Made by a program: the position numbers and the translations under genes. The notes under the pieces were generated by a model. That model was not told the DNA's origin. It ran no database searches and was given only the letters and a program-made list of their open reading frames with translations. Below are positions 1-64,000 of a stretch of 64,000 nt of DNA, one piece after another. Origin of the DNA: an uncultured Prevotellaceae bacterium (lineage in GTDB: Bacteria; Bacteroidota; Bacteroidia; Bacteroidales; Bacteroidaceae); assembly GCA_947167515.1 (NCBI GenBank), contig CAMVIM010000002.1, positions 1 through 64,000 of the forward strand. Reading direction: 5' to 3'. Each line of letters starts with the position of its first letter. Positions within the stretch are counted from its first letter, which is position 1.

Positions 1-124
1 CACACTGCTACTGCTCGGACTACATGACAAAACCAACGCAATTCGGGGATGAACCGAAAAAAGGCAATGATTTGTTGAAATTAGGTGATACAGCACCTTG
101 TTTTTGTCTAAAACTGCTGTTTGG

Positions 125-152
125 GTTTACACTGAGAGGGGAATCTGTAAAC
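125..152. repeat. 28-bp dyad, copy 1 (GTTTACA-N14-TGTAAAC)
   Basis: A perfect 7-bp inverted repeat, GTTTACA and TGTAAAC, separated by 14 nt. The flanks (GG before, GA after) are the same as in the second copy at 1108-1135, and the orientation is the same. The two copies bracket the mntA/hepT module. It could be an operator or an insertion footprint; the sequence alone does not decide. Confidence 0.6.
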
Positions 153-191
153 GAAGAGGAAGGGCATGGATAACTGATTCATTACAAGAAA

Positions 192-226
192 GAGGACATG
201 TCAAAATGTCATTTTTGTATGTCCTC
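192..226 (-). terminator. Hairpin downstream of hepT
   Basis: The arms GAGGACAT and ATGTCCTC (8 bp) enclose a 19-nt A/T-rich loop. On the minus strand it lies just after the hepT stop and is followed by a short T-rich stretch (TTTCTTGT). It is a plausible but weak intrinsic terminator. Confidence 0.45.
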
Positions 227-252
227 AAAGAGAATAAAAGATAAAAATCTAT

Positions 253-663
253 TTACTTGTTATCTTTCAGTAGTTCCTTTATTGCATTGATGAATGCCAC
301 AGCTTTAGGGGTGTATTCATCAGCCATTTCTTGGTCGCAATATACGAAGTCATCATAGTCTCCGCTATGACGAATTTCGAATAGGCGGCTGAAAGTCTTT
401 CCGTGTTCGTTTGGCAGTAACCCTTTTGACACAAAGTGGAGTCCGAGCATGGTTTTCACACCCGCATGTGTGGCCGTCTCAACACCATTTGCCACGAGCA
501 AGGCGAGGGCTGCATAGAAACAAGCATAATACAAACGATTGATAGCAGCATTGTAATGACCTTCTTTTGCCAGCAATTCCGATTCCTGCAGAGTCTCGTT
601 GGCTCTATCAAGCCTGTATTTGATGAGAGACAGGCGGCTTTGTTCATCTAATAGCTCTTTCAT
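253..663 (-). CDS. HEPN-domain protein (UPF0332/HepT-like toxin)
   Basis: A 136-residue all-helical HEPN protein of the UPF0332 type. The helices around residues 20-60 carry a Y-N-A-A-I-N-R-L-Y-Y-A-C core typical of HEPN proteins. The motif after the third helix is R98-H-S-G-D-Y103-D-D-F. The canonical RNase motif of HEPN toxins is R-x4-6-H; here no histidine follows at the right distance, so cleavage activity is uncertain. Its start overlaps the stop of the upstream nucleotidyltransferase by 4 nt (ATGA), so the two are translationally coupled. Paired HEPN/MNT genes are known toxin-antitoxin modules (type VII HepT/MntA), where the toxin cuts RNA and the antitoxin AMPylates it. The pairing supports that role here; the toxicity is inferred. 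Confidence 0.8.
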   Translation of the reverse strand: MKELLDEQSRLSLIKYRLDRANETLQESELLAKEGHYNAAINRLYYACFYAALALLVANGVETATHAGVKTMLGLHFVSKGLLPNEHGKTFSRLFEIRHSGDYDDFVYCDQEMADEYTPKAVAFINAIKELLKDNK

Positions 664-974
664 ATTCTGATGCCTTCGTTCATCACATTAATATAAAAAG
701 GAGTCTTGAATGGTCTGTTTTCCCACTGCTTGCGTAGCATAATCATTGGGCTGACAAGTATTCCTGTGGCCAGTTCTATGTTGTAAAGTTCACCAGAGAT
801 TTCATCTTCATGCTTCAAATTGCGGCGGTCGCCATCGAGCAGAATCAACACATCAATGTCGCTGTCACTCCTGGCATCGCCACGAGCCTCCGAACCATAA
901 AGGATAGCAGTGGCCGTTGGAGCCACCCTGTGAATGGTCTGGCTAATCTGGTTTACAACCTCCGTCCGTTTCAT
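660..974 (-). CDS. Minimal nucleotidyltransferase, MntA-type antitoxin
   Basis: A 104-residue minimal nucleotidyltransferase of the polymerase-beta fold. It carries the GS-x10-D-x-D signature: G27-S28, then D39 and D41, the metal-binding aspartates. In MntA/HepT pairs this enzyme transfers AMP to a tyrosine of the HEPN toxin and neutralises it. A longer reading from an ATG at 1004 is open, but that ATG lies inside a TATGTTTG -7 promoter element, so the transcript probably starts after it. I therefore use the internal ATG at 974, which is preceded by an A/T-rich leader. The gene order (MNT first, HEPN second) and the 4-nt overlap fit the known module. Confidence 0.82.
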   Translation of the reverse strand: MKRTEVVNQISQTIHRVAPTATAILYGSEARGDARSDSDIDVLILLDGDRRNLKHEDEISGELYNIELATGILVSPMIMLRKQWENRPFKTPFYINVMNEGIRI

Positions 975-997
975 ATTTTCAATATTTATAGCGATTG

Positions 998-1005
998 CAA
1001 ACATA
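998..1005 (-). promoter_or_regulatory. -7 promoter element of mntA/hepT
   Basis: On the minus strand this reads TATGTTTG, matching the Bacteroidota -7 consensus TAnnTTTG. It is about 24 nt upstream of the chosen mntA start. No clear TTG -33 element was found at the usual 19-21 nt. Confidence 0.5.
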
Positions 1006-1107
1006 CAAAAGTTATTCGAATATACCTCTTTTTTGACTAAAAAAATTAAAAGTTATCCGAATTTAGCAGAAAAACGATGTTGGATAGCTTGCTATTGACC
1101 TATCAGG

Positions 1108-1135
1108 GTTTACACCATAGGCAGAATATGTAAAC
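1108..1135. repeat. 28-bp dyad, copy 2 (GTTTACA-N14-TGTAAAC)
   Basis: The same arms, the same 14-nt spacing, the same orientation and the same immediate flanks as copy 1; only the spacer differs. It lies in the 321-bp gene-free stretch between mntA (975) and the first HU-like gene (1295), about 160 nt before that gene. Nothing else clear was seen in that stretch apart from an imperfect -7 box (GAACTTTG) at 1163-1170. Confidence 0.6.
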
Positions 1136-1295
1136 GAATCGAGAGTGCATTGAATAAATGGCGAACTTTGCATCGAACTCAAGAAAAAGGAGGCATGAGG
1201 CACTCATCCGGAGGGGTTCTTCTGGCAGTCTGATTCCGAGGTTCAAAAAGTAAAACCAATTATTCACATTATTAAATTAAAAGGAGGACAAAATT

Positions 1296-1691
1296 ATGAG
1301 TATTAAGTATCGTCCAGTCAAGTTCATCCTCAACTACCGCGAGGAGAAACCACAAGTGTGGAAGGCACAAAAGTTGACTTTCCCTGTCATCGTAGAAGAT
1401 GCTCTCATCGAGTACATCGCCAATTCGGCTGCTATCCCCAAGAGCACGGTCAAGGCTTGTACACTTGCGATTGCTGAGGCTATCATCTATTTCGTCATCA
1501 ATGGGCACTACGTCACTTTCGACTCTTTTGGCTCTTTCTATCTGAAGATGAATGTCAAAACGACTCGTAGCCTGAAGGAGTGTACCATCGAGACAATCAA
1601 GCGCCTGACCATCGGATTCACAGCCAACACGCAGTTGTCGAACATCATGAACAAGACAAAGGTGGAGAAGGTCAAGACACTCACCACATGA
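1296..1691 (+). CDS. HU-like DNA-binding protein 1
   Basis: A 131-residue basic protein of the Bacteroidota HU-related family (HU-HIG type). The N-terminal Y-R-P-V-K-F...N-Y-R-E-E-K-P segment is shared with the next gene. A central helical part follows (E-D-A-L-I-E-Y-I-A-N-S-A-A-I-P-K-S-T-V), then G-H-Y-V-T-F-D-S-F-G-S-F, the HU-type turn leading into the DNA-binding arms. This family replaces classical 90-residue HU in many paralogs. An AGGAGG lies at 1282-1287, 8 nt before the ATG, an unusually good Shine-Dalgarno for this phylum. It is probably co-transcribed with the paralog 48 nt downstream. The DNA targets are unknown. Confidence 0.8.
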   Translation: MSIKYRPVKFILNYREEKPQVWKAQKLTFPVIVEDALIEYIANSAAIPKSTVKACTLAIAEAIIYFVINGHYVTFDSFGSFYLKMNVKTTRSLKECTIETIKRLTIGFTANTQLSNIMNKTKVEKVKTLTT

Positions 1692-1739
1692 TTTTTCAAG
1701 CTTTATGTTTAACCATCAAAAAAAGAAAGGAAAAGGATT

Positions 1740-2177
1740 ATGAACACTTCCATGCAACCAGTGAAGGGCGCGATTCTCGTGTACCCGAAAAAAGTGACGC
1801 TTAACTACCGCGAGGAGAAGCCTGAGGTCTATCAGCTTTGCCACATGCGCAGCAACGTCATCCACAACAAGGAGATTATCTACTATGCGGCCAAGGCGGC
1901 ACATGTGCCCGAAAGTACCATCGAGATGGCGGGCGAGGCTTTGTTTGATGCCATCAACTACTTCTGCGCCAATGGTCACTCTGTACAGATGCCTGGCATC
2001 GGTGCTTTTGGCCCTCAACTCAAGACCAAGACCAAGGAGGATGAGGAAGAGGTGACGGAAGACTGCATCAACCGCAAATACATCCGCTTCTGGCCTAAGT
2101 ACGACATCCGCAACTTGTGCAACTCGGCCAATATCAACATTGAAGTCAAGGATTTGCTTCATCTGAAGGATGAGTGA
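1740..2177 (+). CDS. HU-like DNA-binding protein 2
   Basis: A 145-residue paralog of the preceding gene, with the same N-terminal N-Y-R-E-E-K-P motif and the same HU-type core. The core is V-P-E-S-T-I-E-M-A, then N-G-H-S-V-Q-M-P-G-I-G-A-F-G. A C-terminal stretch from about residue 100 is richer in acidic residues (T-K-E-D-E-E-E-V-T-E). The two genes look like a tandem duplication whose products could pair as a heterodimer, as HU subunits do; that pairing is inference. The gene ends just before two stacked hairpins that serve as its terminator. Confidence 0.8.
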   Translation: MNTSMQPVKGAILVYPKKVTLNYREEKPEVYQLCHMRSNVIHNKEIIYYAAKAAHVPESTIEMAGEALFDAINYFCANGHSVQMPGIGAFGPQLKTKTKEDEEEVTEDCINRKYIRFWPKYDIRNLCNSANINIEVKDLLHLKDE

Positions 2178-2200
2178 TTCCATAACTTAGCGTGAGTTCG

Positions 2201-2236
2201 ACGGAAGACGTGGCTCCCTGTCGTCCACGTCTCCGT
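2201..2236 (+). terminator. First hairpin after the HU-like genes
   Basis: Arms ACGGA-A-GACGTGG and CCACGTC-TCCGT make a 12-bp stem with one bulged A and an 11-nt loop. The hairpin is followed by TT and then an A-run, so it may act together with the next hairpin. Confidence 0.45.
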
Positions 2237-2240
2237 TAAA

Positions 2241-2288
2241 AAAAAGTGAGAAGTGAAAGGCAAAACACCTTTTCACTTCTCACTTTTT
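2241..2288. terminator. Bidirectional intrinsic terminator
   Basis: A perfect 18-bp stem: AAAAAGTGAGAAGTGAAA at 2241-2258 and its complement at 2271-2288, with a 12-nt loop. The A-run on the left and T-run on the right let it terminate both the rightward HU-like operon and the leftward fucO-DUF4332 transcript, which converge here. Confidence 0.85.
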
Positions 2289-2303
2289 GTTTTCCCCTTT
2301 CTT

Positions 2304-2711
2304 TCAATAGGAAAGCACTGGCTCGAGTTCCTTTGCCTGAGCAATCATCTTCTCCAGTTCGGATACGCTGGGGACGCGGTTGCAAAGGTTCTTCTCGTTG
2401 TTCACCTCCACAAGTTTGGGCTGGAGGTTGGCGGCCACACGGTGGCGGAACTCTTTCACGGTGTCAACGCCAGCGGCTTCGAGAAGTTCGGCAAACTGGC
2501 TGGCGATGCCGTTGATGCGGAAGAGGTCGGCGTGGTTTGCCCACTTGAGGATGAGCTTGGGGCTGATGTCGGTGGCTTCAGCCAATGCCTTGCGACCTGC
2601 GGGGGTTGCACACTTTTCCAGATACTCTTCGGTGGTTTTGATGCCTGCTGCTTGAAGCTTCTCGGCATACACGGGGCCAATGCCCTCTACGTCAATGATT
2701 TTGTGAGCCAT
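2304..2711 (-). CDS. DUF4332 helix-hairpin-helix protein
   Basis: A 135-residue protein with two helix-hairpin-helix-like halves. The first is V-E-G-I-G-P-V-Y-A-E-K-L-Q-A-A-G-I at residues 8-24. The second is I-N-G-I-A-S-Q-F-A-E-L-L-E-A-A-G-V at about residues 65-81. This is the layout of DUF4332, whose helix-hairpin-helix motifs usually contact nucleic acid; the exact function of the family is unknown. It starts 26 nt after fucO on the same strand and is probably its operon partner, though no shared function is obvious. Confidence 0.75.
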   Translation of the reverse strand: MAHKIIDVEGIGPVYAEKLQAAGIKTTEEYLEKCATPAGRKALAEATDISPKLILKWANHADLFRINGIASQFAELLEAAGVDTVKEFRHRVAANLQPKLVEVNNEKNLCNRVPSVSELEKMIAQAKELEPVLSY

Positions 2712-2737
2712 AGGTTTTGGATTTGAAAAAAGTTGAG

Positions 2738-3892
2738 TTATAATACTTTCTTGTAAAGTTCTACGATTTCTGCTTCGGTCACGTCGCGTGGGTTGCCGGG
2801 TGTGCAGACATCGGCAATGGCTTGTGCGGCGAGGGCTGGGATGTCGGCCTCGGTGATGTTGAGGTCGGAGAGATGCTGTGGAATGCCTACGCGGATGCTC
2901 AGGGCACGTACGGCATCGACGGCGGCTTGTGCGGCTTGCTCAGCACTCATGCCTGTGGTGTCAACACCCATGGTCTTGGCTATCACGCCAAACTTCTCGA
3001 TGCATTTGGGCATGTTGAACTCCATGATGGTGGGCAAGAGCAGGGCGTTGGCCACGCCATGAGGAATGTCGTGGAGTGAACCCATGGGGTGTGCCATGCC
3101 ATGCACGAGGCCGAGCCCCACGTTGCTGAATGCTTGTGCGGCGATGTATTGTGCCAGTGCCATGCCTTCACGTCCCACGGGGTTGGTGGGTTCTTCAACA
3201 GCCAGTGGCAGGTTCTCGGCTATCATCTTGATGGCTTGCAGTTCGTACATGTCGCTCATGACCCAGGCACCCTTGGTGATGTAGCCTTCGATGGCGTGGG
3301 TGAGTGCGTCCATACCTGTGGCTGCGGTGAGTCCCTTGGGCAGGGTGTACATCAGTTCGGGGTCAACAATGGCCACGGCTGGGATGTCGTTGGGGTCAAC
3401 GCACACCATCTTGGCCTGACGCTTTTCGTCGATGATGACGTAGTTGATGGTCACTTCGGCTCCTGTGCCGGCCGTGGTGGGCAGGGCAATGATGGGGACA
3501 GACTTGTTTTTGGTGGGTGCGCAGCCCTCAAGGCTCACCACATCGGCAAACTCAGGGTTGTTGGCCACGATGCCGATGCCTTTGGCAGTGTCCATGCTGG
3601 AGCCGCCTCCGATGGCGATGATGCAGTTGGCGCCACTCTTCTTGAATGCCTCCACACCTTGCTGCACGTTGGTCACGGTGGGGTTAGGCTTGATTTCGCT
3701 GTAAATCTCGTAGGGGAAACCTGCTGCATCCAGCACGTCGGTCACCATTTTGGTGGTGCCCACCTTGATGAGTCCCTTGTCGCTACATACCAGCGCTTTC
3801 GTCAGATTCATGCGGTTCAACACTTCTGGCAACTCCTTGCGGGCGCCAGCACCGAAGTAGGACACTTCGTTCAGAATAAATCTCTGTGCCAT
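2738..3892 (-). CDS. fucO: Lactaldehyde reductase (iron-dependent alcohol dehydrogenase)
   Basis: A 384-residue group III iron-dependent alcohol dehydrogenase. It follows E. coli FucO closely along its whole length, with blocks such as N-N-P-E-F-A-D-V, H-A-I-E-G-Y-I-T and S-N-V-G-L-G-L-V-H-G-M-A-H-P. FucO reduces L-lactaldehyde, from fucose or rhamnose breakdown, to 1,2-propanediol with NADH. The nucleotide loop G-G-G-S-S-M-D lies at 95-101. The predicted iron ligands are D195, H199, H264 and H278. The rest of a fucose or rhamnose pathway is not in this window, so the in vivo substrate could be another short aldehyde or alcohol. It is cytosolic, and is transcribed with the DUF4332 gene. Confidence 0.9.
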   Translation of the reverse strand: MAQRFILNEVSYFGAGARKELPEVLNRMNLTKALVCSDKGLIKVGTTKMVTDVLDAAGFPYEIYSEIKPNPTVTNVQQGVEAFKKSGANCIIAIGGGSSMDTAKGIGIVANNPEFADVVSLEGCAPTKNKSVPIIALPTTAGTGAEVTINYVIIDEKRQAKMVCVDPNDIPAVAIVDPELMYTLPKGLTAATGMDALTHAIEGYITKGAWVMSDMYELQAIKMIAENLPLAVEEPTNPVGREGMALAQYIAAQAFSNVGLGLVHGMAHPMGSLHDIPHGVANALLLPTIMEFNMPKCIEKFGVIAKTMGVDTTGMSAEQAAQAAVDAVRALSIRVGIPQHLSDLNITEADIPALAAQAIADVCTPGNPRDVTEAEIVELYKKVL

Positions 3893-3951
3893 AAAAAGAG
3901 GTTTTTTAGGTTAGTTAATGGAATATTGAAGTTGGAAAAGTTTTCTCGTTG

Positions 3952-3959
3952 CAAATTTA
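3952..3959 (-). promoter_or_regulatory. -7 promoter element of fucO
   Basis: On the minus strand this reads TAAATTTG, matching TAnnTTTG, about 60 nt upstream of the fucO start. It overlaps the left arm of an inverted repeat TTTACAT-N20-ATGTAAA (3956-3989), a possible operator. Confidence 0.5.
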
Positions 3960-4019
3960 CATATTTTTGGATGAGAAGTGAAATGTAAACAGGCTTTTTT
4001 CTTCTTTCCCGCTATTTTT

Positions 4020-4063
4020 CTTCTCCTTTGAATGTGGAGAAGCTGAAAAAATCCTTACCTTTG
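4020..4063 (+). promoter_or_regulatory. manA promoter and adjacent inverted repeat
   Basis: The -7 element TACCTTTG lies at 4056-4063, 23 nt before the manA start. Just upstream is an inverted repeat CTTCTCC-N9-GGAGAAG (4020-4042), which covers the region where the -33 element should be and could be a repressor site. The operator role is inference. Confidence 0.6.
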
Positions 4064-4086
4064 CAACTGCATAAGAAAAAAGAAAG

Positions 4087-5130
4087 ATGACTCAGTTATA
4101 TCCATTCCTCTTCGAGCCTAATCTCCATGCCGTTGTGTGGGGAGGCCGACGCTTGCGCCCCTACAAGGGTATGGCGGCCACTGACGAACCGATAGGGGAG
4201 AGCTGGGAGGTCAGTGCGGTGCCTTCGAGTACCAGTATCGTCAGCAATGGCTTGTACAGGGGAAAAGACCTCAATCATGTGATAGGCTTGGCTCCTCAAG
4301 AGATACTGGGCGCAACTGTGGCGGAGAAATACGGCAACCAGTTGCCCCTGCTGGTCAAGTTTATCGATGCGGAGCGCGACTTGAGCATCCAGGTGCATCC
4401 CAACGACGAGATGGCTCGGCGTGAGCACGGGAAGCTTGGCAAGAGCGAGATTTGGTACATCATAGATGCAAAGCCAGGGAGTTATCTCTATGCTGGTTTC
4501 AAGGATGCCATCACGCCTGAAGAGTACAAGTGCAGGGTGGCTGACGGAACGATTGTGGAGGTGCTGGCCAAGCATACGGTGAAGGCTGGCGATGTGTTCT
4601 ATCTGCCTGCCGGACGGGTGCATGCCATCTGCGGCGGCATCCTGCTGGCCGAGGTGCAGCAGTCGTCGGATGTGACCTACCGCATCTTCGACTACAACCG
4701 ACCCGGCATGGACGGTAAGCCTCGCGAATTGCACACGGAACTGGCGGCTCAGGCATTGAACTTCAAGGTGGAAGATGAGTACCGGACGCAATACAGCAAC
4801 TTGAGCAACCGTGCCAACCGCATCATCGACTCTCCCTTCTTCAGTGTGCGAGTGACGGAACTCAAGCGCGCGTTCCACCGCAACCTCATCAAGTACGACA
4901 GTTTCATCATCAGCATGTGCATAGAGGGCGACTGCCGTCTGCGCATGCGCACCACGGGCGACGAAGTGGTGCTGCGCGAAGGGCACAGCACCCTCATTCC
5001 GGCTTCCATAGCCGACTACGACGTGATTCCCCTGCATGGGAAATCGCGCATTCTCGATGCCTACATCGACAATATGGACCGAAGCCTGGGTGGCCAAATC
5101 ACCCGTTTTCTCCACATCACCGGCAAATAA
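4087..5130 (+). CDS. manA: Mannose-6-phosphate isomerase, class I
   Basis: A 347-residue cupin-fold type I phosphomannose isomerase of the short form, interconverting fructose 6-phosphate and mannose 6-phosphate for GDP-sugar synthesis or mannose use. G-E-S-W-E lies at 38-42. The zinc ligands are predicted as Q102 and H104 (in I-Q-V-H-P-N-D), E121 (G-K-S-E-I-W-Y) and H179 (L-P-A-G-R-V-H-A). The active-site Y-R-I-F-D-Y-N-R is at about 198-205. Its own promoter and a hairpin downstream suggest a single-gene transcript, divergent from fucO. Confidence 0.92.
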   Translation: MTQLYPFLFEPNLHAVVWGGRRLRPYKGMAATDEPIGESWEVSAVPSSTSIVSNGLYRGKDLNHVIGLAPQEILGATVAEKYGNQLPLLVKFIDAERDLSIQVHPNDEMARREHGKLGKSEIWYIIDAKPGSYLYAGFKDAITPEEYKCRVADGTIVEVLAKHTVKAGDVFYLPAGRVHAICGGILLAEVQQSSDVTYRIFDYNRPGMDGKPRELHTELAAQALNFKVEDEYRTQYSNLSNRANRIIDSPFFSVRVTELKRAFHRNLIKYDSFIISMCIEGDCRLRMRTTGDEVVLREGHSTLIPASIADYDVIPLHGKSRILDAYIDNMDRSLGGQITRFLHITGK

Positions 5131-5203
5131 TCCCTTGCTGGCATTCTTCCCCCTCTCTTCTTTCAGTTCCGCCGCCAACAGGCAGGCACGAACTCCGCTG
5201 CCC

Positions 5204-5237
5204 CATCGGCTGTGTGGCAATTGCTGCACAGCCGATG
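5204..5237 (+). terminator. Hairpin downstream of manA
   Basis: CATCGGCTGTG and CACAGCCGATG form a perfect 11-bp stem with a 12-nt loop, 74 nt after the manA stop. A short T-tract follows at 5244-5248. It is a probable terminator. Confidence 0.6.
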
Positions 5238-5371
5238 TAACACTTTTTCGGCTTCCACCGTTACACTTGTAACACACCCACTGTTACACTTGTAACACTA
5301 CGTCGGTTCTGTATGAGAGAATTTCTATGATGCACCTTCGGCATGGCATTGTTACACACCAGAGTGTGACA
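5236..5371. repeat. Cluster of TGTAAC/GTTACA half-sites
   Basis: The 515-bp gene-free stretch from 5131 to 5645 holds two identical 14-bp palindromes, GTTACA-CT-TGTAAC, at 5260-5273 and 5283-5296. A lone TGTAAC lies at 5236 and an imperfect dyad GTTACACA-CCAG-AGTGTGAC near 5350. The repeats sit about 150 nt upstream of the next promoter and look like protein-binding sites. Which protein binds is unknown. Confidence 0.5.
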
Positions 5372-5429
5372 AACCGGCTTCCTCCACCACTTTTTAGGCA
5401 CGAACCGCTCCTAATTCTCCATTTTTTCG

Positions 5430-5437
5430 TACCTTTG
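5430..5437 (+). promoter_or_regulatory. -7 promoter element upstream of the glycine-rich repeat protein
   Basis: TACCTTTG matches the Bacteroidota -7 consensus. It implies an untranslated leader of about 200 nt before the ATG at 5646. No open frame inside that leader looks like a gene. Confidence 0.5.
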
Positions 5438-5645
5438 CCCCCGGAACATTTCAACTTAACCCATACGATTATGTGCACGTGCAACATGACACAGAACGAC
5501 GAGTTGGTGAACGAGACACATCGCTCTGATTTCTTTGTAATTCTTTGGCTTTCACTTACACAATACAAATACAAATAAGTCATCGCTCCTGCAACGTCAT
5601 TCATCCACTTTCTTTATATCGAACTCACGTTAATTAAGTAAAAAT

Positions 5646-8600
5646 ATGAAAAAGATTCTATACACACTCGCCCTGCTCTGCGCACTTGCACAGGGGGCAT
5701 GGGCAGAGGATGTGAAATACATCTACTACAAGGCAGTTGATGTTGGCAATCAGGCCAGCTTAAACAAATTCAATGGCACGGTCAGTAATCCTACCGTGCT
5801 CACCAGCAAGTTGCTGGAAGACAGCCCTGAGGACAACCTCGGCACTGGCTGGTATGTGCTGAACTCATCGTTTTCCTACCTTGAGCGCATTGTCATCAGT
5901 GGCGACGTGCACCTTATACTATGTGATGGCTGTACGCTGACGGCAGAGCAGGGCATCCGCATCAACACCGATGCCACGCTCTCCATCTACGCCCAGAGCG
6001 AGACGGTGGGAACGATGGGCAAACTCGTTGCCATTGAGACGCATCACGACAAGGCTGCCATTGGCGGCAACAAGAACTACAGGGCTGGCACACTCGCCAT
6101 CCACGGCGGCGAGATCGAGGCCACATGCAAGGATGGCAGCAAGTACGCAGCAGGCATCGGTGGAGGTTATGGCGATGGCTCAGGCATGAAAGCCATCACC
6201 ATCTACGGCGGCAAGGTGACGGCCCAAGGGGCTTATCTCGGAGCGGGCATCGGCGGAGGCAAGAACAACAACTATCCCGGCCACATCAACATCTATGGCG
6301 GCACGGTCAATGCCACGGGAGGCGGCTATGGTGCCGGCATCGGCGGTGGCGAGAACCGTGCCGGATGGAATACCAATGTATATGGCGGTAATATCACCGC
6401 CAAAGGCGGTGACTGGGCCGCAGGAATTGGCGGAGGCGAGGAAGGTGGTGGCGGCAACCTGCATTTCTATGGCGGCACGGTCAATGCCACAAGTGGTGGA
6501 TATGCTGCAGGCATCGGTGCCGGCGAGGATGCAGACGGCGGTACCATCATCATCGATGGTGGAAATATAACAGCCACGGGTACTTATTCGGGACCTGGCA
6601 TTGGCGGTGGCTCAGATGGAGATAGCCATTGGATTGATGGAAAGAAAAGCGGCACTATCACCATCAATGGCGGCACGGTCGTTGCAACAGGAAGCTACGC
6701 CTCGGCAAGTGCAGTTGATGCTGATGTAAGGTCAGGAGCTGCCATCGGCTCCGGTAATAGAGGAATTGTCGAGGCGATTACCATCACCGGGGGAAATATC
6801 AAGGCATACGCTAATAGCGGTGCTGCGGGAATAGGTGGTGGTAATAAATCTGTAGGTTGTGGAGTTATCAAAATCAGTGGCGGCACTATTTACGCCGAAT
6901 CAGAAAATAATCATACTGCTGACATCCCGGATTTTGGCGGGCCAGGTATCGGAGCCGGCAGTTATGCCACTGGAGGTGGTGAAATCAACATCAGTGGCAC
7001 TGCCGATATCGAAGTTGTTGGCGGTAAAGGGGCTGCAGCGATAGGTTGCGGCAATAATCTTCAAGAGGACTATAAATATAACATCTCAATAACTGGCGGA
7101 CATATAAGAGCACACGTGAGTAAATTGTGGAACAGTGTGGATGATATGATGCCCATGCTCATCGGTCTTGGTAGTGTAAATAGAAATTACATCAGCGAAA
7201 GTAGTGAAAAAAAATGTGCTACCGTCACCATTGCTGATGGATTGAGCCTATGGGCTGGGAATTATTTAAATCAAATGTCTATCCAAAAATACACAGACCG
7301 TATCGCTGTCTGCACAGGACGAGTCTATGGGTTTGGTGATATTAATACACATACAGATCACGGTGCCTTCAACTACACGTTGGGCGAATCCACCGAACAG
7401 CATGTTGCTCACTGCGGATACTGCGGTAAGACAGAGCCGGCAGAGAACCACACCAACGACGGAACAGGAAAGTGTGAGAAATGCGGATATGGCACACACA
7501 CATACACAGTCAAAGTATATAAGGCCACCGGCAGCGGCATGGGGTACGGAGAGGGCACCAGTTTAACTGGCGTCATCCCCGGCCAGAAGATGGCACTGCC
7601 TGACATCAACCAGAGCAACCTGCCCGCATACATGGTGTTCGAGGGCTGGCTGAAGGATCCCGCCACGGCTCCCACCACCTGGGAGAAGACCGCCGGCGAG
7701 ACGCTCCTCGCCCCCGGCGCAGAGATTACACCCGATGCCGACGTCAACCTCTATGCCCGCTACAGTTACCACTACGGCACGGAGTGGACATGGACCGCCA
7801 GTAGCACAACGGCCTCGGCAACGCTCAAGGTCATCAATCTGGAGGACAACAGCGTGGTCAAGACGTTCACCGCCGACGATGTAGCGATTACCGCCTCACC
7901 CACCGTCAATCCTACAAAAGACGAACCAGGCCACATCTTCTATGGTGCCGAGGCATCATATACCGACGACCAAGGCCGAAACTTCATCTTCACCGACGAC
8001 CGCACACAAGTATGGTATCTGGGAGTCGAACTGGATGAGGACGACAACACCACGACACTCGCCGACAACGATGGAGGCATTGTTACCGCTACCCTCACTA
8101 GCCGCACACTTTACAAGGACGACAAGTGGAACACGCTGTGCCTGCCCTTCGACGTGGAGGACATCAGCGGCTCACCCCTCAAGGAAGCCACGGTGAAGGA
8201 GTTCACCGATGCCGCCTACAACGCAGAGACGGGCACACTGACCCTCACCTTCGCCGATGCCACCAGCATCAAAGCTGGACAGGCATACCTCATTAAGTGG
8301 GAGGACAGCGGCACCATCCTCGGTCCCTCCGACCTCGTGTTCACTGGTGTCACCCTCGCCAAGGACTTGTGCGACGACGAGATTTCGACCGACGACAAGG
8401 GTACGGCCACCGTCGCCTTCCTCGGCACCTACAAGAAACTCACCTTCGATGCCGCCGACCAAAGCATCCTCTTCCTCGGGGCCGGCAACACCCTCTACTA
8501 TCCACAGAGCGGAGCCACCATCGGTGCCCAGCGCGCCTACTTCAAACTCAACGGCATCACCGCTGGCGACCCCGCCGCAGGCGCCAATGTCCGCGCCTTC

Positions 8601-8777
8601 GTGCTTGACTTCGGCGACGAGGAAGAGGCAACGGGCATTGACAATCTAACTCTCAACTCTCAACTGCCAACTCTCAACTCCGACACATGGTACACCCTCG
8701 ACGGTCGCCGTCTCAGTGGCAAGCCCACCACGAAGGGCATCTACCTCCGTGCAGGGAAGAAGGTGATGATTCAATAA
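5646..8777 (+). CDS. Secreted glycine-rich beta-helix-like repeat protein
   Basis: A 1043-residue exported protein. A signal peptide ends at A-W-A (residue 20). From about residue 145 to 480 there are more than ten repeats of the pattern I-x-G-G-x-(I/V)-x-A-x-G-x-x-x-G-A-G-I-G-G-G, in units of roughly 25-30 residues, consistent with a right-handed beta-helix. Around residues 585-617 are two CxxC pairs (C-G-Y-C and C-E-K-C) with nearby histidines, a possible zinc knuckle. A Y-T-V-K-V-Y...F-E-G-W-L...N-L-Y-A-R-Y segment follows, resembling InlB-type B-repeats. The C-terminus ends W-Y-T-L-D-G-R-R-L...K-G-I-Y-L-R-A-G-K-K-V, a tail typical of Bacteroidota secreted proteins. It is an adhesin or glycan-binding candidate; no enzyme motif was recognised. 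A short dispersed DNA repeat encodes N-S-Q-L-P-T-L-N-S just before the tail. Confidence 0.75.
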   Translation: MKKILYTLALLCALAQGAWAEDVKYIYYKAVDVGNQASLNKFNGTVSNPTVLTSKLLEDSPEDNLGTGWYVLNSSFSYLERIVISGDVHLILCDGCTLTAEQGIRINTDATLSIYAQSETVGTMGKLVAIETHHDKAAIGGNKNYRAGTLAIHGGEIEATCKDGSKYAAGIGGGYGDGSGMKAITIYGGKVTAQGAYLGAGIGGGKNNNYPGHINIYGGTVNATGGGYGAGIGGGENRAGWNTNVYGGNITAKGGDWAAGIGGGEEGGGGNLHFYGGTVNATSGGYAAGIGAGEDADGGTIIIDGGNITATGTYSGPGIGGGSDGDSHWIDGKKSGTITINGGTVVATGSYASASAVDADVRSGAAIGSGNRGIVEAITITGGNIKAYANSGAAGIGGGNKSVGCGVIKISGGTIYAESENNHTADIPDFGGPGIGAGSYATGGGEINISGTADIEVVGGKGAAAIGCGNNLQEDYKYNISITGGHIRAHVSKLWNSVDDMMPMLIGLGSVNRNYISESSEKKCATVTIADGLSLWAGNYLNQMSIQKYTDRIAVCTGRVYGFGDINTHTDHGAFNYTLGESTEQHVAHCGYCGKTEPAENHTNDGTGKCEKCGYGTHTYTVKVYKATGSGMGYGEGTSLTGVIPGQKMALPDINQSNLPAYMVFEGWLKDPATAPTTWEKTAGETLLAPGAEITPDADVNLYARYSYHYGTEWTWTASSTTASATLKVINLEDNSVVKTFTADDVAITASPTVNPTKDEPGHIFYGAEASYTDDQGRNFIFTDDRTQVWYLGVELDEDDNTTTLADNDGGIVTATLTSRTLYKDDKWNTLCLPFDVEDISGSPLKEATVKEFTDAAYNAETGTLTLTFADATSIKAGQAYLIKWEDSGTILGPSDLVFTGVTLAKDLCDDEISTDDKGTATVAFLGTYKKLTFDAADQSILFLGAGNTLYYPQSGATIGAQRAYFKLNGITAGDPAAGANVRAFVLDFGDEEEATGIDNLTLNSQLPTLNSDTWYTLDGRRLSGKPTTKGIYLRAGKKVMIQ
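8650..8675 (+). repeat. Dispersed 26-bp in-gene repeat, copy 1
   Basis: The core CTCTCAACT-n-TCAACTGCC-n-ACTCTC matches 24 of 26 bases of the complement of 61453-61478, which lies inside an unrelated ABC exporter gene. The copy is internally repetitive (AACTCTC units). It is translated in a different frame in each gene, so the likeness is at DNA level. Confidence 0.7.
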
Positions 8778-8833
8778 TAATGGTTGGATAAAATTTATGG
8801 CTGTCCGCTAAACGTGGAAATTTGCGATTTTGC

Positions 8834-8864
8834 TTGTTTCTTTCGCCTGTTAGTTGTACCTTTG
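8834..8864 (+). promoter_or_regulatory. Promoter without a gene (duplicate of the pectate lyase promoter)
   Basis: TTG at 8834-8836, a 20-nt spacer and TACCTTTG at 8857-8864 form a canonical Bacteroidota promoter. The 54 nt at 8821-8874 match 9143-9196, the pectate lyase promoter, at 46 positions. No open reading frame follows; an intrinsic terminator does, about 35 nt later. Confidence 0.65.
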
Positions 8865-8869
8865 CACCA

Positions 8870-8931
8870 CGAAAGGTAGCGAAACGGCCTACGCTTAGGG
8901 GTGTGTCAAAATAGGCACATCCTCTTTTTTT
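8870..8931 (+). ncRNA. Candidate small RNA (about 60 nt)
   Basis: A transcript starting a few nucleotides after the -7 box at 8857-8864 would end at the intrinsic terminator 8899-8931, giving about 60 nt with no coding potential. It belongs to no family I recognise. Alternatives are a decayed promoter left from a duplication, with the terminator serving the upstream gene. Confidence 0.4.
8899..8931 (+). terminator. Intrinsic terminator
   Basis: GGGTGTGTC and GGCACATCC pair over 9 bp (two G-U wobbles) around a 6-nt loop, followed by TCTTTTTTT. It would end transcripts from the orphan promoter just upstream and from the glycine-rich repeat protein gene. Confidence 0.7.
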
Positions 8932-8977
8932 GAGCCTCCGAGACCGCACCCAATTGGTCAAAATGTACACACTCGTA

Positions 8978-9062
8978 GCCTCAAAACCAGAGTGAGTCAC
9001 ACCTGTGGGGGTGGTGTGACTCACACCTATGGTAGGGGTGTGACTCACACCTGTTTTGAGGC
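8978..9062. repeat. Palindromic element with three 24-bp repeats, copy 1
   Basis: Three tandem units spaced exactly 24 bp apart end at 9004, 9028 and 9052, each containing TGA(C/G)TCACACCT. In the second and third units the core GTGTGA-C-TCACAC is itself a palindrome. The array is bracketed by a perfect 10-bp inverted repeat, GCCTCAAAAC (8978-8987) and GTTTTGAGGC (9053-9062). The same architecture recurs at 62795-62895. Each frame stays open through the units because 24 is a multiple of 3, but no gene start or context supports translation. Confidence 0.7.
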
Positions 9063-9155
9063 AATTGGGGTTGGTCTTTTTGTACGATTGCGGATGGGCA
9101 TGACTTTTTGTGTTTATTCGTTGCGACTGATTGAGGTTAAAATTTACGATTTTGT

Positions 9156-9186
9156 TTGTTTCTTTCGATACTTAGTCGTACCTTTG
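9156..9186 (+). promoter_or_regulatory. Pectate lyase promoter
   Basis: TTG at 9156-9158, a 20-nt spacer and TACCTTTG at 9179-9186 match the Bacteroidota -33/-7 consensus. It lies 26 nt before the start codon. Confidence 0.7.
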
Positions 9187-9211
9187 CACAACGAAACTAA
9201 AAGAAGAATTC

Positions 9212-10315
9212 ATGTTAAGACGTTTGCTTTTGGTGCTGGTGTGTGCCATGACCTTGGAGGCATGGGCGCAAAAGGAGGTGCAGCAGATGGCTGACTCCAT
9301 TGTGAAATACCAGATGAAGTCGGGCGGATGGGCGAAGAATCAGTATTGGCTGGATGGTCCCGACCCCGAGGAGGCGAAGGAATGGCAGAAGACGGGCATT
9401 GGCTCGACTATCGACAACCGTGCCACCACTTCAGAACTGGCCACGCTGGCGAAGGCGGTGGACCAGATTGTGGTGATGTTGGCGGAGAACTCTCCATGGC
9501 TGGACATCGACATTCTGAAGGTGAGGCGGAAGAATTATACGGAATCCTTCAAGCGCGGTGTGGAGTATCTGCTGAAGATGCAGTATGAGAATGGGGGCTT
9601 TCCTCAATACTATCCCGCCAAAAAGGGGGAAAGTTACTCGTCGCAGATTACTTTCAACGACAATGCGATGGTGAATGCGCTGAAGGTGCTGAGGGATGTG
9701 GCTGGCGACTCGCTGAGATTCAAGAATATGGGAATAGACAAGAGCATGAGGAAAAAGTGTCAGGAAGCATACAAACGTGGCATTCAGTGCATTCTGTTTT
9801 GCCAAATCCGTGTGGATGAGTCGGGCAGAGTGCTGGAGTTTGACACGTCTTCGTGGAAGTCGGGACAGTTGACTGTGTGGTGTCAGCAGCATGACAAACT
9901 AACCTTTGCGCCCGTGAAGGCACGTGCCTACGAGTTGCCTTCCTATACAGGGCAGGGGGAGACCTGCGCCATTCTCGACTTGCTGATGGACGAACCGAAT
10001 CCGTCGTCGGATGTGAAGGCCGCCGTGAAGGGTGGGGTGGAATGGTTGGAGGCGCATTCGCTGAAGGATGTGGCGATAGAATCGTTCGAGAATGAGCAGG
10101 GAAAGCCTGATGTGCGTTGGGTGGAGAAGAAGGGCGCGCCGCTGTTGTGGGCACGTTTCTACGACCTCGACAAGGGGGAACCCATGTTCTGTGACCGCGA
10201 CGGGGTGCCCCGCAAGCAGATTTCGGAGATTGGCTACGAGCGGAGAAACGGCTACCAGTGGGGTGGCGATGGTCCCAAGCGGGTGATTGAACGATACAGG
10301 AAAATGAATGAGTGA
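9212..10315 (+). CDS. Pectate lyase, polysaccharide lyase family 10
   Basis: A 367-residue secreted lyase that cleaves de-esterified polygalacturonate by beta-elimination. A signal peptide ends at A-W-A (residue 19). Family 10 hallmarks follow: K-S-G-G-W-A-K-N near residue 36, S-T-I-D-N-R-A-T-T-S-E-L near residue 69, F-P-Q-Y-Y-P near 131, and A-R-A-Y-E-L-P-S with R238 as the probable catalytic arginine. The length matches a lone catalytic domain without a carbohydrate-binding module. It has its own promoter, and no other pectin genes are adjacent. It lies immediately upstream of DUF3467 and the ribosomal operon, an unusual neighbour. Confidence 0.88.
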   Translation: MLRRLLLVLVCAMTLEAWAQKEVQQMADSIVKYQMKSGGWAKNQYWLDGPDPEEAKEWQKTGIGSTIDNRATTSELATLAKAVDQIVVMLAENSPWLDIDILKVRRKNYTESFKRGVEYLLKMQYENGGFPQYYPAKKGESYSSQITFNDNAMVNALKVLRDVAGDSLRFKNMGIDKSMRKKCQEAYKRGIQCILFCQIRVDESGRVLEFDTSSWKSGQLTVWCQQHDKLTFAPVKARAYELPSYTGQGETCAILDLLMDEPNPSSDVKAAVKGGVEWLEAHSLKDVAIESFENEQGKPDVRWVEKKGAPLLWARFYDLDKGEPMFCDRDGVPRKQISEIGYERRNGYQWGGDGPKRVIERYRKMNE

Positions 10316-10364
10316 ATAGAGACTTATCAATCAAAAAATAGACATTAATTAAGACAAAAGAATT

Positions 10365-10688
10365 ATGGCAGAAAACAACAACCAGCAGCTTCAAATCGAG
10401 TTGAAGCCCGAAGTGGCCGAGGGGGTCTATTCCAACCTCGCCATCATCACCCACTCCAGCAGCGAGGTGATTACCGATTTTGTCCAGATGATGCCCGGCA
10501 TGCCGAAGGCGCAAGTGAGAAGCCGTGTCATCATGGCTCCCGAACATGCCAAACGCCTCCTGATGGCCTTGCAGGACAACATCCAGAAGTATGAGAAGCA
10601 GTTCGGTTCCATCAAGATGACACAGGTGCAGCAGCCGAGCGAAGGACGCACCATCGCTCCGTTCAACATCAAGCAGGGCGAGGCTTAA
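10365..10688 (+). CDS. DUF3467 protein
   Basis: A 107-residue protein matching DUF3467: L-K-P-E-V-A-E-G-V-Y-S-N-L, then S-S-S-E-V-I-T-D-F, then A-P-E-H-A-K-R-L-L-M-A-L. The function is unknown. In many Bacteroidales this gene sits between rpoC and rpsL; here rpsL is in place downstream, but rpoC is replaced upstream by a pectate lyase. No promoter of its own was found, so it may be read from the lyase promoter 50 nt upstream of its start codon's leader. Confidence 0.82.
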   Translation: MAENNNQQLQIELKPEVAEGVYSNLAIITHSSSEVITDFVQMMPGMPKAQVRSRVIMAPEHAKRLLMALQDNIQKYEKQFGSIKMTQVQQPSEGRTIAPFNIKQGEA

Positions 10689-10746
10689 CGGGAGTGCGTG
10701 ATACTCTCGCGCGTACATATATATTATATTAAAGTTCTTCTATCGT

Positions 10747-10799
10747 AACAGCACACGTCGGTTGCCCACACAAAAGTGGAGGACAACCGACGTGCTGTT
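10747..10799 (+). terminator. Long hairpin after the DUF3467 gene
   Basis: AACAGCAC-AC-GTCGGTTG at 10747-10764 pairs with CAACCGACGTGCTGTT at 10784-10799, a 16-bp stem with a 2-nt bulge, and the loop holds a small inner CCAC/GTGG stem. No T-run follows, so it may be a factor-assisted terminator or a processing site. Confidence 0.5.
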
Positions 10800-10963
10800 G
10801 TGTCTTCAGGAAAAGGTGCTAATGACCCTTCTGCGCTTGTTTTTGACTTCGGAAAAGCCTTCTTTGAGGTCAGATAGTGTTAAATAATATTAAAAATAGT
10901 GTTTTGGACGCTTGCTGGGCGAAAAATGTCTTTGATAAAAGATGTTATTTAGCAGAAAAGTCG

Positions 10964-10971
10964 TAACTTTG
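10964..10971 (+). promoter_or_regulatory. -7 promoter element of the ribosomal superoperon
   Basis: TAACTTTG matches TAnnTTTG. It is followed by a leader of about 230 nt before rpsL. The -33 element is not clear. Confidence 0.6.
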
Positions 10972-10979
10972 CACCACTT

Positions 10980-11207
10980 TTTGGAGTAGTGCGTACCTTG
11001 GTTAGGTACATTGAGCGTCGTGTGAGCGGACTAAGCCCCACGGAAAAGGACTTCGGGAGAGAAAAGTAGCGGCGCTAAATATGGCACGAAGCAAAGCGGG
11101 TCGCTGACCATAAAGGACTGGTTCCCCCTTCGGGTGGAAGGGATATGGTAGGCACTCGGACAAAAGAATGAATATCATTAAATAATAACAATAAAAAATT
11201 CAACAAA
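10980..11207 (+). promoter_or_regulatory. Structured leader of rpsL
   Basis: This non-coding leader contains clear hairpins. GTACCT-TGGTT-AGGTAC lies at 10993-11009, and CCCTTC-GGGTG-GAAGGG at 11126-11142. Between them is a G/C-richer stretch unlike the A/T-rich spacers elsewhere in the operon. It probably controls rpsL-rpsG-fusA expression, perhaps by binding a ribosomal protein. It matches no leader family I can name. Confidence 0.5.
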
Positions 11208-11588
11208 ATGCCTACTATTCAACAATTGGTAAGAAAAGGCCGTAAGGTGTTGGTTGACAAGAGCAAGTCTCCTGCCCTGGATTCATGCCCTCAGCGTCGC
11301 GGTGTTTGTGTGCGCGTTTACACCACCACTCCTAAGAAGCCTAATTCGGCGATGAGAAAGGTCGCTCGTGTTCGTCTGACAAACAAGAAGGAAGTGAACT
11401 CCTACATTCCGGGAGAAGGCCACAACCTGCAGGAGCACTCTATCGTGCTGGTGCGTGGCGGACGTGTGAAGGACCTTCCCGGTGTGCGTTATCACATCAT
11501 TCGCGGTGCGCTCGATACCGCAGGTGTGGCAAGCCGCACTCAGCGTCGCTCGAAGTATGGCGCTAAGCGTCCAAAGGCTAAGAAGTAA
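11208..11588 (+). CDS. rpsL: 30S ribosomal protein S12
   Basis: At 126 residues it carries all S12 landmarks: C-P-Q-R-R-G-V-C near residue 27, [12 protein letters not shown] near 42-52, and the D-L-P-G-V-R-Y-H loop near 89-96. S12 sits at the decoding centre. The lysines of the P-K-K-P-N and R-V-K-D-L-P-G segments, where streptomycin resistance changes occur, are both the usual lysine. It is the first gene of the ribosomal superoperon after a long structured leader. Confidence 0.97.
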
Positions 11589-11748
11589 TCCTTTTTTCTT
11601 ACTAAGCAACAAAGAAACAAAAGTTTTTTCACAAGGTTTGGTTTGACGGAAATGCTTGAAGGGTTGAGTAAATGCCCCTCAAAGTGGGCGTTGAAGACAC
11701 ACACAGTATGCAGCCTCAGACTAAAGAAAGATTAAATCAAACAAAAAA

Positions 11749-12225
11749 ATGAGAAAAGCTAAACCAAAGAAGCGTGTGGTGCTTCCAGATCCAGTTTATG
11801 GTGATGTGAAGGTGACAAAGTTTGTTAACAACCTCATGTACGACGGAAAGAAGAGCGTGGCTTACACCATCTTCTATACGGCTCTGAAGAACGTGGAGAA
11901 CAAGATGAAGAACGAGGAGAAGTCTCCTCTGGAAATCTGGAAGACTGCTCTCGACAACATCACTCCTCAGGTGGAGGTGAAGAGCCGCCGTATCGGTGGC
12001 GCCACTTTCCAGGTGCCAACAGAAATCCGTGCTGACCGCAAGGAGGCCATCTCGATGAAGAACATGATTTCTTTCGCTCGCAAGCGTTCGGGCAAGAGCA
12101 TGGCAGACAAACTCTCTGCTGAAATCATGGATGCCTTCAACCAGCAGGGTGGCGCATTCAAGCGTAAGGAAGACATGCACCGCATGGCAGAGGCTAACCG
12201 CGCATTCGCACACTTCCGCTTCTAA
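11749..12225 (+). CDS. rpsG: 30S ribosomal protein S7
   Basis: A 158-residue S7, the primary 16S rRNA-binding protein that nucleates the 30S head. It shows [20 protein letters not shown], and the [11 protein letters not shown] block. A 160-nt spacer after rpsL holds a small GCCC/GGGC hairpin and may be an S7-responsive leader; that is inferred from S7 control of the str operon in other bacteria. Confidence 0.97.
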
Positions 12226-12267
12226 TCAAACTTATTCATTATTAAAAGGTAAAAGGAAAATAGAGAT

Positions 12268-14385
12268 ATGGCAAAGCAAGATCTGCATCTTACGCGTAAC
12301 TTTGGTATCATGGCTCACATCGATGCCGGTAAGACCACCACATCTGAGCGAATCCTGTTCTACACAGGTAAGACTCACAAACTGGGTGAGGTTCATGATG
12401 GTGCCGCTACTATGGACTGGATGGCTCAGGAGCAGGAGCGTGGTATCACTATCACTTCGGCTGCAACGACTGCATACTGGACTTGGAATGGCAACAAGTA
12501 TAAGTTCAACCTGATTGACACTCCGGGACACGTCGATTTCACCGCTGAGGTGGAGCGTTCACTCCGTGTGCTCGACGGCGCTGTGGCCACTTACTGTGCA
12601 GTGGGTGGTGTGGAGCCTCAGTCGGAGACCGTGTGGCGTCAAGCCGACAAGTATAGCGTTCCACGTATTGGCTACGTGAACAAGATGGACCGTTCAGGTG
12701 CCGACTTCTTCGAAGTGGTTCGCCAGATGAAGGAAGTGCTCGGCGCTAAGGCTGTTCCTGTGGTGATTCCTATCGGTGCAGAGGAGAACTTCAAGGGTGT
12801 GGTTGACCTCATCAAGATGAAGGCTATCCTGTGGCACGACGAGTCGCTCGGTGCTGACTATGACGTGGAGGATATTCCCGCTGACCTTCTGCCCGAGGCT
12901 GAAGAGTGGCGTGGTAAGATGCTCGAAGCTGTCGCTGAGTTCGATGATGAACTGATGGAGAAATTCTTCGATGACCCATCTACCATCACTGAAGAGGAGT
13001 GCATCCGTGCCCTCCGTAAGGCTACCCTTGCATTGGAGTGCACTCCTATGCTTTGTGGCTCTTCGTTCAAGAACAAGGGTGTGCAGACGCTGCTTGACTA
13101 TGTATGCGCATTCCTGCCTTCTCCACTCGACACTCCTAACATTGTGGGTACGAACCCAACGACGAAGGATGAGGAAGACCGCAAGCCGTCAGAGGATGAC
13201 AAGACTTCGGCTCTTGCATTTAAGATTGCTACTGACCCCTATGTGGGCCGCTTGACTTTCATCCGTGTTTATTCCGGTAAGGTTGAAGCTGGTTCATACA
13301 TCTATAACTCTCGTTCCGGCAAGAAGGAGCGTGTGTCTCGTCTGTTCCAGATGCACTCTAACCACCAGAACCCTGTGGATGTGATTAGCGCAGGTGACAT
13401 CGGTGCTGTGGTGGGTCTGAAGGATATTCACACGGGTGATACCCTCTGTGATGAAGATGCACCCATCGTGCTGGAGTCTATGGACTTCCCAGACCCTGTG
13501 ATTGGTATCGCTGTGGAGCCTAAGACTCAGAAAGACCTCGACAAGCTGTCTGTCGGTCTGCAGAAACTGGCAGAGGAAGACCCGACTTTCACCGTGAAGA
13601 CTGATGAGCAGTCTGGTCAGACCGTCATCTCTGGTATGGGTGAGCTTCACCTCGACATCATCATCGACCGTCTGAAGCGTGAGTTCAAGGTTGAATGTAA
13701 CCAGGGTAAGCCTCAGGTGAACTACAAGGAGGCTATCACGAAGACTGTTGACCTCCGTGAGGTGTACAAGAAGCAGTCTGGTGGTCGCGGTAAATTCGCT
13801 GACATCATCGTGAAAGTTGGTCCTGTGGACGACGACTTTGAGGGCACTGGCCTCCAGTTCGTTGACGAGGTGAAGGGCGGTAACGTGCCTAAGGAGTTCA
13901 TTCCTGCTGTTCAGAAGGGCTTCGCTGAGTCGATGAAGAACGGTGTGCTGGGTGGCTTCCCAATGGACAGCCTTAAGGTGACACTCGTGGATGGTAGCTT
14001 CCACCCAGTCGATTCAGACCAGTTGTCGTTCGAAATCGCTGCACGTCAGGCCTACAAGAACGCTTGCGCTCAGGCTAAGCCTGTGCTGATGGAGCCTATC
14101 ATGAAACTCGAAGTGGTGACTCCAGAGGAGAACATGGGTGATGTGATTGGTGACTTGAACAAGCGTCGTGGTCAGGTGGAAGGTATGGACAACGCCCGTT
14201 CGGGTGCCCGTATCGTGAAGGCAATGGTGCCACTGGGCGAGATGTTCGGTTATGTGACCGCTCTTCGTACCATCACTTCAGGTCGCGCAACTTCATCCAT
14301 GCAGTATGACCACCACGCTCCAGTGTCAAGCTCAATCGCCAAGGCGGTGCTTCAGGAGTGCAACGGTCGCGTAGATCTCGTTTAA
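12268..14385 (+). CDS. fusA: Elongation factor G
   Basis: A 705-residue translocase GTPase. G1 is [10 protein letters not shown] near residue 17-26. The switch I region is R-G-I-T-I-T-S-A-A near residue 58, G3 is D-T-P-G-H-V-D-F near 86-93, and G4 is N-K-M-D near 140. The C-terminal domains IV and V carry G-G-R-G-K-F-A-D and the T-S-G-R-A-T-S-S-M end. Length is normal for bacterial EF-G. It lies between rpsG and rpsJ with no tuf gene, as usual for this phylum. Confidence 0.97.
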
Positions 14386-14482
14386 TCAAGAAAAAAGTTA
14401 GGGGGTGCAGGCAAGCAAACGACTCTTTGCCTGCATACCCTCTTACTTATATATATTAATTACTTAAAAAAATAGTTAGAAA

Positions 14483-14791
14483 ATGAGTCAGCAAAAAATT
14501 CGTATCAAGCTCAAGTCTTACGACCACAACCTCGTTGACAAGTCAGCAGAGAAGATTGTGAAGGCTGTGAAGGCTACTGATGCTATCGTGAGCGGTCCTA
14601 TTCCACTCCCAACGCACAAGCGCATCTTCACTGTGAACCGTTCGACTTTCGTGAACAAAAAGTCTCGTGAGCAGTTTGAACTGAGCACCTACAAGAGACT
14701 GATTGACATCTACAGCTCTACTACTAAGACAGTGGACGCTCTGATGAAACTAGAACTCCCCAGCGGTGTTGAGGTTGAGATTAAGGTTTGA
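14483..14791 (+). CDS. rpsJ: 30S ribosomal protein S10
   Basis: A 102-residue S10 of the 30S head, also the NusE partner in antitermination. It shows S-Y-D-H-N-L-V-D near residue 13, S-G-P-I-P-L-P-T near 37, and the C-terminal [12 protein letters not shown] block. It opens the S10 gene group and lies 97 nt after fusA, so the str and S10 genes are probably one transcript. Confidence 0.97.
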
Positions 14792-14821
14792 TAATTGAGA
14801 ACAATTAAAAGTTATATTGAA

Positions 14822-15436
14822 ATGCCAGGATTAATTGGAAAAAAAATCGGAATGACATCCGTTTTCAGTGCTGAGGGCAAGAATCTGCCATGCACTGTTA
14901 TCGAAGTAGGTCCTTGTGTTGTAACTCAGGTTAAAACTGTTGAGAAAGATGGCTATGCTGCCGTACAGGTGGGCTTCCAGGACAAGAAGGAAAAGCACAC
15001 GACAAAGCAGATGATGGGTCACTTCAAAAAGGCTGGTACAACACCAAAGAGACACTTGGCCGAGTTCACTTATGACGAGGAACACAATCTCGGTGATGTA
15101 ATCACAGTGGAACTTTTCAACGATGCTGCTTACGTTGATGTAACAGGCACTTCTAAGGGTAAGGGATTCCAGGGCGTCGTGAAGCGTCATGGTTTCGGTG
15201 GCGTAGGCCAGGCTACTCACGGTCAGGACGACCGTCTGCGCAAGCCAGGTTCTATCGGCGCTTGTGCCACTCCTTCTCGTGTGTTTAAGAATGTGCCAAT
15301 GGCCGGCCAGATGGGTAACGAACAAGTTACCACTCACAACCTGCAGGTAATTAAGGTAGTTCCAGAGCACAACCTCCTTCTCCTGAAGGGTAGTGTTCCA
15401 GGCTGCAAAGGTTCAATCGTTTTAATCAAGAAGTAA
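14822..15436 (+). CDS. rplC: 50S ribosomal protein L3
   Basis: A 204-residue L3. It has the N-terminal [10 protein letters not shown], the universal [12 protein letters not shown] block near residue 115, and M-A-G-Q-M-G near 160. The open frame extends nine codons further upstream to a TTG, but L3 proteins begin at M-P-G-L-I-G-K-K, so I use the ATG at 14822. It initiates 50S assembly and approaches the peptidyl transferase centre. Confidence 0.96.
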
Positions 15437-15439
15437 GCA

Positions 15440-16069
15440 ATGGAAGTTTCTGTATTAAATATTAAGGGCGAGGACACTGGTAAGAAGGTGGTTCTGAACG
15501 ATGCAATCTTCGGAATTGAACCTAACGACCACTGTATCTACCTCGCAGTGAACCAGTACCTCGCTGCTCAGCGTCAGGGTACTCACAAGTCGAAGGAAAG
15601 AAGCGAAATCGCAGGCTCTACTCGTAAGCTCATCCGCCAGAAAGGTGGTGGCGGCGCTCGCCGTGGTGACATCAAGTCTCCTGTGCTTCGTGGCGGTGGC
15701 CGCGTGTTTGGTCCACGTCCTCGTGACTATTGGTTCAAACTGAACAAAAAGGTAAAGGCTTTGGCTCGCAAGAGCGCTCTCTCTTATAAGGCACAGCAGA
15801 ATGCCATTGTTGTCGTTGAAGACTTTAATTTTGAGGCTCCAAAGACAAAAGAAGGCGTTGCCCTGTTAAATAATCTTAAAGTTGACGGTAAGAAGACGCT
15901 CATCGTTTTGCCAGAAGTGAAAAAGAACGTAAATTTGTCAGTCCGTAACATTCAGCGTGTCGAAGTTATGACAGCAAGTGCACTCAATACATACAAAGTA
16001 ATGAATGCAAATGTGCTGGTCATGACTGAGAATGCGCTGAAGTCTGTTGACGAAACTTTTAACAAGTAA
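15440..16069 (+). CDS. rplD: 50S ribosomal protein L4
   Basis: A 209-residue L4. It has the exit-tunnel loop region [16 protein letters not shown] near residues 56-71 and the G-P-R-P-R-D-Y block. It begins 3 nt after rplC. In enterobacteria L4 represses the S10 operon; whether it does so here is unknown. Confidence 0.96.
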
Positions 16070-16083
16070 GGAGGTACTAGAAT

Positions 16084-16377
16084 ATGGCATATATCGTTAA
16101 ACCATTGGTTACAGAGAAGATGACAGCTATCTCGGAGAAGCAGAACAATAAGTTCGGCTTCATCGTGCTTCCTTCTGCCAATAAGATTGAGATTAAAAAG
16201 GAAATAGAAGCTAAGTATAACGTTAATGTAGTTTCGGTTAACACCATGAACTACGCTGGTAAGCGTAAGAGCCGCTATACAAAGGCTGGTGTTATCAAGG
16301 GCCGCACAAAGGCTTTCAAGAAGGCTATCGTGACCCTGAAGGAAGGCGAGACTATTGATTTCTATAGTAACATTTAA
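16084..16377 (+). CDS. rplW: 50S ribosomal protein L23
   Basis: A 97-residue L23 at the tunnel exit, where trigger factor and SRP dock. It shows P-L-V-T-E-K-M near residue 6 and the [10 protein letters not shown] block near 60. An AGGAGG at 16069-16074 lies 9 nt upstream of the ATG and overlaps the rplD stop, a rare strong Shine-Dalgarno for this phylum. Confidence 0.95.
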
Positions 16378-16385
16378 TTAAACAA

Positions 16386-17210
16386 ATGGGTATTCGTAAA
16401 TTTAGACCAGTAACTCCTGGTCAAAGACACAAAGCTATTGGTACTTTTGATGATGTTACTACATCGGTACCAGAGAAAACTCTTGTTTTCGGTAAGCGCA
16501 GCACAGGCGGACGTAACAACTCCGGCCAGATTACTGTCCGTTACAGAGGTGGCGGTCACAAGCGTTTGATTCGTATCGTCGATTTCAAGAGAGAGAAGGA
16601 CGGAATTCCCGCAGTGGTGAAGACTATCGAGTACGATCCCAACCGCTCTGCGCGCATCGCACTCGTCTTCTATGCTGACGGTGAAAAACGTTACATTGTT
16701 GCTCCTAACGGATTGCAGGTAGGCGCTACTATCATGTCAGGTCCAGAGGCGACTCCAGACCTTGGCAACACGCTCCCACTTGAGAACATTCCAGTCGGTA
16801 CTGTGATTCACAATATCGAGCTGCGTCCAGGTCAGGGTGCCAAGATGGTGCGTTCTGCAGGCAATTTTGCTCAGTTAACTTCACGTGAAGGTCGCTACTG
16901 TGTCATCAAGCTGCCTTCAGGAGAAATTCGTAAGGTGCTTTCTGTTTGTCGCGCTACCATCGGTAGCGTAAGCAACTCAGACCATGCACTTGAATCTTCT
17001 GGTAAGGCTGGTCGCAGCCGCTGGCTTGGCCGTCGTCCACACAACCGTGGTGTTGTGATGAACCCAATCGATCACCCAATGGGTGGTGGTGAAGGACGTC
17101 ACACCGGTGGTCACCCACGTTCACGCAACGGCCTCTACGCTAAGGGTCTCAAGACTCGCGCACCTAAGAAGCTGTCTAATAAGTACATTATTGAAAGACG
17201 TAACAAATAA
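16386..17210 (+). CDS. rplB: 50S ribosomal protein L2
   Basis: A 274-residue L2, needed for subunit joining and peptidyl transfer. The R-Y-R-G-G-G-H-K-R block lies near residue 55, and the conserved [12 protein letters not shown] near 222-233 holds the essential histidine. Length is standard. It follows rplW by 8 nt. Confidence 0.97.
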
Positions 17211-17222
17211 AGTTAACTGATT

Positions 17223-17492
17223 ATGAGTCGTTCATTAAAAAAAGGTCCATACATCAATGTGAAGCTCGAAAAGAAAGTTCTCGCCATGAACGAGAGCGGG
17301 AAGAAGAGCGTTATCAAGTCGTGGGCTCGTGCTTCAATGATATCCCCAGACTTCGTGGGTCATACCATTGCTGTGCACAATGGTAATAAATTTATCCCTG
17401 TTTACATTACAGAAAATATGGTGGGACATAAACTCGGTGAGTTTGCTCTTACTCGTACTTTCCGCGGTCACGCAGGCAATAAGAAGAAGTAA
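17223..17492 (+). CDS. rpsS: 30S ribosomal protein S19
   Basis: An 89-residue S19 that contacts S13 in the 30S head. It shows S-R-S-L-K-K-G-P-Y near the start, [14 protein letters not shown] near 38, and the C-terminal T-R-T-F-R-G-H block. It is read with its neighbours in the S10 group. Confidence 0.96.
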
Positions 17493-17534
17493 TTGTAGAA
17501 CAGGCTTCAACCAAGTAAAAAAGACTATTATATA

Positions 17535-17939
17535 ATGGGAGCAAGAAAAAGATTAATGGCCGAGAAGATTAAAGAGGCCAAAAAGACTGCCTACTTCGCC
17601 AGTCTTCGCGATGTTCCTTCATCGCCCCGCAAGATGCGCTATGTTGCAGACCTCGTGCGTGGCATGGAAGTGAGCAAAGCTCTTGCGACGCTCAAGTTCA
17701 ACAGCAAAGACGCTGCCAAGGACATTGAGAAAGTGCTTCGCTCTGCTATTGCTAACTGGGAGCAGAAGAATGACCGCAAGGCTGAAAACGGAGAACTCTA
17801 TATCTCTAAGATTTTTGTTGACGAAGGCGCTACTCTCAAGCGTATGAGACCAGCACCTCAGGGACGTGGTTATAGAATCCGCAAGCGTTCTAACCACATC
17901 ACCATCTTCGTGGACGCTAAAACTAATGAAGAAAAGTAA
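17535..17939 (+). CDS. rplV: 50S ribosomal protein L22
   Basis: A 134-residue L22 lining the exit tunnel. It shows [14 protein letters not shown] near residue 31 and the tunnel hairpin [11 protein letters not shown] near 101. An N-terminal extension of about 25 residues relative to E. coli is normal for Bacteroidota, which supports the ATG chosen here. Confidence 0.95.
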
Positions 17940-17941
17940 TT

Positions 17942-18673
17942 ATGGGACAAAAATGTAATCCAATAAGCAACCGCCTCGGTATCGTAAGAGGTTGGGATTC
18001 TAACTGGTTCGGCGGAAATGATTTTGGCGACAACCTCCTTGAGGACAGCAAAATCCGCAAGTACCTCAACGCGCGCCTCGCTAAGGCCAGCGTTTCTAAG
18101 ATTGTTATTGAACGTACACTGAAACTCGTCACTATCACAATCTGCACAGCTCGCCCTGGTTTCATCATCGGCAAGGGCGGTGAGCAGGTGGAAGCTCTGA
18201 AGAAGGAGCTGAAGAAGGTGACTGACAAAGAGGTTCAGATTAACATCTACGAGATTAAGCGTCCTGAACTTGATGCTGTGATTGTGGCTAATAACATCGC
18301 ACGTCAGATTGAAGGTAAGATTGCTTATCGTCGTGCTATCAAGACTGCTATTGCTAATACGATGCGTTCTGGCGCAGAGGGTATCAAGGTGCAGATTTCC
18401 GGCCGTCTGAATGGCGCTGAAATGAGCCGTTCTGAAATGTATAAGGAAGGACGTACACCTCTTCACACTCTTCGTGCTGACATTGATTACTGTTTGGCAG
18501 AGGCTCTCACAAAGGTAGGTCTCCTTGGCATCAAGGTCTGGATTTGCCGTGGTGAGAAATTTGGCAAGCAGGATCTCACTCCTAACTTCTCTCAGCAGAA
18601 GGATGCAGGACGTGGTGGTAACAATGGTGGCGGACGTCGTTTTAGAAACAGAAAGTCTAATAACCGCAATTAA
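17942..18673 (+). CDS. rpsC: 30S ribosomal protein S3
   Basis: A 243-residue S3 at the mRNA entry site. It has the N-terminal G-Q-K-C-N-P-I, and the KH-domain G-F-I-I-G-K-G-G-E near residue 75. The C-terminal block [13 protein letters not shown] follows. The last 20 residues are a glycine/asparagine/arginine-rich tail. It begins 2 nt after rplV. Confidence 0.97.
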
Positions 18674-18740
18674 TTAATCTGCTTGTGGACCAAAGCGTGG
18701 CAGTCGTCACGCAGAGGCGCAGCTATAGAAGCTATTAACT

Positions 18741-19172
18741 ATGTTACAGCCAAAAAGACAAAAATATAGAAGACCGCAAAAAGGTCGCGGTCGTTGGAAG
18801 GGTGTCTCTCACAGAGGTACTGAACTTGCTTTCGGTAGCTTTGGCATCAAGGCACTCGAGACAAAATGGATTTCTGCCCGTCAGATAGAGGCTGCTCGTG
18901 TGGCTATTACACGTTACATGCAGCGTCAGGGTCAGGTTTGGATTCGCATCTTCCCTGATAAGCCAATCACAAAGAAGCCTGCTGACGTCCGAATGGGTAA
19001 AGGTAAGGGTGATCCATACCAGTATGTGTTCCCTGCAAAGCCAGGCCGTATTCTTTTCGAGATTGAAGGTGTTTCTTACGACATCGCCAAGGAGGCTCTC
19101 CGACTCGGTGCACAGAAACTTCCTACTACCACTAAGTTTGTTGTACGTCGTGATTACGATAAAAACGCTTAA
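18741..19172 (+). CDS. rplP: 50S ribosomal protein L16
   Basis: A 143-residue L16 near the A-site. It shows [12 protein letters not shown] near the start and G-K-G-K-G-D-P near residue 86. The R of the P-D-K-P-(I/V)-T block follows K-K-P-A-D-V-R-M-G as expected. A 67-nt spacer before it contains a short GCGTG/CACGC hairpin. Confidence 0.96.
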
Positions 19173-19174
19173 TT

Positions 19175-19363
19175 ATGAAAATTTCAGAAATTAGAGAACT
19201 TACTACAGAAGAGCTCGCTGAGCGTATCGAGGTGGAGGTCGCTAACTTGAATAACATGAAGTTCAACCACAGCATTTCTCCGCTTGCAGACAATTCTCAG
19301 ATTAAGAAGTTGCGTCACGACATCGCGCGTATGAAGGGCGAGCTTACTCAGCGTAATAAATAA
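19175..19363 (+). CDS. rpmC: 50S ribosomal protein L29
   Basis: A 62-residue L29, a two-helix protein next to L23 at the tunnel exit. It starts [10 protein letters not shown] and ends with the L-R-H-D-I-A-R-M-K block. It begins 2 nt after rplP. Confidence 0.93.
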
Positions 19364-19373
19364 AGTATCGAGA

Positions 19374-19631
19374 ATGGAAGCTAGAAATTTAAGAAAGCAA
19401 AGACAGGGTGTCGTGACCAGCGACAAGATGGACAAGACGATTGTCGTGTCTGCCAAGTTCAAGGAGAAGCACCCTATATATGGTAAGTTTGTCCAGAAGA
19501 CAAAGAAGTACCATGCTCATGATGAGAAGAACGACGCCCATATCGGCGACACAGTTCTGATTATGGAAACTCGTCCATTGAGCAAAACCAAGAGATGGAG
19601 ATTAGTACAAATTGTAGAAAGAGCTAAGTAA
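19374..19631 (+). CDS. rpsQ: 30S ribosomal protein S17
   Basis: An 85-residue OB-fold S17. It shows [12 protein letters not shown] near residue 10, K-K-Y-H-A-H-D-E near 43 and the [11 protein letters not shown] block. It sits between rpmC and rplN in the standard order. Confidence 0.95.
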
Positions 19632-19633
19632 TT

Positions 19634-19999
19634 ATGATACAGGTAGAATCAAGATTGCAGGTCGCTGATAACAGCGGTGCTCGCGAAGTGCTTTGTATTC
19701 GCGTTTTGGGCGGTACAAGACGTCGCTATGCTACTGTAGGAGACGTAATCGTTGTAGCAGTAAAGAGCGCGATTCCTACGAGTGAAGTAAAGAAGGGTTC
19801 TGTCTCTAAGGCTCTGATTGTTCGTACTAAGAAAGAGGTACGTCGCCCAGACGGTTCATACATCCGTTTCGATGACAATGCATGCGTTCTGCTGAACAAT
19901 GCTGGCGAAATGAGAGGTAGCCGTATCTTTGGCCCTGTAGCCCGTGAGCTCCGTGCTGCAAATATGAAGGTAGTTTCTTTGGCTACTGAAGTACTTTAA
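19634..19999 (+). CDS. rplN: 50S ribosomal protein L14
   Basis: A 121-residue L14, a full-length match: [24 protein letters not shown], and the C-terminal S-L-A-(T)-E-V-L. It forms an intersubunit bridge and is the target of RsfS in other bacteria. It begins 2 nt after rpsQ. Confidence 0.97.
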
Positions 20000-20017
20000 C
20001 ATTAAAAGTAAACAGCA

Positions 20018-20338
20018 ATGAGTAAATTACATATTAAGAAAGGCGACATGGTTTACGTGAACGCTGGCGATGAAAAGGGTAAGACCGGTAAGGTTACCAA
20101 GGTTTTCGTCGAGAAGAAGCGTGCCATTGTCGAGGGTGTGAATATGGTCAAGAAAAGCACCAAGCCCAGTGCAGCACACCCACAGGGAGGTATTATCGAG
20201 CAGGAGGCTCCAATCCATATTTCTAACCTGAATGTTCTTGACCCAAAGACTGGCAAGCCCACTCGTATCGGTCGCAAGATAGGTGAGAATGGAAAGTTAG
20301 TTCGTTACGCTAAAAAGTCAGGGGAGGAATTACAATGA
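20018..20338 (+). CDS. rplX: 50S ribosomal protein L24
   Basis: A 106-residue L24 with an N-terminal KOW motif ([18 protein letters not shown]). A G-V-N-M-V-K-K-S block follows. Its stop overlaps the rplE start by 4 nt (ATGA), so the two are translationally coupled. A GGGAGGA stretch precedes the rplE start. Confidence 0.95.
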
Positions 20339-20889
20339 GTACAACTGCACAATTGAAGAACGTATATGCAGAGCAGATTGCTCCTGCACTTATGAAGCAG
20401 TTCAACTACTCTTCACCAATGCAGATTCCTGTGTTGAAGAAGATTGTGGTGAACCAGGGTCTTGGTATGGCAACAGCTGATAAGAAAGTGATTGAGGTTG
20501 CCATGAACGAGATTGCTCAGATTACAGGTCAGAAGCCTGTCGCAACTAAGTCTAAGAAGGATATCTCAAACTTCCGTCTTCGTAAGCAGATGCCTATCGG
20601 TGTGATGGTTACTCTCCGTCGCGAGCGTATGTATGAGTTCCTTGAGAAGCTGATTCGTGTGTCACTTCCACGTATCCGTGACTTCAAGGGTGTCGAGTCT
20701 AAGTTCGACGGTCGTGGTAACTACACGCTTGGTATCACTGAGCAGATTATCTTCCCTGAAATCAACATTGACCAGGTGGATAAGATTACGGGTATGAATA
20801 TCACATTCGTGACTTCTGCTAAGACTGATGAGGAGGGTTACGCACTTCTCAAGGCTTTCGGTCTCCCATTTAAGGACGCTAAAAAGTAA
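20335..20889 (+). CDS. rplE: 50S ribosomal protein L5
   Basis: A 184-residue L5 that binds 5S rRNA. It shows [15 protein letters not shown] near residue 27, G-Q-K-P-V-A-T-K-S near 65 and L-P-R-I-R-D-F-K-G near 114. It ends with the usual L-L-K-A-F-G-(L)-P-F. Length is standard. Confidence 0.97.
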
Positions 20890-20896
20890 AATAGAA

Positions 20897-21199
20897 ATGG
20901 CAAAAGAATCAATGAAAGCACGTGAGGTAAAGCGTGCAAAGCTCGTAGCAAAGTATGCCGCTAAGCGTGCAGCTCTGAAGAAGGTGATTGCTACTGCGGA
21001 AGATCCAATTGAGGCTTACGAGGCAGCTCGTGCCCTTCAGGACATCCCCGCTAATGCAAACCCAATCCGTCTTCACAACCGTTGCAAGATCACTGGACGT
21101 CCAAGAGGTTTCATGCGTCAGTTTGGACTCTCTCGTATCCAGTTCCGCGAGATGGCATCTGCAGGTCTGATTCCAGGCGTGAAGAAAGCAAGCTGGTAA
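20897..21199 (+). CDS. rpsN: 30S ribosomal protein S14, zinc-free form
   Basis: A 100-residue S14 starting [11 protein letters not shown] longer upstream open frame overlaps rplE and lacks S14 likeness, so the ATG at 20897 is used. Only one cysteine is present, in [11 protein letters not shown], so the zinc-binding CxxC pairs of the short S14 are absent; this is the long C-minus type. It is followed by a 213-nt spacer before rpsH. Confidence 0.95.
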
Positions 21200-21242
21200 G
21201 ATTGCGGTTACCGGTTTTGTGATTAGTAAACAAAAATCTGAT

Positions 21243-21264
21243 GGTTACCAGTTCGGGGGTAACC
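21243..21264 (+). promoter_or_regulatory. Hairpin in the rpsH leader
   Basis: GGTTACC and GGTAACC form a perfect 7-bp stem with an 8-nt loop, and another GGTTACC lies upstream near 21207. The 213-nt spacer between rpsN and rpsH is unusually long for this operon, so a ribosomal-protein control site is possible. No promoter box was found there. Confidence 0.35.
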
Positions 21265-21412
21265 TACAGATACTTTGCTTCTAAGAAACGGTGGAGGAAA
21301 ACAGCTTAAGCTAAGCTCCTTCGCTGGTAAAGCTAAGTAAAAGAAAGTTTTAATTCAAGTTTAAATATTGTCGGGATTCTCCCCAACGCTTCCCGATTAA
21401 TTTAATTCAATT

Positions 21413-21808
21413 ATGACAGATCCAATAGCTGATTATCTCACGAGGTTGAGAAACGCAATCATGGCAAAGCACAAGATTGTGGAAGTTCCTGCCTCAAACC
21501 TGAAGAAGGAAATCACGAAGATTCTCTTCGACAAAGGTTACATCCTGAACTACAAGTTCGTGGAAGAAGGTCCTCAGGGCACTATCAAGATTGCTCTTAA
21601 GTATGACCCTCAGACAAAAGTAAGCGCTATTCAGTGCTTGAAGCGTGTTTCCCGTCCAGGTCTTCGTAAGTACACTGGATACAAGGACATGCCGCGTGTT
21701 ATTAATGGATTGGGTATAGCCGTTGTATCCACATCCAAAGGTGTAATGACAGACAAGGAGGCTTCAGAACTCAAGGTGGGTGGCGAAGTTCTTTGCTATG
21801 TTTATTAA
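21413..21808 (+). CDS. rpsH: 30S ribosomal protein S8
   Basis: A 131-residue S8 of the central domain. It opens M-T-D-P-I-A-D-Y-L-T-R-L-R-N-A and ends with the conserved S-T-S-K-G-V-M-T-D-K-E-A...G-G-E-V-L-C-Y-V. S8 represses the spc operon in E. coli; the long leader in front of it here may hold such a site. Confidence 0.97.
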   Translation: MTDPIADYLTRLRNAIMAKHKIVEVPASNLKKEITKILFDKGYILNYKFVEEGPQGTIKIALKYDPQTKVSAIQCLKRVSRPGLRKYTGYKDMPRVINGLGIAVVSTSKGVMTDKEASELKVGGEVLCYVY

Positions 21809-21824
21809 TTAAGGAGGATATATA

Positions 21825-22394
21825 ATGTCTAGAATTGGTAAATTACCTATTATTATTCCTGCAGGAGTCACTGTTACTCATAAGGATGACATTGTAACTG
21901 TAAAAGGTCCTAAAGGCGAACTCAGCCAATATGTAAACCCTGCAATCAAGGTTTCTATCGAGGACGGCAAGTTGACAATGGAGGAGAATGAAGAACTGAT
22001 GCAGGATAATACAAAGCAGCGTCACGCTTTCCATGGATTGTATCGCTCGCTTGTGAACAATATGGTGATCGGTGTATCAGAAGGTTATAAGAAGACCCTT
22101 CAGATTGTTGGTGTCGGTTACCGTGTATCTAACCAAGGCAATGTTCTTGAGTTCGCACTTGGCTACTCTCATGCAATTGTTTTCGAACTTCCCAAAGAGA
22201 TTAAGGTCGAGACTAAGTCGGAGAGAAATCAGGATCCTCTTATCATGCTCGAGTCATGTGACAAGCAGTTGCTAGGACTCGTTTGTGCTAAGATTCGTAC
22301 TTTCCGCAAGCCTGAACCATACAAGGGTAAGGGTATCCGCTTCCAGGGTGAAGTGATTAGAAGAAAGTCTGGTAAGTCTGCAAGTGCTAAATAA
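21825..22394 (+). CDS. rplF: 50S ribosomal protein L6
   Basis: A 189-residue L6 near the GTPase centre. It opens S-R-I-G-K-L-P-I and ends with the family's [10 protein letters not shown]. An AGGAGG at 21812-21817 lies 7 nt upstream of the ATG, one of three strong Shine-Dalgarno sites in the window. Confidence 0.96.
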
Positions 22395-22411
22395 TTAAAA
22401 TTGACAAGAGT

Positions 22412-22753
22412 ATGATTACAAAGATTGAAAGACGTATCAAGATTAAATATAGAGTACGCAACAAGATTTCTGGTACTGCTGAGCGCCCACGTATGAGCGT
22501 ATTCAGAAGCAATAAGCAGATTTACGTTCAGGTAATTGATGACGATGCGCAGAAGACACTTGTCTCAGCATCATCACTTGGCTTGGAAAAGATGAACAAG
22601 TCTGAGCAGGCTGAGAAGGTGGGCGAGATGGTCGCAAAGAAGGCTCTCGAAGCTGGAATTACGGCTGTTGTGTTCGACCGTAACGGTTACCTGTATCATG
22701 GTAGAGTTAAGAAGGTGGCAGATGCTGCCCGTAATGCTGGACTTAAATTTTAA
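22412..22753 (+). CDS. rplR: 50S ribosomal protein L18
   Basis: A 113-residue L18 that binds 5S rRNA with L5 and L25. It shows [18 protein letters not shown]-(Q)-I-Y near residues 19-37 and [12 protein letters not shown] near 90. Order and spacing in the spc group are standard. Confidence 0.96.
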
Positions 22754-22762
22754 AATACGATT

Positions 22763-23272
22763 ATGGTAAATAGAGTTAAAATACAAAACGATGCCGAGCT
22801 TAAAGACCGCTTGGTTGCTATTAATCGTGTTACTAAGGTTACTAAGGGTGGTCGTACATTCACATTCGCTGCCATCGTTGTTGTAGGTGATGGTAACGGT
22901 GTTATTGGCTATGGTCTTGGTAAAGCTGGTGAAGTTACAGCTGCTATTGCAAAGGGCGTAGAGGCTGCTAAAAAGAATTTGGTAAAGGTTCCAGTGCTCA
23001 AGGGTACAGTTCCTCATGAGGCATACGCCAAGTTTGGAGGTGCTCGTGTGCTCATCATGCCTGCTTCAGAAGGTACTGGAGTTGTGGCTGGTGGTGCTAT
23101 GCGTGCAGTGCTTGAGAGTGTAGGTATCACTGACGTGCTCGCAAAGTCAAAGGGCTCTTCGAACCCTCACAATCTTGTGAAGGCTACCATTGAGGCTCTT
23201 GCTAACATGCGTGATGCTAAGACTGTAGCGCAGAACCGTGGTGTTAATTTGACAAAAGTATTCAAAGGATAA
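22763..23272 (+). CDS. rpsE: 30S ribosomal protein S5
   Basis: A 169-residue S5 with an N-terminal double-stranded-RNA-binding fold: [12 protein letters not shown] near residue 20, then [14 protein letters not shown]. The C-terminal half has [11 protein letters not shown] and [10 protein letters not shown]. It lies at the mRNA entrance and affects accuracy. Confidence 0.97.
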
Positions 23273-23281
23273 AGAGAAATC

Positions 23282-23458
23282 ATGGCAACAATCAAGATTA
23301 AGCAAGTAAAAGGCCAGGCAGGCCGTCCTGCAGACCAGAAGAGTACACTTGAGTCTCTCGGTCTTGGTAAAATTAATAAGGTCGTTGAGCGTGAGGATTC
23401 TCCATCTTTACGTGGTATGATTCGCAAGGTTGCACACCTTGTTGAGGTGATTGACTAA
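23282..23458 (+). CDS. rpmD: 50S ribosomal protein L30
   Basis: A 58-residue L30 read directly from the sequence: M-A-T-I-K-I-K-Q-V-K, then T-L-E-S-L-G-L-G-K-I-N-K, ending V-A-H-L-V-E-V-I-D. It lies between rpsE and rplO as in other spc operons. Length is normal; the family is short and simple. Confidence 0.95.
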   Translation: MATIKIKQVKGQAGRPADQKSTLESLGLGKINKVVEREDSPSLRGMIRKVAHLVEVID

Positions 23459-23487
23459 CGTATTAATACATTAAAATCAGATTAAAA

Positions 23488-23934
23488 ATGGAATTATATA
23501 ATTTGCAACCCGCTGAAGGCGCTACTCACAATAGCAAACGTGTAGGCCGTGGTTACGGTTCTGGCAAAGGCCGTACATCTACTCGTGGTCACAAGGGTGC
23601 CAAGGCACGTTCTGGTTATAAGAAGAAGATTGGTTTCGAAGGCGGTCAGATGCCTCTCCAGCGTCGTGTTCCTAAGTTCGGTTTCAAGAATATCAACCGT
23701 GTTGAATACAAGGCTGTCAACCTTGATCTCATCCAGAAACTTGTTGAGGAAAAAAATCTTACAAAGATTGGAATTGAGGAGCTGATTGCTGCAGGTTGGG
23801 TAAACAAGAACCAGCTTGTGAAGGTTCTTGGTAAGGGCGAGTTGACCGCAAAGGTTGATGTTGAAGCTCATGCATTCTCTGCTACAGCAGAAGCTGCAAT
23901 CAAAGAAAAGGGCGGAAACGCAGTAAAACTCTAA
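23488..23934 (+). CDS. rplO: 50S ribosomal protein L15
   Basis: A 148-residue L15 with the glycine/arginine-rich N-terminal extension that reaches into the 50S core: R-V-G-R-G-Y-G-S-G-K-G-R-T-S near residues 18-31. It then shows the F-E-G-G-Q-M-P-L-Q-R-R-V-P-K block. The secY start follows 4 nt later. Confidence 0.96.
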   Translation: MELYNLQPAEGATHNSKRVGRGYGSGKGRTSTRGHKGAKARSGYKKKIGFEGGQMPLQRRVPKFGFKNINRVEYKAVNLDLIQKLVEEKNLTKIGIEELIAAGWVNKNQLVKVLGKGELTAKVDVEAHAFSATAEAAIKEKGGNAVKL

Positions 23935-23938
23935 ACTA

Positions 23939-25288
23939 ATGAGCAAAGCAATTGATAAAATAAAGAATATCAAGCTTGTTAAGACATTAACAAACATTTG
24001 GCGTATTGAGGATTTGCGTTCGCGCATCCTCATCACGCTGTTGTTTGTTGCCATCTATCGTTTTGGTTCTTATGTAGTGCTTCCTGGCATTGACACTGAG
24101 GCTCTGGAAGGCTTGAAGAATCAGACGGAAGGTGGTTTGATGTCACTCCTTGATATGTTCTCGGGTGGTGCTTTCTCCAAGGCTTCCATTTTTGCGTTGG
24201 GAATCATGCCATACATCTCTGCGTCCATCGTGATGCAGTTGCTTGGTATTGCTGTTCCTTACTTCCAGAAAATGCAGCGTGAAGGAGAGAGCGGCCGTCG
24301 TAAGATGAGCCAGTACACTCGTTACTTGACAGTGCCTATCCTTGTGTTCCAAGGCATCTTCTATCTTATCAACCTGAAGAACCAGACTGCCGGAGCAGCT
24401 CTCTATTCATCATTGGATTGGAACATGTTCATCCTCTATGCAACCATTATTTTGGCCGCAGGTAGCATGTTCGTCCTTTGGTTGGGTGAGAGAATCACAG
24501 ATAAGGGTATCGGAAATGGTGTGTCCATCATCATCATGATTGGTATCATCGCCCGCTTCCCAACAGCTGTGATTCAGGAGTTTAGTACACGTGTTGGCGG
24601 TCAAGGTGGTCTCGTCATGTTCCTCATCGAGATTGTCCTGTTCCTTGCAGTCATTGCAGCAGCAATCCTTCTCGTTCAAGGTGTGCGTCAGGTTCCAGTC
24701 AACTATGCTAAGAAAATAGCAGGTGCTCGTCAGATAGGTGGTGCTCGTCAGTACATCCCTCTGAAACCTTACGCTGCAAATGTGATGCCTATCATCTTTG
24801 CTCAGGCAATCATGTTCATCCCTGTCACTTTGGCCCAGTTCTCTGGTAGCAAGCTGAATCCAGTAGTGAGTCAGTTGATTGATAACAACAGCTTTATATA
24901 TAATCTTATATTTGCTGTTCTCATCATCCTATTCACATACCTGTACACAGCAATCACTATCAATCCTGTACAGATGGCAGAGGACATGAAGCGCAACAAT
25001 GGCTTTATCCCAGGAATTAAGCCGGGAAAAGATACGGCAGACTATATTGATAAGGTGATGTCCCGTATCACGTTCCCTGGTTCTTTGTTCTTGGCCATCA
25101 TTGCCATACTTCCCGCTTTTGCCGGAATCTTCGGTATTCAGAGGGAATTTGCGGCATTCTTCGGTGGAACATCGTTGTTGATTCTCGTAGGTGTTGTCCT
25201 TGACACACTGATGCAGATAGAGTCTCATCTGATGATGCGTCATTACGACGGGCTGCTCGATACAGGGCGTGTTCGTGGCGAACATTAA
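23939..25288 (+). CDS. secY: Preprotein translocase channel SecY
   Basis: A 449-residue inner-membrane protein with ten hydrophobic segments, the channel of the Sec translocase. F-R-F-G-S-Y-V-(V)-L-P-G-I-D follows the first cytoplasmic helix. The plug region is G-G-L-M-S-L-L-D-M-F-S-G-G-A, and P-(Y)-I-S-A-S-I-V-M-Q-L follows it. The fifth cytoplasmic loop carries F-I-P-G-I-K-P-G. It handles the many signal-peptide and lipoprotein precursors encoded in this window. Position after rplO is standard. Confidence 0.96.
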   Translation: MSKAIDKIKNIKLVKTLTNIWRIEDLRSRILITLLFVAIYRFGSYVVLPGIDTEALEGLKNQTEGGLMSLLDMFSGGAFSKASIFALGIMPYISASIVMQLLGIAVPYFQKMQREGESGRRKMSQYTRYLTVPILVFQGIFYLINLKNQTAGAALYSSLDWNMFILYATIILAAGSMFVLWLGERITDKGIGNGVSIIIMIGIIARFPTAVIQEFSTRVGGQGGLVMFLIEIVLFLAVIAAAILLVQGVRQVPVNYAKKIAGARQIGGARQYIPLKPYAANVMPIIFAQAIMFIPVTLAQFSGSKLNPVVSQLIDNNSFIYNLIFAVLIILFTYLYTAITINPVQMAEDMKRNNGFIPGIKPGKDTADYIDKVMSRITFPGSLFLAIIAILPAFAGIFGIQREFAAFFGGTSLLILVGVVLDTLMQIESHLMMRHYDGLLDTGRVRGEH

Positions 25289-25305
25289 GCGTTGCTTTAG
25301 AGAAG

Positions 25306-26103
25306 ATGATATATCTCAAAACTGACGAAGAGGTTGAGCTCCTGCGGGAAGCAAACCTACTTGTTGGAAAAACCTTGGCAGAGCTGGCGAAAGTGATCGA
25401 GCCAGGAGTTACGACAAAGCAGTTGGACAAAATCGCTGACACTTTCATTCGTGACCATGGTGCCATCCCGACGTTCTTCGGGTTCCCCAATCCCAACGGC
25501 GGACCATTTCCTGCCAGCATCTGCACATCGGTTAACCATCAGGTGGTTCACGGCATACCGAATGACACCCCCTTGCAGGAGGGAGATATCGTTTCCATCG
25601 ACTGTGGAACACAACTGAACGGGTATTGTGGGGATTCGTGCTATACCTTTGCGGTAGGAGAAATCTCTGACGATGTTCGGACGTTGCTTGAAACGACGAA
25701 AGAAGCTCTTTACAAGGGCATTGAGCAGGCAGTTGTAGGCCACAGGTTAGGAGACATCTCGAATGCAGTCCAGTCCCATTGTGAAGCCCAAGGCTATGGT
25801 GTAGTCCGAGAGTTTGTGGGACACGGAATCGGTAAAAAGATGCATGAAGACCCCCAAGTGCCCAATTATGGGAGACGAGGGAACGGCATCTTGCTGAAGA
25901 ACGGCCTGTGCATCGCGATAGAGCCTATGATTACAATGGGAGTCAAGGACATCTACATGCAGGAAGACCGCTGGGGCATCATCACGAGGGATAAGAAGCC
26001 CGCTGCACATTACGAACACTCGATTTGTGTGCGGAAGAACAAGGCTGACATCCTGTCGTCATTTGAGGAAATAGAAACAGTATTAAGAGAAAAATCTTTA
26101 TAA
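25306..26103 (+). CDS. map: Methionine aminopeptidase, type I
   Basis: A 265-residue type I enzyme removing initiator methionine. The five metal ligands are visible. Two are aspartates, in V-S-I-D-C-G and G-Y-C-G-D-S-C-Y. One is the histidine of F-V-G-H-G-I-G, and two are glutamates, in I-A-I-E-P-M-I and Y-E-H-S-I. Its place between secY and infA is the usual one. Confidence 0.95.
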   Translation: MIYLKTDEEVELLREANLLVGKTLAELAKVIEPGVTTKQLDKIADTFIRDHGAIPTFFGFPNPNGGPFPASICTSVNHQVVHGIPNDTPLQEGDIVSIDCGTQLNGYCGDSCYTFAVGEISDDVRTLLETTKEALYKGIEQAVVGHRLGDISNAVQSHCEAQGYGVVREFVGHGIGKKMHEDPQVPNYGRRGNGILLKNGLCIAIEPMITMGVKDIYMQEDRWGIITRDKKPAAHYEHSICVRKNKADILSSFEEIETVLREKSL

Positions 26104-26106
26104 AGT

Positions 26107-26325
26107 ATGGCTAAACAGTCTGCTATCGAACAAGATGGAACTATTGTCGAAGCATTGTCAAATGCAATGTTTAGAGTAGAATTGGAAAATGGTCACGAGA
26201 TTATCGCTCACATCTCTGGTAAGATGAGGATGCATTACATCAAGATTCTTCCAGGCGACAAGATTCGTGTAGAGATGTCTCCCTACGATCTTTCTAAAGG
26301 ACGAATAGTATTCAGATACAAATAA
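26107..26325 (+). CDS. infA: Translation initiation factor IF-1
   Basis: A 72-residue OB-fold protein binding the 30S A-site. It shows [14 protein letters not shown] near residue 12, H-I-S-G-K-M-R-M near 36 and the C-terminal [11 protein letters not shown]. It starts 3 nt after map, standard for this operon. Confidence 0.96.
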
Positions 26326-26335
26326 AATCACATAT

Positions 26336-26452
26336 ATGAAAACAAGAGCATCATTGAAAAAGCGTACACCTGATTGCGTAATCGTAAGACGTAAAGGTCG
26401 TCTGTTTGTTATTAACAAGAAGAATCCAAAGTACAAGATGCGCCAAGGATAA
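26336..26452 (+). CDS. rpmJ: 50S ribosomal protein L36, zinc-free form
   Basis: A 38-residue L36, too short for routine gene finding: [11 protein letters not shown], then [11 protein letters not shown], ending Y-K-M-R-Q-G. The zinc-ribbon form has three cysteines and one histidine; here a single cysteine (residue 14) remains, and asparagine and tyrosine stand at the other ligand sites. It is a C-minus L36 that needs no zinc. Confidence 0.93.
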
Positions 26453-26485
26453 TTCTTATGTAAGAAAATGAAATAAAAGTAAGAT

Positions 26486-26866
26486 ATGGCAATAAGAATT
26501 GTAGGTGTAGACCTCCCACAGAACAAGAGAGGTGAAATTGCGCTCACATACATTTTTGGTATTGGACGCAGCAGCGCTGGTAAAATCCTCGAAAAGGCTG
26601 GCGTAGATAAAGACATTAAAGTAAAAGACTGGAATGACGAACAGGCCGGTAAGATTCGTGCAGTGATTGCTGCCGAGTACAAGGTGGAGGGTGACCTTCG
26701 TTCTGAAATTCAGCTGAACATCAAGCGTCTGATGGACATTGGTTGCTACCGTGGCATCCGTCACCGCTTAGGTCTTCCTGTACGTGGTCAGAGCACAAAG
26801 AACAACGCTCGTACTCGCAAGGGTAAGAAGAAAACAGTTGCAAACAAGAAAAAGGCTACTAAATAA
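26486..26866 (+). CDS. rpsM: 30S ribosomal protein S13
   Basis: A 126-residue S13 bridging to the 50S subunit. It opens I-R-I-V-G-V-D-L-P. The G-I-G-R-S-S-A-G-K helix-hairpin-helix lies near residue 25, [13 protein letters not shown] near 91, and a lysine-rich tail follows. It starts the alpha group of genes. Confidence 0.96.
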
Positions 26867-26875
26867 TAATTAGAT

Positions 26876-27265
26876 ATGGCAAAGAAAACAGCTTCCGCAA
26901 AGAAGAGGGTAGTAAAGGTAACGGCTGAAGGTCAGCTTCATGTACATTCTTCTTTCAACAACATCATTGTTACTTTGGCTAACAGTGAAGGTAATGTTAT
27001 CTCTTGGTCTGCAGCCGGTAAGATGGGTTTCCGTGGCTCAAAGAAGAACACTCCTTATGCAGCCCAGATGGCAGCTCAGGATTGTGCCAAGGTTGCTTTC
27101 GACTTAGGTCTTCGCAAGGTGAAGGCTTACATCAAAGGCCCAGGTAATGGTCGCGAAGCCGCTGTGCGCGGTTGCCATGCAGCAGGAATCGAGGTGACAG
27201 AGATCATCGATGTTACTCCACTTCCTCACAATGGATGTCGTCCTCCCAAAAGAAGAAGAGTTTAA
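26876..27265 (+). CDS. rpsK: 30S ribosomal protein S11
   Basis: A 129-residue S11 of the 30S platform. It shows [11 protein letters not shown] near residue 22, [12 protein letters not shown] near 51, and the C-terminal [14 protein letters not shown]. It is followed by a 102-nt spacer before rpsD. Confidence 0.97.
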
Positions 27266-27367
27266 TCATTACACAATTATGTCATTTGCCAACGAGCTCG
27301 TTTGTCGTATCATTCCTTTCTACGGCTGCTGCTGAGAGCTGCATGGCATTAAACATTACAGAAAAAT

Positions 27368-27973
27368 ATGGCTAGATATATTGGACCAAAATCAAGAATT
27401 TCTCGTCGTTTCGGCGAGGCAATCTTTGGACCAGACAAGGTATTGTCTAAAAAGAATTATGCTCCAGGCCAGCATGGTAACAACCGTCGCAAGAAGTCAT
27501 CTGAGTACGGTCTCATGCTTGCTGAGAAGCAGAAGGCAAAGTACACTTACGGTGTGCTTGAGCGCCAGTTCCGCAATCTCTTCGAGAAGGCTTCTAAGAA
27601 GTCAGGTGTGACTGGTGAAATTCTTCTGCAATTCCTTGAGTCTCGTCTTGACAATGTGGTATTCCGCCTTGGCATCGCTCCGACTCGTGCAGCCGCTCGT
27701 CAGCTTGTAAGCCACAAGCACATTACAGTGGATGGTCAGGTGGTCAACATTCCTTCCTATTCCGTTCAGCCTGGTCAGATTGTGGCTGTTCGCGAGAAGT
27801 CTAAGAGCTTGGAGGTGATTGATGCAGCTCTTGCAGGTTTCAATCACAGCAAGTATTCTTGGATTGAGTGGGATGAGAACGTGAAGGGTGGAAAGTTCCT
27901 TCATATGCCAGAACGTGCAGACATTCCAGAGAACATCAAGGAGCAGATGATTGTCGAGTTGTACTCTAAATAA
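27368..27973 (+). CDS. rpsD: 30S ribosomal protein S4
   Basis: A 201-residue S4 that nucleates 30S assembly. It has the N-terminal P-K-(S)-R-I-S-R-R-F-G-E, then P-G-Q-H-G, and an S4 domain with [12 protein letters not shown] and V-S-H-K-H-I near residues 90-120. No zinc cysteines are seen. The 102-nt leader includes the 12-bp palindrome AACGAGCTCGTT (27291-27302) and could serve S4 autoregulation, as known for alpha operons. Confidence 0.96.
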
Positions 27974-27985
27974 AAATTAAATCAA

Positions 27986-28978
27986 ATGGCGATATTAGCA
28001 TTTCAAAAACCAGAAAAAGTAGTAATGTTGGAGGCCGACGACAAGTACGGAAAGTTTGAGTTCCGTCCTTTGGAGCCTGGATATGGTATTACCATTGGTA
28101 ATCCTCTCCGTCGCATACTTCTTTCTTCGCTTGAGGGTTATGCCATCAACACTATCCGCATTGCAGGTGTTGAGCATGAGTTTTCAACCATTCCTGGCGT
28201 GAAGGAGGATGTGACCAACATTATCTTGAATCTGAAGCAAGTTCGATTCAAGCAAGTCGCTGATGGGTTTGAGTCAGAAAGAGTCTCAATTTCCATCGAG
28301 AATTCAACCGAGTTTAAGGCTGGAGATATCAACAAGTACCTCAGTGGATTTGGAGTGTTAAACCCAGATTTGGTAATTTGTCATTTGGATCCTCAGGCAA
28401 CATTGGAGTTGGAATTGAACATCAACAAAGGTCGTGGTTATGTTCCGGCAGACGAGAATCGCGAGTTCTGCAAGGAAATCAACGACATTGCGATTGATTC
28501 CATCTACACTCCTATCCGCAACGTCAAGTTCGCAGTAGAGAATTATCGTGTGGCACAGAAGACCGACTATGAAAAGTTGGTGCTTGAAATCACCACCGAT
28601 GGTTCCATTCATCCCAAGGACGCTTTGAAAGAAGCATCCAAGATTCTCATTTACCATCTCATGCTGTTCTCCGACGAGAAGATTACGCTTGAGAACGCAG
28701 ACTTCGATGGCAATGAAGAGTTCGATGAAGAGGTATTGCGTATGCGCCAGTTGCTGAAGACCAAGCTTGTCGATATGAACCTCTCCGTTCGTGCCCTCAA
28801 CTGTTTGAAGGCTGCTGACGTAGAGACCCTCGGCGACCTCGTGCAGTTCAACAAGACAGATTTGCTTAAGTTCCGTAACTTTGGTAAGAAGTCACTCACA
28901 GAGCTTGACGACTTGCTTGAGAGCTTGAACCTTTCGTTCGGAACAGACATTTCCAAGTATAAATTAGACAAAGACTAA
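27986..28978 (+). CDS. rpoA: RNA polymerase alpha subunit
   Basis: A 330-residue alpha subunit. The N-terminal domain carries the assembly signature G-(Y-G-I-T)[12 protein letters not shown] near residue 37, and the C-terminal domain from about residue 245 has the helix-hairpin-helix region [10 protein letters not shown] and [14 protein letters not shown]. Length is standard, so no domain is missing. Confidence 0.97.
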
Positions 28979-28984
28979 TCAAAA

Positions 28985-29527
28985 ATGAGACACAATAAGA
29001 AATTCAACCACCTTGGCCGCAAGCACTCTCACCGCAAGGCAATGCTTGCCAACATGGCGATTTCTCTCATCATGCACAAGAGAATCACCACCACTCTTCC
29101 CAAGGCAAAGGCTCTTCGTGTGTATGTTGAGCCCCTGATTACAAAGTCAAAGGATGACTCTACGGCTTCTCGCCGCGTTGTCTTCAGCTATTTGCAGAAC
29201 AAGTATGCCATCACAGAGCTGTTCAGCACCATTGCAACAAAGGTGGCAGACCGTCCCGGTGGCTACACTCGTATCATCAAGCTGGGCAACCGTCCCTCCG
29301 ACGATGCCGAGATGGCATTCATCGAGTTGGTTGACTTCGATGAGAACATGGCAAAGACCGAAGCAAAGAAGACTCGCACCCGTCGTTCTCGCAAGTCATC
29401 AGCCAAGGCTGAAGCACCTGTAGAAGCTGCTGCTGAAGAAGTGAAGGCTGAGGCTCCCGTAGCTGAAGCTCCTGCTGCTGAGGCTCCCGCTGCTGAAGCA
29501 CCTGCAGAAGAAAAGGCTGCAGAATAA
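28985..29527 (+). CDS. rplQ: 50S ribosomal protein L17 with acidic tail
   Basis: A 180-residue L17. The core (about 120 residues) starts [12 protein letters not shown] and has [10 protein letters not shown] near 35-44. An extra C-terminal tail of about 50 residues is almost all alanine, glutamate and proline, with A-P-A-A-E repeats. Such tails are common on Bacteroidota L17 and are probably disordered. This is the last gene of the superoperon, with a strong terminator behind it. Confidence 0.95.
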
Positions 29528-29550
29528 TTATTGCCAAAAACATATCTTGC

Positions 29551-29587
29551 AAGGCCGCATACGTACCCCGTATGCGGCCTTTTTTTT
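29551..29587 (+). terminator. Intrinsic terminator of the ribosomal superoperon
   Basis: AAGGCCGCATACG and its perfect complement form a 13-bp stem with a 5-nt loop, running straight into a T8 tract. It ends the long ribosomal transcript 24 nt after the rplQ stop. Confidence 0.92.
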
Positions 29588-29615
29588 GTGCTTATGCGTC
29601 TTCCTTGCCAAAAAG

Positions 29616-29647
29616 TTTGTGTGTTCGACAAAAAAGTTGTAAGTTTG
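29616..29647 (+). promoter_or_regulatory. Promoter of the GH43 gene
   Basis: TTTG at 29616-29619, a 20-nt spacer and TAAGTTTG at 29640-29647 match the Bacteroidota consensus. It lies after the superoperon terminator and 26 nt before the start codon at 29674. Confidence 0.75.
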
Positions 29648-29673
29648 CCCCAAATTTCGAAATTAACCTGTTT

Positions 29674-32670
29674 ATGAAAAAGCTTTTACTGACGATGGTC
29701 TCCATGCTTTTGTTCGGCATGGCGACTCATGCACAGAATGAGGTGGCAGAGAAAACGCAACTTTCCACCAACGATTTGACCTCGACGTATGCCTACAAGA
29801 CGGTGAGCCGAAATTGGGCCAGTATCCACGACCCTTCGGTGGTGTGGGATCCCACCACTCAATACTTCTACATCTATGGTTCCCACTATGCAGGAACCAA
29901 GACGAAGGATTTCAAGTCCTTCTCTGGCATCTTCAACTACTATCAGGGAGGCTATGCCAGCTGGGATGCCTACAAGGCCTTCCAATCCAATCCCGTCCAC
30001 ACCGTGAAGCGTTGTCTGCCTGGCAGCACCACAGAGCAAGAAGTCACCCTCGGCTCCTTCGACGCTTCTGCTTTCTGTGCCACTTATGCAGGCATTCAGG
30101 TCGGAAACCGCGCTCCCACAACTGAGGCCGAATGGGTAAGTGGCGACCAGTGGGCACCCGATATTATATACAATCCTAACATGAATAAATGGTGCCTCTA
30201 CCTCAGTCTGAACGGCGACTATTGGGCATCCGTCATTGTCCTCCTCACCAGCGATAGCCCTACTGGTCCCTTCACCTACGAGGCTCCCATTGTTTTTGGC
30301 GGTTTTGATGGGCAGACGCGTTCAGGTAAGAATGTGAATTATAAAAACACGGATCTTGAGATTGTGCTGGGCACTCAGTCTTCTCTTCCATCACGTTATA
30401 ACACGGGTGCCTGGGGCAACTTGTGGCCTAACTGCATTGATCCCTGTGCCTTCTTCGATGAGGAAGGTGAGCTTTGGCTTGCTTATGGTTCGTGGTCTGG
30501 TGGCATCTTTATGCTCAAACTCGATAAGAACACAGGTTTGCGCGATTATACCAAGACTTATCCTTCCGTCACTTATGCTGGCACAGCTCCCAACAGAGCC
30601 ACCTTCACGGGATACACCAGCGACCCCTATTTCGGCAAACTCATTGCTGGAGGATGCTATGCCAGTGGTGAAGGCCCCTACATCCAGCACATTGGCAACT
30701 ACTACTACCTCTTTATGAGCTATGGTGGCTTTGGCCCAAGCGATGGCTATGAGATGCGCGTGTTTCGTTCCGCTAAGCCCGATGGTCCCTACACCGACGC
30801 TTCTGGTACATCTGCCCTTTACACCAAATATCAGCTCAACTTTGGCCCCAATGCTGCCACCAACAAGGGCATGAAACTCATTGGTGCCATGAACAACTGG
30901 GGACTGATGACTGTGGGCGAGTGTGCTCAGGGTCACAACTCCGCTTGTCAAGACGACAAGGGACGCACCTTCCTCGTCTGCCACACCAAATTCAACAACG
31001 GAACCGCAGGCCACCAAGTGCGCACCTATCAGCTGTACCTCAACAAACAAGGCTGGCTCGTCACCGCACCCTTCCAGTTCAATGGCGAGGAAACCACCGA
31101 TGAAACCATTGCCAACACCCAGCCTTGGTCTGCAGCCGATGTCGAAGGCGATTACCATGTCATCATCCATCCCTACAAACTTGACCACAATAACATGCAG
31201 GAAGCCACTCCTGGCACCATCCACCTGTCAGCCGGCGGCAAGGTCACGGGCGACTACACCGGTACATGGTCTTACACCGACGAAGGCAAGTCCTATTTCC
31301 AGCTGAAACTGAGAATCGGTTCGACCACCTACACCTTCAATGGCGTGGTCGTGGAGCAGACACTCGAAGGCTCCACCGCCAAGACCCTCTGTTTCACCAC
31401 CGTGTGCACCACCAGCGGAAACGCCTATTGCGGAGTGCCCGTCTGGGGCTACAAACTTCAGCCTCAGTACGCATTGGCCTACAACTATTCGGTGCTGGGC
31501 ACAAGTTACTTCAAAGCCTATTCAAACCAAAGCAAGAATGTGAACCTCTACTTCACCCCAGCCGAGAATGTTGACTTGACGTGGACCTCCTCCCATCCTG
31601 ATATAATCTCCAACACAGGCAAGGTGAATCCGCAAGAAGAGCGCGTGACGGGCATCGTCCTCACCGCCCGCATGGATTGTGGCAACTATTACTGGACCAG
31701 CGACTACAATGCCACCGTTGCCAAGGCTTCTGCCATCAGCGGTGACCCCACCAGTTCAGTTGTGGCCTACTACGACTTCGACGAGGCATCCCCTTGCAAT
31801 CTTTATGATGACACAGAAACGGCAACGTTAGGACGTTCCAGCACAGCCACTTCGGCTCCTAAGTTGGAAAATGATTACTCCCGCTTTGGCACTGTGCTCC
31901 ACCAATACTTTGGTGCGAATGGAGCCAATAGTTACACACGCATACCCAATCCCTTGCAGGGACAGACCGACCTTGAAGGCTTCACCGTCAGTCTTTGGGT
32001 GAAACGTACCGACAGCAATCCTTGGGATGCCCTCTGGAGCTTCTTCAACGGCACTCTCGCATCGTCCTCCAGTGCCCGTCTCTTCCTCACAGGCAACAGT
32101 TACATTGGTTTCAATGACAATGCTGGCAACTGGTTCGATGTCAACTTCCCCGAAGAGAACGACACCCATCCGTCAGGTTCCTACAAGGTGGTTAACAGCA
32201 TCAAGGTAGGGGAGTGGCACCTTGTCACCTTCACCTATTCCAAGACCAACGGCTATATGCTCTATCTGGATGGTAATGCCTATTATAGCAGCAGTCTGGT
32301 TTATGCAGGCAGCGAATCCAAAGCCGAGTTCGACCGTACCAAGGTTCTTGACTTTGTCACCTCTGCCCAATACTTCTATCTCGGTCTTGGCTCCTTCTGG
32401 GGCAGCGCCGACGCTTGCTTCGACGACCTCCTCATCTACAACCGCGAATTGGCTGCTGCCGATGTGAAGGGACTCAACACCATGCTCAACCGTGTCAACT
32501 CCTTCAACGATGGCAGCGTCGTGGGCATCGAAGACATTGAAGCAGACCCGACATCAGGCGCAGGCACCACAGCTGCCAAGGCTGGCATCTTCGACCTCAT
32601 GGGACGTCAGGTAGAAGTTCCAGGCAAGGGTCTCTATATTGTCGATGGCAAGAAAGTCTGGTTCAAATAG
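29674..32670 (+). CDS. Secreted GH43 arabinanase/xylosidase with LamG domain
   Basis: A 998-residue exported hydrolase. The open frame extends further upstream into the superoperon terminator, but the ATG at 29674 follows the promoter and opens a clear signal peptide ending at A-T-H-A (residues 1-19). The GH43 five-bladed propeller occupies about residues 40-480. The catalytic triad is D53 (I-H-D-P-S-V), D256 (I-D-P-C-A-F) and E333 (G-E-G-P-Y-I). After a beta-rich linker, a LamG/concanavalin-like domain lies at about 735-930. The C-terminus has G-I-F-D-L-M-G-R-Q-V...K-G-L-Y-I-V-D-G-K-K-V, a Bacteroidota secretion tail. It probably cuts arabinan or arabinoxylan; the exact linkage cannot be told. 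It is not in an operon with the downstream SusC/D genes, since a terminator and new promoter intervene. Confidence 0.85.
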   Translation: MKKLLLTMVSMLLFGMATHAQNEVAEKTQLSTNDLTSTYAYKTVSRNWASIHDPSVVWDPTTQYFYIYGSHYAGTKTKDFKSFSGIFNYYQGGYASWDAYKAFQSNPVHTVKRCLPGSTTEQEVTLGSFDASAFCATYAGIQVGNRAPTTEAEWVSGDQWAPDIIYNPNMNKWCLYLSLNGDYWASVIVLLTSDSPTGPFTYEAPIVFGGFDGQTRSGKNVNYKNTDLEIVLGTQSSLPSRYNTGAWGNLWPNCIDPCAFFDEEGELWLAYGSWSGGIFMLKLDKNTGLRDYTKTYPSVTYAGTAPNRATFTGYTSDPYFGKLIAGGCYASGEGPYIQHIGNYYYLFMSYGGFGPSDGYEMRVFRSAKPDGPYTDASGTSALYTKYQLNFGPNAATNKGMKLIGAMNNWGLMTVGECAQGHNSACQDDKGRTFLVCHTKFNNGTAGHQVRTYQLYLNKQGWLVTAPFQFNGEETTDETIANTQPWSAADVEGDYHVIIHPYKLDHNNMQEATPGTIHLSAGGKVTGDYTGTWSYTDEGKSYFQLKLRIGSTTYTFNGVVVEQTLEGSTAKTLCFTTVCTTSGNAYCGVPVWGYKLQPQYALAYNYSVLGTSYFKAYSNQSKNVNLYFTPAENVDLTWTSSHPDIISNTGKVNPQEERVTGIVLTARMDCGNYYWTSDYNATVAKASAISGDPTSSVVAYYDFDEASPCNLYDDTETATLGRSSTATSAPKLENDYSRFGTVLHQYFGANGANSYTRIPNPLQGQTDLEGFTVSLWVKRTDSNPWDALWSFFNGTLASSSSARLFLTGNSYIGFNDNAGNWFDVNFPEENDTHPSGSYKVVNSIKVGEWHLVTFTYSKTNGYMLYLDGNAYYSSSLVYAGSESKAEFDRTKVLDFVTSAQYFYLGLGSFWGSADACFDDLLIYNRELAAADVKGLNTMLNRVNSFNDGSVVGIEDIEADPTSGAGTTAAKAGIFDLMGRQVEVPGKGLYIVDGKKVWFK

Positions 32671-32712
32671 ACTCCTTCCTCCCATCTTCCGTCTTTCTTC
32701 GGGAAGCGAAAT

Positions 32713-32751
32713 AAAGGGGGCTGCATCCACAGCGATGCAGCCCCCTTTTTT
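32713..32751 (+). terminator. Intrinsic terminator of the GH43 gene
   Basis: GGGGGCTGCATC and GATGCAGCCCCC make a perfect 12-bp stem (extended by A-T pairs) with a 6-nt loop, followed by six T residues. It is 40-odd nt after the stop codon. Confidence 0.92.
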
Positions 32752-32772
32752 GTTTGCCCGAATCTCCGCTAG

Positions 32773-32858
32773 TTGCAACGTCGTACAAAATGCAAATGGT
32801 TGCCCAGTCAATTCATAATTTGTACGCCGTACAATTTGAATAGGCAACGGCGTTGCAT
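32773..32858. repeat. Nested inverted repeats between the GH43 gene and the FAS1 operon
   Basis: In the 499-bp gene-free stretch 32671-33169, GCAACG (32775-32780) pairs with CGTTGC (32851-32856), GTTGCC with GGCAAC, and CGTACAAA with TTTGTACG. The right part also holds the short palindrome TTGTACG-C-CGTACAA. The rest of the stretch is A/T-rich leader. The arrangement may fold into a cruciform or serve as a regulator site. Confidence 0.45.
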
Positions 32859-33001
32859 GTAACGCGGACATTCGCTTCCCCATCAAGCGTTCACCCCGTC
32901 ATCAAAGTCCACTAAATAAGATTCGATGTAAACATTTTTTGGCACAAAGACACTTCTTGATTGTTAAAATTAACCTTTTAGGAAAAACTTTTAATGTTTT
33001 T

Positions 33002-33033
33002 TTTGTTTATATGACGAAAATTTTGTTCCTTTG
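33002..33033 (+). promoter_or_regulatory. Promoter of the FAS1/SusCD operon
   Basis: TTTG at 33002-33005, a 20-nt spacer and TTCCTTTG at 33026-33033 resemble the -33/-7 consensus with one mismatch (TT for TA). A leader of about 130 nt follows. No later promoter was seen inside the seven genes, whose gaps are 6-41 nt. Confidence 0.55.
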
Positions 33034-33169
33034 CAACGATTATCGGTCGTGCGTGGCAATTTGGCCAAATGTTACCACCGCATCCACCGAAACATCGCTC
33101 GATTAATGAAAACTTACAGTGATTTTGTACTAATTTACTAACTTCGAAAGACAAACAAATCTTTTTAAT

Positions 33170-36073
33170 ATGTTGTATAACTTTCAGAGGAAAAAACTAT
33201 GCCGACACCTCTTGTTTGGGGGTGCATTGTGCGTAGCAGGCCTTGCGGCGTTCTCCTGTTCTGACAAGTATGACCTCGATTCTGAGCAACCTTCTGGGTT
33301 GAACAGTATCTATGGCTATATCCAGCAGCAGGAAAACTATACCAAATGCCTGCGACTGATTGACGATCTGGGGCAGACTGACATCTTCTCCAAGACCGGT
33401 AGTAAAACATTGTTCATCGCTGACGACGATGCCTTCGATCGCTTCTTCAAGTCTAACGACTGGGGCGTGAGCAGCTATGAAGAACTCAGCCTTGCGCAGA
33501 AGAAACTGCTGCTCAACACAGCCATGGTGGATAACCCGCTCACCACCTCCATGATTTCCACGGCAGGTGGTTCTGATAATCCCGTCCGGGGCGAAGTGTT
33601 CCGTCGCGCCACTTCCACCAGCTTGTTCGACTCGGTGCTGGTGGTGCCCTCTTCCGACCCGAACGGAATTCTGCCAGACAATGATCGTTTCAGAAATCTT
33701 CGTGCCAATCACGAAAATATCGTGCTCTTCACTGACGCTTCCACGTCGGCTCCGATGTTGCACTTCAACTCGAAGTTCCTCTCCACCAACAAGTTGCTCA
33801 GCAGCGACATTGATTTTCTCTACAACCAGCCTGCTGGCACACGCGAGCAGGACGATGTCTATGTGAACAATGCCAAGGTGACTGAAGCCAACGTGTTCTG
33901 CAAGAACGGTTTCGTTCACAAGGTGGATCAAGTCATTCTTCCGCTCGACAACATGGCCGAGGTCATTCGCAAGAACCCCGATATGTCCATCTACAGCAGC
34001 ATCCTTGAGCGTTTTGCTGCGGTCAGCGACTCGACGGTCCTCACCAATGCCTACAATCGCAACAAGGGAACAGAAGTCGATTCTGTGTTCATTAAACGTT
34101 ACTATTCCGAACGTTCTGCCGGTGGCGCAGCCTTCACACTTGATAAGGACAAACTGCAGCTTGACGGTCAACTTGTGTTCGACCCGGGCTGGAATGGCTA
34201 CACCTCTGGCGCTGGAAGCAAAGGCTCCGATCCCATGATGGAAGATATGGCTGTCATGTTTGTTCCTACCAACGAGGCCATTACCGAATGGTGGAACAAT
34301 GGTAGCGGTAAAGTTATCAAGGAGTTCTACGAAACTCTGGAGAAAACCCCCAACTCCACCCTTGATGACCTCATTCGCGCGAATCAGCAACCTTCGTTCA
34401 TCACCACTGTACCTTCCACTTTTGACCAGGTGAAGGAAGTCGATTCAAAGGAACTGATGGGCATTACGGTTGACGATGTTGATAAGGTGTTCCTTGCCTG
34501 CAACGGTGCAGTCTATCTCACCAACAAGGTGTTCACCCCCAAGACTTACTCTTCCGTACTCTTCCCGACGGTGATTGACACCCTTCACTTCAGTCTCATG
34601 GACAACGCCATCAAAAAACTGGCTTATGGTTCTTACCTCAACTCGATGGTGGCAGAATACATCTTCTTGCTGCCCACCAACAACGGTATGCTCACCTACA
34701 TAGACCCCGTGTCCTACGGACAGGATGTCTGCTATTTGTGGGAGTTCTCCCCCAAGGCGGGTCAGAAGAACACTTCCTCTACCTATATTCAAGCCAATGT
34801 CTATAAGTGTGTGAAGGACGAATATGGCAAGTGGCAGAAGGGCGAGAAGGCATTAGCCAACGCATTGAATCCAGACGTTACTTCTTCTTCTGGCGTGTTC
34901 AAAGACCGTTTCGAAGATATGCTCGACAATATCATTGCCGTGGAGCCTTATCAGCCTGGTAAGAAGTTCTATAGAACGAAGGGCAACAGCTTCATCCGCG
35001 TGGATGGCATCACCGAGGGTAGCCATGTGTATGGCTCTTGGCAGTTAGAACAGGACGAACCGCTGGAAGTGTCTCGTCAGTACCACATGGAAAACGGTGA
35101 TGCGCTGGTGGTTGATGGAGTTGCCATGGGCGCCAGCAAGTCGGTGGCAAAAGTGCTGAGTGAGCATGATGAGTTCTCGGTCTTTAAGGAGATGCTGACT
35201 CAATGTGGAGCTCTGAACACCCAGAACTCGAAAGACAAATGGTCGGCAGGCGACCAGGTATTTGGTAACCTTTTCAACATTAAAACGAAAGGCGCAGTAG
35301 GTGCTGAGGATGCTTCTTCTGATAAGGCGACCTATCTGCTGAACAACTACCACTATACACTCTACGCCCCCACCAATGATGCCATTCAGGCAGCCATTGA
35401 TAAATATCCGGACTTCCCTTCTTTGGAGAAACTCCAGAATGCAGAACAGTGGGATAATGATTTTGCCGATGCGACCCAAGACATGACGGATGCCGAAAAG
35501 AAAGAATACGCAGCCTCTCAAGGTGGTGTGTGTCTGGGCGACTCTGCTGACCGTGTGGCAGAAGCTATGCTCGACTTCGTCAAGTATCACATTCAGGATA
35601 ACGCTCTCTTCATCGACGAAGGCTTCGAATCCGGTTCCTACCTGTCGGGCAAGACCGAACTTATCGCTTCGACCGATGAGAAGGAGAACGTGGAAGAAGC
35701 CGACCTCTCTAAATATAATATTGTGAAAGATGGTAGTGGTAAGGAAGTCAAGACCTACGATGCCTCAACGAACACCTACACGATTCAGTACTATACAGGT
35801 CTCTATTCACCAGGCCGTCCTTACAAGCTGAATGTCAATGTGTCCAGTACAGACCTCTCGGTCAATGGCATCCATGTCGATACCGCTTCGGATCTCTATA
35901 ATCTGATTGCTCGCGAGTATTGGTACGATGGAACCAAAGTGGAAAAGCCATGGACCTCACAGATAAATAACTCATCAACGGTGGTGATTCATGCCATCAA
36001 CGAGGTGCTCCTGTACGATGCGCCGGCACAGTTCACCTACACTTACAAACCTCTCACAAAAGTTAAAGATTAA
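33170..36073 (+). CDS. Multi-FAS1 surface lipoprotein
   Basis: A 967-residue lipoprotein. The lipobox cysteine is C30 (F-S-C-S-D), followed by an acid, the Bacteroidota surface-export pattern. At least two clear fasciclin-like (FAS1) domains are visible. The first, about residues 45-255, has H1 (T-L-F-I-A-D-D-D-A-F) and H2 (N-G-F-V-H-K-V-D-Q-V-I-L-P). The second, about 265-470, has M-F-V-P-T-N-E-A-I and N-G-A-V-Y-L-T-N-K-V-F. The C-terminal half (about 480-960) has further FAS1-like signals: F-L-L-P-T-N-N-G, T-L-Y-A-P-T-N-D-A-I and V-V-I-H-A-I-N-E-V-L-L. FAS1 domains mediate adhesion or ligand binding elsewhere. It heads an operon with two SusC/SusD pairs, suggesting a ligand-binding accessory to nutrient uptake. 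No catalytic motif was seen. Confidence 0.8.
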   Translation: MLYNFQRKKLCRHLLFGGALCVAGLAAFSCSDKYDLDSEQPSGLNSIYGYIQQQENYTKCLRLIDDLGQTDIFSKTGSKTLFIADDDAFDRFFKSNDWGVSSYEELSLAQKKLLLNTAMVDNPLTTSMISTAGGSDNPVRGEVFRRATSTSLFDSVLVVPSSDPNGILPDNDRFRNLRANHENIVLFTDASTSAPMLHFNSKFLSTNKLLSSDIDFLYNQPAGTREQDDVYVNNAKVTEANVFCKNGFVHKVDQVILPLDNMAEVIRKNPDMSIYSSILERFAAVSDSTVLTNAYNRNKGTEVDSVFIKRYYSERSAGGAAFTLDKDKLQLDGQLVFDPGWNGYTSGAGSKGSDPMMEDMAVMFVPTNEAITEWWNNGSGKVIKEFYETLEKTPNSTLDDLIRANQQPSFITTVPSTFDQVKEVDSKELMGITVDDVDKVFLACNGAVYLTNKVFTPKTYSSVLFPTVIDTLHFSLMDNAIKKLAYGSYLNSMVAEYIFLLPTNNGMLTYIDPVSYGQDVCYLWEFSPKAGQKNTSSTYIQANVYKCVKDEYGKWQKGEKALANALNPDVTSSSGVFKDRFEDMLDNIIAVEPYQPGKKFYRTKGNSFIRVDGITEGSHVYGSWQLEQDEPLEVSRQYHMENGDALVVDGVAMGASKSVAKVLSEHDEFSVFKEMLTQCGALNTQNSKDKWSAGDQVFGNLFNIKTKGAVGAEDASSDKATYLLNNYHYTLYAPTNDAIQAAIDKYPDFPSLEKLQNAEQWDNDFADATQDMTDAEKKEYAASQGGVCLGDSADRVAEAMLDFVKYHIQDNALFIDEGFESGSYLSGKTELIASTDEKENVEEADLSKYNIVKDGSGKEVKTYDASTNTYTIQYYTGLYSPGRPYKLNVNVSSTDLSVNGIHVDTASDLYNLIAREYWYDGTKVEKPWTSQINNSSTVVIHAINEVLLYDAPAQFTYTYKPLTKVKD

Positions 36074-36093
36074 CGTCGTAAACACTCAAGAAA

Positions 36094-39000
36094 ATGAAGA
36101 AAATTATATCAATCCTCATGCTTCTGGCGTGCTGCTGTCTGCAGCTTAGTGCGCAGGTGAAAGCAGGCGACGTGATTAGTGGTCAGGTTTGGGATGACTT
36201 CGATGCACTGATGATGTGTAACGTAGTCGAAATCGACCATAACAACCGTATCGTTGCCCACGGAGTTACCGACATCAATGGTAACTTCTCCTTCAAGATA
36301 GTCAATCCGAAGGATAAGATTCGTATCTCCTATGTGGGTTATCAGCCCATGACATTGCCCATCACCAAGAAGGCGTTTGGCAAAATTGTGCTCAAGAGCA
36401 ACACGACCATCCAGGAAGTGACGGTGAAGGCGGTGCGCAAGACACAATCTTCGGGTCTTGCCATTCCTGTCACCGAAATCTCTGTGGCAAGTCAGACCAT
36501 CGACATGAAAGAGTTCGAAGGTCTTGGCATGACATCGGTCGATGAAGCCCTGCAGGGTCGTATCTCGGGTCTCGACATTGTAGCCAACTCTGGTAACCTC
36601 GGTGCCGGAACCACCATGCGTCTGCGTGGTGTCAGCACCATCAACGGTAATGCCGACCCACTCGTGGTGGTGAACGGCAACGTGTGGACCAACGATGCCA
36701 ATGCCGACTTCGACTACACCAATGCCAACGAAGAGAAGTTCGCCGAACTCCTCAACGTCAACCCCGAAGACATCGAGTCCATCACCGTGCTGAAGGACGC
36801 TGCTGCTACCGCCATCTGGGGTTCGCAGGGTGCCAATGGTGTGATTGAAATCAAGACCAAGCGTGGTGCCAGAGGTAAGACCAAAGTGCAGTATTCCTAC
36901 CGATTCACCGGTTCTTGGCAGCCTACAGGCTACAAGCTTCTCAATGGTGACGACTACACCATGTTCCTCAAGGAGTCCTACTTCAATCCCAAGATGGAGA
37001 GTGGTTTCGGCAACTTGAACTCGGAAAACTATATTCCAGAAATTGGTTATGACCAGAACTTCTCGGAGTATAATATGTACAACGACAATACTGATTGGCG
37101 CAAAGCAATCCGTCAGTTCGGCCAGAATCATCAGCACTTTGTGTCACTTTCGGGTGGTGGTGAGAAGGCGAACTTCCGCATTTCAGGAGGTTACGACCAT
37201 GCGACAGGTACGGTCATCAAGCAGAAACTCGACCGCTTCACCACGCGTGTGGCTCTCGACTACTTCGTCAGTGACCGCATCAAAGTGAGCACCAACTTCG
37301 ACCTCACTTACACGAAGAACCAGAAGAACTACCGCTATGACTACGATGGAGATGGCCGCGACGACGACCTGATGCTTGCGGCTCTGCTTAAGATGCCTAA
37401 CCTCTCTATCTATGAGGAAGATGACAATGGTAACGATACGGGTCGTTTCTACACCATGAATCCTTATCTGACAGTGGCAACCAGTGGCTACAACGTGCCA
37501 TCAGGTGTGTCGGGGCATGCCAACTACCTGGAAGACCAGTACCGCATACCGAACCCTGTTGCCATTGCCCATCAGGCCAAGAACGACGAGACCACCGTGA
37601 AACTCTCGCCTGAGTTCATCCTTTCCTATGACCTGTTAGGCACACAGCCCGACCAGCATCGTCTGAGATATGAAGGTCAAATCATCTTCGACATCTACAC
37701 GAACAATGCAGACAGCTATCTGCCGGGTTCTATCCTTTCGAACAACTGGGCTTCAAGCTCCTACAACCTCGCTTCTTCATCGAGCTACAAGAGCCACGCC
37801 CTCTCTACACGCCATACATTTACCTATACACCCCATTTCAACAACGAGAACCACTCGCTGCTCTTCATGGCACGTTTCCAGTACAACAGCGGTTCTTCAT
37901 CCAGACAATCGTTGACTGAAAAATGGCTGCCGACAGCCGCAGGCATTGAGTCGCCGCTGGCGGGTGGTGTCAATGCTGGCTTCGGCACAGAGGCGGGTGA
38001 ATGGAAGTCGCAGTTCTTCCTCTTCTCGCTCCACTATGCCTTCAAGGGTAAGTACATTCTCGACGCAACCCTCCGTCGCGACGGCTCCACCAAGTTCGGT
38101 CCCGACCGCCGTTGGGGTAACTTCCCCGGCATCTCTGCTCGATGGAACATCAGCGATGAGCCTTTCATGGAGAAGGTCAAGTGGATTTCCATGCTCTCCA
38201 TCCGTCCAGGGTGGGGTATTGTAGGCCGCCAGCCCGATAGCGAGTACCTCTATTATTCCAAGTATTCAGGCAGTTCGTCTTATCTGGGTCAGACCTCGGT
38301 GGTACCAAGCAACATCCGTCTGGCTGACCTCCGTTGGGAAGAGAAGGAAACATGGAACCTCGGTTTCGACTTTGGTTTCCATCTGAGTCAGGAAGACCCC
38401 AACTGCACCATCGATGGTGACCTCTCTATCTATACGCAGAAGACCAAAGACCTTCTCATGAAGGGACTGGCTATTCCTTCTTCCTCTGGCTACACCGCTT
38501 TGGCATGGAAGAATGTGGGTGCCATGCGTAACAATGGTTGGGAGTTCAATGTCAACGGACACCGCATTGTAAAGGCTGGCAAGTTCTTTATGGATGTCAA
38601 CCTCACGTTTGCCAATAACCGCAACGAAATTCTGGAAATGGATGAAACCGTATTGGCCACGATGAATGGTGTGGGTAATACACCCGAGAATGGCACATAC
38701 CTCTCTCGTGTACAGCTGAACAATCCACTGGGTTCTATTTACGGCTATCGCTACAAAGGTGTTTACCGCTACACGGAATTGGCCGATGCGCAGGAGGCTT
38801 ACGAGGCAGGTCTTTTGACAGCTGATGAGATGAATGCCACCAACATTGCTCCTGTGGTGCGCAATGCAGCAGGCGAAGTGGTTTACAATGCGACCGGCAC
38901 ACCCAAGTACATGTACTTCGACTATGATACATACGGAACTTCTCACCGCTTTGTGGGTGGCGATGCCATCTACGAGGACGTGAACCACGATGGTCAAATC

Positions 39001-39537
39001 AATGCACTCGACGTAGTTTATCTGGGTTCTTCACTGCCTAAGTTGACGGGTGGTTTCGGCTTCAAGTTCAACTATCGGGCATGGTCGCTGAACCTGCAGT
39101 TCAACTATCGTTATGGTAATAAGGTCATCAACTATGCTCGCATGGGATTGGAGAACATGTCTTCCTCTAACAACCAGTCGCAGGCTGTCAACTGGCGTTG
39201 GCACACGGAAGGCGACGTGGCAAAGCTTCCACGTGCTGTCACAATGAAGACCAACTTCCGGACTTTCAACTATCTGGGTTCTGACCGCTTTGTGGAAGAT
39301 GCGTCGTTCCTCCGTCTGAACTATGCACAACTCGCCTACACTTTCGAACCTAAACTGCTCAAGCAGTGGGGATTGTCGGCTCTCCGACTCAACCTGACGG
39401 TCAACAATGTGTTCTGTATCACCAAATATTCGGGTGCCGATCCTGAAATTGCTCAGGCTGGTTTCGCTCCTGCTGGGGACGGTTCACGTACCCCACGTCC
39501 TAAGTCATTCACTGTAGGTGCCTCTGTTTCATTCTAA
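36094..39537 (+). CDS. SusC/RagA-type TonB-dependent transporter 1
   Basis: A 1147-residue outer-membrane transporter. A signal peptide (residues 1-20) ends in L-S-A. A carboxypeptidase-regulatory-like domain spans about 25-105 with V-I-S-G-Q-V-W-D. The plug domain is at about 125-265 with P-L-V-V-V-N-G and the SusC signature I-E-S-I-T-V-L-K-D-A-A-A-T-A-I-W-G...G-V-I-E-I-K-T-K. A 22-stranded barrel follows and ends in an aromatic (S-V-S-F). SusC proteins import oligosaccharides or peptides with a SusD lid, energised by TonB. Its SusD partner is the next gene. The substrate is unknown. Confidence 0.93.
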   Translation: MKKIISILMLLACCCLQLSAQVKAGDVISGQVWDDFDALMMCNVVEIDHNNRIVAHGVTDINGNFSFKIVNPKDKIRISYVGYQPMTLPITKKAFGKIVLKSNTTIQEVTVKAVRKTQSSGLAIPVTEISVASQTIDMKEFEGLGMTSVDEALQGRISGLDIVANSGNLGAGTTMRLRGVSTINGNADPLVVVNGNVWTNDANADFDYTNANEEKFAELLNVNPEDIESITVLKDAAATAIWGSQGANGVIEIKTKRGARGKTKVQYSYRFTGSWQPTGYKLLNGDDYTMFLKESYFNPKMESGFGNLNSENYIPEIGYDQNFSEYNMYNDNTDWRKAIRQFGQNHQHFVSLSGGGEKANFRISGGYDHATGTVIKQKLDRFTTRVALDYFVSDRIKVSTNFDLTYTKNQKNYRYDYDGDGRDDDLMLAALLKMPNLSIYEEDDNGNDTGRFYTMNPYLTVATSGYNVPSGVSGHANYLEDQYRIPNPVAIAHQAKNDETTVKLSPEFILSYDLLGTQPDQHRLRYEGQIIFDIYTNNADSYLPGSILSNNWASSSYNLASSSSYKSHALSTRHTFTYTPHFNNENHSLLFMARFQYNSGSSSRQSLTEKWLPTAAGIESPLAGGVNAGFGTEAGEWKSQFFLFSLHYAFKGKYILDATLRRDGSTKFGPDRRWGNFPGISARWNISDEPFMEKVKWISMLSIRPGWGIVGRQPDSEYLYYSKYSGSSSYLGQTSVVPSNIRLADLRWEEKETWNLGFDFGFHLSQEDPNCTIDGDLSIYTQKTKDLLMKGLAIPSSSGYTALAWKNVGAMRNNGWEFNVNGHRIVKAGKFFMDVNLTFANNRNEILEMDETVLATMNGVGNTPENGTYLSRVQLNNPLGSIYGYRYKGVYRYTELADAQEAYEAGLLTADEMNATNIAPVVRNAAGEVVYNATGTPKYMYFDYDTYGTSHRFVGGDAIYEDVNHDGQINALDVVYLGSSLPKLTGGFGFKFNYRAWSLNLQFNYRYGNKVINYARMGLENMSSSNNQSQAVNWRWHTEGDVAKLPRAVTMKTNFRTFNYLGSDRFVEDASFLRLNYAQLAYTFEPKLLKQWGLSALRLNLTVNNVFCITKYSGADPEIAQAGFAPAGDGSRTPRPKSFTVGASVSF

Positions 39538-39555
39538 AAAATTAGTCTAACAGTT

Positions 39556-41481
39556 ATGAAGAAGATCAATCATCAAATAAAACTTATGTTGGCTGCAGCC
39601 CTTGTTGGGGTGGGCATCACTTCTTGCTCGCTCGACATGCTGCCGCTCAACGACATCGTTCTCGAAAACTATTGGACTAATAAGTCCGATGTGGAGAGCG
39701 TCGTCAATTCTTGCTATGCAAGTTTGAAGGGGAGCGGTTATATCTCCGATATGATTGTATGGGGTGAATGTCGTTCTGACAACACCGACATCGGTCCAGA
39801 TGTGCCAACCCCTTTACGCAACCTCATGAAAGGTAGCCTGAAATCTACCAACTCTTACTGCAACTGGAGTGCGATGTACAATGTCATCAACCGATGCAAC
39901 ACGGTGCTCTACTATGCGCCTCAGGTGCATGAGAACGACCCGAACTACACGGAGTCCGATCTGGCCATCAATGTGGCTGAGTGTAAGGTGCTTCGTGCGC
40001 TCTCTTACTTTACCTTGATAAAGACGTTCAAAGATGTACCTTTCTCGTTGGAACCCTCCATCGATGATAATCAGGACTTTAAACTTTCACGAACGAAGTT
40101 CGAAGTGATTCTCGAAGCCCTCATCAATGACATTGAGGAGGTGAAGGATGACCTGCCCATCGAATATGGTGCTGCCACTCCCGTCTATAACACGGGTAAG
40201 GTTACACGTTATGCTGCGTATGCCTTGCTGGCAGAGATGTACCTGTGGCGTGCTTCTGACGCTCAACTCACCTTGCAGGAACAGAATGACTACTACCAGA
40301 AGTGTATTGATGCCTGCAACTGGGTGATTGAGCAGAAGATCAGTCAAATGCAGCGAAATACGTTCTACACTTGGCGTGGAAACACCATCAACCTGGCTGA
40401 CAATATTGATGACAACGTATGGAGCCAGTACGGTTACCCCTTGCTGTCAGAAGTGAAGGGCAATGGTTCGGGTGTCACTGCACCCTACGCCTTCAACTCC
40501 ATCTTCAGTGAAGGAAACTCTTTTGAATCACTCTTCGAGATCACGTTCCATTATGCAGGTACGCAAGAGTCTAATTCAGAGGTGGTGAACTTCTATGGAG
40601 GTCAAACTTCCACGGGTGGTGCAATTCAATACTTAGTGGCTGCCAAGAACTTGATGACGACAGCTCCAGACAATGTGACTACTTATACGGACAACTCTTT
40701 GTTCTCTGTTTGCACCGACTTCCGCTCGGCAGCTCCATTCCATTTCTCGGACAACGAATTCACCATTTATAAATATGCGGTGGATGGAGTCGATCTCAAA
40801 AACACGACTCCAACAGGTAAATTCTCCTATCCGGAGCAGGAAAACCAAGTTCGTACTAACTTGAATCAAGACATCAACTGGATTGTCTATCGCTTGACCG
40901 AAGTGATGCTCTTCCGTGCCGAGGCTGAGATTGAGTTGGCTGGCAATCTGAATGCCATTGCTGCAGAAGCTGATTCTGACGGTGACACAGATGTAGAGAA
41001 TAAGAATAATGAGGATACAAGAGCTGATGGCGATGGCTCCCAAGAACCCACAGGGGGGGATAACCCCACGGCTCCGCTGAGTCCCGATGAGCTTTATGAT
41101 GATGCCTTCAACATTATTTCAGCCGTGTATCAGCGTTCGAACCCTGCTGTTAAAAACATGGCTGATGCGAAACCCACACGTTCCAAGTACAAGACACATG
41201 ACGATTTTGAGAAGTTGCTGATGAACGAGCGTCGTCGTGAGTTCCTTTTCGAGGGCAAACGCTACTTCGACTTGGTGCGTCAGGCGCGTCGCGAGGGCAA
41301 CACCAGCAAGTTCCAGGCTGCTCTCACCTCTAAGTTTGGTGAGGCATCGAAGGCCGTTATCATCAAGATGGCCATGATGGACTTCATGTACATGCCTATT
41401 TTGAAGACCCAGATTCAGGTTAATCCTAATCTCACTCAGAATCCAGCATACGCTGAAGAGGAGAACGTAGAAATCAACTAA
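39556..41481 (+). CDS. SusD/RagB-type surface lipoprotein 1
   Basis: A 641-residue SusD-family lid protein with a lipobox cysteine at C24 (T-S-C-S-L-D). The N-terminal block L-P-L-N-D-I-V-L-E-N-Y-W-T-N...V-N-S-C-Y-A-S-L and helical TPR core are typical, as is the C-terminal E-R-R-R-E-F-L-F-E-G-K-R-Y-F-D-L-V-R. An odd insertion at about residues 468-506 is rich in aspartate, glutamate, glycine and asparagine (D-S-D-G-D-T-D, N-N-E-D, D-G-D-G), unlike the surrounding core and able to bind calcium by its look. It pairs with the preceding SusC-like gene. Confidence 0.92.
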   Translation: MKKINHQIKLMLAAALVGVGITSCSLDMLPLNDIVLENYWTNKSDVESVVNSCYASLKGSGYISDMIVWGECRSDNTDIGPDVPTPLRNLMKGSLKSTNSYCNWSAMYNVINRCNTVLYYAPQVHENDPNYTESDLAINVAECKVLRALSYFTLIKTFKDVPFSLEPSIDDNQDFKLSRTKFEVILEALINDIEEVKDDLPIEYGAATPVYNTGKVTRYAAYALLAEMYLWRASDAQLTLQEQNDYYQKCIDACNWVIEQKISQMQRNTFYTWRGNTINLADNIDDNVWSQYGYPLLSEVKGNGSGVTAPYAFNSIFSEGNSFESLFEITFHYAGTQESNSEVVNFYGGQTSTGGAIQYLVAAKNLMTTAPDNVTTYTDNSLFSVCTDFRSAAPFHFSDNEFTIYKYAVDGVDLKNTTPTGKFSYPEQENQVRTNLNQDINWIVYRLTEVMLFRAEAEIELAGNLNAIAAEADSDGDTDVENKNNEDTRADGDGSQEPTGGDNPTAPLSPDELYDDAFNIISAVYQRSNPAVKNMADAKPTRSKYKTHDDFEKLLMNERRREFLFEGKRYFDLVRQARREGNTSKFQAALTSKFGEASKAVIIKMAMMDFMYMPILKTQIQVNPNLTQNPAYAEEENVEIN

Positions 41482-41487
41482 TGCCTT

Positions 41488-43605
41488 ATGAAGAAAATAT
41501 TGAATTTTAAATTAAGCTTGGCTGCCCTTGGCGTGATAGCCGCCATCGGGCTGGGTTTCGTGAGCTGCTCCGACGACCCAGGGTCCAGCAACTACTATAC
41601 TCAGACCAAGGAGTATGCATCAGACTATCTGGTGAACCGTAGTCAGTATAGCGATTTCGTGAAGATTCTGCAACGTGCCACTGGCGCCGAAGGCAAGAAC
41701 CTCCGCCTGATTGACTTGCTGGGCACGTATGGTACTTACACCGTCTTTGCGCCGACGAACGAAGCCATCGAATTGTATGTGGCTGGCAAAGGTTATAAGT
41801 CTATCGACCAGTTGAGCAAGGAAGATTGCGATACCATCGCTTTGAACTCCATCATTGAGCAGGCTTACTTCACTACAGACCTGAGTGACGGAACCTACTC
41901 CAAGTCCAACATGTTGGATCAGTATCTGACTATCACCAGTCATGAAGAGTATGATTCAGAAGATGACACAGAGCCCCATCTGGCCATGTATATCAACTCA
42001 ACGGCACTGATTACGCATGCCGATGACTCCGTGCAGAATGGTGTGGTGCATACGGTGAACCGCGTGGTGCTCACGAATACGGATTTTCTGCCCGATTTCA
42101 TGGGAGAGGATGAGAATATTCAGCTGTTCTGCGAGGCACTGGAAGTGACACACATGGCTGACTCGCTGAAGCGGTTCATCGACCCCAACTATTCGGTCGG
42201 CTCCGACTCCATTGACTGGACCAATGATGCGTTGGTTCTGCACACGGCATCGGAGTATGACAATGTGGCTTATCCAGAGCAACGCTACTTCAAATATACG
42301 GCTTTTGTTTGTCCTGATGCCGTGTTGGAAGAGAAGTATGGGGTGACGAAAGTGAGAGGGAAGGACGATCCTTCTTCCTTGGAGTATCTGGCACATCAGC
42401 TTTACGACCCGATGTATGACAAGGATAAGAATATTGATGACCCGACTGACCGTCGCAATGCGCTGAACCGTTTCATTTCTTACCATCTCTTGGATCGCTA
42501 TGGCTCCTATTACACGCTTACTGCAGTGGATGGCCCTAACTCCACTTTGGCAAAGAACTGGAACCGCAGGAAGTGGGACATTGCGGACTGGTATGAGACC
42601 ATGATGCCTTATTCCATCCTCAAGTGCTCTTTTCCCGAAGGACGTGCTGCCGGTCTCTACCTCAATCGTCGTGGCGTTCAGTCACATGCTGACGAACGTG
42701 GTGTGTTGGTGCGTGGTGCCAAACTATCGACTCCTACGGAGATGGGACGTGTGAACACCTGTCTGAACGGTATCTACCACTATATTGATGACATCATTGC
42801 TTACGACGAGCAGACACAGCATGTGGTGCTGGATGAGCGTCTGCGTATTGATGCTTCCACCCTCTCGCCTGACTTCATGAACAGCGAGGCGCGTGGACAC
42901 TACACCAGAACGACCTATGAGAATGGTAAATATGGTACACACGATGGCACTTCGACTGCAGACAACAAGCAGACTTGCCTTGGCTTTAAGGCTGGCTTTG
43001 CCAAAAATCTTATCTATACCAATGACACCCACGTTCACGTGCGTCCACGCACCCTTTCGTTCTGGTCTTATCAGGGCGATGAAGTGACCGTGATTGGTCT
43101 GTTTGACTTGACCGTGAAGCTGCCCCCTGTGCCTGCTGGTGAATACGAACTTCGTCTCTTTACGTGTGTGGATTTCCCCAGCCGCGGAATCGTTCAGGTG
43201 TTTATCGATGGTCTGTCACAGGATATTCCGTTCGATATGCGTCCCAGTGGTACGGTCTTGTTCGGTTGGCAGAGCGACACGTCGCTGGGTGATGAGGATG
43301 CCATCACGGCCTTCGACAAGTCCATCCACAATATAGGCTGGATGAAAGGTCCGAAGTCCTATTACAGTGCAACGAGTGAATCAGGTGGCACCCAAGGACA
43401 GCTCTTCCGCGATGCCCCCAACACGATTCGAAAGGTATTGGGTCACTTCACCAGTTATGGTAAGGATGATGAGGCACACTATGTCCGCTTCAAGCAGGTG
43501 TCTTCGTTGGCGACTCCAACCACGAGTGAGATGAACTTCGACTTCCTTGAGATTTGTCCAAGTTCGGTCTATAACAACGAGTACTATGCAGAGGATAGAT
43601 GGTAA
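41488..43605 (+). CDS. FAS1 surface lipoprotein 2
   Basis: A 705-residue lipoprotein with the lipobox cysteine at about residue 27 (V-S-C-S-D-D). The first FAS1 domain lies at about 50-215. Its H1 motif is Y-T-V-F-A-P-T-N-E-A-I, and its H2 motif is N-G-V-V-H-T-V-N-R-V-V. A second, degenerate FAS1 follows to about 440 (C-L-N-G-I-Y-H-Y-I-D-D-I-I). The C-terminal 250 residues have a beta-rich L-P-P-V-P-A-G-E-Y-E-L-R-L-F segment, perhaps a carbohydrate-binding-like fold. It starts 6 nt after the SusD-like gene. The function beyond ligand binding or adhesion is unknown. Confidence 0.8.
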   Translation: MKKILNFKLSLAALGVIAAIGLGFVSCSDDPGSSNYYTQTKEYASDYLVNRSQYSDFVKILQRATGAEGKNLRLIDLLGTYGTYTVFAPTNEAIELYVAGKGYKSIDQLSKEDCDTIALNSIIEQAYFTTDLSDGTYSKSNMLDQYLTITSHEEYDSEDDTEPHLAMYINSTALITHADDSVQNGVVHTVNRVVLTNTDFLPDFMGEDENIQLFCEALEVTHMADSLKRFIDPNYSVGSDSIDWTNDALVLHTASEYDNVAYPEQRYFKYTAFVCPDAVLEEKYGVTKVRGKDDPSSLEYLAHQLYDPMYDKDKNIDDPTDRRNALNRFISYHLLDRYGSYYTLTAVDGPNSTLAKNWNRRKWDIADWYETMMPYSILKCSFPEGRAAGLYLNRRGVQSHADERGVLVRGAKLSTPTEMGRVNTCLNGIYHYIDDIIAYDEQTQHVVLDERLRIDASTLSPDFMNSEARGHYTRTTYENGKYGTHDGTSTADNKQTCLGFKAGFAKNLIYTNDTHVHVRPRTLSFWSYQGDEVTVIGLFDLTVKLPPVPAGEYELRLFTCVDFPSRGIVQVFIDGLSQDIPFDMRPSGTVLFGWQSDTSLGDEDAITAFDKSIHNIGWMKGPKSYYSATSESGGTQGQLFRDAPNTIRKVLGHFTSYGKDDEAHYVRFKQVSSLATPTTSEMNFDFLEICPSSVYNNEYYAEDRW

Positions 43606-43626
43606 AATATTAATGTAGCTAAGATT

Positions 43627-45510
43627 ATGAATAATAAGATAAAAAACACTTTCCGACTGGGAATCATGGCTGCCGCTGGTGCTGCAGCAATGGCTTCCTG
43701 CTCGGACACGTGGGATGACCACTATAAGGCAGATGCAGCCATCGAGTTCAATGGCACAACACTGCAGGCAATAGAGGAGATGGCTCCCGACTTTGCCAAG
43801 GTGATCAGGGCATACGGCTTTGACCGTGAGCTGGCCTCGGAGAATGTCTATACCATCTGGGCACCGGCAGATGGCTCTTTCAAGCTTTCGGACTATGTGC
43901 AGGGTGGTAATGCCGGAGAACTTCTGCGAGTGGCTGACTCGACAGATGTGGTGGATCACTTCATCAAGAACCACATAGCTCGTTATGTTGTCTCTCAGGA
44001 TGGCACAGAGCATGAAATCATGTTGCTGAACACTAAGATGGCCACGATGACAGGAGAGGGTAGTGGTACGATTGAATCGTGCGACATCACCGAGGCGAAC
44101 CTTTCTTGTACCAATGGTATTCTCCATATCATCGACGGTGAGTTGGACTACAAGAACAACATCTTCGAGCAAATCAAGGCTTGGGACAATGCTGGTGAAG
44201 GTGAAGAGTCCCTCTACGCATTCCTGAAGGGCTACAATGCCGACTCGCTCGACGAGAATAAGTCCATCAGCCGTGGCGTGGATGCTTACGGAAACAAAAT
44301 CTGGATTGACAGTGTGACCATCCGTAACAACACGGCATTGAGGATGGTGGATGCTCCAGTTTATGAGGAAGACTCCAGCTTCATTGCCATCATTCCTACC
44401 AAGGAGGCATATCAGAAGCGTTTGGAGCAAGCCAAGAGCCTGTTGGTGTTCAATCCTTCAGAGGATACGGTGGTGCCTGGCATCTGTGACTCTTTGCAGA
44501 ACTACTATGGCAACATGTTCGCCATGGCGGACCTCTTCTACAACAAGAACCTCAATGCCAAGGCTTGGGATGCTGCGACAGAGAACTACGACTCTCTCCG
44601 CTCCACCTTGTTTGAATCGCGGAACTGGCCCTACAACCTCTATTATAGTAAGGAACCACGTTTGGGCTTGCATCCCGACAAGCAGGTGAACGACATTCTT
44701 TCCAAAGCCAAGGCTGGCACGAAGGCAGAATGTTCAAATGGTGAGGCTTATTTGGTTGAAGAGTATCCGATGTCCCCCACCGAGCAGTTCTTTAAGAAAA
44801 TACAAATCAATGCAAACGACCGCTCCTTGGATCAGACCCAAACCACTAACGCTCAAGGTCAGACCTCTTATGTCTATACACGTCTGATAGGTACTCCCTA
44901 TTCAAGGTCGGGCGTGATTTATGATTATGTGACAGAAACAGGAATTGATCCTGAGACGGGAGAGGAAGTCGAGGTGGTTGTTGATTACACCATGCGCAAC
45001 TATCACTTCTATGATGTTCCTCCACAGAACTCGTCCGTGCAGCCTTACATTGCCTTTCAGGTTCCAGGAACACTGTCGGGAACTTACGAACTGTTTCTTG
45101 TCACTTGTCCCATCTGGGCCAAGAACGGTTTTGAGAATGGCGCCAAGCCTGAAGATGACCCACGTGGCTACCGTTTTTACACACAAATCTACGAGCGCAA
45201 TGAGAAAGGTGAGTATGGTTCGGCAAAGCGTCTTACCATTGAGGATTTCAGAGGTATTCATCCCGAATATGAAGGTTTGAGTGAGAAAAACTATTACATG
45301 ACTGGCTACGAGAATAAAATCGACACCCTCTACTTGGGCGACTACACATTCAAGAACGCTTATTACAACCGTCCCGAAGAAGGTGTGCTCATTCAGTTCT
45401 CGGTGCAGGTTGGTAGTAAACTGACGGAACAATATTCACGCGAGATGCTTTTCTCCAGTATCATCTTGAAGCCGAAGTTTGATGAGACTCAGGAAGAAGG
45501 AGGCGAATAA
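43627..45510 (+). CDS. FAS1 surface lipoprotein 3
   Basis: A 627-residue lipoprotein. The lipobox cysteine C25 is followed by S-D-T-W-D-D-H-Y, a sequence typical of FAS1 lipoproteins in this phylum. One FAS1 domain lies at about 45-185: H1 is Y-T-I-W-A-P-A-D-G-S-F and H2 is N-G-I-L-H-I-I-D-G-E-L. The rest is beta-rich, and its C-terminal part (P-Y-I-A-F-Q-V-P-G-T-L-S-G-T-Y-E-L-F-L) recalls the C-terminus of the preceding lipoprotein, so the two may be diverged paralogs. It precedes the second SusC/SusD pair. Confidence 0.8.
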   Translation: MNNKIKNTFRLGIMAAAGAAAMASCSDTWDDHYKADAAIEFNGTTLQAIEEMAPDFAKVIRAYGFDRELASENVYTIWAPADGSFKLSDYVQGGNAGELLRVADSTDVVDHFIKNHIARYVVSQDGTEHEIMLLNTKMATMTGEGSGTIESCDITEANLSCTNGILHIIDGELDYKNNIFEQIKAWDNAGEGEESLYAFLKGYNADSLDENKSISRGVDAYGNKIWIDSVTIRNNTALRMVDAPVYEEDSSFIAIIPTKEAYQKRLEQAKSLLVFNPSEDTVVPGICDSLQNYYGNMFAMADLFYNKNLNAKAWDAATENYDSLRSTLFESRNWPYNLYYSKEPRLGLHPDKQVNDILSKAKAGTKAECSNGEAYLVEEYPMSPTEQFFKKIQINANDRSLDQTQTTNAQGQTSYVYTRLIGTPYSRSGVIYDYVTETGIDPETGEEVEVVVDYTMRNYHFYDVPPQNSSVQPYIAFQVPGTLSGTYELFLVTCPIWAKNGFENGAKPEDDPRGYRFYTQIYERNEKGEYGSAKRLTIEDFRGIHPEYEGLSEKNYYMTGYENKIDTLYLGDYTFKNAYYNRPEEGVLIQFSVQVGSKLTEQYSREMLFSSIILKPKFDETQEEGGE

Positions 45511-45551
45511 AAGTAAGCCACAACAGTAGAAATTAGAAAAAAGTTACACGT

Positions 45552-48500
45552 ATGAAAAATATACAATCCTATAATAGCTCAGAAATCCTGCGCATCTGTA
45601 AGTACGGGTTCGCAGCGATGGGATTCCTGCTGGGTGCGCTTCCTGTTGCGGCTCAAGAAGAGGCCGAAGCCGATTCTCAGGACGGAACAGAGGTGGTGGC
45701 TGCTCCTAAGAAGGTGAACCCTGCCAAGAAATATCCCACGATAGAGGTGAAGGGCAAGGTGGTGGATGCCGCTACTGGTGAACCGCTTGCCGGTGCCCAG
45801 ATTCAGGCCTATAACAACCGCAACTACACGGCGATGGCTGATGAGAATGGCAACTTCACCATCAACGTGCCTAAGTTTGTCACTTCGGTGGTTGTGAAGC
45901 TGGAAGGCTACAACCTCGTGCAGACTGCTCTGAACGGTCGCACGTCGGGTGTGGATGTCAAGCTGTATTCCGATGCCTACCTGAAGGAATACGCTGAGAA
46001 GACCGCTGCCACGAAGTCGGTCAATGCCTATGGCTTTGAGCAATCGACGGCCATCACTGTTGACCAGGAAATTCAGGATCGTTTGGGCGGTGATGTCCGC
46101 AGTATCCAGCGTTCAGCCAATCCTGGTCAAGGAGTCGCCATGTTTATCAATGGCTTCAATTCCTTGAACTCCAATGCGATGCCCCTCGTTATTCTCGACG
46201 GTGTGGTGTATGACCAGATGTACACCGAGGGCAAGATGATGCACACAGGTTACTTCAACAACTTGTTGCAGTCCATCAACATGGAGGATATCGAGTCCTT
46301 TGAGGTGCTGAAGAATGGTACCGCCATCTACGGAGCCAAGGCTGCCAATGGCGTCATCATCATCAAGACCAAGCGTTGCCACTCGATGGCCACTCGTATC
46401 GATGTGAACGCCTCCTTGGGCATCAACTTCCGCCCCAAGACCATGGACATGATGGATGCTGGTGAGTATCGTGGCTTTGCTTCCGAGATGTTGGGCACCA
46501 CTAACACGACCTTGCAGGAGTTCAAGTTCCTCCAGACTGACAGGATGAAGCCCTACTATAATATGTATCACAACAACACCGACTGGAAAGACGAGGTGTA
46601 TCGCACCGCCCTCACCCAAAACTATGGCATAGCCATTCAGGGAGGTGACGACATAGCCCAGTATAATCTTTCCATCGGCTATATGGACTCTAAGTCCACC
46701 CTGAAGCGGAACGACATGCAGCGTTTCAACATCCGCTTCAACACTGACATCATCCTCAACAACTGGTTCACCACTAAGTTCGATGCCAGCTACACGAACG
46801 TGACCCGTGACCTCCGCAGCGACGGTCTGGAGTCCGACTTCCATCTTCAGTCGATGGCATCGCCCAGTTTCCTCGCCTATGCCAAGGCACCCTTCCTCAG
46901 TCCTTACGACTTCACGTCCGAAATGGGTGGAAAGTCCCACGTGACCTCCTTCATTGCTGATGCTGATGACTATCTGAACGAAGTGCTGGGAGCCAAGGGC
47001 AGTCTTGCCAATCCTACCGCCATTCTGGAGAACGGTGAGGCCAAGAACAAGAACCACACCGACTGCACGATGATTAACCTCACGGTGGCTCCCCACTGGC
47101 AGCCCACTAAGAACTTCGGCATCACCGAGCGTTTCGCCTACACCATGCAGTCGTTCGATGAAGGCTATTTCACTCCTATCATCGGTATGCCTGCCTATCG
47201 TGAAGAAGGCACCACCGCCAAGACTGAGAACAAGAAGTGGTCGCTTTACACTAAGCACAACGCCATCTTCTCTGACACTCAGGCAGAGTGGGCCATCCCA
47301 TTGGGCGCACATCGTCTTGACGTGTTCGGTGGTGTCCGTTTCCTTAGCGACACCTACACCGCTTCCTACCTGATTGCTGACAATACAGGTAACGACAAGA
47401 CCCCCAACGTGGCTGTCGATACTCGTAAGCGTCCTGGCACCGACATCAATTGGAAGTCTCTCTCTTACTATGCCAATGTCGGCTATAACTACATGGAGAA
47501 GTACTACCTGACGGGTCAGTTCTCGTTGGAGACCTCTTCCCGATTTGGCAAGGAAGTGGATGCTGGTCTCAAGATGTTCGGCGTAGCATGGGGCTTCTTC
47601 CCCTCCATCAATGCTGCTTGGGTCATGACCAACGAAAACTGGTTCCGTCCCAGCCGAGCCGTCAACATGCTGAAACTCAATGCTGGCTTCGAGTCTGTGG
47701 GCAACGATGGCATCGACAACTCTGCCACCTTGACCTACCTTTCCTCTGCAGCCCTGCTCAACGATCAGGTCACCTCCATCGGTTTAGGTCGCATCGGCAA
47801 TACTAAGCTCCGTTGGGAAACCACCAACCGATTCACGCTCGGTGCTGAAGGAAACTTCTTCAACAACCGCTTAAACCTGAAAGCCAACTACTTCCTTTCC
47901 CGTACCAACCACCTTGTCACTCTTGGCACCATGGCTTATGTGGCAGGTCTCACCGACTACTACACCAACGACGGTTCTTTGCAGAATCAAGGTTTCGATG
48001 TGGCCTTCAATGCCAAACTCATCAACGAGCGCAACTTCAAGTTCGAGTTGGGCGCATCCATGGGACACTACAAGAACAAAATCAAGTCTCTCCCACAAGG
48101 TCAGCGATACTTCAATACCGACATGTACGGTGCCACTATCCGTACAGCAGTGGGCAGTCCTGCAGGCCTCTTCTACGGCTACAAGACTAAGGGAGTGTAT
48201 AAAAATGCAGCCGATGTGGAGAAGTATGGTAACCTCTATATCACGGATCAGGCAGGTAATCACACCCCATTCCAGGCTGGTGACATGATTTTTGAAGACC
48301 TGAATGGTGATGGCATGATTGGTGAGGCTGATGCCAACGATGACGGCATCATCGATGCTTCCGAGACCGACCGCACCGTCATTGGCGACCCCAATCCCGA
48401 CATCTATGGTAACATCCACATGAACTTCCATTTCGGACAGCGATGGTCGCTGGCAGCCAACTTCAACTACTCCGTGGGTAACGACATCTACAACTACCAG

Positions 48501-48887
48501 CGCGCCTTGCTCGAATCAGGTTCCATGTTCATCAACCAGACCACAGCCCTCAATCGTCGCTGGACTACCGAAGGACAAGTCACAGACGTGCCGCGTGCTG
48601 TCTATGGCGACCCCATGGGTAACAGCCGCTTCTCCGACCGCTGGATTGAGAACGGTTCCTATCTCAAACTCAAGAACGTAACCATCTCCTACAAAGTTCC
48701 TGTCCAGAACGAGTACATCCAGGGCATTACTCTGTGGGCAGCAGCCAACAACCTGTTCACCTTCACCAAGTACCTCGGTTCTGACCCCGAAGTGACCTGT
48801 GGTAACGGAGTCCTCATGCAGGGCATCGACGCAGGCTACCTCTCCTCTGGCCGAAGCATTCACGTAGGTGTAAAGATAAACCTCTAA
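45552..48887 (+). CDS. SusC/RagA-type TonB-dependent transporter 2
   Basis: An 1111-residue outer-membrane transporter. The signal peptide (residues 1-34) is unusually long, with a polar start before the hydrophobic core and ending near V-A-A-Q. An acidic linker follows. The carboxypeptidase-regulatory-like domain spans about 64-135 (V-K-G-K-V-V-D-A-A-T-G-E-P-L-A-G-A). In the plug, P-L-V-I-L-D-G-V-V-Y-D and I-E-S-F-E-V-L-K-N-G-T-A-I-Y-G-A-K-A-A-N-G-V-I match the SusC signature, but N replaces the usual D after L-K. It differs strongly from the first SusC in this operon, so the two probably take different ligands. Confidence 0.92.
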   Translation: MKNIQSYNSSEILRICKYGFAAMGFLLGALPVAAQEEAEADSQDGTEVVAAPKKVNPAKKYPTIEVKGKVVDAATGEPLAGAQIQAYNNRNYTAMADENGNFTINVPKFVTSVVVKLEGYNLVQTALNGRTSGVDVKLYSDAYLKEYAEKTAATKSVNAYGFEQSTAITVDQEIQDRLGGDVRSIQRSANPGQGVAMFINGFNSLNSNAMPLVILDGVVYDQMYTEGKMMHTGYFNNLLQSINMEDIESFEVLKNGTAIYGAKAANGVIIIKTKRCHSMATRIDVNASLGINFRPKTMDMMDAGEYRGFASEMLGTTNTTLQEFKFLQTDRMKPYYNMYHNNTDWKDEVYRTALTQNYGIAIQGGDDIAQYNLSIGYMDSKSTLKRNDMQRFNIRFNTDIILNNWFTTKFDASYTNVTRDLRSDGLESDFHLQSMASPSFLAYAKAPFLSPYDFTSEMGGKSHVTSFIADADDYLNEVLGAKGSLANPTAILENGEAKNKNHTDCTMINLTVAPHWQPTKNFGITERFAYTMQSFDEGYFTPIIGMPAYREEGTTAKTENKKWSLYTKHNAIFSDTQAEWAIPLGAHRLDVFGGVRFLSDTYTASYLIADNTGNDKTPNVAVDTRKRPGTDINWKSLSYYANVGYNYMEKYYLTGQFSLETSSRFGKEVDAGLKMFGVAWGFFPSINAAWVMTNENWFRPSRAVNMLKLNAGFESVGNDGIDNSATLTYLSSAALLNDQVTSIGLGRIGNTKLRWETTNRFTLGAEGNFFNNRLNLKANYFLSRTNHLVTLGTMAYVAGLTDYYTNDGSLQNQGFDVAFNAKLINERNFKFELGASMGHYKNKIKSLPQGQRYFNTDMYGATIRTAVGSPAGLFYGYKTKGVYKNAADVEKYGNLYITDQAGNHTPFQAGDMIFEDLNGDGMIGEADANDDGIIDASETDRTVIGDPNPDIYGNIHMNFHFGQRWSLAANFNYSVGNDIYNYQRALLESGSMFINQTTALNRRWTTEGQVTDVPRAVYGDPMGNSRFSDRWIENGSYLKLKNVTISYKVPVQNEYIQGITLWAAANNLFTFTKYLGSDPEVTCGNGVLMQGIDAGYLSSGRSIHVGVKINL

Positions 48888-48902
48888 CATAGCAAGTTCA
48901 TT

Positions 48903-51020
48903 ATGAAAATCAGATCAATCATAGCATGTGGCATGCTCCTGCTCACAGTGGGAGCAGCCACCACGTCCTGCGAAGACATGTTCACCGCTGACAACAAGCT
49001 CGTGACTGAAGACCTCGCTCCCAAAGACACCCTCTATCAGGTCATGGGCATCGTCAAGCGCATGCAGAAACTCGCAGACAAGACCGTCCTGCTCGGCGAG
49101 ATTCGAGCCGACCTCATCACTGTCAACGAGAATGTCGCTACCACCGACTTGCAGAACCTCCACGCCAACCAGGTGCGCAACGACAACCTCTACAATAAGC
49201 CCTCTGACTACTACGACGTCATCAACAACTGCAACATCTACCTTGCCCACGTTGATTCCCTTCTCAAGTCCCACGGCGACTACTACTATGAGAAGGAGAT
49301 TTGCGCCGTCAAGTGTTTCCGTGCATGGTGCTACCTCGAACTCGCTAAAATCTACGGTGAAGTTCCCCTTGTCCTCCAGCCTGTCACTACAGCCGACGCA
49401 GCTCAACGCATTGTTGCTTCAGGACAGAAACGCGATATGCTCTACATCCTTGACTTCTGCATCAACGACCTCAAGGACTACGCTCTGCTTGACGAGAACA
49501 ATGCTCTCCGTCCTGGCTATGGAGCCTCCTGGTCTGGCATTTCCTATGCAAACTTCTTCATCCCCGTGCGGGCTCTTCTTGCCGAACTTTATCTTTGGAA
49601 AGGCACTTGCACGGGCTCCGAAACCGACTACACCGACGCCATACGCATGTACCACGACTTCTTCAACTTCCCCAACGAAGAGCGCGCCGTCTGCCCCAGC
49701 AGCAACCTTCCGGGCGTAGCCAATTGGAACAACCGCTCTCACATGGGCAGCCCCATCTCCAGCGGTTCCTATTCCACCTATCGTTTCTCCCTTGGTTCTA
49801 ACCAGGTCGCCGAGCAGGTTGGCGTTATCCCCTGTGACACCTCCTCTTACTACGGCAATACCTCCGATCTTCGACAGGTGTTCTGTTCGCAGTACTCTAA
49901 CAACTACTATCCTTGGGTCACCCCCTCCCAGCGCATTCGCGCCCTTTCTACACAGCAGGTCTATTGGTACTACCAGTACCTCCAAGAACCTGCCATCAGC
50001 ACAGACTTCTCATCTAACCCCAATGACTACGACTCTCCTGACTACGTAGGTGACCTCCGACTGCCCAACATCTACTACACCACCAGCAACGCTTCGCGCA
50101 GCAAGTACGATGCCAACCTCAACAGTCAGATGTCCTTCATCCGCAAGTGGACAGCAGGTGGCCTCACTCTGACGACAGACCAGAAGAATCCCTTCGTGCC
50201 TTACTTCCGAGTTGCCATCCTCTACCTCCACATGGCTGAAGCCCTCAACCGTGCTGGCTATCCAGAGACAGCCTTTGCCGTCCTCACTCACGGACTTACC
50301 TTCGATGTGTTGAACGACCGCACCCTCATCTCACAGGGCGAGTTTGACGATCTCTGCGAAATCAAGTCCTTCGGATTCTCCAATATCGAGCCTAAGTACG
50401 AAAGTGACCGTGACCTCAGCAGTAGAGCTAACTCCAGTTTTGTCATCTGGAATTCCGATCGATTCTTCAATCCAGCCCTTGACGAGATAGGCCAGTCGTG
50501 GCTCCACCTCTCCGCCAGCGCACCGCGAGACGCCCTCATGCAGATTGGCATTCATTCCCTTGGCTCTGGCACCACGCCTCGCAATACCTTCTACCAGCTC
50601 GACGATGAAGAGACCCAGTCGCACAAGAAGCCTTACTACACAGTGCCCGATACTGTAGCACTGCCGAAGCGCAACGCCTCCCATGAGGACTCTCTCCGCT
50701 GGCGCGAGTCCATCGAAGCGCGCGATGCTGTCATCCAGCAGAACCTGGACATCGATGCTGAGTATGCCAAATATCTCGCGACTCCCGAAGTGAAGCAGAA
50801 GCGCATGGCAAAAGTTGCTCGTCTCATTCTTGACGAGGAAGCCCTCGAAGGTGCCTTTGAAGGCCATCGTTTCTACGACCTCATGCGCTATCAGAAACAG
50901 GAAGGAGTCTTCCAGGCAGATGCCATCTCCCTGCCCTCCTATCTTACTGAAGAATACGAGACGACAGACGAGGACAACATGACGGGCAAACCGTGGTTCC
51001 TCACCCTGCCGGCGCGGTAG
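48903..51020 (+). CDS. SusD/RagB-type surface lipoprotein 2
   Basis: A 705-residue SusD-family protein with a lipobox cysteine at C23 (T-S-C-E-D). It has the N-terminal D-Y-Y-D-V-I-N-N-C-N and F-R-A-W-C-Y-L-E-L-A-K-I-Y-G-E-V-P-L-V-L helices and the C-terminal D-E-E-A-L-E-G-A-F-E-G-H-R-F-Y-D-L-M-R block. It is longer than most SusD proteins. It is the surface lid partner of the preceding transporter and the last gene of the operon. Confidence 0.9.
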   Translation: MKIRSIIACGMLLLTVGAATTSCEDMFTADNKLVTEDLAPKDTLYQVMGIVKRMQKLADKTVLLGEIRADLITVNENVATTDLQNLHANQVRNDNLYNKPSDYYDVINNCNIYLAHVDSLLKSHGDYYYEKEICAVKCFRAWCYLELAKIYGEVPLVLQPVTTADAAQRIVASGQKRDMLYILDFCINDLKDYALLDENNALRPGYGASWSGISYANFFIPVRALLAELYLWKGTCTGSETDYTDAIRMYHDFFNFPNEERAVCPSSNLPGVANWNNRSHMGSPISSGSYSTYRFSLGSNQVAEQVGVIPCDTSSYYGNTSDLRQVFCSQYSNNYYPWVTPSQRIRALSTQQVYWYYQYLQEPAISTDFSSNPNDYDSPDYVGDLRLPNIYYTTSNASRSKYDANLNSQMSFIRKWTAGGLTLTTDQKNPFVPYFRVAILYLHMAEALNRAGYPETAFAVLTHGLTFDVLNDRTLISQGEFDDLCEIKSFGFSNIEPKYESDRDLSSRANSSFVIWNSDRFFNPALDEIGQSWLHLSASAPRDALMQIGIHSLGSGTTPRNTFYQLDDEETQSHKKPYYTVPDTVALPKRNASHEDSLRWRESIEARDAVIQQNLDIDAEYAKYLATPEVKQKRMAKVARLILDEEALEGAFEGHRFYDLMRYQKQEGVFQADAISLPSYLTEEYETTDEDNMTGKPWFLTLPAR

Positions 51021-51045
51021 CGGTGAGGCAACCCACCCACATGAC

Positions 51046-51084
51046 AAGCGGAGCTTGAGTCAAATCTTGACACAGGCTCCGCTT
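51046..51084 (+). terminator. Hairpin at the end of the FAS1/SusCD operon
   Basis: AAGCGGAGC and GCTCCGCTT form a 9-bp stem enclosing a nested GTCAA/TTGAC stem. It sits 26 nt after the last stop. No T-run follows, so termination may be imperfect. Confidence 0.55.
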
Positions 51085-51129
51085 GGAGTGTGAAGAGGGG
51101 CTCGACTACGATTTCATTCACCTATTCTC

Positions 51130-51159
51130 TTGCTATGTCAAAATTTTTTTCTACCTTTG
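51130..51159 (+). promoter_or_regulatory. Promoter of the MG2-like/PEP-synthase-like/importer operon
   Basis: TTG at 51130-51132, a 19-nt spacer and TACCTTTG at 51152-51159 match the consensus. The open frame of the next gene begins further upstream, but a start before this promoter is not usable, so the ATG at 51201 is preferred. Confidence 0.7.
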
Positions 51160-51200
51160 CATCTGAACAAGAACAAAACCAACGACCATTGTCTCAACCT

Positions 51201-54200
51201 ATGAATAAACTGCTCGTTTTTCTTCTTACTTTTGTAACCATGTTGCTCGCTCAAGCGCAGCAGCAACAGTATGCAGGCCTGTTGCTTGATGCCGAGACGG
51301 GCGAACCGATGGCGTATGCCAATCTCTACACAGAATCTGGCACAGGCACTTTAGCTAATATTGATGGGCGGTATGTGCTCATGGCTAAGCCCGACGAGCA
51401 GGTGCGCATATCCTTTGTGGGCTATGCCACTCAGACCTTGCGGGTGGATGCTTTGCCTTCGGTGCTGAAGATGCAGCCGCTTGCCAAGAGTCTTGCTGAG
51501 GTGACGGTATTGAGCACCGATGCCATCCTGATGAAGGTAAGAGAACAGTTGCGCAGCGATTTTGCCAAATATCAGCGTCGGCAGTCACATTATTTCTGTC
51601 GTATGACCTTTTTGAAAGGGGAGCAGACTGAAATGGTGGAGGCTTTTCTTGAGGCCAATTCAGCTGTCAACCTGCGCAACCTCGGTGTGACCAATGGGCA
51701 GTATTGGGCTAAGTCGCCCACAGGACGGATACAGTCAGAACTGCGCAACACCAACCTGCATGTCAACTATACGCTCGGCCCCATGATTCGAGGCAACGAA
51801 ATCTGGAAAGACATCCTGCTGGTGCCTTTCCCCGAAATGGGACGTGAAAACTACATACATGACCATTATGAGGTGACGCAAACCACGCTGTCGGGTAAGA
51901 ACGACGGCACCGTCTATGCCATCACGCTCACACCTAAGGAGAAACAACTGAACAAGCCCATCTTGGGAGGTACTCTATACATCGATGCGGAGACTCTGCA
52001 CTTGCTGCGCTTTGATGGTGCTATTTACAATGTGGGGGCAATGGTGACCTATGGAACAAACAGGATGCGTACTTCCATCGACATCAAGGTGAAAATCAAC
52101 TACCAGCATAAGAATGGCTACACCGAAGTGAGTGACATCTCCAGCTCTTCTTTTACCGACGAGGTACATTGCCAGACGGTACTGACGAATGTGGAAGATT
52201 ACCATCTGCCCCTCACATACGGAGAGAAAATCGGGCGCAATATCCTGACTGCCATAGAGGAGGCTGGTGGCAATCCCGAAGTGGAGAACCGTTACACGTT
52301 CATTCAGCGTACAGACGAGGAACTGGCTGTGGCCGATGACTCCGCCGTTTCGCCTGCCTCTTCATCAGACCGTGGTGGAGAAGGTACTGCAGCGCGCCAG
52401 ATTGACGAAGGCGAAGCCCTGTTGCCGCAGTTGGAACAGATTCGCGACACCATAGGGCCTTTGGCCTACATCAAGAAAGCCATGCGTTTCGGTGAGGCTT
52501 ATCCGCAGGAGAAAGTCTATCTGCACCTTGACAACACTGGTTACTTCAAGGGCGAAACCATCTGGTTCAAGGCCTACGTGACCCGTACCGATGAAGAGCG
52601 CCGCACTGACCTGAGCAAGGTACTCTATGTGGAATTGCTGAATCCGTCGGGTGATGTGGTGGAACGTCGGAAGTTGCCTATCCAGAACGGTGAGGCATAC
52701 GGTGACATCAAGGTGGATAGCATCATGACCACAGGCTTCTATGAACTGCGAGCCTTCACACGTGCCATGACCAACTGGGGCACTCAGGCCTGCTACTCAC
52801 GTGTGGTGCCCATCTTCCGTGCCCCACAGCAACGGGGAAACTATGAGCATCCGACCATTGACAAAATCTCTTACAGGAAACGTCTGAACGATGAACGGCA
52901 GACTTCGGCCGATGTGGCGAACCCGAACATCGTGGGACTGGATGAGACAGAACAGTTGACCAACGCGCATCAGGAGAGGAATGGCGCCTTCAGTGTGACG
53001 TTCTATCCAGAGGGCGGGGCATTGGTCGATGGGTTGCCATCCCGTGTGGCGTTCAGCGCCCTTGACAAATCGGGGAATCCTGTGGAGGTGAGCGGTTATC
53101 TGACCGACAATAATGGCAGTCGCCTGGGTGAGGTTCAGACGGAGCGTGAGGGACGGGGTCTTTTCTCCGTACCAGCCGGTGGACAGGCCACTCGTGTGGT
53201 GCTGCATGTGGCTGATGGGAAAGAACGGACCTTTGACCTGCCTGCATCGCAACCTGAAGGCTGTACGATGAAACTCGACATGATGAAGCACGACCAGTTG
53301 GAGGCTAACATCTATTGTTCTGCTTCGGTGCAGGGGACGAAACTGGGGTATGTCATGATGCATGGTGGAAAGATGATTCGTTGCGACACGTTGACAGCCC
53401 GGCAATTTCATAGCCTTTCTTTCCGTCGCCAGTATCTGCCGGAAGGTGTGAGCCAACTGACACTTTTCGATGCCGAGGGCCGCATTTTGGCCGAACGTCT
53501 CTTTTTCATCCAGAAGACCGCCAGTGCCGACGACAGCATCAGCGTCACCAGTGTGAATGGTTATGTGGTTCCATGTGGCAAGGTGACGTTCGACATTCAG
53601 TCACGCCCGAATGCCACCCTTTCGTTTTCGGCAGTCGATGCTGCAGGCATGGTGAATGGCAACTATGGCAACATACGAACTTGGCTTCTATTGGGGAGCG
53701 AACTGAAGGGATACATCGCTCATCCAGAATACTATTTGGAGGCTGACGATGAAGAACATCGCCAGGCGACTGACCTGCTCATGCTGGTGCAGGGCTGGCG
53801 CCGTTACGACTGGCAACTGATGTCGGGCAGAGCCACGTTTTCTAAGCGTCAACCTGTGGAAGACCGTCTCTTTCTTTATGGAAATGTCAAGGCTGGCAAG
53901 AAAAAACTTGATGTGGACGGTGTGGACGTGACCGCCTACTTCTTCAACCGACAGGGGCAGACGTTTAATGCCACGACCACGACGACGGAGTTGGGACAAT
54001 ATGGTTTTGTATTGCCTGACATCAGTGGTGAGTGGACACTGCAACTGAGGGCCAAGAAAAATGATGTGCCAGAACAATATGTGGTGGGCATTGACCGAAA
54101 TTTTTCGCCTGCGCCCCGATTCCTCTCGGAACAGGAAACCCAAATGTTGCCAGTAGATGAGGAACGTGCTTTTCGCTGGGAGATACCAGATGAAGACACG

Positions 54201-55133
54201 TTGAAGTGGGTGAGCATCACGAAAAAGAACATTGTGCTGCAGAATGTGACCGTGAAGGCAAAACGTCGTGTGTGGAATCGTACGGGATGGAACGACGAGA
54301 CCAATGCACGTTACCGTTCACTGATTTATTATAACTGTGATGAGGCGGCTGACCAAATTGCTGATGAGGGAGAAACAGACCCCTTGCTCTGCGATTGGCT
54401 GAAAACGAAGAACAGTTTCTTCGGAGGCGAGTCTGCTCCTCAAAATATCCTGTTGGGTATCTATTTGAAAGATGGCATGACTGCGACCCATCAGATGGTG
54501 GACTGGTCAGAGTATCTTGCTTGTAACCCCACGGCACCTCCTTATGACCAAGACCCGCCTTCAAATTATCTGCGTGTTTACAATGATGGTCTCTCCTATA
54601 AGGGTCGTCCTATCGTATGGGTGGTGGATAATCAGTTCTGTACCATCACTGATTTTCGCTTCAGGGGAAGAAGGACAAGCGAACAGCTTTATGCTACGAT
54701 GGACATGAATGTGGTGTACAACAGCAATCCTTCCAACACCAATATCGATTTGCCGCTATGGCTGGAGGATGTGAAGTCGGTCTATATCTCGGAGGATACA
54801 GAGGGTTTGCATGAGTATATACGCTGTAATGAGATTGACTACCAGAATCCCGTTATCGTATATTGTTACACTCATCGCCGTCTTCAAAAGAAGGAGAAGG
54901 GTGTCCGCTATACCCACTATCAGGGATTCAATGTGCCAAGCACCTTCCAGATGGAAGACTACAGTGTGGTACCGCCTATGGAGGACTTCCGCCGCACCAT
55001 CTACTGGAATCCCAACGTGAAACTTGACCGACGAGGTAAAGCGACGGTGGAGTTCTATAACAATTCCTCCTGTACCGAAATGTTCATCAGTGCCGAGGGC
55101 ATGACGCCCGATGGAAAACCGCTGATTAGATAG
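51201..55133 (+). CDS. Large envelope protein with carboxypeptidase-regulatory and MG2-like domains
   Basis: A 1310-residue exported protein. The signal peptide ends near A-Q-A (residues 1-19). A carboxypeptidase-regulatory-like domain (about 20-95) has D-A-E-T-G-E-P-M-A-Y-A-N-L-Y and I-S-F-V-G-Y-A-T. A beta-rich, lipoprotein-carrier-like region spans about 100-390. Macroglobulin-like (MG2) beta-sandwiches follow, starting near residue 430 (P-Q-E-K-V-Y-L-H-L-D-N-T-G-Y-F-K-G-E-T-I-W-F-K-A), with F-Y-P-E-G-G-A-L-V-D-G near 595. The last 300 residues include V-T-V-K-A-K-R-R-V and resemble a TonB plug. No transmembrane barrel is present. Such proteins are widespread and unassigned in Bacteroidota; they are thought to act at the outer membrane. 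It heads a three-gene operon. Confidence 0.7.
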   Translation: MNKLLVFLLTFVTMLLAQAQQQQYAGLLLDAETGEPMAYANLYTESGTGTLANIDGRYVLMAKPDEQVRISFVGYATQTLRVDALPSVLKMQPLAKSLAEVTVLSTDAILMKVREQLRSDFAKYQRRQSHYFCRMTFLKGEQTEMVEAFLEANSAVNLRNLGVTNGQYWAKSPTGRIQSELRNTNLHVNYTLGPMIRGNEIWKDILLVPFPEMGRENYIHDHYEVTQTTLSGKNDGTVYAITLTPKEKQLNKPILGGTLYIDAETLHLLRFDGAIYNVGAMVTYGTNRMRTSIDIKVKINYQHKNGYTEVSDISSSSFTDEVHCQTVLTNVEDYHLPLTYGEKIGRNILTAIEEAGGNPEVENRYTFIQRTDEELAVADDSAVSPASSSDRGGEGTAARQIDEGEALLPQLEQIRDTIGPLAYIKKAMRFGEAYPQEKVYLHLDNTGYFKGETIWFKAYVTRTDEERRTDLSKVLYVELLNPSGDVVERRKLPIQNGEAYGDIKVDSIMTTGFYELRAFTRAMTNWGTQACYSRVVPIFRAPQQRGNYEHPTIDKISYRKRLNDERQTSADVANPNIVGLDETEQLTNAHQERNGAFSVTFYPEGGALVDGLPSRVAFSALDKSGNPVEVSGYLTDNNGSRLGEVQTEREGRGLFSVPAGGQATRVVLHVADGKERTFDLPASQPEGCTMKLDMMKHDQLEANIYCSASVQGTKLGYVMMHGGKMIRCDTLTARQFHSLSFRRQYLPEGVSQLTLFDAEGRILAERLFFIQKTASADDSISVTSVNGYVVPCGKVTFDIQSRPNATLSFSAVDAAGMVNGNYGNIRTWLLLGSELKGYIAHPEYYLEADDEEHRQATDLLMLVQGWRRYDWQLMSGRATFSKRQPVEDRLFLYGNVKAGKKKLDVDGVDVTAYFFNRQGQTFNATTTTTELGQYGFVLPDISGEWTLQLRAKKNDVPEQYVVGIDRNFSPAPRFLSEQETQMLPVDEERAFRWEIPDEDTLKWVSITKKNIVLQNVTVKAKRRVWNRTGWNDETNARYRSLIYYNCDEAADQIADEGETDPLLCDWLKTKNSFFGGESAPQNILLGIYLKDGMTATHQMVDWSEYLACNPTAPPYDQDPPSNYLRVYNDGLSYKGRPIVWVVDNQFCTITDFRFRGRRTSEQLYATMDMNVVYNSNPSNTNIDLPLWLEDVKSVYISEDTEGLHEYIRCNEIDYQNPVIVYCYTHRRLQKKEKGVRYTHYQGFNVPSTFQMEDYSVVPPMEDFRRTIYWNPNVKLDRRGKATVEFYNNSSCTEMFISAEGMTPDGKPLIR

Positions 55134-55153
55134 AAATAATGTAATAAGAGTAT

Positions 55154-58100
55154 ATGCCTAACTCGACCAACAGATACCCAGAACTGAGAGAGACGAAGTT
55201 CGTTGACTTGATGCAACGACGTGTGTTTAACGTGCTTATTATCGCCAACCCCTACGATGCCTTCATGCTGGAGGATGACGGACGGGTGGACGAGAAAATT
55301 TTTGACGAGTATGCAAAACTGGGTCTGCGTTACCCGCCTCGCTTCTTCCGTGCAGCCTCACAGGAGGAGGCGGCAGGACTGATTGGGAAGACCCAGTTCG
55401 ACTTGGTCATCTGTATGCCTGGAACGGACAATAACGACGTGTTCGACATTGCCCGCGGCATCAAGGGTGAGTTTCCCACCGTGCCTATCGTGGTGCTGAC
55501 TCCTTTCAGCCACGGTATCACACGACGCATGGAGAACGAGGACCTCTCAGCCTTTGAGTATGTGTTTTGCTGGCTGGGCAATACGGAGCTGCTGCTGAGC
55601 ATCATCAAACTGATAGAGGACAAGATGAACTTGGAGAACGACTTGGCGGCTGGGGTGCAGATGATTCTGGTGGTGGAGGACAGCATCCGCTTCTACTCGT
55701 CGCTGCTGCCTAATCTGTATCAGTTTGTGCTGCAGCAGAGTCTGGAGTTTGCCACTGAGGCACTGAACTCGCAGCTGGAGATGCTGCGTATGAGGGGGCG
55801 GTCGAAGATTGTGCTGGCGCGCTCGTATGAAGAGGCGTGGATGCTATACTCGAAGTTCAGCGACAATGTGTTAGGAGTCATCAGCGACTGTCGATTTCCC
55901 ATGCTGGCCGACAGTAAAGAGAAGGATGAACTGGCGGGCTATAAGTTGCTCAAGGCCATCCGTGAGGTGGATGAATACGTGCCGCTGGTGCTTGATTCGA
56001 GTGAGTGGGACAAGAAACCGTATGCCGACCTGTGCAAGGCGGCGTTCATCGACAAGAACTCGAAGATGCTGAATCAGGACATCAAGGATGTGCTGACCAA
56101 GCATTTCGGATTCGGCGACTTCATCTTCCGCAATCCAGACACGATGGAGGAGGTGGCGAGGGTGCATAACCTGAAGGAGTTGCAGGACAACATCTTCACG
56201 TTGCCGGCGGGGTCGCTGAGCTATCATCTGCGCCACAACAATGTGTCGCGCTGGCTGGCTTCGAGGGCGATCTTTCCTGTGGCTGAGTTTCTGAAAAAGA
56301 TTACGTGGAAGGTGGAAACGGATGTGGATGCCCACCGTCAGTACATCTTCGACGCCATCGTGAGTTATCGCCGCATGAAAAACCGTGGGGTGGTGGCGGT
56401 GTTTCACCGTGACCGCTTCGACAGCTACAGTCAGTTTGCTCGCATCGGCGAGGGATCATTAGGCGGCAAGGGAAGAGGCTTGGCATTTTTGGACAACATC
56501 ATCAAGCGGCGCACCGACCTGAATGGCTATGAGGGTGCGACGGTGCAGATTCCGAAGACGGTGGTGCTCTGCACGGACATCTTCGACCGCTTCATGGAGA
56601 CGAATGGGCTGTATGAGGTGGCGTTGTCGGACATTCCCGACGAGGAAATTCTGCAATACTTCCTGCGTGGTCGTCTGCCAGAGGAACTGGCTGATGACCT
56701 GATGTCGTTCATGGATGTGGTGGGCGGACCTGTAGCCATCCGCTCGTCATCGCTGCTGGAGGATAGCCATTACCAGCCTTTTGCGGGCATTTATTCCACC
56801 TACATGATTCCGAGGGCTGAAGACAAGTATGTGAGGCTGGAGATGCTGTCGAACGCCATCAAGAGCGTGTATGCCAGTGTGTTCTACCGTGCGTCGAAGG
56901 ACTACATGGTGGCGACGTCGAACGTGATTGACCAGGAGAAGATGGCTGTCATCCTGCAGGAGGTGGTAGGACAGAAGTATGAGAGTGGCTTCTATCCCAC
57001 CATATCGGGTGTGGGGCGCAGCATTAACTACTATCCCATCGGCGACGAACGTGCCGACGAGGGCATCGTGGAACTGGCTCTCGGACTGGGCAAGTACATC
57101 GTCGATGGTGGCCTTTGCCTGCGTGTCTGTCCTCATCATCCCGACAAGGTGTTGCAGACCAGCGAGATGGAGATTGCACTGAGAGAGACACAAACGAAGT
57201 TTTATGCGCTTGATGTGGAAACGAACGAACACGAGGGCGTGGGCAACATGCTGGCCTTTCAGGTGGACGATGCCTTCAATCTGAAAAAAGTGACCGTGCG
57301 CGATGCCGACCACGATGGTTCCCTCAAGTGGATAGTCTCCACCTTCGACCCCTACGACCAGTGCATCTACGATGGTTACTACGAAGGGAAGAACCGAAAG
57401 ATTATCTCCTTCTCGGGCGTGTTGCAGAACGGAGTTTTCCCGCTGCCCGAACTCTTGCAGAAGGTGCTCCGCTATGGGCAGCAGGAGATGGCACGACCCG
57501 TGGAGATTGAGTTTGCCGTCAACCTACACGACGACCGTTCGGGCGAGTTCTATCTCTTGCAGATTCGTCCGATGGTCGATAACCAGATGCAGTTGGACGA
57601 AGATATTACTCAGATAGCCGATGAGGACTGCCTTATCCGCAGCCACAATGCCATCGGTCACGGCATCATCAGCGACGTGCACGATGTGGTGTATGTGAAG
57701 ACTGAGGACTATAGTGCAGCCAACAATCCTGCCACTGCCGAAGAGATAGAACGCATCAACCGTGGCTTCCTCCAACGGGGCGAGAACTACGTGCTGGTCG
57801 GTCCTGGCCGTTGGGGGTCGAGCGACTCATGGCTGGGCATCCCCGTCAAGTGGCCCCACATCTCTGCTGCCAAGGTCATCGTTGAGGCGGGTCTGCGCAA
57901 CTTCCGCGTGGAGCCGAGTCAAGGCACTCACTTCTTCCAAAACCTCACCTCAATGGGGGTGGGCTACTTCACGGTCAACGACTTCATGGGCGATGGCATC
58001 TACCTCCAGTCCCTCCTCAACTCCCTTCCAGCAGTGGAAGAGACCGACCACGTGCGTCATGTGCGCTTCGATTCCCCCATCGTCATCAAGATAGACGGCA

Positions 58101-58162
58101 TGAAGAAGGAAGGTGTGGTGATGAAGCCTGCTAATATAGGCCCCCACAATCTCGCTAACTAA
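55154..58162 (+). CDS. Pseudo-receiver/receiver fused to a PEP-synthase-type ATP-grasp domain
   Basis: A 1002-residue cytosolic fusion. Residues about 25-160 look like a response-regulator receiver in which the phospho-acceptor aspartate is missing (D-L-V-I-C-M-P-G at the acceptor strand). Residues about 168-325 form a second receiver that keeps the acidic pair E175-D176, the acceptor D245 (V-I-S-D-C-R-F-P) and the conserved lysine (F-I-D-K-N). From about 430 the protein has the N-terminal nucleotide-binding domain of PEP synthase/pyruvate phosphate dikinase: G-S-L-G-G-K-G-R-G, V-A-I-R-S-S-S-L-L-E-D and F-Y-L-L-Q-I-R-P-M. The C-terminus has G-P-G-R-W-G-S-S-D-S-W-L-G. No T-x-S-H swivel motif with the catalytic histidine and no PEP/pyruvate barrel are present, so it is not a complete synthase. 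Activity is unknown; control by phosphorylation is inferred. Confidence 0.75.
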   Translation: MPNSTNRYPELRETKFVDLMQRRVFNVLIIANPYDAFMLEDDGRVDEKIFDEYAKLGLRYPPRFFRAASQEEAAGLIGKTQFDLVICMPGTDNNDVFDIARGIKGEFPTVPIVVLTPFSHGITRRMENEDLSAFEYVFCWLGNTELLLSIIKLIEDKMNLENDLAAGVQMILVVEDSIRFYSSLLPNLYQFVLQQSLEFATEALNSQLEMLRMRGRSKIVLARSYEEAWMLYSKFSDNVLGVISDCRFPMLADSKEKDELAGYKLLKAIREVDEYVPLVLDSSEWDKKPYADLCKAAFIDKNSKMLNQDIKDVLTKHFGFGDFIFRNPDTMEEVARVHNLKELQDNIFTLPAGSLSYHLRHNNVSRWLASRAIFPVAEFLKKITWKVETDVDAHRQYIFDAIVSYRRMKNRGVVAVFHRDRFDSYSQFARIGEGSLGGKGRGLAFLDNIIKRRTDLNGYEGATVQIPKTVVLCTDIFDRFMETNGLYEVALSDIPDEEILQYFLRGRLPEELADDLMSFMDVVGGPVAIRSSSLLEDSHYQPFAGIYSTYMIPRAEDKYVRLEMLSNAIKSVYASVFYRASKDYMVATSNVIDQEKMAVILQEVVGQKYESGFYPTISGVGRSINYYPIGDERADEGIVELALGLGKYIVDGGLCLRVCPHHPDKVLQTSEMEIALRETQTKFYALDVETNEHEGVGNMLAFQVDDAFNLKKVTVRDADHDGSLKWIVSTFDPYDQCIYDGYYEGKNRKIISFSGVLQNGVFPLPELLQKVLRYGQQEMARPVEIEFAVNLHDDRSGEFYLLQIRPMVDNQMQLDEDITQIADEDCLIRSHNAIGHGIISDVHDVVYVKTEDYSAANNPATAEEIERINRGFLQRGENYVLVGPGRWGSSDSWLGIPVKWPHISAAKVIVEAGLRNFRVEPSQGTHFFQNLTSMGVGYFTVNDFMGDGIYLQSLLNSLPAVEETDHVRHVRFDSPIVIKIDGMKKEGVVMKPANIGPHNLAN

Positions 58163-58175
58163 CAAATTTACAAGA

Positions 58176-60989
58176 ATGAAACGAACGACATTATGGATGA
58201 TGTTTACCCTTGCTTTGTGTGGCTTGGGGCTGAGTAGTTGCACGTCGGTAGCGAAGGGCGTGGCAGAGAGTTTTACGAACAACCTGATTGTGGAAGACCG
58301 CTATCAGATGATACTGGATGGCTTGCAGGTGACGCTCCTCATCACCCTTTGCGCAGTGCTCTTAGGTACAGTGCTGGGCGGGCTGGTGTGCTGGATGCGC
58401 ATGAGCAAGCGGACATGGCTGCAGCAGGTGGCCAAGGTGTATATCGACCTGATGCGCGGCACACCAGTGTTGGTGCTGCTCATGCTGATGTACTATGTGG
58501 TGATGGCGCCGCTGGATGCCACGGGCTTCGTGGTGGCTATCGTCACTTTCGGCATGAACACGGCTGCCTACATCAGCGAGATGCTACGTTCCGCCATTCA
58601 GGGCATCGACCGTGGGCAGACCGAAGCGGGTTTGGCCTTGGGCTACACACAGCGGCAGACATTCTTCCGCATTGTTCTTCCACAGGTCATCAGGACGGTC
58701 ATGCCCGTCTATCAGGGCGAGGTCATCAGTCTGCTGAAAGGCACAAGCATCGTGGGCTACATCGCCGTGGCCGACATGACACGTGCCTCCGACCTCATCC
58801 GCTCCCGCACCTTCGATGCCTTCTTCCCCCTCATCGTGACGGCCCTCATCTATTTTCTTGTGGCATGGCTCATCGGCTTGCTGCTCAAGTCGTTGGTGGA
58901 GCATCGGCCCACGAGAGCCTACGTGATGGCCGTGTTGCTGCTGGCACTGGGTCTGGTGGGCTATCTGCCGTCGGTGCTGACGACTGAGGACACGGATGCC
59001 GTGGCACAGACCGCAGAGAGTGGCGAGGTGTCGCCCGCATTCAAGGCGCTGAAAGGCAAGCGAGTCGCCGTCGTCATGGGCAGTGTGCAAGACATGGCCT
59101 TCACCAAGTATGCACCCGATGCCGACCTGCAGCGGCTCTCCACGACGACCGACATGCTGGCGGCGCTGGAGAGTGGCAAGGTTGATGTGGTGGGCGAGGA
59201 GAATCTCTCTGTTACGTTCAACAAAGAGTTGGCAGCCAAGGTCGATACCGTCAGTGCCGGTCTGCCTCCTGCTCCCATTGGGGCTTGCTTCCGTCAGGGC
59301 AACACCGAGTTGCAGCAAGACTTCAACCGCTTTCTGGCCGAGATTCGTGCCGATGGCACCTATCAGAAGATATTTGACCGCTGGAAGGATGCCGACGAGC
59401 CTTCTGCCATAGCAATACCGCAACAGCATGGGACAGGGCGCCTTCTGCATGTGGCCATATACCCCGCCATGCCGCCGTTCAGTTTCATCTGTTCGGGACA
59501 GCCGTCGGGCTTGGAGATTGACATCCTGACAGAGTGGGCCAACCGTCGCAACTGGCGGTTAGAGTATCTCACGATGGACTTCGCCTCGCAGATTCCCGCC
59601 GTGCAGACGGGCAAGGTCGATATGGCCATGGGTTCTGTCAGCATCACCGAAGAACGTAAGAAACAAGTGCTCTTCTCCGACGGCTACATCGAGTCGCGCA
59701 TCATGTTTCTTGTGCGGAAGGGAGAGACGGACATCCTTGCAGCACCGGCCCTTGCCGAAGACGAAGAGACAGAGTTGCTGCCCGTCGGAGTGTGGATAGT
59801 AGCCATCCTCCTTCTGGCGGGTGGCGGTGCATGGCTCGTCCTGCGCCGTCGGAAGCCGCAAGTCTTGGCCCGGCCCCATGGAGAAACCAGCCAGGGTGCC
59901 ACCGGCAACACGGTCATCAGCATCGCCCATCTGAAGAAGAACTACGGCACGCTCCCGGTGCTGCGCGACATCAGCCTCGACGTGCATCGTGGCGAGGTCA
60001 TCTCCATCATCGGTCCCTCCGGCACCGGCAAGAGCACCTTCCTGCGCTGTCTGAATCTGTTGGAGCAACCCACGGACGGACACATCCTCATCGACGGGCA
60101 AGATATCTTGGCACCCCATGCCGATGTGTCCCAACTGCGCCGCAAGATGGGCATGGTCTTCCAGTCGTTCAACCTGTTTAACGGCCTTTCGGTGCTCGAC
60201 AACATCACTCTCGCCCCCATCGGACTGTTGGGCAAGAGCCGCGAAGAGGCTGAGCGGAAAGGGCGAGAACTGCTTGAGATGGTGGGACTGGCCGAACGTG
60301 CCGATGCCATGCCCGACCAACTCTCTGGCGGACAGAAGCAGCGCGTGGCCATTGCCCGTGCATTGGCTATGGAACCAGAGATACTGCTTTTCGACGAACC
60401 CACTTCAGCCCTCGACCCCACGATGGTGAGCGAGGTGCTGGGTGTGATGACACGGCTGGCTCGTGAGGGCATGACCATGATTGTGGTGACTCACGAGATG
60501 CGCTTTGCCCGCCAGGTGAGCAGCCGCGTGTTGTTCTTTGCCGAGGGAGTGGTCTATGAGGACGGCACACCCGACCAACTCTTCGACCATCCGCAGCACG
60601 AACTCACCCGTCAGTTCATCCGCCAGATGCACGAGACGGCTTTCCTCATCGAGAGCCAGAACTTCGATTGGTATGCCATGATGGCACAGATGGAGCAGTT
60701 CTGCCGTCACTACAACCTGTCGCGCGTCAGGACTGACGGCGTGTTCCACGTCATCGACGAGTCGCTGTCCATCCTCGGCTCAGCCCGGTCGGGTCTCCAG
60801 CCAGGCACACGGCTCACGCTGGCTTATTCGGAACAAGACGACACGTTGCAGTGGACAGTCCGCTGTCCGCAAGCCATCGACCCGGCTATGTTCGAGACCG
60901 ACGACAACAGCGTTGCGATGGTCATGCTGCGCAACTTCAGCCGCGACATCAGCATCGACGGCGACACGCTGCGTGTCGCCGTCAAGTGA
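58176..60989 (+). CDS. Polar amino acid ABC importer, permease-binding-ATPase fusion
   Basis: A 937-residue single-chain importer. A lipobox-like start (L-S-S-C22) precedes a GlnP/HisM-type permease at about 40-250, with E-A-G-L-A-L-G-Y...I-V-L-P-Q (EAA motif). Two solute-binding pieces follow. The first (about 285-410), K-A-L-K-G-K-R-V-A-V...Y-Q-K-I-F-D-R-W, matches the second half of an SBP_bac_3 domain. The second (about 425-530), V-A-I-Y-P-A-M-P-P-F-S-F...L-F-S-D-G-Y, matches the first half, so the halves appear in swapped order. After one more membrane segment (about 545-568), a GlnQ-type ATPase spans about 590-830. It has G-P-S-G-T-G-K-S-T, L-S-G-G-Q-K-Q-R, L-L-F-D-E-P-T-S-A-L-D-P and V-V-T-H-E-M. 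A 100-residue tail follows. The cargo is probably polar amino acids. Confidence 0.82.
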   Translation: MKRTTLWMMFTLALCGLGLSSCTSVAKGVAESFTNNLIVEDRYQMILDGLQVTLLITLCAVLLGTVLGGLVCWMRMSKRTWLQQVAKVYIDLMRGTPVLVLLMLMYYVVMAPLDATGFVVAIVTFGMNTAAYISEMLRSAIQGIDRGQTEAGLALGYTQRQTFFRIVLPQVIRTVMPVYQGEVISLLKGTSIVGYIAVADMTRASDLIRSRTFDAFFPLIVTALIYFLVAWLIGLLLKSLVEHRPTRAYVMAVLLLALGLVGYLPSVLTTEDTDAVAQTAESGEVSPAFKALKGKRVAVVMGSVQDMAFTKYAPDADLQRLSTTTDMLAALESGKVDVVGEENLSVTFNKELAAKVDTVSAGLPPAPIGACFRQGNTELQQDFNRFLAEIRADGTYQKIFDRWKDADEPSAIAIPQQHGTGRLLHVAIYPAMPPFSFICSGQPSGLEIDILTEWANRRNWRLEYLTMDFASQIPAVQTGKVDMAMGSVSITEERKKQVLFSDGYIESRIMFLVRKGETDILAAPALAEDEETELLPVGVWIVAILLLAGGGAWLVLRRRKPQVLARPHGETSQGATGNTVISIAHLKKNYGTLPVLRDISLDVHRGEVISIIGPSGTGKSTFLRCLNLLEQPTDGHILIDGQDILAPHADVSQLRRKMGMVFQSFNLFNGLSVLDNITLAPIGLLGKSREEAERKGRELLEMVGLAERADAMPDQLSGGQKQRVAIARALAMEPEILLFDEPTSALDPTMVSEVLGVMTRLAREGMTMIVVTHEMRFARQVSSRVLFFAEGVVYEDGTPDQLFDHPQHELTRQFIRQMHETAFLIESQNFDWYAMMAQMEQFCRHYNLSRVRTDGVFHVIDESLSILGSARSGLQPGTRLTLAYSEQDDTLQWTVRCPQAIDPAMFETDDNSVAMVMLRNFSRDISIDGDTLRVAVK

Positions 60990-61028
60990 GTGGCTGTCGG
61001 TTTCTCTTATTTCTTATTGATGAAAGGC

Positions 61029-62711
61029 TTATTGCCGCACCATCCTGATGACGTCGCTGGTGAAATCGACCACGGCAAGACGGTGAGTGATGAAGATGAT
61101 GGTGCGGTCGTGGAAATGCTGCTTGAGGTTCTCAAGCAGTTTTTTTTCTGTCTGCACGTCAAGGGCAGAGGTGGCCTCGTCGAGCAGGAGTACGCGGCAG
61201 GGATGGAGGATGGCACGGGCGATGGCGATGCGCTGTGCCTGCCCTTCGGAGAGACCGCCGCCTTGTTCGGCACAGTGGGTGTCAAGACCTTCTGGCAGCT
61301 TAAACACGAAGTCGGCCATGGCAAGATGGAGCGCATGACGCATCTCCTCAGTCGTGGCATCAGGATTGCCCATCAGCAGGTTGTCACGAATGCTGCCTGA
61401 AAAGAGGGTGTTGCCTTGAGGAATGTAGGAGAAATTACCGCGAAGGGCAGGGGAGAGTCGGCAGTTGACAGTTGAGAGTAGAGAACTGGAAGTTGGAGGT
61501 TGAGAATAGGCTTCCGCTGTTCCTTCGGTAGGGCTGATGAGGGCGAGGATGAGGCGGATGATGGTGGTTTTGCCTGCCCCCGTCTCGCCAAGGATGGCGG
61601 TGAAGGTGCCAGGTTTGAAGTCGTGGGAGAAGTGCTTGATGACGGTGCGCCCTTTCTGTGTGTAGTGGTAGGACACATCGTTGAAGCGGATGCCTACATG
61701 CCCTTCCAACACAACAGGTTCACCCTCTTCCTCCAGCGGCAGTTCCTCCAGCTCCATCAGACGTTCGCACGAGGTGAGGCTGTTCACGAAGATGGGCAAC
61801 AGCCGCGCTGCATCGAGCATGGGGCGTTGGATGCGGTTAATGAGTTGGGTGAATGCCATGAGCACACCCATCGTGATGAGTCCCTCCTGCAACTGGAAAA
61901 GCCCCCACACCAATGCCACGAGAAAGGCACCCACAAAACCGATGTTGACGAGGGTCTTGGAGAGGATGGAGAACTTGGCCCGGCTCTTGATTTGCTTGCG
62001 CAGAAGGCTCTGGCGCAGTTCCAGTTTATCCACCATTGCATTTTCCTGTCCCAGCACCTTGATGACCATCTTGTGCTGGATGCTCTCCTGAATGATGGAC
62101 TGAATGGCGGAATTGCTGTCCTTGATGGTGCGCACAATCCGCCGCATCCTCTTGAAATAGAGGCGAGAAAGCACCACGAAGAGGGGGGACGTGACGATGA
62201 CGATGATGGCGAGAGTGCGGTCCATCACATAGAGGTAGATGAACGAGGCGAGAAACTGAGCGATGACCACCACGGTGGTGGGCAGCACGTCGGTCATCAA
62301 GTCCACAATGTCCCCCACATCGCCGAAGAGGCGGTTGATGACATCGCCGCTGTGGAACTTCTCGATGCCATGCCACTTGCCTTTGATGAGCTGGCGGAAG
62401 AAGAACTGCTGCATCATGTTCTGTGTCTTCACGCCCAGCACAGCCGAAATCCAGGTGGAGAAAATGTGCATGAGCAGTTCGCACAGGAACACACTGCCCA
62501 ATAGCACCGCCGTCCAGATGATGCTTCCCTCCTTGGCATGAGTGGCAATGTCGGTGATAGAGCGGATGGTATCGACGCTCAGCAGTCCCAGTCCCACCAG
62601 CGAGAGACCGATGAGCATATTCAGTAGGGCTTGCAGTCGGCAGTTCTTATGGTGTTGCCAAAGCCATGCTGCGATTTCTTTGGTTGAGTATTTTGTCTTG
62701 TTCAGTTGCAT
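61029..62711 (-). CDS. ABC exporter, fused membrane and ATPase domains
   Basis: A 560-residue type IV exporter half-transporter with six membrane segments (about 25-310) and an ATPase from about 345. Walker A is G-E-T-G-A-G-K-T-T, then Q-loop I-P-Q-G-N-T, signature L-S-E-G-Q-A-Q-R, Walker B V-L-L-L-D-E-A-T-S-A-L-D and H-loop I-T-H-R-L. Residues about 402-424, between Walker A and the Q-loop, carry an unusual serine/proline/leucine-rich insertion coded by a dispersed DNA repeat. The cargo (lipid, drug or peptide) is not clear. It runs convergent to the importer operon with 39 nt between stops, and sits downstream of nadK with the second 24-bp-repeat element between. Confidence 0.85.
   Translation of the reverse strand: MQLNKTKYSTKEIAAWLWQHHKNCRLQALLNMLIGLSLVGLGLLSVDTIRSITDIATHAKEGSIIWTAVLLGSVFLCELLMHIFSTWISAVLGVKTQNMMQQFFFRQLIKGKWHGIEKFHSGDVINRLFGDVGDIVDLMTDVLPTTVVVIAQFLASFIYLYVMDRTLAIIVIVTSPLFVVLSRLYFKRMRRIVRTIKDSNSAIQSIIQESIQHKMVIKVLGQENAMVDKLELRQSLLRKQIKSRAKFSILSKTLVNIGFVGAFLVALVWGLFQLQEGLITMGVLMAFTQLINRIQRPMLDAARLLPIFVNSLTSCERLMELEELPLEEEGEPVVLEGHVGIRFNDVSYHYTQKGRTVIKHFSHDFKPGTFTAILGETGAGKTTIIRLILALISPTEGTAEAYSQPPTSSSLLSTVNCRLSPALRGNFSYIPQGNTLFSGSIRDNLLMGNPDATTEEMRHALHLAMADFVFKLPEGLDTHCAEQGGGLSEGQAQRIAIARAILHPCRVLLLDEATSALDVQTEKKLLENLKQHFHDRTIIFITHRLAVVDFTSDVIRMVRQ
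61453..61478 (-). repeat. Dispersed 26-bp in-gene repeat, copy 2
   Basis: On the minus strand it reads CTCTCAACTGTCAACTGCC then GACTCTC, matching copy 1 (8650-8675) at 24 of 26 positions. A longer run of related C-A-A-C-T-type units extends it to about 57 bp. It is translated L-S-T-V-N-C-R-L-S here but in another frame in copy 1. Confidence 0.7.
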
Positions 62712-62794
62712 GCCGTTTCAGTTCTCTTTTAGTATCTTGAAGGATGGAGAGGAAGTGGCTCCATCGCCATTTTTCGGGTGTTCTCATCATCCCT

Positions 62795-62895
62795 CTTCCA
62801 GCACGTTGAAATCGGTGTGACTCAGACCCCTACATGGGGTGTGACTCAGACCTCTATGTGGGGTGTGACTCAGACCGATTTTGGGGTGCTGGAAG
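62795..62895. repeat. Palindromic element with three 24-bp repeats, copy 2
   Basis: Three copies of GTGTGACTCAGACC start at 62815, 62839 and 62863, exactly 24 bp apart. They are bracketed by 22-bp inverted arms (62795-62816 and 62874-62895) that match at 18 of 22 positions, with CTTCCAGCAC/GTGCTGGAAG perfect. A T6 tract follows the right arm. It is in the 253-bp gap between the exporter and nadK. Unit length, core and arm layout equal copy 1 at 8978-9062, though the arm sequences differ. Confidence 0.75.
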
Positions 62896-62964
62896 CCCCT
62901 TTTTTCAGTCATGGGCAAAGCCCGCTTTTCAGCCCTTCCGTTTCGGGTTTCGCAGTGATGGGTG

Positions 62965-63849
62965 TCATCCTCTGCTGTCGGCTCCCCACATCATCTTCTT
63001 TCGCAGGGTGGAGAAGAAACTCTGCCCCTGTCGAGTGACCACCCTCACGGTGTAGGGTGCCTTTCTGATGCGGAGGTGAATGTTGTCGGGATAACTCTGG
63101 CTTCGTCCGTCGAGTGAGATGAGGAAACTGTGGCTCCGACTCTCCACACGGAGTGAGATTTCGCTGCTGTCGCATAGAACGATGGGTCGCATGTTGAGGC
63201 TGTGCGGTGCCACAGGTGTGAGGCAGATGGCATCGCCTTGTGGCACGATGATGGGGCCTCCCACACTGAGCGAGTAGGCTGTGCTGCCCGTGGGAGTGCC
63301 CACGATGAGTCCATCGGCTTGGTAAGTGGTCAGGTACTCATCGTCGATGTCTGTATGGATGGAAATCATGGAGGAGATGTCGTGTTTCAGGATGGCAATC
63401 TCGTTCAGTGCATAGGGATAGTCCTTCAGTTCCATCTCGTCGCAGGAGATGGTGAGCACACTGTGCGTCTCCACCCCGAAGTTGCCCTCGTAGATGTCGG
63501 CAATGGTCTCTTCAATATGGTCGGGAGAGAAACTGGCCAGGAAGCCGAGCCTGCCCGTGTTGATGCCAATGATGGGTATCTCCTTGTTGCCCACTCGGCT
63601 TGCCACGTCGAGAAACGTGCCGTCGCCCCCCATGCACACCACATAGTCTGCCGTGAAGTTGTTGTCTTTGACTATCTCACATTCAGGCACATGGATTTTC
63701 AGGTTCTCGCACAAGAACTGATGAAAGGTTTCGGGGATGACCAGTTCCGCCTTCCGTTCGGCTGCAATGGCAAAGAATTTTTGCACGGCAGCACTCTTTC
63801 TCTCCTGATGTATGTTGCCAAAGAGGGCAAACTTCAGCTTTTTAGTCAT
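62965..63849 (-). CDS. nadK: NAD kinase
   Basis: A 294-residue NAD kinase making NADP+ from NAD+ with ATP or polyphosphate. G74-G-D-G-T78 holds the catalytic D76. I-N-T-G-R-L-G-F-L-A follows near 95, then the N-E motif in Y-A-L-N-E, and T-P-T-G-S-T-A-Y-S-L-S-V-G-G-P, where the usual alanine after S is valine. Length is standard. It is read leftwards; a promoter lies upstream. Confidence 0.94.
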   Translation of the reverse strand: MTKKLKFALFGNIHQERKSAAVQKFFAIAAERKAELVIPETFHQFLCENLKIHVPECEIVKDNNFTADYVVCMGGDGTFLDVASRVGNKEIPIIGINTGRLGFLASFSPDHIEETIADIYEGNFGVETHSVLTISCDEMELKDYPYALNEIAILKHDISSMISIHTDIDDEYLTTYQADGLIVGTPTGSTAYSLSVGGPIIVPQGDAICLTPVAPHSLNMRPIVLCDSSEISLRVESRSHSFLISLDGRSQSYPDNIHLRIRKAPYTVRVVTRQGQSFFSTLRKKMMWGADSRG

Positions 63850-63889
63850 ATTTAAGAGTTTTTATTTGTCTGATATTGGTGAAAAACCG

Positions 63890-63920
63890 TATTTTTGCAC
63901 ATGAATCGGTTGCAAAGATA
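63890..63920. promoter_or_regulatory. Divergent promoter pair at nadK
   Basis: On the minus strand TATCTTTG (63913-63920) is the nadK -7 element, 64 nt before its start. On the plus strand TATTTTTG (63890-63897), with TTTG 21 nt upstream at 63865-63868, points rightwards to a gene beyond the window end. pdxJ is a common divergent neighbour of nadK in this order, but none of it is visible here. Confidence 0.5.
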
Positions 63921-64000
63921 CAGATAATCATTGGTTTTTCGTCTTTGTGACCACAAAAAAGTAATTTCTAATTGATAAATGATACTAATTTACTGAAACA

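Follow-up and report, generated by a model that had tools for sequence, protein, structure and literature searches.

Copy 1, at positions 8978-9062 of the window (the whole stretch of 64,000 nucleotides that we analysed), is built of three dyad units of the GGTGTGACTCA[C/G]ACC type, which lie 24 bp apart inside a 10-bp inverted repeat (Table 1). The first-pass annotation of this DNA had described three units at an exact 24-bp period, the last two sharing a palindromic core, within a perfect inverted repeat, and we found exactly this: the units start at 8989, 9013 and 9037, the last two are both GGTGTGACTCACACC, and the arms GCCTCAAAAC and GTTTTGAGGC are fully complementary, being part of 26-nt arms that match at 88%. 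The annotation had also reported a second copy with the same unit and different arms. The same units are indeed present at 62814-62876, but the arms of both copies are related, and copy 2 departs from the common inner-arm consensus (given below) mainly in its outer part; a T run follows this copy.

The core TGACTCASACC occurs 15 times in the window with at most one mismatch, against a mean of 3.0 in shuffled sequences, and 15 occurrences were reached in 0 of 100 shuffles. Furthermore, both copies fold as single-stranded DNA better than all of their 200 shuffles (z of -5.4 for copy 1 and -7.0 for copy 2). Copy 1 is flanked on both sides by a 57-bp promoter-like stretch containing TACCTTTGCAC.ACGAAA, which occurs twice (8818-8874 and 9140-9196) with 86% identity. 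A terminator-like hairpin with a T run also lies nearby (8898-8931, from a scan at chance level); 33 bp of it match at least 8 places of another genome of the genus (G013) at 100%, and therefore it is a member of another dispersed repeat.

Table 1. Positions of the two copies and of their parts in the window.
Feature	Positions	Strand	Basis or remark
Copy 1, whole type-A element, AATTGGTC...GTACGATT	8952..9089	+	138 bp; boundaries from alignment of 14 own and 15 G014 copies
Copy 1, outer left motif TTGGTCAAAATGTAC	8954..8968	+	type-A alignment; exact outer-motif search
Copy 1, left arm GCCTCAAAAC of perfect 10-bp inverted repeat	8978..8987	.	inverted-repeat analysis
Copy 1, dyad unit 1 AGAGTGAGTCACACC, two changes from consensus	8989..9003	.	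unit search
Copy 1, dyad unit 2 GGTGTGACTCACACC	9013..9027	.	unit search
Copy 1, dyad unit 3 GGTGTGACTCACACC	9037..9051	.	unit search
Copy 1, right arm GTTTTGAGGC of perfect 10-bp inverted repeat	9053..9062	.	inverted-repeat analysis
Copy 1, outer right motif TTGGTCTTTTTGTAC, same direction as left motif	9071..9085	+	window sequence; type-A alignment
Copy 2 (type B), arms CTTCCAGCAC (62795-62804) and GTGCTGGAAG (62886-62895)	62795..62895	.	
Copy 2, dyad unit 1 GGTGTGACTCAGACC	62814..62828	.	unit search
Copy 2, dyad unit 2 GGTGTGACTCAGACC	62838..62852	.	unit search
Copy 2, dyad unit 3 GGTGTGACTCAGACC	62862..62876	.	unit search

Copies across the genome and their anatomy

The genome of the window (G000; 3.68 Mb in 74 contigs) contains the exact 14-mer GTGTGACTCASACC 100 times, whereas the reversed pattern is found 0 times. 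All of the 100 exact matches fall within 41 arrays and the exact unit core was seen nowhere else in this genome; one further locus, L070, fetched for a shorter match, contained no array. Detected with at most three mismatches, the units number 121, and the arrays have three of them in 39 cases and two in the other 2. The later units stand at +24 and +48 from the first one in 35 arrays, at +24 and +47 in three, at +23 and +47 in one, and at +24 in the two-unit arrays.

The unit consensus is GGTSTGASTCASACC. When the 121 units are oriented by their centre, GGTGTGACTCAGACC (50 units) and GGTGTGACTCACACC (48) are the main forms, and GGTCTGACTCAGACC (3), which pairs as well as GGTGTGACTCACACC, is rare. 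The spacers measure 9 nt in 76 of 80 cases and 8 nt in the other 4, the commonest being CCTACCATA or its complement (18 of 80). Over 35 arrays the two spacers were oriented '--' in 16, '++' in 9 and in mixed fashion in 7, with 3 undecided. Both orientations of short spacers and of unit centres (ATTGGT/ACCAAT, CCC/GGG, TATGGTAGG/CCTACCATA) are seen in the arrays of this genome as well as in those of another genome of the genus, G033 (loci L224-L243), and such loops look as if they had been inverted in place by template switching.

Regarding the arms, the inner-arm consensus over the 41 arrays is CCTCAAAATC/GATTTTGAGG, and outside it we distinguished two types by a motif script, although three copies called type B in the related genome G014 (L215, L217 and L221) look like type A by eye. 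Type A has the additional motifs TTGGTCAAAATGTAC to the left and TTGGTCATTTTGTAC to the right, both in the same direction, so that by eye its outer motifs are direct and its inner arms inverted. The boundaries AATTGGTC...GTACGATT are common to the 14 own and 15 G014 copies that we aligned, and little is shared beyond them except in a subset with a longer left extension; the length is 136-139 bp in the 20 of these 29 copies that the script could measure. By eye, the left end and the reverse complement of the right one, AATCGTAC, share only AAT.G. The arms of type B are longer (CTTCCACAGCCTCAAAATC/GATTTTGAGGCTGTGGAAG and similar), and compensated changes are present in some of them and mismatches in many; by eye they reach about 18-20 bp and have a T-rich outer sequence.

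The copies are dispersed over 41 places, nearly all of them intergenic: 39 of the 41 arrays lie outside genes predicted by a simple in-house script, which flagged the other 2 inside an ORF. According to the same kind of prediction, 12 arrays lie between divergent, 6 between convergent and 17 between tandem genes, with 6 unresolved. As divergent, convergent and tandem regions are occupied alike, a regulatory role is neither favoured nor disfavoured. The neighbours include what we took from their sequences to be groES-groEL, der and purD, and among the 173 neighbouring proteins just a few paralogue pairs were found to recur, for which reason we rejected a recurrent neighbour gene as the putative DNA-binding factor.

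Several other identities were discarded. A CRISPR array does not agree with 15-bp units, 8-9 nt spacers and only two or three units at 41 dispersed sites. A known structured RNA family was set aside because Rfam 15 gave no match at the gathering score in the window or in nine further array loci, and so was an rRNA or tRNA neighbourhood, since the same nine loci had no Rfam match and tRNAs were found at 2 of 40 loci and nowhere in the window. A phage or plasmid origin was rejected as well: no plasmid matched, the four phage matches were weak and partial (E 0.04-0.1), no viral contig had two units of the family under the exact pattern, and the 10 viral contigs with the frame pattern described below carried no array inside the matched stretch.

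Constraint on the units

The letters of the units are conserved. In the 35 of 41 arrays with 24/24 spacing, the mean pairwise differences per site were 0.056 in units, 0.204 in inner arms, 0.421 in spacers and 0.741 in flanks 70-120 bp away, where the detection limit of three mismatches per unit and the omission of 6 of the 41 arrays bias the unit value downwards. TGACTCA was invariant in the 105 units of this set and nearly all the differences fell at positions 4 and 12. The orthologous loci give a comparison of another kind, using nine arrays shared by G000 and G014 (eight among 20 G014 loci picked from matches plus one added locus) whose aligned flanking DNA is 77-95% identical. Here differences affected 9 of 324 sites in the unit core and 21 of 81 sites at positions 4, 8 and 12; in the spacers they affected 50 of 135 sites, a count that drops 3 of 18 spacer pairs of unequal length.

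Pairing within the unit is not favoured. Positions 4 and 12 paired in 50 of 105 units, with 54.5 expected from independent columns, and in 20 of the 43 G033 copies the two half-sites were identical in 21 of 60 units, with 28 expected. Low unit divergence together with unfavoured pairing means that the unit letters are kept as a sequence and not as a pairing rule. Therefore near-invariant units, diverged spacers and unfavoured pairing fit a protein site in duplex DNA better than a hairpin, although two observations count against the duplex reading: both window copies fold far better than shuffles, and some type-B arms have compensated changes, as a hairpin model predicts.

These two observations, together with the length and the T-rich outer sequence of the type-B arms and the T run after copy 2, are what speaks for the copies being bidirectional intrinsic terminators, or hairpins under selection as RNA. 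However, we consider this explanation quite unlikely, because pairing within the unit is not favoured, divergent gene pairs enclose 12 of the 41 arrays and convergent pairs only 6, and the terminator scans remained at chance (one match per copy, with 0.8 and 0.7 expected). The match near copy 1 (8898-8923) falls outside the element, and type A does not have a terminator layout by eye.

The conservation could also be only apparent if the copies were neutral relics of a recent MITE burst, in which the loop mutates faster or copies convert each other. Variants are shared between loci in a manner resembling gene conversion, as detailed below, and the spacers in both orientations are what loop inversion by template switching would leave. 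Nevertheless, the inner arms diverge too, and in orthologous loci the unit cores are kept where the aligned flanks have changed, which makes neutral relics very unlikely in our view.

A constant frame filled with different dyads

The unit family of the window (F1, the GGTGTGACTCASACC family) was found in 15 of the 37 genomes searched within the genus, this one among them, and in none of 24 from other genera; within the genomes searched the family is confined to one genus. Thus further copies, whose absence from related genomes the first-pass annotation would have counted against itself, do exist, and the reversed control gave none. In public records, unit plus arm occurred in 9 stretches from MAGs labelled Bacteroidaceae, Bacteroidales or Prevotellaceae. 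The record titles name goat reticulum and reindeer, and the genus is represented here by MAG records, several of which come from ruminants; RUG in the record names presumably stands for rumen. On a groEL+proC tree of 23 genomes the distribution of F1 is patchy (the label 0 of G061 on this tree means no measurement, F1 being present there by other searches). G003 has 3 unit matches and its sisters G000 and G014 have 100 and 86, and the largest number, 207, belongs to G020.

In other species the frame CCTCWAAAT-three units-ATTTWGAGG is kept and filled with different dyads. The pattern CCYCNAAATC...GATTTNGRGG was found in 16 of 45 genomes of the genus, with a reversed control of 0 of 45. Among the inserts listed and classified by eye, the kinds were as follows:

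i) F1 units, which fill the frame in G000, G014, G013, G002, G007, G003 and G061.

ii) CGGAGTC/CGATGTC dyads, which occupy it in G033 (at least 43 frames), in G066 (14) and once in G014. Of the 120 half-sites in 20 of the 43 G033 copies, 65 were CGGAGTC and 50 CGATGTC.

iii) CGACGTC-type dyads, in G003, G002, G016, G017, G026 and G061.

iv) Further kinds of dyad, in G067, G020, G003, G035 and G036.

All of the inserts among those listed contain three dyads at 23 or 24 bp, and different unit families coexist in single genomes, e.g. in G003, G014 and G061. A slightly narrower frame pattern gave 3 matches besides our genome among 393 genomes drawn from the order, with inserts free of arrays by eye, and its reversed control gave 4 in the same genomes. 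The same layout with swapped site letters in related species points to a fast-changing putative DNA-binding factor.

The copies also change in concert between G000 and G014. Immediately outside the outer units, G000 has the dinucleotide TC on 67 of 82 sides, and 21 G014 arrays have CA on 32 of 42; at 8 orthologous loci with TC on both sides in G000, CA stands on 12 of 16 sides in G014. Furthermore, three loci of G000 (L042, L056 and L064) share the 8-nt spacer GACAAGTC and a unit ending in CACATC, and the G014 counterparts of L042 and L064 have neither (for L056 no G014 counterpart was found). This sharing of variants resembles ectopic gene conversion, or a common response to a changed factor, and supports copying or conversion between places.

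Instead of a mobile element, the arrays could be fixed host addresses, bound by a nucleoid or segregation protein, that organise or insulate the chromosome. The nine loci kept in place between G000 and G014, several with adjacent outside sequence that can no longer be aligned, agree with this, as do the indifference to gene direction and the restriction of the exact unit core to arrays. However, the copy number is patchy in near sisters, one genome may contain different unit families, and the internal variants common to three loci point to copying; we regard fixed addresses as rather unlikely.

We also considered that orthologous sites might keep the array and change its units, but we dropped this idea. 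The surroundings of groESL contain arrays of several kinds in 9 of 30 genomes (shuffles gave 0), yet downstream of proC they were found in just 2 of 30, and looser settings raised this number to 4. The groES upstream regions were too divergent to align and were inspected singly, with 21 of 30 oriented.

Mobility, known relatives and other dyad arrays

The first-pass annotation had suggested a dispersed regulatory or mobile palindrome whose loop is a protein-binding array. The dispersed palindrome with such an array is borne out by the 41 copies, by units conserved far beyond the spacers and by the lack of selection on pairing, from which a binding protein may be inferred. The mobile part has indirect support only. 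On the one hand, 29 type-A copies have common boundaries and three loci share internal variants. On the other hand, no target-site duplication was seen by eye in the type-A alignment, the locus L055 is shorter in G003 and L060 is without the element in G014 but neither has a precise junction (L058 is filled in G014), and the exact outer motifs occur in G000 at arrays only (14 of 14 matches), so that no autonomous partner with type-A ends was seen by this exact search of the own genome.

Pneumococcal BOX repeats have modular ends around repeated inner units, as has the element described here; unlike in BOX, the unit number is fixed at three (39 of 41) and the inner units are dyads.

The nearest described element that we found appears to be BrickBuilt, a MITE of Porphyromonas gingivalis, also of the Bacteroidales, and the nearest kind appears to be REP/REPIN, although, as far as the excerpted descriptions and our sequences go, neither definition fully applies. 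In its excerpted description, BrickBuilt is dispersed, intergenic and narrow in host range, with tandem 23-nt units between flanking segments that have small inverted ends and with no transposase inside (PMC4596501), features which our element shares apart from the unit length and the form of the ends. It consists of 1 to 22.8 direct repeats without spacers, plus a long leader and tail (PMC4596501). In contrast, here we found three dyad-symmetric units in 39 of 41 arrays, variable spacers of 9 nt (76 of 80) or 8 nt (4 of 80), 41 copies and unit letters that depend on the species within one frame.

As regards REP/REPIN, the excerpts consulted describe extragenic palindromes that form species-specific families and are conserved as units of several parts (PMC3733652, PMC3116915). 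Our element is likewise a family of extragenic palindromes, and 22 of the 29 type-A copies have TAG[C/T] at the left arm foot and none of the 29 has it at the right one, a one-sidedness like that of the GTAG tag in REPs. Furthermore, G020, the genome with most unit matches, has a clear match to the Y1 transposase profile (Y1_Tnp, PF01797; E 7.8e-19), and 18 of 41 genomes of the genus have some match. Against manufacture by a Y1 (RAYT) transposase, the profile gave no match at E<=0.001 in eight carriers (G000, G007, G010, G011, G013, G014, G033 and G035), for which reason we rejected RAYT mobilisation in spite of G020. Unlike REPINs as described there, the units form a fixed-period array of three inside inverted arms and not doublets, pairing within the unit is not selected, and a TAG foot on either side was found in just 3 of 27 own type-B arrays. 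The G020 array found at 1.26 kb from the transposase match belongs to another family, with GAATAATTATTC. A REP/REPIN-type origin is therefore highly improbable.

Our preferred reading, to which we give a probability of roughly one half, is a genus-specific, non-autonomous, MITE-like element, which is short (138 bp), non-coding and multi-copy as MITEs are, and whose core is a three-site array for a putative, probably dimeric protein. The core would be composed of three dyad-symmetric 15-bp sites at a 24-bp period between the inverted arms. Each unit would be recognised in duplex form by a sequence-specific protein, probably a dimer, which occupies all three sites together, and the same or a partnered activity would spread the copies and homogenise them. 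The specificity of this factor may have changed repeatedly within the genus, the units following it. In G000 neither a cognate protein nor a mobiliser or partner was found with the Y1_Tnp profile, the 173 neighbour proteins and the exact outer-motif search.

A bolder version is that the genus runs a family of sequence-specific DNA-binding proteins whose chromosomal addresses are always triple-dyad arrays, and that genome-wide sets of at least 40 addresses change together from one species to its neighbour, with the frame and the number three remaining fixed. This we consider unlikely. PRDM9 is the known case of hotspot turnover, and a fast turnover of triple-dyad addresses would be its proposed bacterial counterpart.

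In the literature covered we found no description of this family, although one could exist there under other wording or in literature of other scope. Thus an abundant intergenic element family of one genus is apparently undescribed, and its fixed three, its changing unit letters in a constant frame and its concerted change make it a natural experiment on the co-evolution of sites and protein. If the cognate protein exists, its specificity in each species can be predicted from the unit families.

Other dyad arrays were also found with a broader search for at least three similar dyads at 18-36 bp. This gave 12 arrays in the 455 kb scanned in the own genome (a non-random sample made up of the window and of parts of three contigs), 3 in 400 kb from G016, a genome without F1, and 2 in 273 kb from 20 genomes belonging to other genera, both of these in a single one; shuffled sequences gave 0 in each case. 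With looser settings the own genome had 28 against 0 in shuffles and the other genera 16 against 4, several of these in AT-rich stretches.

In G000 a second, intergenic family has GTTACACTTGTAAC-like dyads at 23 bp (window 5260-5296, L127:855-916 and L118:6877-6961), and the arrays of a small one have four ATTCATACTATGAAT each, 21 bp apart. Four ATTCATA.TATGAAT-like dyads at 21 bp stand right after TTCCAYYTTAG at L116:10625, L117:4584 and L121:16921, and related palindromes of repeated AAACTTTGAGTT-like units lie in different intergenic regions (L114:4639, L127:17635 and L129:1922). In G016, L155 has two three-dyad arrays (1711-1770 and 8348-8405) of CGAACATATGTTCA and GAGTTAACTC, each core being unique in the 400 kb sampled; they adjoin genes that we take to resemble those of Fic-domain and restriction-type proteins. 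The G020 array next to the Y1 transposase match (L135:3103-3157) has three GAATAATTATTC-like dyads at 21 bp and lies downstream of the match with one predicted gene between. Finally, G054, a genome of another genus, carries TCACAA..TTGTCA dyads with a period of about 23 bp in two arrays (L185:8232 and 9648).
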